From IMG/VR virus record IMGVR_UViG_3300032311_000770, positions 1 through 25,946 of that record: a stretch of 25,946 nt of DNA; one strand, 5' to 3'. Position numbers and translations under genes: made by a program. The notes beneath the pieces are model-generated. The model saw nothing but the letters and a program-made list of their open reading frames with translations. It searched no databases and was not told the origin of the DNA. Positions 1-25,946 of the stretch are shown here, piece after piece; positions within the stretch are counted from its first letter, which is position 1; every line of letters starts with the position of its first letter. This DNA is from a virus.

Positions 1-123
1 CGGGTGGGAGGTTTTGTACCGTTATTTATGATGTATGCATTTTTTATATAGGTTGCTCCAATCTATGGCAATTCCAGTAATTGCCGACGTTATACGGCGC
101 CGGTGAGTTGTATTATATCAATA
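1..123. repeat. Terminal direct repeat, left copy
   Basis: These 123 bases are identical to the last 123 bases of the window (25824-25946), read base by base. The simplest explanation is the overlap left when a circular or circularly permuted genome is assembled, giving a unit of 25,823 bp. A genuine short terminal repeat cannot be excluded. The repeat cuts through a terminator hairpin and includes the stop codon of the last tail gene. Confidence 0.95.
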
Positions 124-539
124 CGAACATTTTGGTTTAACGTTAACCCCGCCGCCGAATTCGTTATTACGATGGTAAACGTTGTTCCAGTGGTGAAATA
201 ATAGGTAGCGGTTGCATTAGTAATGGGAGCGCGTACCGATTGAATTACATATAACGAACCAGTGGTTACAATATCAAAAAAATTAATTTGATTTGTATTC
301 ACTTGCCCGAATAAATAAAACTGGTAAAATCCATCCGTCGGAATAGTAATCGTTGTTCCGGACCAATTAAATCCCCGGTTCCGGGTTTCTACTTGCCATG
401 TAATGGTAGCGCTGGTTCCGGCAATACTTTGGGACGCGCTACGCGTCAACGTCAACGCCGCCGGTAATGGTGATTCGACGCGTTCCAAAATATCGGTTCG
501 CCGCCCAACGGCGGCTAAATTAGTTAGAAATGAGTTCAA
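90..539 (-). CDS. Jelly-roll (C1q/TNF-like) receptor-binding or tail tip protein
   Basis: This 149-aa protein is the last gene of the late operon. A short N-terminal helix leads into a beta-rich domain with the pattern of C1q/TNF-type jelly rolls (TITIPTDGFYQFYLFGQV around residue 65, then alternating hydrophobic strands). Such domains usually form trimers and bind receptors at phage tail tips. It overlaps the Gp37-like baseplate gene by 20 bp. The start appears to be TTG at 539: there is no ATG near the N-terminus, and a GGGAG ribosome-binding site lies about 10 bases upstream. The C-terminal part of the protein encoded at 1610-2536 shows a similar strand pattern, so the phage may carry two jelly-roll modules. 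The fold is inferred from pattern only; the tail-end position supports a structural role. Confidence 0.72.
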   Translation of the reverse strand: MNSFLTNLAAVGRRTDILERVESPLPAALTLTRSASQSIAGTSATITWQVETRNRGFNWSGTTITIPTDGFYQFYLFGQVNTNQINFFDIVTTGSLYVIQSVRAPITNATATYYFTTGTTFTIVITNSAAGLTLNQNVRIDIIQLTGAV

Positions 540-1608
540 TTTGTATTTGCTCCCGTCCCATGCTATCCATAGAAATTTGTACGCCGTTGACTTTTTGCGT
601 TACCACGGTTGCGCCGGTGTAAATACTCACCAAATCGCCGATGAAATATTCGACGCCGTATCGAACGGCGGGCGTTTGGAGAATTTGCGCGCTATAGGTT
701 ACCCGGTTTTTCGTCGCTAATCCTAGTTCGATATTTCCGGTATTTTGGAGCGCCGCGGTACTGGTTTGGCCGTTGCGGGCGTCGATCCAATCTTCGCGTA
801 AATCGAACCCCGTTGGGAGGGACGCCGGCCGGGTAACAATCGCCCGGGCGGATTCACTGCCCGCGCCCGCAACAATCACGGCGTTAAAATCATTAATCCG
901 GGGTTGTTCTATAACCAGTTCCCCAATGGTTCCGGTATCAACGCTAAAAATTACACTTGCGCTGCGATCGGTTCCTCGTTGTCCGGTGTACCATGTGAAT
1001 TCATACGTTGCCGGCGCCGTGTAGATTACGGCAAAATCACCGCCGGCGATTTCTTGGATTCGTTGCATTGCCGTTAGTAGATTTTGGCCCGCAACCGCAA
1101 TAGAAATAGAATTCCCCGCCCCGCTGGTTGCGGCCGCCGTTGCTCCCGTAATAACCCCGTTCAAAAATCGCCCGTTCCCCGTGGTGGCAAGGGAACCAGC
1201 GTTATAATTAAATAGCGTTTTCATCACGGTTTCCGCCGGTTGGGCGGTAAATGTCGAACGGTTGGCGACGCCGGCGAAAAACGCAATGATTCGGTTCTGT
1301 AACAATACTTCGAACCCAACCGCAATAAACGAAACCGTCGTAACCTCGTTTATGGTGGTTTTCGTTTCGTAAATCACCCCAGCGAATTCCCGATTATTGG
1401 GAACGCCGGCGGCAATGTCCCGCCGGAATATTTCCACCCGCGCCCCGTATACAATATATGAAACGTTTGGATCAGTTCCGGTTAATACTGTTTGGGCAAT
1501 GTCGAACGCGTTTAATACACGGGAGATTTTGACGCCAATCATTGCGGTGAGATTGGCGACAATCGCCCCGGCACTATCTCGGATGAAAATGGTATATTGT
1601 GGCGCCAT
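520..1608 (-). CDS. Siphovirus Gp37-like baseplate/tail protein
   Basis: This 362-aa protein resembles the ReqiPepy6 Gp37-like family found just after the distal tail protein in many siphophages of monoderm hosts. Family-like features are the N-terminal strand pattern YTIFIRDSAGAIVANL, a GxRVEIFRRD strand with a following FAGVIYE strand near residues 55-80, and a VEYFIGDLVSIYTG segment near the C-terminus. These are typical of the beta-rich tail hub and tail-associated proteins. It probably forms the hub or cap of the tail tip and connects the distal tail ring to the receptor-binding proteins. The upstream gene ends two bases before its ATG, which suggests translational coupling. I see no clear peptidase or lysozyme domain in it. 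Confidence 0.75.
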   Translation of the reverse strand: MAPQYTIFIRDSAGAIVANLTAMIGVKISRVLNAFDIAQTVLTGTDPNVSYIVYGARVEIFRRDIAAGVPNNREFAGVIYETKTTINEVTTVSFIAVGFEVLLQNRIIAFFAGVANRSTFTAQPAETVMKTLFNYNAGSLATTGNGRFLNGVITGATAAATSGAGNSISIAVAGQNLLTAMQRIQEIAGGDFAVIYTAPATYEFTWYTGQRGTDRSASVIFSVDTGTIGELVIEQPRINDFNAVIVAGAGSESARAIVTRPASLPTGFDLREDWIDARNGQTSTAALQNTGNIELGLATKNRVTYSAQILQTPAVRYGVEYFIGDLVSIYTGATVVTQKVNGVQISMDSMGREQIQIELISN

Positions 1609-1609
1609 G

Positions 1610-2536
1610 CTATAACCGTACTACTTTAAACCATACGTTCGAAACGGTACGGGCGGCGCCGGAATTTTGATACAGTGAAATGCTAAAAATCATCCCGCTA
1701 GTACCATCCCCAGCGATTACGGCCGCATCTTGGACGCCCGCGGATAATGCTGTTTGTGTTGCGGCGTTGTTGTTTAGATATTGGGTGGTAAATGTGCTAT
1801 CACCGTTTAAAATTACTTGACGGGTTCCCGTTGCGTTTGTATCCCACTGCACGCGAGAATAGACTATATATGTTGCATTTGGAACCGTGATAGTTCCCCC
1901 AACCGTATCAACAATCAAATTACTATCGGCGCTATTACTGCCTAATGAAAAATTGGTAATTGGCGTTACGGCGTTGTTTGCAATACTCAATGAACCGGTA
2001 TAACCCAAATACGATAATTGCGTATTGGGAACGCCCCTTACTTTTGCAAACTGATTTGTTACTGGGGTTAACGTACCAAAACTTGATGCTGAAACGACAA
2101 TTTGCCCAATTAATAAATAATTTGCAAATCCGATTGCGGTGGTGATTGTTGTCGCTTGGGCGTTGGTTACCAGTGCTATGCGAATAGTTGCGGTGGTGAT
2201 CGTGGTGGTTCCGGCGCCGTTTGCCGAAACGGTTAATGACCCGCCGGTTGTATTGGCGATAATGGCAATATTGTATGTTGCGGCCGCTAATCCCGTTGCG
2301 GCAATGGTAACCGCGCCGTTTGATTCGTAAAAATACCCGTTGATAATTGCGGCGCCGTCGGCTATGGTAAGCGTTGACGAAGTTTTGCTTAATCCCAAAT
2401 ACGAACCAGTTAATAACACGCCGGTTCCCAGTGTATTCCGTTCCATTGCGATCATACGGGTTGTATCGTATGCGCTAGCGCCGTCCGTTCCCGCTACACC
2501 CGTTGCCCAACCTAACGAACGCTCAGTACTTGCCAT
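1610..2536 (-). CDS. Tail fibre / upper baseplate protein with C-terminal jelly roll
   Basis: This 308-aa protein is rich in Thr, Ser, Ala, Gly and Asn, as are extended trimeric fibre proteins. Residues 1-160 form a beta-rich region (STLTIADGAAIINGYFYES, then strands rich in ITTA) of the kind seen in upper baseplate and fibre shaft proteins. Residues about 175-308 look like a C1q/TNF-type jelly roll (GGTITVPNATYIVYSRVQW). It lies between the distal tail and Gp37-like genes, the usual place for an adsorption module. The ATG at 2536 follows GGGGGCAACA, a good ribosome-binding site. A role in receptor binding is inferred from composition and position; no enzymatic motif is visible. Confidence 0.7.
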   Translation of the reverse strand: MASTERSLGWATGVAGTDGASAYDTTRMIAMERNTLGTGVLLTGSYLGLSKTSSTLTIADGAAIINGYFYESNGAVTIAATGLAAATYNIAIIANTTGGSLTVSANGAGTTTITTATIRIALVTNAQATTITTAIGFANYLLIGQIVVSASSFGTLTPVTNQFAKVRGVPNTQLSYLGYTGSLSIANNAVTPITNFSLGSNSADSNLIVDTVGGTITVPNATYIVYSRVQWDTNATGTRQVILNGDSTFTTQYLNNNAATQTALSAGVQDAAVIAGDGTSGMIFSISLYQNSGAARTVSNVWFKVVRL

Positions 2537-2545
2537 TGTTGCCCC

Positions 2546-3469
2546 CTATATACCGCTATAGCGATTGTAATAAAAAATGCTGGTATTACTTGCCCCAGTG
2601 GTTCCAGTTCCGACGGCCGTTATAATGTTTACCCCGTCGATAACGTCCGGGGCCGGAACTATAGCAAACGTTGCCAAATCGGACGCCGCCGTAACCGCCG
2701 CAATTTGATTTACGCCTAAATCATCGGTAACCGTTTTGTACCCGTATAGTAGGTTAAACGTCCACGTTCGCCCCGCGGGGATAGCGCCGGGTACTGATAT
2801 AACCGCCCCCGTTGATTGGTTCGTTATGGTTAACCCGGTAATTGGCCCCGTTGCGGTAATGATTGGATATGATTGCCATGATCCGCCATATGTGATTTTT
2901 GTATTACCCGATAACGCCGACACCCCATAGGTTACCGGGTAAATTTTGGGTATCGGGGTTGGCGTTCCGGCGATTGCGGGGGCGATGGATTCGGTAATAC
3001 CGCTGGGGTCGTACCATGTAGGATCCGCCGCCCGCAATTGAACCACAAATTTTATATCGTACCCGGCGCCGGGGACGTGATCGAACGTTAACCCGCCCAA
3101 AATTTTAACGGATATTGCGCGTACAAAATCATCTCCCAGCGGGACGCCAACCGAAACGGTTAGTAACGCCGGCGTATTTGATGGGGTAAATATTTTTAGT
3201 ATTGCATCCCGTTTTTGATAATGATCCGATAGATTGGGCGACATAACCAGCAACGGGAGCGACATTATACGGGGGTCTAGTCTAAAATCGGTATCAAAAT
3301 CCCCCTGTTGAAATGTCCCCCGTTGGGTGATTCGATGGAGGGGCGCTAACCCGAAACCCCCATCCCCTTGGTAATTAAAATCATACCCCGTAATTGGATC
3401 CGTTCCGTTTAACTGGTACGTTTTCCCATTGGTGGTTAGTGTGATTGCATACGGTGCACTAGTTCCCAT
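2546..3469 (-). CDS. Distal tail protein (Dit-like, siphophage tail component)
   Basis: This 307-aa protein directly follows the tape measure gene, and its ATG overlaps the tape measure stop (TAATG). Position and length fit the distal tail protein, which forms a hexameric ring at the tail end. Family-like features are the N-terminal strand pattern, a segment near residues 45-60 (RITQRGTFQQGDFDTDFRLDP), a helix ending RDAILKIFTP and the RAADPTWYDPSG segment near residue 155. Such signatures are seen in the siphovirus tail component family, where the N-terminal belt domain forms the ring. Residues about 160-307 form a second beta-rich region that may be a galectin-like C-terminal domain. Confidence 0.8.
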   Translation of the reverse strand: MGTSAPYAITLTTNGKTYQLNGTDPITGYDFNYQGDGGFGLAPLHRITQRGTFQQGDFDTDFRLDPRIMSLPLLVMSPNLSDHYQKRDAILKIFTPSNTPALLTVSVGVPLGDDFVRAISVKILGGLTFDHVPGAGYDIKFVVQLRAADPTWYDPSGITESIAPAIAGTPTPIPKIYPVTYGVSALSGNTKITYGGSWQSYPIITATGPITGLTITNQSTGAVISVPGAIPAGRTWTFNLLYGYKTVTDDLGVNQIAAVTAASDLATFAIVPAPDVIDGVNIITAVGTGTTGASNTSIFYYNRYSGI

Positions 3470-5301
3470 TACGCCCCCGCTAATCGTTGCATATCCCGTA
3501 AATCCATCATAATCGATGATTCCGATTGATTACTATTATATGTTGCGCTTAACTGGTAATAATTATTGGTGGTTGCTTGGGTCCCCGCAACCGCTCCCGC
3601 CAATCGGGACGCCCCGGCAATGTCTGGAATCCCCGATACAATTCCGGCGGCGATTCCTTGGGAAAATGGTTTCCCAATAGTTTCGGCCATTAGTACCGAT
3701 GGTGATGCGATATGGAAAAATTCTTTAATCGCCAACCATCCGCTCATGGCCGCCGCTAATGCGGCCTCTTTAATTTTGCCGGCGGCGGCGTTAATTCCGT
3801 TTACTATTCCGGTTGCCATATCAATACCGATTTGGGTAAACTTTGTTACCAGCGTCCCAATTTCTTTCATTACCGCCGCAATTACCGCCGATACGGCGCC
3901 CTTTATTTTGTCCCATACTGTTTGGAACGTGGTTTGTAGGGTTAATAACGCCCCCGTGGTATCACCCCGTAAAAATAATAGAAACCCATTCATTACGCCG
4001 GTTATGACGGGAAAAACCGCATTTACCACCGCAACCAGTACCCCGAATACCGTTTCGATAACGGGTTTTAATACGTTAAATTGAGTAATAAGCGCTTGAA
4101 TTACCACGTTTGCAAGTTCCATTAATACTTGCAATACAACGCCGGTATAATCAATGATTAATTTTAGGGCGGATTGAACGGCCGGATCATTGAACGCCGC
4201 GATCATCCCGGCGGCGATTGGTTCCAGTTGGGTGGTAATTATCGTAAATATTTCACTCATTCGGGCCAGTACCGGCGCCGCTCGGGCGCTCCCATCGGCT
4301 AGCCCCGTTTGGATTGCCGTTGCAAGGGTTTGCAATTGGCTAATGATTCCCGGCCAATCAATCCCCGCAACTAAATCATACGCAACGCTATAAAAATCAT
4401 TGAGGGCGGTAAAAATCGAATCCCAATTTACCGTACTAACCCAATTCGCAAATGACGCCGCGACGTCTGCCAAAATAGGAACCAGCGTTTCCCCGGCAAA
4501 TGCGCCGAACCGAACCAGTACCGGCAATAACGCCGTACCGATTTGTTCAAACGCGGCGCTGGTTTGTTCCTGTAATACAATCATTTGGCCGCTAAATGTA
4601 TTCACGGACGCCGCCGCAGATCCGCCAAATTCGGTTGCAAGTTCCGACAAAATAACCTTTTGCGCGCCCAACATATCGCCCGATTCCGTTAACGCTTTAA
4701 TTTGTTCTTTTTGTTGGTCCGTGAATGTCACGCCAACCCGGGAGAGGGCGCCAATACCCGCTATTGGGTCGTTTAGCGCTTTCCCTACTTGCATTGCCGT
4801 ACCGCCCAAATCCGTTCCCAGCGCCGTCGACATATCCAAAATTGTTTGGGTTGCATCGGTAAACGCCGGCCCTTTGATTTTGGTAAACGTGGCTAGGATA
4901 TTTTCACCCGCTAAAATAGCATCATCGCTGAATTTACTCATTCCGTTTTCGGCGCTTAAACGGCTAGCCAAATCCCCGAATTGTTGCGCCGTGAATCCCG
5001 CGGCGCCGCCCGTTGATTTAATGACGGCCTCGGTTTGTGCTAGGGCACTCTCCCAATCGGCGGCGCCCTTTATTCCGTCGCTAACCATGCCAACCACTGC
5101 CGACAATCCGCCCGCAACCGCATTAACCGCCGCCGCTCCAATGGAACGTAACGCCCCGGTTGCTATTTCGCCCAATATGCTAAATCCGCCGCCGGTACTG
5201 GTAGCGGTATCTTGTACGCTATTAATACTCTGATTAACGTTGTTTGCGGTTTTACTTACATCGTCGATACCCTCAAACGTGATTACCACATTTGTTGCCA
5301 C
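3469..5301 (-). CDS. Tape measure protein
   Basis: This is a 610-aa protein. Long helical and Gly/Ala-rich segments, a family-like central region (FSDDAILAGENILATF near residue 125, then MQVGKALNDP) and hydrophobic stretches around residues 400-440 identify a siphophage tape measure. It sets tail length and is thought to pass into the host envelope at injection. Using the usual 0.15 nm per residue, a tail of roughly 90 nm is expected. The start is GTG at 5301. It overlaps by one base the stop of the frameshifted tail chaperone, the conserved arrangement for this gene pair. The segment near residue 555 (IASPSVLMAETIGKPFSQGIAAGI) is common in tape measure C-termini. No muralytic domain is visible. 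Confidence 0.93.
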   Translation of the reverse strand: MATNVVITFEGIDDVSKTANNVNQSINSVQDTATSTGGGFSILGEIATGALRSIGAAAVNAVAGGLSAVVGMVSDGIKGAADWESALAQTEAVIKSTGGAAGFTAQQFGDLASRLSAENGMSKFSDDAILAGENILATFTKIKGPAFTDATQTILDMSTALGTDLGGTAMQVGKALNDPIAGIGALSRVGVTFTDQQKEQIKALTESGDMLGAQKVILSELATEFGGSAAASVNTFSGQMIVLQEQTSAAFEQIGTALLPVLVRFGAFAGETLVPILADVAASFANWVSTVNWDSIFTALNDFYSVAYDLVAGIDWPGIISQLQTLATAIQTGLADGSARAAPVLARMSEIFTIITTQLEPIAAGMIAAFNDPAVQSALKLIIDYTGVVLQVLMELANVVIQALITQFNVLKPVIETVFGVLVAVVNAVFPVITGVMNGFLLFLRGDTTGALLTLQTTFQTVWDKIKGAVSAVIAAVMKEIGTLVTKFTQIGIDMATGIVNGINAAAGKIKEAALAAAMSGWLAIKEFFHIASPSVLMAETIGKPFSQGIAAGIVSGIPDIAGASRLAGAVAGTQATTNNYYQLSATYNSNQSESSIMMDLRDMQRLAGA

Positions 5302-5710
5302 TATGTCCCCCGTTTCCGTTTGTTTACTTTTTGTTCCGCGTCAATCATAGCCAACGCCCGCCGTATCGTCACCCAATCGGGGAGCATAGACGGCGGGCAA
5401 TGGTAAACGTCACGGCACAAAACCAACTGTAAGTATTCCACGGGTACGGGCGCGCCCGCCCACAAATGTGCCGTTACGCGCCCCCCGATTTTTTTAATTC
5501 GGAATCTCCCAACCCCGCCCGGTTCGTAATCGCGTCAAGAATTGGCGCCAAATCGTTAATCGGAATATCACGGATGGTTTGCCCCGGTTCGAAAATAACG
5601 AACCGGTTAATCATGCTTGCGACGTCCCGGATTTTTTTGGAATCGCTAAAGTTTTCAATGTCGATAATGTCCCCCATAGTAAGGGGTAAATCACGTAATT
5701 TATAATGCAT
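5301..5710 (-). CDS. Tail assembly chaperone, long form made by -1 frameshift (gpGT-like)
   Basis: The reading frame starting at 5710 stops at 5474. A slip of one base back at the heptamer A AAA AAA (5489-5495) instead continues for 62 codons to a TAG at 5303-5301. The fused product would be about 136 aa: 74 residues from the first frame, then 62 beginning IGGRVTAHLW and ending KRKRGT. This is the classic G/GT arrangement in which a minority of ribosomes make a long chaperone that recruits the tape measure and tail tube proteins. Position between major tail protein and tape measure fits exactly. The extension has no start codon or ribosome-binding site of its own at its beginning, which supports frameshifting over separate translation. 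Confidence 0.88.
5474..5710 (-). CDS. Tail assembly chaperone, short form (gpG-like)
   Basis: This is the unshifted 78-aa product. It begins at an ATG preceded by AAGGAAT, a good ribosome-binding site, and ends SELKKSGGA. The KK codons (AAA AAA) are the slip site used for the long form. The sequence is mixed helical and modestly charged (IRDVASMINRFVIFEPGQ), with no catalytic motif. In lambda-like phages the short form is made in excess and coats the tape measure protein during tail assembly without entering the virion. The assignment rests on gene position and the frameshift signal; the sequence itself is not diagnostic. Confidence 0.85.
   Translation of the reverse strand: MHYKLRDLPLTMGDIIDIENFSDSKKIRDVASMINRFVIFEPGQTIRDIPINDLAPILDAITNRAGLGDSELKKSGGA
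5489..5495 (-). promoter_or_regulatory. Programmed -1 ribosomal frameshift site
   Basis: The minus strand reads seven consecutive A bases in the phase A AAA AAA, in the codon context tta aaa aaa tcg, which fits the X XXY YYZ rule. It lies five codons before the zero-frame stop, and a G-rich run follows directly. The -1 frame is open to the edge of the tape measure start. Confidence 0.88.
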
Positions 5711-5719
5711 TGGTATTCC

Positions 5720-6169
5720 TTAAACAGTATGCGTAATCGTTTCAACAGCCAGCGTAAAACTACACATAATCGGATCGCCCTTTGAACCATCGAACCCGGG
5801 GTAATCAATTGAAATAATTCGCCCAATACTGGTTGTATAGGTATCGGCGCCGGCCGTGGAACCGCCGGGGGTTAATTTAATTGCGACCAAATCACCGCCG
5901 ACGGCCTCAAATGACGTCAACGCTTTTTGATACCCCTCCAAAGTTGCCTCGGTATAAATTACGTTAACTGTCATTTCGGCGCCGTCGGTTTTCCCATACG
6001 TGTTTTTGGGGTAATCGATGTCCAGCGGGTACGCTTTCCCGTACAACCGTTTTACCGTGGTTGTGTCTACTGATTGGGCGCTCCCCGAAATATCGGTATA
6101 CGCTCCCGAACCGCCGATTTGGATTTCGATTTTGCCGAACGCCCCGGACATTGCTCCAGTTGTTGCCAT
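5720..6169 (-). CDS. Major tail (tube) protein
   Basis: This 149-aa beta-rich protein begins MATTGAMSGAFGKIEIQIGG. It contains alternating strands typical of tail tube subunits (AEMTVNVIYTEATLEGYQKAL near residue 65, SIDYPGFDGSKGDPIMCSFTLAVETI at the C-terminus). Tube proteins of many siphophages end with a strand pair of this kind and lie directly upstream of the tail chaperones, as here. It would polymerise as stacked hexamers around the tape measure. AAAGGGG lies upstream of the ATG. The length fits a compact single-domain tube protein with no added immunoglobulin-like domain. Confidence 0.8.
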   Translation of the reverse strand: MATTGAMSGAFGKIEIQIGGSGAYTDISGSAQSVDTTTVKRLYGKAYPLDIDYPKNTYGKTDGAEMTVNVIYTEATLEGYQKALTSFEAVGGDLVAIKLTPGGSTAGADTYTTSIGRIISIDYPGFDGSKGDPIMCSFTLAVETITHTV

Positions 6170-6181
6170 GGTTGTACCCCT

Positions 6182-6634
6182 TTACTGTATGATGTCCAAA
6201 AAATCCATAGTAATTACTACCACATCATAGAACCGCCCGGACGCCGCCGGGTATTCCAACATTTCAATGGTACCCCGGACGTTTTCCCGGGTGTAGTGTG
6301 ATGCTCCCAGTGTCCGGACGGCGTCAATATAATTACTCAAATAATTACCCAAATTAACGGTAATATCGGGTAACCCTTGCCCCATCCCGGCCGGCCGTAA
6401 TAAACAAATATCCTGTATGGTCCAAACTACTGTCATTGCAAACGTTGGGCGCAATGTTTGGGATTTGGCGGAATTCACCCCGAAATTGACGGGTTGTAAT
6501 ATCCGAATGGGTAAATCCGCCTTTTCCCATGTGTTGCGAATCGTTGCCCCGTAATATACGGGCGGGGTGGTTGTTCCGTCCGATACCGCCAACGCCGCTA
6601 CGTCCGCCAAAATCTGATTAAGGTTTGTTGCCAT
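6182..6634 (-). CDS. Head-tail joining protein, probably tail terminator
   Basis: This 150-aa protein sits between the head connector genes and the major tail protein, where siphophages usually encode the tail terminator that caps the tube and docks it to the head. The pattern fits: an N-terminal helix (LNQILADVAALAV), long strands (TFAMTVVWTIQDICLL), a helix with a conserved-looking spacing (LGNYLSNYIDAVRTL) and a final strand pair (FYDVVVITMDFLDIIQ). The ATG follows AAAGGAG, the strongest type of ribosome-binding site in the window. I assign it by order and secondary-structure pattern, so a different head-tail joining role is possible. Confidence 0.55.
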   Translation of the reverse strand: MATNLNQILADVAALAVSDGTTTPPVYYGATIRNTWEKADLPIRILQPVNFGVNSAKSQTLRPTFAMTVVWTIQDICLLRPAGMGQGLPDITVNLGNYLSNYIDAVRTLGASHYTRENVRGTIEMLEYPAASGRFYDVVVITMDFLDIIQ

Positions 6635-6637
6635 ATA

Positions 6638-7234
6638 TTAGGATCTCCTTTTGTATGGTTTCAACAAACTTACAATGATTTTTGGGATTGCATCCGGGGC
6701 AATGGGAACCCCATCGGCGCTAATGATTTGTTGGGCGCTGGTTGGATTGGATTCCCGGTTTTGATAAAAATATTTGGTAAGTTCATACGCCGCCCCGACA
6801 ATATCCGCCGGCGCTGTCACGCTCCACGCCCAACGGCCCGTAATCGATACCGCCCCGTCCGGTGAACCGGTATATGTCCACACATATTGGGTATTCGATT
6901 TTATCTTAATCGCGGATTTGGTGGGGAAATTCAACGGGAGTAAAACCACCGCCCCGGATGGGATTAGATTCCCGTCCCCGTTGGTAATGGTGGTGAGTTG
7001 GCACAAATCCGCGTCTAATCCCAGCGTTGCCCCGTCCCACCAAATCGAACCGCCAAAATCTTCCCGTAACGGGGTAAATACCCGGGTTGTATCGGCGGCG
7101 GCCTCAAATGTCCGGGAGGTAAATGTATCAATGGTTTGTTGGGCGCTATTAATACAGATTTGTATAATTCCATCATCGGACGCGCTGGTAATACCCAAAA
7201 ACGTTTTGAACTGTGCCAGTGTGATATATGCCAT
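6638..7234 (-). CDS. Head-tail connector protein (gp6-like adaptor)
   Basis: This 198-aa protein begins MAYITLAQFKTFLGIT. That opening, followed by a helix of the type DDGIIQICINSAQQTIDTFTSRTFE, is the usual signature of HK97 gp6-like adaptors, which form a ring under the portal and close the head. The middle is a beta-rich insertion (residues 50-130), and the C-terminal helices (GAAYELTKYFYQNRESN, IPKIIVSLLKPYKRRS) complete the family pattern. It follows the capsid gene with only a small gene between. AAAGGGG precedes the ATG. Good confidence in the family, less in its exact position in the connector stack. Confidence 0.78.
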   Translation of the reverse strand: MAYITLAQFKTFLGITSASDDGIIQICINSAQQTIDTFTSRTFEAAADTTRVFTPLREDFGGSIWWDGATLGLDADLCQLTTITNGDGNLIPSGAVVLLPLNFPTKSAIKIKSNTQYVWTYTGSPDGAVSITGRWAWSVTAPADIVGAAYELTKYFYQNRESNPTSAQQIISADGVPIAPDAIPKIIVSLLKPYKRRS

Positions 7235-7237
7235 GTG

Positions 7238-7474
7238 TTACCCCTTTTTTGGGCGCCCGGCGCCCCGTTTTGGCGGGGTTGGGGGATTGGGCGGGGTGGT
7301 CGTATTGGAGCGTTCTGGGGGCGTTTTGGCGGGGGAAATACGCAACGTCGCGCGTCCCCGGTCTATCATTGATTGGGCAATATGGGGAGCAAAATCCACC
7401 ACCGCGCCCGGTTGGTAGGTTACTAATTTCCCGTTTTCATATTGACTCAATCCATCACGTAACACAATTAACAT
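7238..7474 (-). CDS. Small protein with Pro-rich, basic tail next to capsid gene
   Basis: This is a 78-aa protein. Residues 1-45 could form a small beta-alpha domain (MLIVLRDGLSQYENGKLVTY, then IAQSMIDRGRATL). The remainder is a disordered Pro/Thr-rich tail ending in a KRGAGRPKKG stretch that resembles an AT-hook (GRPKK). The N-terminal half, with a fixed-edge phrase such as YQPGAVVDF followed by a short helix and a GRA turn, is common in small phage proteins encoded after the major capsid gene. The basic tail could contact DNA or capsid. I do not recognise a named family. GGTGGAAT upstream of the ATG can serve as ribosome-binding site. Confidence 0.7.
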   Translation of the reverse strand: MLIVLRDGLSQYENGKLVTYQPGAVVDFAPHIAQSMIDRGRATLRISPAKTPPERSNTTTPPNPPTPPKRGAGRPKKG

Positions 7475-7486
7475 ATTCCACCAATA

Positions 7487-7516
7487 CCCCGGGACGCCGG
7501 CGCCGACGCCCCGGGG
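7487..7516 (-). terminator. Long GC-rich hairpin just after the capsid gene
   Basis: The 30 bases form a near-perfect inverted repeat centred on GGCGCC, with CCCCGGG and CCCGGGG at the ends and only two G-U type pairs when transcribed on the minus strand. It fills the 53-bp gap between the capsid stop and the next start. The following bases (TATTGG) contain no U-run, so it is more likely a partial terminator or an mRNA-stabilising hairpin that raises capsid expression relative to downstream genes. Confidence 0.6.
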
Positions 7517-7527
7517 GTAATCATTCG

Positions 7528-9069
7528 TTAGGGATTTACGCCGTATGCGAACGCCTCGGCTTGGGTAACGTCACCGCCCCAGCGCATTGTTACGAAAATA
7601 CCGGTTTGACCGTTTGCCATGTATACGTAAGGGTTCCGGGCAATTTCCATATTCACGGATTCCACAAACATATAATAGCCCCAGTTACCAAAAATGATTG
7701 GTTTGTTCCCAGTTCCCAATGCTTGTATAAAATCGCTATTGGCCAACGGGTACCCGTCGATTTGCGAACGGGTGACATTCAACAAACCGGCCTGCGGAAT
7801 GTTCCCAGTGAGTCCGCGGATTGCGTTTAGCGTGGTACCGCGCAATACCCAACCACATTCATTTTCTTGTAAATAAGAGTTCGGGATAGCGGCCTCCAAA
7901 TTTACCACGTCCGAAAAATCCAACCCGCTGGCACTTGCGAGGGTTTCCGATTGGGTCGCCCGGGTAAGAACGCCGTATGGTTGGCTAGAACCGGTTCCCT
8001 TAATGATGAATTCATTCACATTACGGGCGGCGGCGCGGGCAATTTCACGGGTGAGAAATGCATCCAAATTCGCTTTTTCATCGCGTAACAATTGGTTACT
8101 GATTTTCATTGCTAGGGTTGCGGTATATACTTGGATCGCGGCCTGTCCGAATGTGGGTTCGTCGAAATTGTACGCGCCCGATTCGGCGGTCCATGCAAAA
8201 TCTGATTTTTGGACTTGGGTGGGAACGTCCAATCGCTGATAACTGGTCGTCATTCGACGAATTGGGAGTTTCGTCAAAATGCTCAATTCATCGCGGCGAT
8301 CGATGATGTCGCGATATGGTTCCGCCGGGGCGATATAGCCACCGTTGGCGCCGGTACCCTCTACCAGCGTTGTTTTGGCGGCGATTTCATCGCCGGTTTT
8401 CATCCAGTGCCAAAACGCGGCGGTTGGTTCGTTGCTCATACCCAATTTGGTGACGTTTTTCACGTTGGGCGCCTTGCCCCCCATGTAGACGCCGCCACCG
8501 GCCACGGGAGCGCCGGCGAGTTCGCCCAAACGCTTGTCTACAATGTCTGTAACCTGTGATTCGTTGAATTGAAAATCCGACATAGTGGGTAATTCCTTTT
8601 TGACTGATTCGGTAATATATTGCCCGGCCGGCCGGGTTTCCCCGTCATTGCCGCCCGCTATAGCCGCCGTTACGGTTCGGGGTTCCGCCGGGGTGGGGGT
8701 GAGTGAAATCTCCCCGATTACCCAACGTTTTAATTCGCCATTTTCCCGAACTACCAAATGGGGGAGGGCGCCCGTTGACAATCCTAGCGCGCCGCGCTTA
8801 ACCAGTTCCATTACTTTGGACGCGTAAGCGTGACGCCGATCTAATTCTATTTCAACGTCTATTCCCTCATCGGTGGGAATCCATTGTTTTACCGCCCCGA
8901 TTTGGGATTTTAATCCGCCCAAACTGTGATCGTAATAGACGGGCAGCCCAACGAATGAACGGGATTCACCAAAATCCGTGTTTTTAGTAAATCTATCCCC
9001 GGTGAGATCCACGCCGCCAAATACCACGCCGGTACCAATAATGAGGTTTTCCCCGATTGCTTTAATCAC
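7528..9069 (-). CDS. Prohead protease-major capsid protein fusion (HK97-type)
   Basis: This is a 513-aa protein. Residues 1-135 match the S78 prohead protease: YYDHSLGG with His48, RGALGLSTG with Ser98, and EISLTPTPAEPRT with Glu120, the expected catalytic residues and strand. Residues 140-210 are a Gly/Ala-rich linker or scaffold segment with a helix (NESQVTDIVDKRLGEL). From about residue 215 the sequence is an HK97-fold capsid protein: EGTGANGGYIAPAEPYRDII, then the long-spine type helix KANLDAFLTREIARAAARNVNEFIIKGTG, and the WGGDVTQAEAFAYGV end. Protease and capsid are separate genes in HK97. The start is GTG at 9069, overlapping the upstream stop by 8 bases. Self-cleavage between the domains is likely but not visible. 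An internal start at 8583 may give free capsid protein. Confidence 0.93.
   Translation of the reverse strand: MIKAIGENLIIGTGVVFGGVDLTGDRFTKNTDFGESRSFVGLPVYYDHSLGGLKSQIGAVKQWIPTDEGIDVEIELDRRHAYASKVMELVKRGALGLSTGALPHLVVRENGELKRWVIGEISLTPTPAEPRTVTAAIAGGNDGETRPAGQYITESVKKELPTMSDFQFNESQVTDIVDKRLGELAGAPVAGGGVYMGGKAPNVKNVTKLGMSNEPTAAFWHWMKTGDEIAAKTTLVEGTGANGGYIAPAEPYRDIIDRRDELSILTKLPIRRMTTSYQRLDVPTQVQKSDFAWTAESGAYNFDEPTFGQAAIQVYTATLAMKISNQLLRDEKANLDAFLTREIARAAARNVNEFIIKGTGSSQPYGVLTRATQSETLASASGLDFSDVVNLEAAIPNSYLQENECGWVLRGTTLNAIRGLTGNIPQAGLLNVTRSQIDGYPLANSDFIQALGTGNKPIIFGNWGYYMFVESVNMEIARNPYVYMANGQTGIFVTMRWGGDVTQAEAFAYGVNP
8581..8598 (-). promoter_or_regulatory. Candidate internal ribosome-binding site and start for free capsid protein
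   Basis: Inside the fusion gene, AAGGAA (8593-8598) precedes an in-frame ATG at 8583-8581 by about nine bases. Translation from here would give a 351-aa capsid protein without the protease (starting MSDFQFNESQ). The site falls exactly in the linker between the two domains. Nested in-frame starts are known for head protease/scaffold genes such as lambda C/Nu3. This is inference from sequence; the spacing is acceptable but not ideal. Confidence 0.55.
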
Positions 9070-10171
9070 GATTAACCCCCATTACTTGCAGTAATTCCCG
9101 AACGTAGGATTTCCGTTGTTCTAATTCTAACTTCCACGATTCGGGCAACCGGGCGAAAAACTCGGGACCCTTTGCCGTGGCTAATTCGATTATACGCCGT
9201 TTGAACGTTTCGAAACTAATCGGCCCTTGGTACCGGCCCCAACTGGAAACCGCCGCCGGAATATCATCGGGGGTTACAATGACAAAATTACGGGTTTCGG
9301 GAATAACAAAATTCGAATCCGGCATTTCCGCCCGTTCGGCCGGGGTTGCGTTGCGATCATCCAGCGCGCCAACTTCGATATTAACATCCATTTCGGCGCT
9401 GGTACCCTCATCCATATCCATCACGGGGGTTTCATCCGCGGGCGCTGATTCCATAACCAACCCATTGGGGATTACCCATAGTTTGCAGATTGCGCCGGGT
9501 TGGATATTCCCGTATACGATTTCACATTGGCCGGATTCCATGTAAAACGCGCAATTTGCACAAACCAACCCCGAACCAGCAAATCCATTTTGTTCCGCCG
9601 GGATATAGTGGGATTGGGTGATTGATTGCCCGAATTTGCCGTATTGGGTAACGATTGATTCGTATGCATCGATTTGGGCGATTTGGGGCGGGGTGTATTC
9701 CCCGTCATCTTTTAACGCGGCGATCCCCAGCGGTTCGGCGCCGTCATCTCCCAACGCTTTTACCACTTCCATCATTGAATCATACGATTTTTGTGACATT
9801 ACCCGCGCCCGGCGAATGTAATTCATATCCATTTCCGAATGGCGGCTACCTGCTTTAATTTCCATTTTATTCCCCTCTATAATCGATTGCGCCCAATTCC
9901 GTCCCTCATCCCCGCCCCAACCGTTCCACGCTTGCCACCCCGGCCCCAATTCGTCCCATGTTGCGCCCTGTTTGTCTATTTCATGACGGGCAAAAAATGC
10001 AACCATCCGCCGAATAGTTTCCATCGATACCGGTTCCCGGTTGGCCAATTGCCGCGCCCGCGCTAACCCGATTAGTGTCATTCCCCGTTTGCTGGGAGGT
10101 TGTTTTTCCCGTTCGTCTAGGGCGTTTTGTGCATTGCGGGCGACATTGGCCGGGGGTGTGTATGTTGCCAT
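9062..10171 (-). CDS. Phage protein of unknown function with GWGGDxGRxWA motif and Cys cluster
   Basis: This is a 369-aa protein. Residues 33-95 contain a segment that recurs in phage proteins encoded near capsid genes: RARQLANREPVSMETIRRMVAFFARHEIDK, then GWQAWNGWGGDEGRNWA. Residues 204-229 hold four cysteines (C-x2-C-x8-C-x12-C) followed by KLW, a pattern seen in similar phage proteins that could bind zinc or an iron-sulfur cluster. Residues 245-285 are acidic and low complexity. The C-terminal helix is charged. It sits between the gp10-like gene and the capsid fusion, so a head assembly role is likely. I do not know its function. The ATG directly follows the upstream stop (TAAATG). Confidence 0.75.
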   Translation of the reverse strand: MATYTPPANVARNAQNALDEREKQPPSKRGMTLIGLARARQLANREPVSMETIRRMVAFFARHEIDKQGATWDELGPGWQAWNGWGGDEGRNWAQSIIEGNKMEIKAGSRHSEMDMNYIRRARVMSQKSYDSMMEVVKALGDDGAEPLGIAALKDDGEYTPPQIAQIDAYESIVTQYGKFGQSITQSHYIPAEQNGFAGSGLVCANCAFYMESGQCEIVYGNIQPGAICKLWVIPNGLVMESAPADETPVMDMDEGTSAEMDVNIEVGALDDRNATPAERAEMPDSNFVIPETRNFVIVTPDDIPAAVSSWGRYQGPISFETFKRRIIELATAKGPEFFARLPESWKLELEQRKSYVRELLQVMGVNRD

Positions 10172-10633
10172 TTACGCCCCCAATTCCTTATTAAACAGTT
10201 GTTCCACAATGGTGGGTAAATCCCGCTCCCCAACGATTTCCGCCGCCGTTTGGGCGGTTTGCCAGCGGCCGGCGTGAATTGGCGCTTGCTGATCGCCAAC
10301 CACAAACGGGGCGTAATCGGCGGATGAGGTTAGAACCGCCCGGTTCCCGTCCAAATCCACCCGATACGAATTATTCAACGTTTGGGACGCCCGCAATTTT
10401 GAACCACGGCCCCGAATATAGGGAACTTTAATATTCCCGTTTTCGATATTGGCATATACAAACCGGCGTTGTTTAACCGATTTGTACACAAACGCGCCCC
10501 GGGCCGGGCGCCCCGGTTTTTGGTTGCTCAATTCCGTTCGCACAAATTGGCCGTATGCCAGCGTTGCCACTTTTACCAATCGCCCAATTTGATCGCTGGT
10601 AAACGCGCCCGAAATGTCTACCCGTATTTTCAT
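10172..10633 (-). CDS. HK97 gp10-like / virion morphogenesis minor protein
   Basis: This 153-aa protein has the general plan of gp10-like tail completion proteins: an N-terminal strand and long helix (TSDQIGRLVKVATLAYGQFVRTELS), a basic middle, a strand NSYRVDLDGNRAVLTSSADYAPFVVGDQQAPIHAGRW, and a C-terminal helix. The phrase ADYAPFVVGDQ close to the C-terminus matches the conserved YAxYVExG type motif. In HK97 this gene lies downstream of the connector; here it lies between portal and capsid, an unusual order. Its ATG overlaps the portal stop (TAATG). It may join tail tube to head, though placement next to the MuF domain could mean a head role. Confidence 0.6.
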   Translation of the reverse strand: MKIRVDISGAFTSDQIGRLVKVATLAYGQFVRTELSNQKPGRPARGAFVYKSVKQRRFVYANIENGNIKVPYIRGRGSKLRASQTLNNSYRVDLDGNRAVLTSSADYAPFVVGDQQAPIHAGRWQTAQTAAEIVGERDLPTIVEQLFNKELGA

Positions 10634-12675
10634 TATTTCACCAGCCGCAATGTGACGTCACAACGACAATTGGGATGTGCGGGCGGGCCGTCCGGTGAAT
10701 CAATTCCCCATACGTCAATTAGTTTGTTGTCGTATGGTTTGCAAATCCGGCAAACCAACTCATCCGCGTCCGTATTCCAAACCAATTCGGTTTTAATTCC
10801 GGCGTCGTTTAAAAACTTTTCGTATGCGTTCGTTGTTTGCGTTGACGCTCTCGTGATTTCCGTAATTGCAATGGTTGCGGCGCGGGTTTCCCCGAACGCC
10901 GGGGTTAATACGTCCCGTAAATCAGTAATCGTCATTCCGGGGGTTGTACGGTATAACGCAATTGCTTTACTTAATACGTCGCTGGTTGTTCTATCAATCT
11001 CCAAACCAAACTTGGGTAAATAGGTTTCTAAATACCCGTTAACCGTGGTATTCCGTTGTTCCGCCCCCATGGGGTATTGGAATTGCGTACCCAACGCGTC
11101 AATTCGGGTATTTGCGACGTTGGTTAGTTCGCTAACCATCGCCGGTTTGATTAACTGGGATAGATTTGGATCGTCCCCGTTTCCATCATCCATTACTTGG
11201 CGCGCCCAAATGTCCCCAGCGTTTGCCAAAATCCGAACCAGTTTGTTGTATAGTTTTTTCTCATTCGCCCGGATTTTTTGGGTTGCTTTTATCCCCGCAA
11301 AAAACGCCCGGATTTCCCTCGGGTCCGTGATGGATTTAAGGGTTTTGGAAATATACAATTCTAACGGCGCTGGTATCGATGATCCGACAAATTTGGTACC
11401 GTCCCCGCCCGATCGAATTCGGCGAATCGCTTTTTGTTCCCAGCGGGTTAAATCGTCTAAAAATTGCGCCGTTGCATATGCGATTTCAAACGGGGGCGGC
11501 GCCGCTGGGGATATTTCCGGCGTTATACGATCAGATGGCAATGGTTCGGGCGTTTTGGGGGCGTTGGGGTCTACCACCCCGGCGTTATTTGACGTATTTA
11601 TTTGTAATACATCTTCGATGTTTTTGTATCCCAAAATATCCATAGCGCCGGCAAGTGGGACGCCCGCTTGTACTAACTGCAATAGCGAACCCGCCCGTTG
11701 GGCCTCATCCGTCTGCATCACGTCCAACGTTTCGGGTTGGAACGTGAGTTCGTACCCCAGCGGGAACAATAATTGTTCATTGATGATTTGCTGAATAACC
11801 GATAAACGGGGAATAATCGTTTCCCGCCAAAAACTTTGTCGATCGCTGTTAGCGGTTGCGTAATTGGCGGCGGACGCCTCCAGCATGGTTTGGGGAACGC
11901 CGAATACCGTCCCAACGGAATTATTCACCCGTTCGGCTAAATCGTTTAGCATTAAATCTTTTAACGCTGGGGTGATTGATTGGGCCTTAATATCCCCGCC
12001 CCGTACAAACAACGTCCGGAATGAGTTCCACACCCCAATAAACCGGTTCATATATTCCAGTTTGAACCGCTTAAATTCGTTTTCTGCCATATCGGATGGC
12101 ATACTCATGATTGTTACCGGTTGGGCGCCGTGTTCAAAAAACGCAGATGCGAACCGTTCGATATAGTGGGATAATTGCGCCGATTGGAGGGCAACCGCCG
12201 CCGGCGCCAACCCCGGCCCGAAATCGTCAATTAGGGACGGTTCCCGGAAATAGACGATTTCGTTTATTCCCCATGGTCCGTATTGTTTGCCGCTAATCCG
12301 TTGTTCAAATTGCAAAAACGCCAACGGATCGGCCGCGTCAAATTCCCCGTATGGGAATACCCGGACGGTATTGGGGTTTAACTGCTGGAACCCAATCAAT
12401 ACGTTCCCCCGGAATAGTCGCAACCAGTACGCGGCGCCCTTAAGTAATAGCGCCCGTTCGGTATCTCGGATGAGATTGGGCAACGCCGATTTAAACGGCC
12501 AATTCACCGGGACGCCCTTACGGGTAATTAAATATGGAACGCTAGACAATGCATCCGCCCGCAAATTTACCGCCCGGTATAGTACGGGTACAACCCCATA
12601 CGCCCCAACGGTTCCCCCAACTGATTCCGCGTTTTGCAACGCGTTTACCCACCCCGGAATTGCTTCGATTGCCAT
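10633..12675 (-). CDS. Portal protein fused to MuF-type head morphogenesis domain
   Basis: Residues 1-370 are a portal protein of the HK97 type: RAVNLRADALSSVPYLITRKG, then YWLRLFRGNVLIGFQQLNP, and a stem/crown region ending in VFGVPQTMLEASAANYATANSDRQSFW and helix PLAGAMDILGYKN. Residues about 400-680 are a MuF-like minor head domain: a long helical part, then ITEITRASTQTTNAYEKFL and the metal-binding type end with CRIC and HPNCRC (Cys near 642, 645, 670 and 672). Portal and MuF are usually separate neighbouring genes. The open frame extends 15 bases further up to a TTG, but the ATG at 12675 overlaps the terminase stop (TAATG), so I prefer it (680 aa). The portal forms the dodecameric DNA entry ring; MuF proteins are injected or aid head assembly. 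Confidence 0.92.
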   Translation of the reverse strand: MAIEAIPGWVNALQNAESVGGTVGAYGVVPVLYRAVNLRADALSSVPYLITRKGVPVNWPFKSALPNLIRDTERALLLKGAAYWLRLFRGNVLIGFQQLNPNTVRVFPYGEFDAADPLAFLQFEQRISGKQYGPWGINEIVYFREPSLIDDFGPGLAPAAVALQSAQLSHYIERFASAFFEHGAQPVTIMSMPSDMAENEFKRFKLEYMNRFIGVWNSFRTLFVRGGDIKAQSITPALKDLMLNDLAERVNNSVGTVFGVPQTMLEASAANYATANSDRQSFWRETIIPRLSVIQQIINEQLLFPLGYELTFQPETLDVMQTDEAQRAGSLLQLVQAGVPLAGAMDILGYKNIEDVLQINTSNNAGVVDPNAPKTPEPLPSDRITPEISPAAPPPFEIAYATAQFLDDLTRWEQKAIRRIRSGGDGTKFVGSSIPAPLELYISKTLKSITDPREIRAFFAGIKATQKIRANEKKLYNKLVRILANAGDIWARQVMDDGNGDDPNLSQLIKPAMVSELTNVANTRIDALGTQFQYPMGAEQRNTTVNGYLETYLPKFGLEIDRTTSDVLSKAIALYRTTPGMTITDLRDVLTPAFGETRAATIAITEITRASTQTTNAYEKFLNDAGIKTELVWNTDADELVCRICKPYDNKLIDVWGIDSPDGPPAHPNCRCDVTLRLVK

Positions 12676-13865
12676 TACATGAAACCCCAATCTATAGAAC
12701 CGGTTCCAATCATCCCGACGGCCCCGCTCACGGCGTCTACCATATCATCATGGGACCCCATTGGAAACGATACCAATTCATCCAAAAATATCCGGTTCCA
12801 ATCGCCGCGGATTAATTTGCATTTGCCCGATTCGGCCCGCGCCGCCCATGGCATCGCCCGCGCTTTTTTGTCACGATCCACCCGAATCCCCCGGATCGTG
12901 GTGGTAATCAGTTCCGGGCGCCGGCGTAATTCCTGTAACCCCGCTAACCCGTGTAACGCCTCTTCGATACCCAACACGGTACCGGGTTCCGATAACGCCG
13001 TATGAATAATGAGTTTTTGGACGTCCGGCCATTCGGCCTTAATCCGGATTACATCATCAATATACAATACGCCGTTATCATCGAACGCAACCCGGGCGCC
13101 GGCGGTATAGTCGGCCGATTCCTTAATTGATGCCGCTAAATCCCAGTAGCGAACCCAATCCAACCCGGCCGGGGGTGTATCGATATAATCGAACCATTGG
13201 CGTTTAAACATTGCCCCAGCAACGTCGATAAATTTCCCATTGGCCTCTTGTTCATATTGTTCCGCCGTCATCGTTGCCCGCAACATTTCCACAAATCCCG
13301 CTGGGAGGTAAACGTTATCCGCGGTACGGGATTCTATCATTGCGTAATCCAACCCGCCCCGGTTCCATAATTCCCAAATCCAATTACGCCCGCGCGGGGT
13401 GGTGGTAATCCACGCCCGGCCGGGCGTTTCTCGTAATGTGGCAACCGCAATGGGCCACGTTTCGGGATCCATTAACGCGCCCTCATCCAACCATAACCAT
13501 CCCAGATTGGCGCCGCGCAACCGGTCCGCGTTATCGGCGGAACGGAACAAAATTGTTCGGTTCCCGATTAACTTTAGTTCCCCATGGGATTGGTTAAATT
13601 CGGTAATGATGTTCCCAGCGCCGGCAACATTGAGAATAGTTCTCATTGCCCCGTCCCGTAACATGGGGTATGTGGGGGCGATAACCGTCCCAATAGAACC
13701 CGTTGGCATACGCAACGATTCCAGCGCGCCGGCGTGTGTTTTGCCGCTCCCCCGCCCGCCAACGAATAGCCGGAACCGGGCCGGGTTATTCCAGAATTGA
13801 AATTGTGGGTTTGTCGCTTTGGTTTGCGTCAATACCCGCGTTTGTGTGTTGTGGGGTGATGTCAA
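12675..13865 (-). CDS. terL: Terminase large subunit
   Basis: This is a 396-aa DNA packaging motor. Walker A is GGRGSGKT at residues 36-43, Walker B LWLDE at 124-128, and the coupling motif TTTP at 154-157. The C-terminal RNase H-like nuclease has Asp242 (YWDLAAS), an acidic pair near 301 (GIEEALHG) and SHDDMVDA at 371-378. All expected catalytic groups are present, although the protein is at the short end for the family. The ATG at 13865 gives an unusually large 80-bp overlap with the small subunit gene; a TTG (residue 13, LTQTK) is an alternative, since the family-like sequence begins about residue 17 (ATNPQFQFW). It cuts concatemeric DNA and pumps it through the portal. Confidence 0.96.
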   Translation of the reverse strand: MTSPHNTQTRVLTQTKATNPQFQFWNNPARFRLFVGGRGSGKTHAGALESLRMPTGSIGTVIAPTYPMLRDGAMRTILNVAGAGNIITEFNQSHGELKLIGNRTILFRSADNADRLRGANLGWLWLDEGALMDPETWPIAVATLRETPGRAWITTTPRGRNWIWELWNRGGLDYAMIESRTADNVYLPAGFVEMLRATMTAEQYEQEANGKFIDVAGAMFKRQWFDYIDTPPAGLDWVRYWDLAASIKESADYTAGARVAFDDNGVLYIDDVIRIKAEWPDVQKLIIHTALSEPGTVLGIEEALHGLAGLQELRRRPELITTTIRGIRVDRDKKARAMPWAARAESGKCKLIRGDWNRIFLDELVSFPMGSHDDMVDAVSGAVGMIGTGSIDWGFM

Positions 13866-14262
13866 TGATAAAATCCGTTACGGTACGTTGGGTTACTTCG
13901 TAGCGTTCCCGATATTTTTCCGGGCGTAACGCTTTTAAAAGTAATTCCATCAATCGATCGCTATCTTTTTCCGCCCGCTCCCGAGCGCGGGCCTCTAATT
14001 TGTCGATACTTACTTCCCGGCAAATCTCATATAGTTCCGCAAAATGTTCATCCCGTTTGATTGCGGTTCGATATGTGCTATAACTAATTCCCGCCAATTC
14101 ACACGCCGCCGTATTGTTGCCCGTGTGTGCAAACACGGTGAGGAAATCCCGCGCCCAGGGGTACGCCCGGGCGGTTTCGGGTTCGATGGTGAATAGGGGA
14201 ACCGTTGCGGCGTCCCCTACAATGTCGGCGCCCGCTGGTAAATAGCGAACGTCGCGATTCAT
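13786..14262 (-). CDS. terS: Terminase small subunit
   Basis: This 158-aa protein lies just upstream of the large subunit, overlapping it by 80 bases. Residues 30-75 look like a helix-turn-helix: DFLTVFAHTGNNTAACELAGISYSTYRTAIKRD, matching the DNA-recognition region of many small terminases. A long charged helix follows (EICREVSIDKLEARARERAEKDSDRLMELLLKALRPEKYRER), the typical oligomerisation part with the LKALRPEKYRER phrase common in these proteins. It recognises the packaging site and activates TerL. The ATG overlaps the upstream stop (ATGA). No cos or pac site can be identified directly. Confidence 0.88.
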   Translation of the reverse strand: MNRDVRYLPAGADIVGDAATVPLFTIEPETARAYPWARDFLTVFAHTGNNTAACELAGISYSTYRTAIKRDEHFAELYEICREVSIDKLEARARERAEKDSDRLMELLLKALRPEKYRERYEVTQRTVTDFIIDITPQHTNAGIDANQSDKPTISILE

Positions 14263-14435
14263 TGGATTTTTTCCGTCGTGATTAACCGCAACAAAATATT
14301 AGCGGCCGCAACAACCATGTTAATTTGTACGCCGTATTGGGTGTATAACGGATCGTTCCCCAAATACCCCAAAAACAATACGACAAAAATTAGTACATTG
14401 GTCCAAATGGTTTTTGACTCATACCAGCGTTTCAT
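14259..14435 (-). CDS. Small membrane protein, holin-like
   Basis: This 58-aa protein begins MKRWYESKTIWTNVLIFVVL and ends LLRLITTEKIQ. Residues 11-27 are a clear transmembrane segment, and residues 38-53 form a second hydrophobic stretch. The opening KxWYxSKTIWxN and the NILLRLITxEKI ending resemble small membrane proteins placed in the lysis cassettes of many phages, often annotated as holin-like. GGGGGG precedes the ATG at good spacing. Its stop overlaps the TerS start (ATGA), and it follows a coiled-coil membrane protein and the endolysin, so a role in timing or executing lysis is likely. It is a short gene, easily missed by length cut-offs. Confidence 0.75.
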   Translation of the reverse strand: MKRWYESKTIWTNVLIFVVLFLGYLGNDPLYTQYGVQINMVVAAANILLRLITTEKIQ

Positions 14436-14437
14436 AA

Positions 14438-14632
14438 TTAACCCCCCATCATGTATTTGAGTACAAACGGATAAATAATAGCCACAATTGCCAACCCGCC
14501 GGCGATTTTGGATAATCGGTTTTCGACGTCGGATAATCGTTTATCCAATTCCGTGATTTCATGATATACCCCGATCAGCCTATCAATTTTTTCCTCAATC
14601 CGGGCAATTTTAACGTCCGTCGTTTCTCCCAT
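14438..14632 (-). CDS. Coiled-coil membrane protein, XhlA-like lysis accessory
   Basis: This is a 64-aa protein. Residues 4-43 have heptad spacing of a coiled coil (IARIEEKIDRLIGVYHEITELDKRLSDVENRL), and residues 44-61 are one transmembrane segment (IAGGLAIVAIIYPFVLKY). This layout, N-terminal coiled coil plus C-terminal membrane anchor next to an endolysin, is that of XhlA/hemolysin-type proteins which act with a holin in phage lysis. The start overlaps the endolysin stop, and GGGGGCGG can act as ribosome-binding site. The gene after it also encodes a membrane protein, so the phage probably has a two-component holin system. Family assignment is from layout. Confidence 0.72.
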   Translation of the reverse strand: MGETTDVKIARIEEKIDRLIGVYHEITELDKRLSDVENRLSKIAGGLAIVAIIYPFVLKYMMGG

Positions 14633-15171
14633 TACCGCCCCCCTAATAACGCCGCCAAATCATACCGAAACGAATCCATATTTACCATTCTCCCCGGACA
14701 CGTTTTGGGCGATCCCGTTTCCCGGTGTCCCTTTACTGTGTTGTACGTCGCGGGAATTTTTTGCCACGTAAGTAACGCCCCAGCGGCGCCCAATAGCAAA
14801 TCATGGGTTTCCGTTCCCCATGGTTGGACATCATAATTCCCTACCACTTCAATACCCCAATGAGTAGTATTGTAGCGCCCGGCGTGAATTCCCCGCATAT
14901 TTAACGGCGTCATCTGCCATATACCGGCGGTGCTGGGATCGGGCGGGTTGCCAATAACAAATAGATGGGGGCCGGCCGTCCAACCCTTGGCAACGTAGTA
15001 ATTTTTAATTCCCTCAATAGTGGGAGCGCCGCGCCAATCCGAAACGCCGGGTTTCCATGTGTGATGGATTACCACGCCCCGCGCCCAACTTGCCACGGTT
15101 GGCGGATGGTTGGCCAAATGTTGGGTAAATTCGGCGATGGTTTTCCAGTGTCGTACATCGATAGCAAACAT
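14632..15171 (-). CDS. N-acetylmuramoyl-L-alanine amidase endolysin (amidase_2/PGRP-like)
   Basis: This 179-aa protein is a single amidase_2 domain. Zinc ligands are His36 in VVIHHTW, His149 in TVKGHRETGSPKTCPG and Cys158 in the same segment, a pattern typical of T7 lysozyme and PGRP-like amidases. GIHAGRYNTTHWGIEVVGNYD around residue 95-113 is the other conserved part. It cleaves the amide bond between muramic acid and the stem peptide. No signal peptide and no separate cell-wall binding domain are present, so release through a holin is expected; the two small membrane proteins that follow fit. It is the first gene after the terminator/promoter region, with GAGGGGG ahead of its ATG. Confidence 0.93.
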   Translation of the reverse strand: MFAIDVRHWKTIAEFTQHLANHPPTVASWARGVVIHHTWKPGVSDWRGAPTIEGIKNYYVAKGWTAGPHLFVIGNPPDPSTAGIWQMTPLNMRGIHAGRYNTTHWGIEVVGNYDVQPWGTETHDLLLGAAGALLTWQKIPATYNTVKGHRETGSPKTCPGRMVNMDSFRYDLAALLGGR

Positions 15172-15191
15172 ATATGCACCCCCTCATAACT

Positions 15192-15219
15192 ATCATAGCA
15201 AAATACCACGCCCCGCCAA
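15192..15219 (-). promoter_or_regulatory. Probable late promoter upstream of endolysin
   Basis: On the minus strand an extended -10 element TGCTATGAT (hexamer TATGAT, 15192-15197) lies 16 bases after TTGGCG (15214-15219), which matches four of six bases of the -35 consensus. Transcription would begin about 20 bases before the amidase start and run through lysis, packaging, head and tail genes. The -35 overlaps the stem of the terminator hairpin that ends the middle operon. No other good promoter was seen between here and 90. Confidence 0.55.
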
Positions 15220-15248
15220 ATGTAGAGTTCGGCGGGACGTGGTATTTT
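15200..15248. terminator. Bidirectional intrinsic terminator between middle and late operons
   Basis: Two 18-base arms (15200-15217 and 15231-15248) pair with one mismatch around a 13-base loop. Each arm carries GGTATTTT-type sequence so the transcript of either strand ends in a U-rich tract (longest on the plus strand). It follows the muralytic gene, which ends at 15318, and should stop middle-operon transcripts before the endolysin. Confidence 0.8.
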
Positions 15249-15317
15249 TTTACGTGAGTTGGGGAACCCCAGATGAACAAATATATTCTACCAGTGGTGA
15301 GAATTGAACGCAAATCG

Positions 15318-15680
15318 TTATTTCATTACCGCCCGGCCGGCGTCATCAATTACCAACCATTGGCCCCAGCATGGTTTGGAACTTGCCCAATGACGCCAAC
15401 CCCGGCCGTTATCCCATAGCCGGATAAATTGTTTGTACTGTGCTGGGGGTGAATCCATTTCGGCGTTGGGGTGTCCGGCTAGCCATACATACGTCGAATC
15501 ATTGAATTGGAACGCCCCGCCGTCATCCGTTGGGGAGCGGGCGCCCCAATCAATGGTACCCCAGTTTAGCCCGTCCCCGGATTCACACGACGCAATAGCG
15601 ACGGCCGCCGGAATTACTTCGATTGTGTTGGCGTGACATACGCCCGTATTACAAACCAACCATAGGAATATGCTAATCAT
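15318..15680 (-). CDS. Secreted transglycosylase/lysozyme-like muralytic protein (Rpf-like)
   Basis: This is a 120-aa protein from the ATG at 15680. That start overlaps the upstream stop (ATGA) and has GGAAAA upstream; the frame is open 27 bases further to other ATGs without a good ribosome-binding site. Residues 1-17 look like a signal peptide (ISIFLWLVCNTGVCHA, cleavage before NT). The mature part has IASCESGDGLNW with the likely catalytic Glu33, followed by GGAFQFNDSTYVWLAG, the pattern of Rpf and transglycosylase-like domains in which Glu cuts the glycan chain. It would act outside the membrane, either at lysis or to open the wall. Placed at the end of the middle operon, away from the amidase. 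Confidence 0.82.
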   Translation of the reverse strand: MISIFLWLVCNTGVCHANTIEVIPAAVAIASCESGDGLNWGTIDWGARSPTDDGGAFQFNDSTYVWLAGHPNAEMDSPPAQYKQFIRLWDNGRGWRHWASSKPCWGQWLVIDDAGRAVMK

Positions 15681-16606
15681 GATGTTTTCCAATCGTACCA
15701 TTTGCATTTGAGGGGCAACCAGTCCCCATCAACTTGCCGAACCGCCCAACGGTATTTGGTTCCCAACCAGTTCCCAACGATTTGGGCGACATCCTCCCGA
15801 TCATACGCGTGAAAACTGTTTTGTTCCGGGTACAACCGAACCCGAACGGGTAAATGTTTAATATGGTACCGGATTCCGTTGGGCGTTGCGGGGAGTATGG
15901 AATACAAATATGTCGCGCTAATGTATTTGTACCGGGCAATGTCCCGAATATCTCCAATCAGTTCCCGCCAACGGGGCGCGGCGCGGTTTGTGTTGCTATG
16001 CATCGCTAACCCGGCCCGTAATACGGATTCAATCATTTCGTCGGTATAGGGTAATGTGATTAAACCGTGTCGAATCAGATTATTTATTATCGATTTATTG
16101 ACGCCGGTATCCTGTATAAACTTGGCCTTACTTAACCCAACCGATTTCCGGTATTCGGTGACTTTTACCCCGGTTGCCCGTTTTACGGCGTCATACAACG
16201 CGTATAACTTGGTTCGTTTCATTACTCGTAAATGTTCCCCGTTCCGGCGCCCCTGGGGTTGGTTTATGAACTTTTCCAGCGCTCTAATTTGGGCGGCGGT
16301 GTAAATCCCCTCCCGCGGCGCTTTAAGTTCGCCGTTAGTGATGAGGGCGTGCTTTATGTGGTTGTATCTCGCCACCCCAATTCTCAGTATTTTACAATCC
16401 CGAATTCGGTTATTGGTAAATACTTTCAAATACCGGTCCAGGAATTCGTCATTATTGCCCGGTTTTGAAAATACCCAACTACAAAATTCATCGCTGGTAT
16501 AGATTTCCTGTAATACCATTTGGGTTGGCAGTTTCATTTCGTCGGCAATTTGGCGGATTGTTTGCCCGCCGATATACCGGGCGGCTAGTGAAATACTATG
16601 CATCAT
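15677..16606 (-). CDS. Helix-turn-helix-containing protein, possible late regulator
   Basis: This 309-aa protein is not a family I recognise. Residues 5-36 read as a helix-turn-helix of resolvase/sigma-like type (SLAARYIGGQTIRQIADEMKLP). Residues 151-182 contain a second HTH-like pattern (EYRKSVGLSKAKFIQDTGVNK), and residues 220-250 may hold a third. It is basic overall. The last part has a beta hairpin-like segment (GIRYHIKHLPVRVRLYPEQN) and many Trp/Lys residues. A DNA-binding role is reasonable. Because it lies near the end of the middle operon, just before the late promoter, it could activate late genes; this is inference. Two ATGs (16606, 16603) overlap the upstream stop. Confidence 0.7.
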   Translation of the reverse strand: MMHSISLAARYIGGQTIRQIADEMKLPTQMVLQEIYTSDEFCSWVFSKPGNNDEFLDRYLKVFTNNRIRDCKILRIGVARYNHIKHALITNGELKAPREGIYTAAQIRALEKFINQPQGRRNGEHLRVMKRTKLYALYDAVKRATGVKVTEYRKSVGLSKAKFIQDTGVNKSIINNLIRHGLITLPYTDEMIESVLRAGLAMHSNTNRAAPRWRELIGDIRDIARYKYISATYLYSILPATPNGIRYHIKHLPVRVRLYPEQNSFHAYDREDVAQIVGNWLGTKYRWAVRQVDGDWLPLKCKWYDWKTS

Positions 16607-16842
16607 AACCCCCGGGCGTTTATCGCCGTTTCGGCGGCAAATTGCGATTTTGCAAGGGTTAACCCCATACCGGAATCGATATGGTTCGGGCCGCCGAATA
16701 GTTCGTTATCGTTGCGGAATAGTTCCCACTGGAACCACCCGCCCCGATCGATTACCAGCGCCCGCCAATGGCTAATTTTTAACTGGTATTCGCCGGTTGG
16801 GAGTTTCACCCATTGGGCGCCGTTATAGGTTCGCGGTATCAT
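16603..16842 (-). CDS. Hypothetical protein, 79 aa
   Basis: This small protein has a beta-rich first half (YNGAQWVKLPTGEYQLKISHWRALVIDRGGWFQWELF) and a C-terminal helix (LTLAKSQFAAETAINARGL). The layout of strands followed by a helix ending AxxxA is similar to small phage proteins of unknown role that pack a helix against a sheet. It is tied into the operon by an ATGA overlap at its start (16842, with the nuclease gene) and a similar overlap at its end. No catalytic residues stand out. Confidence 0.72.
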   Translation of the reverse strand: MIPRTYNGAQWVKLPTGEYQLKISHWRALVIDRGGWFQWELFRNDNELFGGPNHIDSGMGLTLAKSQFAAETAINARGL

Positions 16843-17111
16843 TGCGTTATTGCTCCAATATGGTGTAATGCATCATCTTGGGTTACACAAACCCCAATGG
16901 GGGCGCCCCAGTTGGCATGGAACGCCGTTTGTATGGGGTTTAACTTGCCCGTCGGGGTTTTTACTTCAATCAAATAGTTCACGCCCCGGAACGCTACCAG
17001 CAAATCCGGAACCCCTTGGCCAACGGGCGCCAATGATTGAACGGTTGCCCCAACGGATCGCAACGCGGTGATAATTTCCTTTTGGTTGGAATCGGTTCGG
17101 GCGTTTCTCAT
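16839..17111 (-). CDS. VRR-NUC domain nuclease (PD-(D/E)XK)
   Basis: This 90-aa protein is a minimal VRR-NUC module. Residues 1-20 are a helix (NQKEIITALRSVG), then GQGVPDLLVAFRGVNYLIEVKTPTGKLNPIQTAFHANW supplies the active-site residues: Asp36, Glu49 and Lys51 (E-x-K), with Gln61 in the next helix. Stand-alone phage proteins of this type can act as Holliday junction resolvases or structure-specific nucleases and would debranch DNA before packaging. All key residues are present. It is coupled to both neighbours by ATGA overlaps. Confidence 0.9.
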   Translation of the reverse strand: MRNARTDSNQKEIITALRSVGATVQSLAPVGQGVPDLLVAFRGVNYLIEVKTPTGKLNPIQTAFHANWGAPIGVCVTQDDALHHIGAITQ

Positions 17112-17455
17112 TCGGTTTTAAACTCCCGTACCTGTTTAACAAATTCGTTTACTTCCTCAATGGTTAAATAATAGTATGTGGTGATGCGTTGCCCGATGAA
17201 ATACGGGGCGAACGTCAAATAGGCAACGAGTAAATTCATCATATCGGATTCCGCCACTACCAACCCGATTTCGTATTCGACGCCCTCTTTTGTGTATTCG
17301 TCATCAATCGGTTTCCCATACCACTTGGTGGTAAGTTCCCGCATATTTATCACCGATACCATAACGGTATCGTTTATTTTGACGTGTATTTGCTGATCAC
17401 GTGGTTCGTCCTCATCGATAAACCCGGCCGCTATTTGTTGTTTGGTGATTTCCAT
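17108..17455 (-). CDS. Hypothetical protein, 115 aa
   Basis: The start is set by a strong GAGGGG ribosome-binding site seven bases before the ATG at 17455, just after the stop of the preceding gene; an earlier ATG at 17482 would overlap that gene by 26 bases. The protein is acidic at the N-terminus (FIDEDEPRD) with strands (QIHVKINDTVMVSVI) and helices (SDMMNLLVAYLTFA, TIEEVNEFVKQVREF). I recognise no family. The VSVINMRELTTKW segment followed by a hydrophobic helix might fold as a compact alpha/beta domain, without visible catalytic residues. Confidence 0.72.
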   Translation of the reverse strand: MEITKQQIAAGFIDEDEPRDQQIHVKINDTVMVSVINMRELTTKWYGKPIDDEYTKEGVEYEIGLVVAESDMMNLLVAYLTFAPYFIGQRITTYYYLTIEEVNEFVKQVREFKTE

Positions 17456-17456
17456 A

Positions 17457-17663
17457 CTATTCCCCTCGTACAATCGCTTCAATTTTCCCCGCTGGGGTGA
17501 TCATCTCATACACCACGGCGCCCCGCTCATATCGCAAAAACTTGGGTTGGCCGGATAATGGTACGCCGACGTGTTGGGCAATGGCGGCCCGTACCGCCGC
17601 CGCCCGGTCCCGGCTCAAAATCCCGTACGTTGTGCCGGCAATGGTTATTAAATACTTAGGCAT
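17457..17663 (-). CDS. Hypothetical protein, 68 aa
   Basis: This short protein begins MPKYLITIAGTTYGILSRDRAAAVRAAIAQHVG: a strand, a turn and a helix. It then has two more strands (KFLRYERGAVVYEMI, GKIEAIVRG). The beta-alpha-beta pattern recalls small phage adaptor or inhibitor proteins, but no family is recognisable. It overlaps the upstream gene by 8 bases and is followed two bases later by the next start. Confidence 0.68.
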   Translation of the reverse strand: MPKYLITIAGTTYGILSRDRAAAVRAAIAQHVGVPLSGQPKFLRYERGAVVYEMITPAGKIEAIVRGE

Positions 17664-18009
17664 TGGTTACCACGCTCATCTCCAATTGCTCCCACCCCAG
17701 CGGGGCGCTAACCATACTCGGGTATTCGTTATAGTGTGCAATGTCCCAAAATATCCGGGGTTCGGAATACCATTTTTCCCACTGGGAGAAATACACGCCG
17801 GCCCGAATGATGTTTTGTACGGCGTCATCGATCGGGATGGTATCCAAAATATGGGGGAGTGTGCAACGCGTTACCCCGTCAACATTGATCCGTATTTCCC
17901 GGGTATCGGCCAGCGTTGATACCACCACGCCGGGACGGTTTGGGACGTCGTAGAACGCTTGGCCCGGTATGGTTCGGTACGTCCGGGGTTTGGTTCGGGT
18001 TGGTTTCAT
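17656..18009 (-). CDS. Hypothetical protein, 117 aa
   Basis: This protein has a basic N-terminus (MKPTRTKPRTYRTIPGQ), a beta-rich middle with a DVPNRPGVVVSTLADTREIRINVDG pattern, and an aromatic C-terminal part (YFSQWEKWYSEPRIFWDIAHYNEY). I recognise no family and see no catalytic motif. The start overlaps the preceding stop by four bases (ATGA). The aromatic-rich end could be a protein-interaction surface. Confidence 0.7.
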   Translation of the reverse strand: MKPTRTKPRTYRTIPGQAFYDVPNRPGVVVSTLADTREIRINVDGVTRCTLPHILDTIPIDDAVQNIIRAGVYFSQWEKWYSEPRIFWDIAHYNEYPSMVSAPLGWEQLEMSVVTNA

Positions 18010-18191
18010 TGGTACGCCCCCATATCAGTAAATTGTTTGATTAGTTTTTGCATAATTGGCATAACGTCCCGTTCCATCTGTTGCCAACGGCGGGCGAAAT
18101 CTTCGTACCAATTTACCGGTTGCCCGGGTTTGAACCGTCGTAAGCGTTTGCCACTTCTGATTTGGCGGTGTAGCGTGGTTCTATACTTCAT
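18006..18191 (-). CDS. Hypothetical basic protein, 61 aa
   Basis: This is a small basic protein with an Arg/Lys-rich N-terminus (KYRTTLHRQIRSGKRLRRFKPGQP) followed by an amphipathic helix (WYEDFARRWQQMERDVMPIMQKLIKQF). The charge suggests contact with nucleic acid or with acidic protein, without further evidence. It overlaps the upstream membrane protein gene by 11 bases. Confidence 0.62.
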   Translation of the reverse strand: MKYRTTLHRQIRSGKRLRRFKPGQPVNWYEDFARRWQQMERDVMPIMQKLIKQFTDMGAYQ

Positions 18192-18369
18192 TGTTTTCCC
18201 GTTTCATCTGTTCCCGCTCCCAGCGGCGGCCGGCGTCGAATGAGTCTTGCATACATTCATAATGCCATTGGGCGATGGATTTTTCCGCCCGGGTTTTGGC
18301 AACATACGCCGTTACCAGCAAATACACCACGGCGCCAATGACGGCGAGTAAGAAAATGATTTGTTCCAT
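18181..18369 (-). CDS. Small single-pass membrane protein, 62 aa
   Basis: Residues 4-23 form a transmembrane helix (IIFLLAVIGAVVYLLVTAYV). The rest is a charged cytoplasmic helix (AKTRAEKSIAQWHYECMQDSFDAGRRWEREQMKRE). This plan is common among small early phage proteins of unknown function. Its ATG directly abuts the stop of another small membrane protein (18370-18537), so the two may work as a pair at the membrane, for example in superinfection exclusion. That is speculation from layout. Confidence 0.68.
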   Translation of the reverse strand: MEQIIFLLAVIGAVVYLLVTAYVAKTRAEKSIAQWHYECMQDSFDAGRRWEREQMKRENNEV

Positions 18370-18537
18370 CTAAATCCCCATCTTATACAAAATGTATACT
18401 GCGATCCACGCGCCAACGAATAACACAACCCGACCCCATACGCCCCCATGTATTACGGTATACATCGCAATAATAACCGCTGTAAATATCGTTAATGCAA
18501 TACCCAACATAAAATAAATTGGGATGTATGTCTGCAT
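18370..18537 (-). CDS. Small two-pass membrane protein, 55 aa
   Basis: This short frame begins MQTYIPIYFMLGIALTIF and ends YILYKMGI. Residues 7-28 and 33-52 are hydrophobic, giving two likely transmembrane helices separated by a short HGGVWGR turn. It fills the space between its neighbours exactly: its ATG follows the upstream TAG with no gap, and its TAG touches the next ATG. That exact tiling supports it as a real gene despite its size. Function unknown; holin-like small proteins share this hairpin topology. Confidence 0.7.
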   Translation of the reverse strand: MQTYIPIYFMLGIALTIFTAVIIAMYTVIHGGVWGRVVLFVGAWIAVYILYKMGI

Positions 18538-19098
18538 CTATTCCCCCTCATCCGTCGAATAGTCAATCGTGGAAATCACCCATTCCCGGAAATGGTCGTA
18601 GTTGGGTTCGATCGTGCTGGGGTATAATCCGGATTGGTGGTGTTCGCTGTCGTATACCCAACACGTATCATCCTCGCTGTAAATAACCCGATACGTTTCG
18701 TGCATTGCGTCGAATTTTATTATTCCGGGTTCCCCCTCCAGCAATTCGGGCAACCAATTTTGTTCCAGCGTATTTCGTAAATAGTCGTAATCCGATACGC
18801 CCCGATATTTGCGGATTTGGTTTTGAATGAATCCCCCCATCCACGTATACCCAACGGTGATTGTTGTAGCGTGATCCGTGGCAATGTCCCGAACTATAGC
18901 CGTCATTTCGTAGGTATTTTGCCAAATGGTTTTTACCATGCATCCTTGGATAGGTTCGGGAATCTCATATACCCCGTATTGCATTACCCGATATTCTTTA
19001 CCGAAAATTTTCAGTTCCGGCCCGGCGGATGGGGAGGGGCGATTGTTTACCGGATTGTTGGCGAATGAGAATTCGCCGGTTTCAAAATTGTAGTTCAT
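18538..19098 (-). CDS. Hypothetical protein, 186 aa
   Basis: This protein has an Asn/Pro-rich N-terminus (ANNPVNNRPSPSAGP) and a folded part with several strands (KEYRVMQYGVYEIP, HATTITVGYTWMGGF, IIKFDAMHETYRVIYSEDDTCWVYDSEH), with an acidic end (YSTDEGE). No conserved domain is recognisable. It follows the second ribbon-helix-helix gene by an ATGA overlap and is followed immediately by two small membrane proteins. The acidic surface would fit a DNA-mimic or inhibitor, but nothing in the sequence proves this. Confidence 0.72.
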   Translation of the reverse strand: MNYNFETGEFSFANNPVNNRPSPSAGPELKIFGKEYRVMQYGVYEIPEPIQGCMVKTIWQNTYEMTAIVRDIATDHATTITVGYTWMGGFIQNQIRKYRGVSDYDYLRNTLEQNWLPELLEGEPGIIKFDAMHETYRVIYSEDDTCWVYDSEHHQSGLYPSTIEPNYDHFREWVISTIDYSTDEGE

Positions 19099-19280
19099 TC
19101 CGTTTTATCCTTTGCTCCTATTGCCCAATCAATCAAATACCGCAATGTCCCAGATAGTGTTTGGACCCGTCGATATTTGCCGCGGGGTAATGAATCCCGG
19201 ATCCGTTCCAGCGCCGCCCGCCGTTCGGGCGTAATGTATAGCGTGATTACCGATTTGTTTTTTGGTTCCGTGTTTTTCAT
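19095..19280 (-). CDS. Ribbon-helix-helix-like protein, 61 aa
   Basis: A short basic start leads into a strand (SVITLYIT), helix 1 (PERRAALERIRDSLP), a basic turn (GKYRRVQT) and helix 2 (SGTLRYLIDWAIGA). This order and size fit the Arc/MetJ/CopG-type ribbon-helix-helix fold, in which the strands of a dimer read the DNA major groove. It is the second gene after the promoter with two TATACGTATA operators. It could repress that promoter, alone or with the other small regulator just upstream (ATGA overlap). Confidence 0.68.
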   Translation of the reverse strand: MKNTEPKNKSVITLYITPERRAALERIRDSLPRGKYRRVQTLSGTLRYLIDWAIGAKDKTE

Positions 19281-19480
19281 AAATCCCCTAATTCGGCGGG
19301 CGTTGTAAATGCGATTTGGAGGGCGCTGGTAACCACGTGGTCCAACGTGGTCCCGGAATCTTCAACGGTTTGTAATAGTGTGTTATACAGTTCCCGGGGA
19401 ATTCGGACGGTGATGGTTGCGGGCGCGGCGGGCGGTTGGGGCGTTGGTTTGCCAATGTGGAATCGGGCGGGTTGGTTCAT
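19277..19480 (-). CDS. Ribbon-helix-helix (CopG/Arc-like) DNA-binding protein
   Basis: This 67-aa protein has a Pro/Ala-rich N-terminal arm, then a strand ATITVRIP, helix 1 (RELYNTLLQTVEDSG) and helix 2 (TLDHVVTSALQIAF), a classic ribbon-helix-helix order. It is the first gene of the middle operon, 17 bases after the nearest operator palindrome. The start has GGAGCAACA upstream. Self-regulation through the tandem palindromes is the simplest model, and the same palindrome stands at the early promoter, so it may control both. Binding is inferred, not shown. Confidence 0.78.
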   Translation of the reverse strand: MNQPARFHIGKPTPQPPAAPATITVRIPRELYNTLLQTVEDSGTTLDHVVTSALQIAFTTPAELGDL

Positions 19481-19496
19481 TGTTGCTCCTATTCGT

Positions 19497-19539
19497 TATA
19501 CGTATAACTATTATACTGTATTTTATAGTTATACGTATA
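19497..19539 (-). promoter_or_regulatory. Middle-operon promoter with tandem TATACGTATA operators
   Basis: Two perfect 10-bp palindromes TATACGTATA (19497-19506 and 19530-19539) have centres 33 bp apart, three helical turns. They sit in a perfect 15-bp inverted repeat with a 13-bp spacer. A consensus TATAAT -10 (minus strand, 19510-19515) lies between them; the -35 position falls in the distal palindrome and the start of transcription in the proximal one. The weak -35 (TATACG) suits a regulated promoter. The same palindrome occurs at the promoter at 25653-25680. Confidence 0.8.
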
Positions 19540-19723
19540 TTGTTTTTTCGGGCAATGTGGAGCGGGGGGAATACAGAGGGGCGCGGGGGTCGTTTTAGTT
19601 CAAACGCGGGCCGGGGTCCCCAGCGCCGGGGCGCCGTTCCATCGATGTATTGACGCTGGGAACCACGCCCGGCGCCGGCCCGATCGCCCGGCCGTAACCA
19701 TCAATACGCCGGTGTAAGTGATT

Positions 19724-19772
19724 GCGTTTATTATGTAAACATTTGTTTACGGCGTATCAATCGCATAAACGC
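19724..19772. repeat. Nested dyad around GTAAACATTTGTTTAC
   Basis: An inner inverted repeat GTAAAC-attt-GTTTAC (19735-19750) lies within an outer pair GCGTTTAT (19724-19731) and ATAAACGC (19765-19772). Nested symmetry of this kind is typical of protein-binding sites at origins or operators. The right half of the inner repeat is also the beginning of the 18-bp direct repeat. Confidence 0.65.
19745..19762. repeat. 18-bp direct repeat, copy 1
   Basis: GTTTACGGCGTATCAATC occurs here and again at 20207-20224, 462 bp away. The two copies bracket the GC-rich island and the first two iterons. No integrase or transposase gene is present, so a binding site is more likely than an attachment site. Confidence 0.85.
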
Positions 19773-20184
19773 CAAACGCCCTATTTTCAAAACAACATTA
19801 GAACTCCAATGTTGCTTTGAATATTTATTACATCATTGCCCAACGTAGCGAATCAGTGATTACAATGCACCAAACCCCGCCCAACGTTGCCCGACATTGG
19901 GGGCGATAATTACCAGCGCCGGGCGATGATTGGCCGGGAGCGGCGCCGATTGACGGGGCCGGGACGCTGGGAGCAACGCCGGGCGGGGCGGGGTTGCATC
20001 GATGGGGGTACGATCGCCGGGCCGGACGCCGGGGTCAACCAATCGCGGGCGCGCGAACCGGGAACGCTTTGGCTATTGGTTATGTAAAGTCAAAAAATAG
20101 CATCATCTGGATGTACTAACATCTCCCCATTTTGATGCACAATTCCCCCAATTTTCTCCAATTCATCGCTATATACAAAAACGA

Positions 20185-20289
20185 TGGCACAATGGCACAA
20201 TGAGGCGTTTACGGCGTATCAATCACCAAAAACCCATGGCACAATGCGTGGCACAATGATGGCACAATGGCACAATGGATGGCACAATG
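20185..20289. repeat. Iteron array A: seven copies of TGGCACAATG
   Basis: Exact TGGCACAATG copies begin at 20185, 20193, 20237, 20249, 20260, 20268 and 20280, all in one orientation. Some overlap by two bases, giving 8-bp spacing; others are 11-12 bp apart. The second copy is followed by the second 18-bp repeat (20207). Together with the opposing array to the right, this looks like a set of initiator protein binding sites at a replication origin. Confidence 0.85.
20207..20224. repeat. 18-bp direct repeat, copy 2
   Basis: Second copy of GTTTACGGCGTATCAATC, embedded between the iterons at 20193 and 20237; the first copy is at 19745-19762. Its presence inside the iteron array suggests that both copies belong to the same origin or regulatory region. 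Confidence 0.85.
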
Positions 20290-20316
20290 AACCCCAAATA
20301 GCGTCAACGATCCATA

Positions 20317-20328
20317 GGGGTATACCCC
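20317..20328. repeat. Central palindrome GGGGTATACCCC
   Basis: A perfect 12-bp palindrome sits at the point where the iterons change orientation: TGGCACA copies lie to its left and TGTGCCA copies to its right. It therefore marks the centre of a large dyad. Confidence 0.75.
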
Positions 20329-20445
20329 ATTGTGCCATATGTGCCATATGTGCCACGCTATGCCATATGTGCCATATATGCCACGCTATGCCATATGTGC
20401 CATGCAATATAAAATACATCAATCTATAATAAAAACAATATGCCA
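20328..20445. repeat. Iteron array B: inverted TGTGCCA/TATGCCA tandem repeats
   Basis: TGTGCCA begins at 20331, 20340, 20349, 20368 and 20396. The variant TATGCCA begins at 20359, 20377, 20387 and 20439. Spacing of the first eight is 9 or 10 bp. Within this, a 28-bp unit is repeated in tandem (20340-20367 and 20368-20395) with one mismatch. CATTGTGCCA at 20328 is the exact reverse complement of the array A unit, so the two arrays face each other. A run of sites with near-helical spacing beside AT-rich DNA is the usual plan of iteron origins. Confidence 0.85.
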
Positions 20446-20475
20446 TACATACATACATATATATATATATACAGA
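20403..20475. other. AT-rich candidate unwinding element
   Basis: About 70 bases directly next to array B are very AT-rich: ATAAAATACATC, then TATAATAAAAACAATA, a CATA repeat and a run of alternating AT. Easily melted DNA flanking iterons is the classic unwinding element. It could also be a slippery simple repeat without function. Confidence 0.6.
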
Positions 20476-20499
20476 GGGGAGGGTATATATACCCTCCCC
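20476..20499 (-). terminator. Perfect palindrome, likely end of replication operon
   Basis: The 24 bases GGGGAGGG-TATATATA-CCCTCCCC form a perfect palindrome 30 bp beyond the stop of the last replication gene (20530). The minus-strand transcript would fold into a strong hairpin, followed by a U-poor but AU-rich tail. A smaller inverted repeat, TTCCCACTGGGAA, lies at 20504-20516. Termination is probable; a binding site at the border of the origin is an alternative. Confidence 0.6.
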
Positions 20500-20529
20500 C
20501 GTTTTCCCACTGGGAACAATTTTTTCTAT

Positions 20530-20964
20530 TTACCGATGATTGTATTTTTTGATACGGGCCAAAATATTCGGCGTTCCAAGTGTTTGCCCCAGCAAAATAT
20601 AATCGTCAACGTCCCGACATACCGCCAAATGAATCCGCCAATACTGAATAAGGGCGGCAATAATCCCGCCGAACTTTACCGTTTCATCTAATCGACGTTC
20701 GAACCGCTCCCGCGCGGATCGGAGCGACGTTAACGGGGTTTGTTCAATTTCCATATACGCGGTTTGTACGTTATCCCAGCGGGCAAGTTCCGCCGGGTCC
20801 AACGAATCCACCAAATCGCAATATATCCCCGTGGCAATGCTGGAACGTTCCAACAACCAATCAAACCCGCCCTCCCAATCTCCCATACAATCCGTACATA
20901 GAACCCGGCGGCCGGTATACTTACTATCACATTTCCGACAATGTTGGGTAATATGGTTTGTCAT
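20530..20964 (-). CDS. Zinc-ribbon protein of the replication operon
   Basis: This 144-aa protein starts with a four-Cys zinc ribbon: CRKC (Cys9, Cys12) and CTDC (Cys23, Cys26), separated by a basic turn (KYTGRR). The rest is mainly helical (LTSLRSARERFERRLDETVKFGGIIAALIQYWRIH). I recognise no family. It follows the primase/helicase gene by an ATGA overlap and is the last gene before the candidate origin. It may recognise the iterons or bring the helicase to them, since no other initiator candidate is encoded, but this is inference. Other possibilities are a regulator or an RNA-binding factor. Confidence 0.72.
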   Translation of the reverse strand: MTNHITQHCRKCDSKYTGRRVLCTDCMGDWEGGFDWLLERSSIATGIYCDLVDSLDPAELARWDNVQTAYMEIEQTPLTSLRSARERFERRLDETVKFGGIIAALIQYWRIHLAVCRDVDDYILLGQTLGTPNILARIKKYNHR

Positions 20965-23069
20965 TGCGCGCCCTCCTTATAAATCAAATCATGTATTTTT
21001 AGCGGTATTCCGCCGATATTAATCAGTGCGACCACCCGGGTGAGTTCCTTAAACAATGAATCCGGCGGCAAATCCGAATTTTTCAAATCATATATTGCCG
21101 CCCGGAATTCAATCGGTATTTGAGAATACGCAACGTCGGTGATCGGTTTCCAGTAATACCCTTGACGTCCAAACAACCCCGGCGCCAACTGGGGCGAATC
21201 GCCCCGTATTGGGGGCAACGTGGCGATTTGCGGGGCGTTATCACCCTTAGGGTATATTTGTCTATTGGCGTCATTTTCGGCCCGCAAAACGGCGGCTATA
21301 CGTTCCCCAATCGCTTGGTACCGTCCCCGGCCAACTTTGCCAATCAAACCGTCCGATTCCAACCGCCCCAACAACTTCGTAACACTGTTTGGGGTTTTGT
21401 CGGTTTGGCGGGCAATTTCGGCCGCCGTCATTTCATCCCCAGCGGCTAATATTTCCATTACCCGGCGGCGTTCAAATCCCAAAATCAAATGGAGCGGGGC
21501 GGGATCGTCGATTTTGTGGCAATTCATATACGTATCCCATTGGAGCGTAACCGGGTCCCGGTCGGGCATATTCCTATACCGGGTTTCTAATATGGTTCGG
21601 GTTCCGTCGGTTTCATCCCGGCGGATAATGATGGTTCCGTCAACGGCGCCGGTGAGTCCGGTGGTCCCGCTGACTTCGTCGAACGGGTCATCGGATTTCG
21701 CTTTCCGGGTATGGTGAATAATACAAATAACGATTCCGTGTTTGTGTGCTAATCGCTGGATTGGTTTGATTGCGTTGTAATCCTCGGCGTATGCCAGCGC
21801 CCGGCCGTCCACTGGTTCCCGAAAATTCTGCAATACATCGATGATAACCAACCGAATCCCGGCGTTCGCCTCCAAATACACATCCAGCATTGCCACGGCG
21901 TCCAAACCCCGTTTATTCCAATCATCACTAAATCCAAAATGTAAATCGGTTGGCCAATGATCGCTAACCAAACTCATCATTTTCAATCTGGTATATACCC
22001 CGTTGTCATTGCCCTCCAAATCTAAATACAGCGCCCCGGATTTCTCACTGTCAAATTGACCAAATACTTTTTGGCCCCTACTTACCATTAACGCAATATG
22101 GAGCATTAAAAACGATTTCCGGGATTTTGGTTTCCCTACCACCAAATAACACCCCGGTATAAATAACTCATCAACAATAAACCGCATTGGGGGGAATTCC
22201 GCCCGTTGCAAATCGGCGGCCGTGGTGGTTTTGGCAACGATTGGGGGCGGTGGTACGATTGGCGGAACGCTATAGATGAGTGTGGGGGTATCGGGGTTTA
22301 ATCGCAACCAATCCGCCACGTCCCCGCCCGTCCCTAGTTGTAAATCGAGATTGGTAGTGGTGAATCCGGCGTTCCGCAATTGCATCGTGAGTTTTTCGGC
22401 GGCGTTGCGCCCGGTTTCATCGCAATCCAGTGCAACGCAAACCGGCCCGTTCCATTTGGACTTAAGGGTTTCTAGTAACAGTTCCGGTATCCCCCGTTCC
22501 GCCCCGCTGGTGATACACGTCGCGGGGATGCCCTTGGATAACGCCACAATAACCGATATTTCCCCGTTACATAACAGCAACGGGAGCGCGTCGTATTTGG
22601 CGCGTTTTACGGCCGCGTCTAGGTAGTACCAGCATGGTTTGTATCCTTTGGCGTGACTATAGCGGGGGTTCAATCCATCGATATACCGAAACCGATCACC
22701 GGCCGGGGTGATGAATTTAAACCCCGCCCGTTTGCCGGCAATAGGGACCCAACCAAATTGCCTCATTACTTCCAGCGTGACGCCGTGACTAATTGCGTAT
22801 TCGTCATGGGTTAGCGTTATTTTTGTGTTTGCGGGTTGCCCCTTATCTACTGCTATCCCCAATTTATCCGCCAATTGATACAGCGAATAACCGGCGCTCC
22901 CCCGGGTACGATCGACGGCCGTCCCCATTTCCTCGGTAATGATTTTTACTTCAAACGTTCCCGAATCGGCGTTCGGGTCCCATGGCCGATTACCCACCCA
23001 AACGCCCGGGGATTTCTCTATAAACCCTTGGGCGCGTAGCGCGTCAATAACTTTTGTTGCGGTTCCCAT
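20961..23069 (-). CDS. Replicative primase-helicase (Toprim plus RecA-like ATPase)
   Basis: This 702-aa protein is a multi-domain replication protein. Residues about 160-255 form a Toprim domain: LLLCNGEISVIVALSKG with Glu170 and VCVALDCDETGRNAAEKL with Asp215 and Asp217, then GGDVADWL. Residues 300-500 form a RecA/RepA-like helicase: Walker A GKPKSRKS (312-319), YLDLEGNDNGVYTRL, Walker B RLVIIDV with Asp411, and VICIIHHTRKA. A winged helix-like segment (ILAAGDEMTAAEIARQTDKTPNSVTKLLGRLESDGLIGKVGRG) follows, and the C-terminus is unassigned. No N-terminal zinc finger is visible. It would unwind DNA and prime synthesis; no polymerase is encoded, so host polymerase is needed. A terminator lies directly upstream. 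Confidence 0.94.
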   Translation of the reverse strand: MGTATKVIDALRAQGFIEKSPGVWVGNRPWDPNADSGTFEVKIITEEMGTAVDRTRGSAGYSLYQLADKLGIAVDKGQPANTKITLTHDEYAISHGVTLEVMRQFGWVPIAGKRAGFKFITPAGDRFRYIDGLNPRYSHAKGYKPCWYYLDAAVKRAKYDALPLLLCNGEISVIVALSKGIPATCITSGAERGIPELLLETLKSKWNGPVCVALDCDETGRNAAEKLTMQLRNAGFTTTNLDLQLGTGGDVADWLRLNPDTPTLIYSVPPIVPPPPIVAKTTTAADLQRAEFPPMRFIVDELFIPGCYLVVGKPKSRKSFLMLHIALMVSRGQKVFGQFDSEKSGALYLDLEGNDNGVYTRLKMMSLVSDHWPTDLHFGFSDDWNKRGLDAVAMLDVYLEANAGIRLVIIDVLQNFREPVDGRALAYAEDYNAIKPIQRLAHKHGIVICIIHHTRKAKSDDPFDEVSGTTGLTGAVDGTIIIRRDETDGTRTILETRYRNMPDRDPVTLQWDTYMNCHKIDDPAPLHLILGFERRRVMEILAAGDEMTAAEIARQTDKTPNSVTKLLGRLESDGLIGKVGRGRYQAIGERIAAVLRAENDANRQIYPKGDNAPQIATLPPIRGDSPQLAPGLFGRQGYYWKPITDVAYSQIPIEFRAAIYDLKNSDLPPDSLFKELTRVVALINIGGIPLKIHDLIYKEGAQ

Positions 23070-23078
23070 AAAAATCCT

Positions 23079-23115
23079 AAAAAATCCGGCGCCGGGGAAT
23101 TATCCCAGCGCCGGA
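23079..23115 (-). terminator. Intrinsic terminator / attenuator before the primase-helicase gene
   Basis: On the minus strand a 12-bp stem (one G-U pair, loop of 7) between 23115 and 23085 is followed by six U bases (23079-23084). It lies after the SSB-like gene and just ten bases before the primase start; the ribosome-binding site AGGA lies between U-run and ATG. There is no space for a new promoter, so the primase gene must depend on readthrough, which makes this an attenuator. Confidence 0.85.
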
Positions 23116-23132
23116 CGCTATCCCCCGACGGG

Positions 23133-23900
23133 TTAAAACGGTAATATTGGTTCGTCTAGTGATTGGGGGACATTGCGGCCGGGCGCTGGTTCATCGATGG
23201 GGGCGACATTCCCCCGGCGTTCATCCGCCCAACCCTTATATTCTTTTTGGATTTGGGCGCCCTTTTGTAAGATTTCCGTACCGACGTATAGCGTTTTGAG
23301 ATCGTCCCGGGTTGCGCCGAATTTGGGATTAATCACGGGCAACGTAACAACCGAACCCTTGCCCGTTTCGGTATATACCGGGTTGCCCTTTTTATCCGTT
23401 GGCGCCGTCATCGGGATATAAAACGCCCAACCGGGGAGGGTGGTTTTTGCCAGCGTCATCGCGAACGCCCCAATGGTTTTTTGGTATTCCTCAATGATCC
23501 CGCCCTTGCCATAAATCGCCCGGGCCGTCATCCCCTTGGTTACCAAAATAATCGGTTCGTCAATCCCGGCGGCAAATCCTAATTGTTCGGCGTATTTGCG
23601 GGCGCCCTTTTCATAGTGTGCCAACCAGCGGGTTTCTTGCCCGTCGCTGGTGAACCATTGTTCCCGGTAATAGATTGGCGCCCACATAAGCGACGGCGCC
23701 GAATAACCGGATTCATCGGGGAACCGGTTGGACTCATTCCACGGGAGATCACACCCGCCCAACTTGGTATAAAATTCCCCATTGGTTCGAACGGTTTTGG
23801 CGTCGACGCCGTTAAACCACCAAATTTTTGGGAGTTGGCGCGTTGGGGTTTCGGTTTCAAACTCTAACCCGGCAATATCATCAAAAAAATCATTACTCAT
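23133..23900 (-). CDS. Putative single-stranded DNA-binding protein (SSB-like C-terminal tip)
   Basis: This 255-aa protein ends SLDEPILPF. An acidic stretch finishing in Pro-Phe is the mark of bacterial SSB and analogous phage proteins, where the tip recruits partners such as primase and nucleases. The preceding segment (VAPIDEPAPGRNVPQ) is a Pro-rich disordered linker, as in SSBs. The body (residues 20-215) is mixed alpha/beta with aromatic residues (KIWWFNGV, LMWAPIYYREQWF, GWAFYIPM); I cannot assign a fold. It lies directly before the primase-helicase, where phage SSBs are usual. It overlaps the upstream gene end by 8 bases. Confidence 0.68.
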   Translation of the reverse strand: MSNDFFDDIAGLEFETETPTRQLPKIWWFNGVDAKTVRTNGEFYTKLGGCDLPWNESNRFPDESGYSAPSLMWAPIYYREQWFTSDGQETRWLAHYEKGARKYAEQLGFAAGIDEPIILVTKGMTARAIYGKGGIIEEYQKTIGAFAMTLAKTTLPGWAFYIPMTAPTDKKGNPVYTETGKGSVVTLPVINPKFGATRDDLKTLYVGTEILQKGAQIQKEYKGWADERRGNVAPIDEPAPGRNVPQSLDEPILPF

Positions 23901-24120
23901 TCCCGTTTCCTATCACTGGTAGGCTAAATTCCGGATTGATTACATCTAGCCCGCGAAATTTGGCGGCGTCCATTACACATTGGCGGACAATCTGGGGGAG
24001 CGTTAACGGTTTCATTCCTTGTTTTCGCATCTCCATATACCCAATCTGCCATAGTAGCATTGATTCGGTATGGTTAAACGAAACCGTGGTACGCGTTAAT
24101 TGTTCCTGTTTTTCATCCAT
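23893..24120 (-). CDS. Small protein with ribbon-helix-helix-like pattern
   Basis: This 75-aa protein has a strand (TRTTVSFN) followed by two helices (HTESMLLWQIGYMEMRKQG and TLPQIVRQCVMDAAKF). That order is consistent with a ribbon-helix-helix protein, though helix 1 is long and the match is weaker than for the two middle-operon proteins. It could be a third small regulator or a helical accessory to the SSB-like gene it overlaps by 8 bases. An A/G-rich ribosome-binding region precedes the ATG. Confidence 0.68.
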   Translation of the reverse strand: MDEKQEQLTRTTVSFNHTESMLLWQIGYMEMRKQGMKPLTLPQIVRQCVMDAAKFRGLDVINPEFSLPVIGNGNE

Positions 24121-24122
24121 CG

Positions 24123-24485
24123 TTATTTATCCTTTTTAAGCATGATATACCCGGCCCTAGTAGACTCTTTCCGGGCGTCCGCGATCCGTTGGGCGGTTTG
24201 GATTTCCCCGTTCCGAACCAGTTCCGATGTAAGGGCGTCCAACGTTTGGGCGTCATATGACGCGGTTTTGCTGGATTTCGTCATTAACGCCGTACCGAAT
24301 CCGGGAACCGACACCGAACCGCCCAATACCGTTACCAGTTCTTTAATTTGTTCCCGAATCGCATCCCGGCGGGACGTTAACGGCGCAATTTCGCTGTCAA
24401 TTTCGGCGATTTCTCCCCATAGTTGGGCGATTTGCGCGGCGTTGTCATCGAACAATTGTTTGTCATCGGCGAATAAATCAGTCAT
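24123..24485 (-). CDS. Coiled-coil protein, Gp157-like candidate
   Basis: Residues 8-50 of this 120-aa protein have clear heptad spacing (FDDNAAQIAQLWGEIAEIDSEIAPLTSRRDAIREQIKELV). Then comes a short beta part (GGSVSVPGFGTALMTKSS) and a C-terminal helical part ending YIMLKKDK. A coiled coil followed by a small domain of this size in an early operon recalls the Gp157-like family, often found beside phage recombination and SSB genes, but I only see the layout, not a signature. It overlaps the preceding gene by ATGA, and the next start follows two bases after its stop. Confidence 0.7.
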   Translation of the reverse strand: MTDLFADDKQLFDDNAAQIAQLWGEIAEIDSEIAPLTSRRDAIREQIKELVTVLGGSVSVPGFGTALMTKSSKTASYDAQTLDALTSELVRNGEIQTAQRIADARKESTRAGYIMLKKDK

Positions 24486-24655
24486 CCCGGTTTCCTTTCA
24501 TTAATCGTTTTTACGATCCAGTTGGCGGCCTGTAATTTGCTCCCCCATTGCGTAATACGGGATGGGGTAAAATAGATTTCGGCGTAAAATTTCCCGTTCT
24601 TGAATTCAATATCCCATTTTACGCCGTTGTATACCCCGCTCCAATACCCCATCAT
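24482..24655 (-). CDS. Hypothetical protein, about 57 aa
   Basis: The frame is open to an ATG at 24703, but that would overlap the previous gene by 52 bases. The pair of ATGs at 24655 and 24652 coincides with the upstream stop (ATGA), and GGGGGA lies five bases before the second, so I prefer this start. The product is a small beta-rich protein (MGYWSGVYNGVKWDIEFKN, then KFYAEIYFTPS) with a C-terminal helix (LQAANWIVKTINE). I recognise no family. The strand-rich N-terminal half with Tyr/Trp residues might bind nucleic acid or a protein partner. Confidence 0.62.
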   Translation of the reverse strand: MMGYWSGVYNGVKWDIEFKNGKFYAEIYFTPSRITQWGSKLQAANWIVKTINERKPG

Positions 24656-25170
24656 TTCCCCCGAAATTCTAACCCGCGTTCCGTCAAAATATATACCATC
24701 CATTGAAACGCGTTGTATGGTATGGTTCGGGCGTCATATCCCATGATCATACATTGGTGAGTAATTAATACGTTTTGCCAATTGTTGGAACGGAAAAAAT
24801 CAACGTTTGCAGATTTGAAAATGTCGTATAACGCCGGGATATTTTGGGGTTTGAACAAATCCGCAACCCAACGGATTACCGTCGCATCTGGTTCCGTAAT
24901 TGGGGAATACGTCGAATGAATATATTCCCAGTTGGTAACGTCGTATTCCGTCATACGCAATTTGAATAACTCAAACGCTAACCCTTTGACGCCGTCCCGA
25001 TCCGTCCCGGCCGGGATGATTTCGTACCGTTGGACGGTTTCCCCATCATGGGTGTATGTGGTTGCCATGGTATAAATTTCCGGGTAGTAGGGGTGACGGG
25101 TGAGGATGCACGACACCCCGAAACCGTCGATTCGTTTCCCCTGGGCGGCGTTGATTTGTGCGTGTGTCAT
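24652..25170 (-). CDS. Hypothetical early protein, 172 aa
   Basis: AAAGGAG eight bases upstream marks the ATG at 25170 as the start (MTHAQINAAQGKR). The frame is open further, to 25263, but that extension would be Ala/Thr-rich, would run through a hairpin and has no ribosome-binding site. The protein has a beta-rich part (GFGVSCILTRHPYYPEIYTMATTY) and later helical segments (IRWVADLFKPQNIPALYDIFKSANVDFF, NAFQWMVYILTERGLEF). No family is recognisable. It is the second gene of the early operon and may be a host-takeover protein, by position only. Confidence 0.72.
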   Translation of the reverse strand: MTHAQINAAQGKRIDGFGVSCILTRHPYYPEIYTMATTYTHDGETVQRYEIIPAGTDRDGVKGLAFELFKLRMTEYDVTNWEYIHSTYSPITEPDATVIRWVADLFKPQNIPALYDIFKSANVDFFRSNNWQNVLITHQCMIMGYDARTIPYNAFQWMVYILTERGLEFRGK

Positions 25171-25225
25171 CTGGTTTGCTCCTTTATTGGATCGGCGTCT
25201 AGATTGCGCCGTTAATCCCGTATTG

Positions 25226-25254
25226 GTTGGGGGCGCCGCTCCCAGCGCCCCAAC
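25226..25254. other. GC-rich hairpin between first and second early genes
   Basis: GTTGGGG (25226-25232) pairs with CCCCAAC (25248-25254), and a further CGC/GCG pair extends the stem past one bulged G. There is no U-run on either side, so this is more likely an mRNA-structuring element than a terminator. It fills the 99-bp gap between the first early gene and the preferred start at 25170. Confidence 0.55.
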
Positions 25255-25269
25255 GGTTGCCATTGGGTA

Positions 25270-25614
25270 CTAATCGCGCATTGCGATAAACTCGGTAATT
25301 GCGGGTGAGTATTCGGTACTGGTAATAATATCATTCATCATTACATAAAACCGTTCGCCCTTATAAATCCAACATTCCCCAACCCGTAAATTCGACGTTT
25401 GGAATATTTCCAACGTGGTCCCGGCGATTGGTTCCCGGTATTTGCCAATCAGTACCGGGGCGCCGGGGACGCTATGGGGCGCGATTTGGCCAACGTGACG
25501 AATAACCAATACATTCCCGTATTTATGTTTTTCATGTTTGGTTACCAGTTCCCGAACCGCGCCCCGGCCGGCGATTATTGCGGGTAATCGATCCTTGTTC
25601 ATCTGGATTCGCAT
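25270..25614 (-). CDS. First gene of the early operon, hypothetical 114 aa
   Basis: This is the first gene downstream of the strong promoter, so it is likely the earliest and most abundantly expressed. The protein begins MRIQMNKDRLPAIIAGRGAVRELVTKHEKHKYGNVLVIRHVG, with a basic start and strands typical of a small alpha/beta domain; the rest (GAPVLIGKYREPIAG, ECWIYKGERFYVMMND) is beta-rich. No family is recognisable. AAAGGAAC precedes the ATG; a second in-frame ATG follows four codons later. Host-takeover or anti-host proteins are often in this position, an inference from place only. Confidence 0.72.
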   Translation of the reverse strand: MRIQMNKDRLPAIIAGRGAVRELVTKHEKHKYGNVLVIRHVGQIAPHSVPGAPVLIGKYREPIAGTTLEIFQTSNLRVGECWIYKGERFYVMMNDIITSTEYSPAITEFIAMRD

Positions 25615-25652
25615 TGGTTTGTTCCTTTGCTCAAATACTTCATTCCTATTTC

Positions 25653-25680
25653 ATTATACGTATAATTATACAAATGTCAA
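25653..25680 (-). promoter_or_regulatory. Early promoter with TATACGTATA operator
   Basis: The minus strand has consensus -35 TTGACA (25675-25680), a 16-base spacer and consensus -10 TATAAT (25653-25658), upstream of the first early gene by about 40 bases. A perfect TATACGTATA palindrome (25655-25664) overlaps the -10. Two degenerate copies, TATGCGAATA (8 of 10 matches, 25689-25698 and 25697-25706), lie upstream, the nearer one 34 bp from the palindrome, similar to the 33-bp spacing at the middle promoter. Repressor binding here would block polymerase. Confidence 0.85.
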
Positions 25681-25811
25681 TATGTAATTATGCGAATATG
25701 CGAATATTGGTAAAACTCTCATAATTGCCCCGTTACTCCCGGGGGTATCATTGTATAGGGTTGGGGGATAACGCCCCGCAAATCGCCAAATAGACGCCAA
25801 TACGGGGCAAA

Positions 25812-25841
25812 TACAAAACCCCCCGGGTGGGAGGTTTTGTA
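25812..25841 (-). terminator. Late-operon terminator spanning the circular junction
   Basis: Two 13-base arms (25812-25824 and 25829-25841) pair through TACAAAACC and GGTTTTGTA, with one G-U pair on the minus strand, around a 4-base loop. The minus-strand transcript of the last tail gene (stop at 90) reaches this hairpin after about 70 bases in the circular form. The U-run is short (TTTG). A further inverted repeat GCCCCG/CGGGGC (25773-25778, 25803-25808) lies beyond. Terminator is the best reading. The right arm is also present at 6-18. Confidence 0.7.
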
Positions 25842-25946
25842 CCGTTATTTATGATGTATGCATTTTTTATATAGGTTGCTCCAATCTATGGCAATTCCAG
25901 TAATTGCCGACGTTATACGGCGCCGGTGAGTTGTATTATATCAATA
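25824..25946. repeat. Terminal direct repeat, right copy
   Basis: Exact copy of bases 1-123. Joining the ends here gives a continuous sequence in which the jelly-roll gene is followed by the terminator hairpin and then by the early promoter region. The gene-free stretch across the junction (25615-25823 plus 1-89) holds the early promoter, its operator and the terminator. Confidence 0.95.

Follow-up and report, generated by a model that had tools for sequence, protein, structure and literature searches.

The opposed arrays of short repeats at 20185-20445, next to the primase-helicase gene of this phage, are very probably its replication origin, an inference that rests on comparative sequence evidence. 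Arrays of the same design, each time with a different repeat word, lie at the 3' ends of related helicase genes in many phages, phage satellites, and plasmids, suggesting that these helicases find their own origins. The window analyzed here is the whole 25,946-bp virus record IMGVR_UViG_3300032311_000770. An exact 123-bp direct terminal repeat (1-123 and 25824-25946) indicates that the record is probably a complete, terminally redundant or circular genome. All the main genes run on the - strand, and the longest noncoding stretch, 19,481-20,529, lies between a zinc-ribbon gene and a pair of small genes and holds the arrays.

Anatomy of the repeat region

The features of the region and of the adjacent genes are as follows.

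20185..20289 (-), left iteron arm: seven exact TGGCACAATG (TGTGCCA read on the - strand) at 20185, 20193, 20237, 20249, 20260, 20268, and 20280; kept in L009, the only close relative (92% identical)
20207..20236 (+), repeat GTTTACGGCGTATCAATC filling the gap inside the left arm, with a second copy at 19745-19774
20317..20328 (no strand), perfect palindrome GGGGTATACCCC between the arms
20331..20402 (+), right iteron arm: TGTGCCA at 20331, 20340, 20349, 20368, and 20396 and TATGCCA at 20359, 20377, and 20387 (spacing 9,9,10,9,9,10,9); 19 bp shorter in L009, with array integrity kept
20402..20471 (no strand), the most AT-rich 70 bp of the genome (83% AT), a candidate melting site (DUE) that starts at the last base of the right arm
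20439..20445 (+), detached ninth copy, TATGCCA, beyond the AT-rich stretch; present in L009
20476..20499 (no strand), 24-bp perfect palindrome GGGGAGGGTATATATACCCTCCCC between the AT-rich stretch and the zinc-ribbon gene; one mismatch in L009
20530..20964 (-), zinc-ribbon protein, 144 amino acids (aa), with a weak Zn_ribbon_11 hit; an accessory gene of the window's clade only
20961..23069 (-), primase-helicase, 702 aa, proposed initiator: Toprim, AAA_25 (RSF1010 RepA/DnaB-type RecA fold), and C-terminal winged helix
21312..21476 (-), codons 532-586 of the helicase: winged helix-turn-helix, proposed iteron reader

The initial annotation had described seven exact copies facing at least nine on the right, a perfect palindrome between them, a very AT-rich flank, 9- to 10-bp spacing, and a higher-order 28-bp unit, and this observation was confirmed. 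The 28-bp unit is three iterons (9+9+10), whereas the left spacing (8,44,12,11,8,12) is less regular than had been suggested. The 24-bp palindrome at 20476-20499 and the repeat inside the left-arm gap were not part of that description. The arrays exceed chance expectation: 12 of the 15 TGTGCCA/TGGCACA in the genome lie in this 0.3 kb, while whole-genome shuffles average 2.8, with a maximum of 7, and no dinucleotide shuffle approaches the observed arrangement. Among 300 shuffles of the intergenic region, 298 had no inverted array and 2 had a score of 5, against 12 observed. The palindrome GGGGTATACCCC is broken by one base in L009 (GGGGTATCCCCC) and is thus probably not essential. GC skew, which had been proposed as a test of the origin, gave no support; there is no origin-type reversal here, and both flanks are negative, though all main genes run one way. 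Rfam and tRNA searches returned nothing, and no promoter-like excess was found in this region.

A GC-rich block with repeated CCCGCCCAACGTTG/GCCGGGC words (window 19600-20080) lies next to the array on the helicase-distal side, and a similar, more repetitive block lies behind the array of the relative L124 (L124 7003-7450). A 46-bp inverted repeat (87% complementary) pairs a stretch inside the helicase gene, in the poorly modeled linker after the winged helix (21201-21246), with the intergenic region at the genome end (25763-25808), as if a small repeat had inserted in both.

Linkage of the arrays to a helicase family

To examine the neighboring gene, we scanned its product and other early-region and small proteins, ten in all. 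The 702-aa protein has a Toprim domain, an AAA_25 domain, and a winged helix near residues 534 to 584 (Pfam HTH_24, HTH_20, and MarR hits). A profile of 68 relatives, 68/68 of which carry AAA_25, matched RSF1010 RepA, the closest solved helicase (E=1.7e-14), and MarR-like winged helices. In an AlphaFold2 model, the winged helix (helices 532-543, 549-556, and 560-572 and two strands) is predicted at a pLDDT of about 87 to 96, and the ATPase part superposes on RepA with a TM score of 0.69 by target length and an rmsd of 3.6; T7 gp4 and DnaB also match. Thus, the statement in the initial annotation that the phage encodes no recognizable initiator is not supported, as a candidate initiator is present.

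We next fetched helicase relatives by protein similarity only, with no use of the repeats. Six homologs on plasmids and fecal phage records first showed opposed short-repeat arrays at or near the end of the helicase gene. A fixed detector (a 6-mer with at least two copies on each strand within 220 bp and an opposed-arm score of at least 5) was then applied to two samples of nonredundant loci. In the first, which also included named records (68 clusters, 64 usable), an array was centered within 250 bp of the helicase 3' end in 39/64 loci, of the 5' end in 0/64, and of other long ORFs in 10/467, all 10 at the minimal score; shuffled loci had an array anywhere in 18/320. In the second, made of clusters not in the first, the counts were 43/101 at the 3' end, 0/96 at the 5' end, and 0/101 in shuffles. 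Same-arm spacing peaks at 9 bp in both (107 of 197 gaps below 40 bp and 80 of 185, respectively). The words differ between elements and include TGTTAC, TGTCCC, TGTCCA, GTGACG, CATTGA, CCATTC, and TTCACT. On the other hand, about 40 to 55% of relatives lack a detectable array at the fixed cutoff, either because the word is too degenerate for the detector (L035 is an example) or because they truly lack one. Distant homologs in mycobacteriophage KayaCho, Gordonia phage Emalyn, and a Nonomuraea record have no array at the helicase 3' end, which bounds the class.

Several arrays lie inside the 3' end of the gene and are read as tripeptide repeats because 9 bp is three codons, for example, SIHSIHSIH in Caldicellulosiruptor bescii and EVHEVH in L126. 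Such arrays in L030 (1737-1910), L126 (4949-5126), and L084 (3313-3496) give SIH, EVH, and ATS/ATF repeats, as a putative origin written into a protein's linker. The 8.3-kb native C. bescii plasmid pATHE01 (same size as pBAL in PMC3643907) carries the module with TTCACT arrays inside the helicase gene and no other recognizable replication protein in its annotation. Many array-bearing loci (L037-L115) are 9- to 12-kb contigs; integrase, HNH, terminase, portal, and capsid families recur across the loci, and thus some may be capsid-forming phage satellites.

In a search of viral contigs for the word itself (the TGGCACAATG pair), only L009 has a true array, and the other 17 hits show no clustered TGGCACA array in the detector. 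An initial genome scan found no conserved stretch. Within the window's own clade, L124 (a contig of 26,986 bp; helicase 54% identical), the closest distinct relative, has the helicase, a zinc-ribbon homolog (E=6e-18), and then an array of eight TGTTAT facing mainly ATAACA, i.e., the window's order with another word. L122 and L121/L123 (37%) have GTTTACA/TGTAAAC and GGTTKACA/TGTCAACC arrays between helicase and zinc-ribbon genes. L125 has the zinc-ribbon gene directly after the helicase and an ATACAC-rich array 1.9 kb on, which is less certain. A protein of about 300 aa with weak HTH hits (window 15677-16606) has similar-looking ORFs shortly after the zinc-ribbon gene in L122, L123 (6800-7777), and L125 (6375-7511), a conserved early-region regulator of unknown function. 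A single-protein scan of genomes found no relative of the window's helicase, and the host was not identified; among annotated phages, the terminase large subunit (12675-13865) is closest to those of methanogen virus psiM2/psiM100 (28 to 29% over 95%) and Halorubrum tailed viruses.

No gene other than the helicase is common to the array-bearing loci; the next most frequent are an integrase in 28, a capsid/protease family in 23, and an HNH protein in 19 of 69. Between helicases whose ATPase cores are at least 60% identical (38 pairs, 27 loci), similarity of the iteron word goes with similarity of the C-terminal domain, with array-coded residues removed (rho 0.51, permutation p 0.001), and not with that of the core (0.08, p 0.35). 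The pairs are not independent, so these figures are support, not proof, and over all pairs the effect is lost in noise (partial r 0.06, p 0.08).

Proposed mechanism and alternatives

We favor, with reasonable though not full confidence, a theta-type origin recognized by the helicase itself. In this view, the helicase binds the TGTGCCA iterons through its C-terminal winged helix; copies about one helical turn apart, in two opposed arms, would seat two helicase assemblies facing each other, which would melt the AT-rich stretch at 20402-20471, load their RepA-type rings on the strands, and prime through the Toprim domain. The host replisome would then copy the DNA, as no phage polymerase was recognized. 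Against this view, besides the GC skew and the relatives without a detectable array, the window's array is one gene away from the helicase gene, and the AT-rich stretch is beside, not between, the arms. The arrays, their linkage to this helicase family, the change of word with conserved plan and spacing, the tracking of the word by the C-terminal domain among close relatives, and the domain architecture come directly from our analysis; binding, ring (hexamer) formation, melting, loading, priming, bidirectionality, and use of the host polymerase are inferred. The interpretation in the initial annotation, an origin without a recognized initiator, was therefore partly supported: the origin reading fares well by comparative evidence, but the absence of an initiator does not.

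Among the alternatives, the least unlikely is that the zinc-ribbon protein, which the initial annotation offered first, recognizes the iterons alone or together with the helicase, the helicase being recruited afterwards as RSF1010 RepC recruits RepA; RSF1010 RepA needs RepC as a separate iteron binder (PMC8965321). A homologous zinc-ribbon ORF follows the helicase or the array in all six relatives of the window's clade examined (L009 and L121-L125), and the C. bescii helicase carries CxC and CxxC cysteines of its own behind its array. However, a profile of these zinc-ribbon proteins found no further member among all loci outside this clade, a search of annotated phage records returned no match, and dozens of elements have arrays beside the helicase with no such gene. 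The iteron words also follow the helicase C-terminal domain among close pairs. Being confined to the window's own clade, the zinc-ribbon protein is at most an accessory factor. Its predicted structure, from only two sequences, is of low confidence (pLDDT 56).

It is improbable that the arrays are operators or a partition-like site, comparable to the short-heptad sites of omega/ParG-type proteins. Three small ORFs (19095-19280, 19277-19480, and 23893-24120) look ribbon-helix-helix-like by eye, two of them flank the intergenic region, and opposed short repeats suit such dimers. Yet no family or structure hit supports the fold, the genes are not shared with the other array-bearing loci, and no copies cluster at any other place in the genome, such as the start of the helicase operon. 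Still less likely are RNA hairpins that end or protect the helicase transcript, in spite of the position at the 3' end of the gene and of complementary linkers in some arrays (65% of 72 positions): only 11 of 72 two-armed arrays have mirrored spacing, the window's arms differ so that no continuous hairpin forms, the repeated word and 9-bp phase are not needed for a hairpin, and several arrays lie inside coding sequence. Finally, firing by a host initiator such as DnaA, which iteron plasmids often need, is very doubtful, because DnaA-box-like sites are not enriched anywhere (17 found, 25 expected) and only one mismatched site, at 20133, lies near the array.

Relation to known replicons

The initial annotation suggested an undescribed origin/initiator pair. 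This fits for this helicase family as far as the papers searched go: in the open-access literature, with subscription papers and preprints left out, we found no origin described for AAA_25 primase-helicases. The plan itself, a helicase-initiator with its iterons just 3' of the gene, is known from P4, SaPI/PICI, and SCCmec elements. In SaPI/PICI, the origin lies immediately 3' of the rep gene, there are two sets of short iterons, the C-terminal domain reads them, and words differ between islands (PMC7581432, PMC6092414). The window likewise has two sets of short iterons. One small gene lies between helicase and array in the window and L124, whereas in many relatives the array is directly at the gene end; a role of the C-terminal domain in reading the iterons is suggested only by sequence covariation in close pairs. 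Unlike in SaPI/PICI, in which the AT-rich stretch lies between the iteron sets, the sequence between the window's arms is 50% AT and the AT-rich stretch is on the right flank. The Reps of those satellites, of the D5/DUF927 type, are not RecA-fold helicases; here, a similar plan is seen in a 26-kb phage, in plasmids, and with another helicase type.

Phage P4 alpha combines a Toprim-type primase, a helicase, and a C-terminal DNA-binding domain acting at short repeats in one polypeptide (PMC4234260), but its helicase is SF3 whereas ours is RepA/DnaB-type. The P4 DNA-binding domain has a winged-helix fold. The C-terminal domain of SCCmec Cch2 binds short AAGTG repeats downstream of the helicase gene (PMC7581432), but the helicase is of the D5/primase-C-term type and there are only three iterons, in direct repeat. 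pRN1 ORF904 is a primase-helicase with a C-terminal winged helix and an origin just 3' of the gene (PMC4234260), with an SF3 helicase and a long stem-loop instead of iterons. The resemblance to P4/SaPI is thus in the inferred way of working and not in membership, because the helicase type differs.

RSF1010 shares the RepA-type helicase by homology and fold but uses a separate iteron binder, RepC, and a separate primase; here, primase, helicase, and the putative DNA-binding domain are fused, and no RepC-like hit was found among the scanned proteins. GP46 of Lactococcus phage F13 is a RepA/AAA_25-related 5'-3' helicase shown to unwind DNA (PMC8965321); it has 298 aa, and we found no winged helix or origin described for it. 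Iteron plasmids whose Rep has WH1-WH2 differ as well: no Rep_3-type initiator was hit among the ten proteins scanned, and instead of about 17- to 22-bp direct iterons with DnaA boxes, the window has 7- to 10-bp opposed repeats without DnaA-box enrichment, although an AT-rich region is present.

A broader reading, about as likely as not, is that these elements form a widespread, unrecognized class of mobile-element replicons in which a RecA-fold (RepA/DnaB-type) replicative helicase is itself the origin-recognition protein, reading a private iteron word through a fused winged helix and loading itself from two opposed arrays at the 3' end of its own gene, with no separate initiator or loader. 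DnaB/RepA-type rings are normally delivered to origins by separate initiators and loaders, and the known self-specific helicase-initiators (P4 alpha, SaPI Rep, and Cch2) belong to other helicase types. If our reading holds, origin recognition by a fused winged helix has also arisen on the RecA-fold type, across phages, phage satellites, and plasmids of many bacterial phyla. It would give a simple rule for finding origins in uncharacterized elements, namely, opposed 9-bp-spaced repeats at the 3' end of the AAA_25 primase-helicase gene, and a natural series of helicase/word pairs in which to study how recognition specificity changes.
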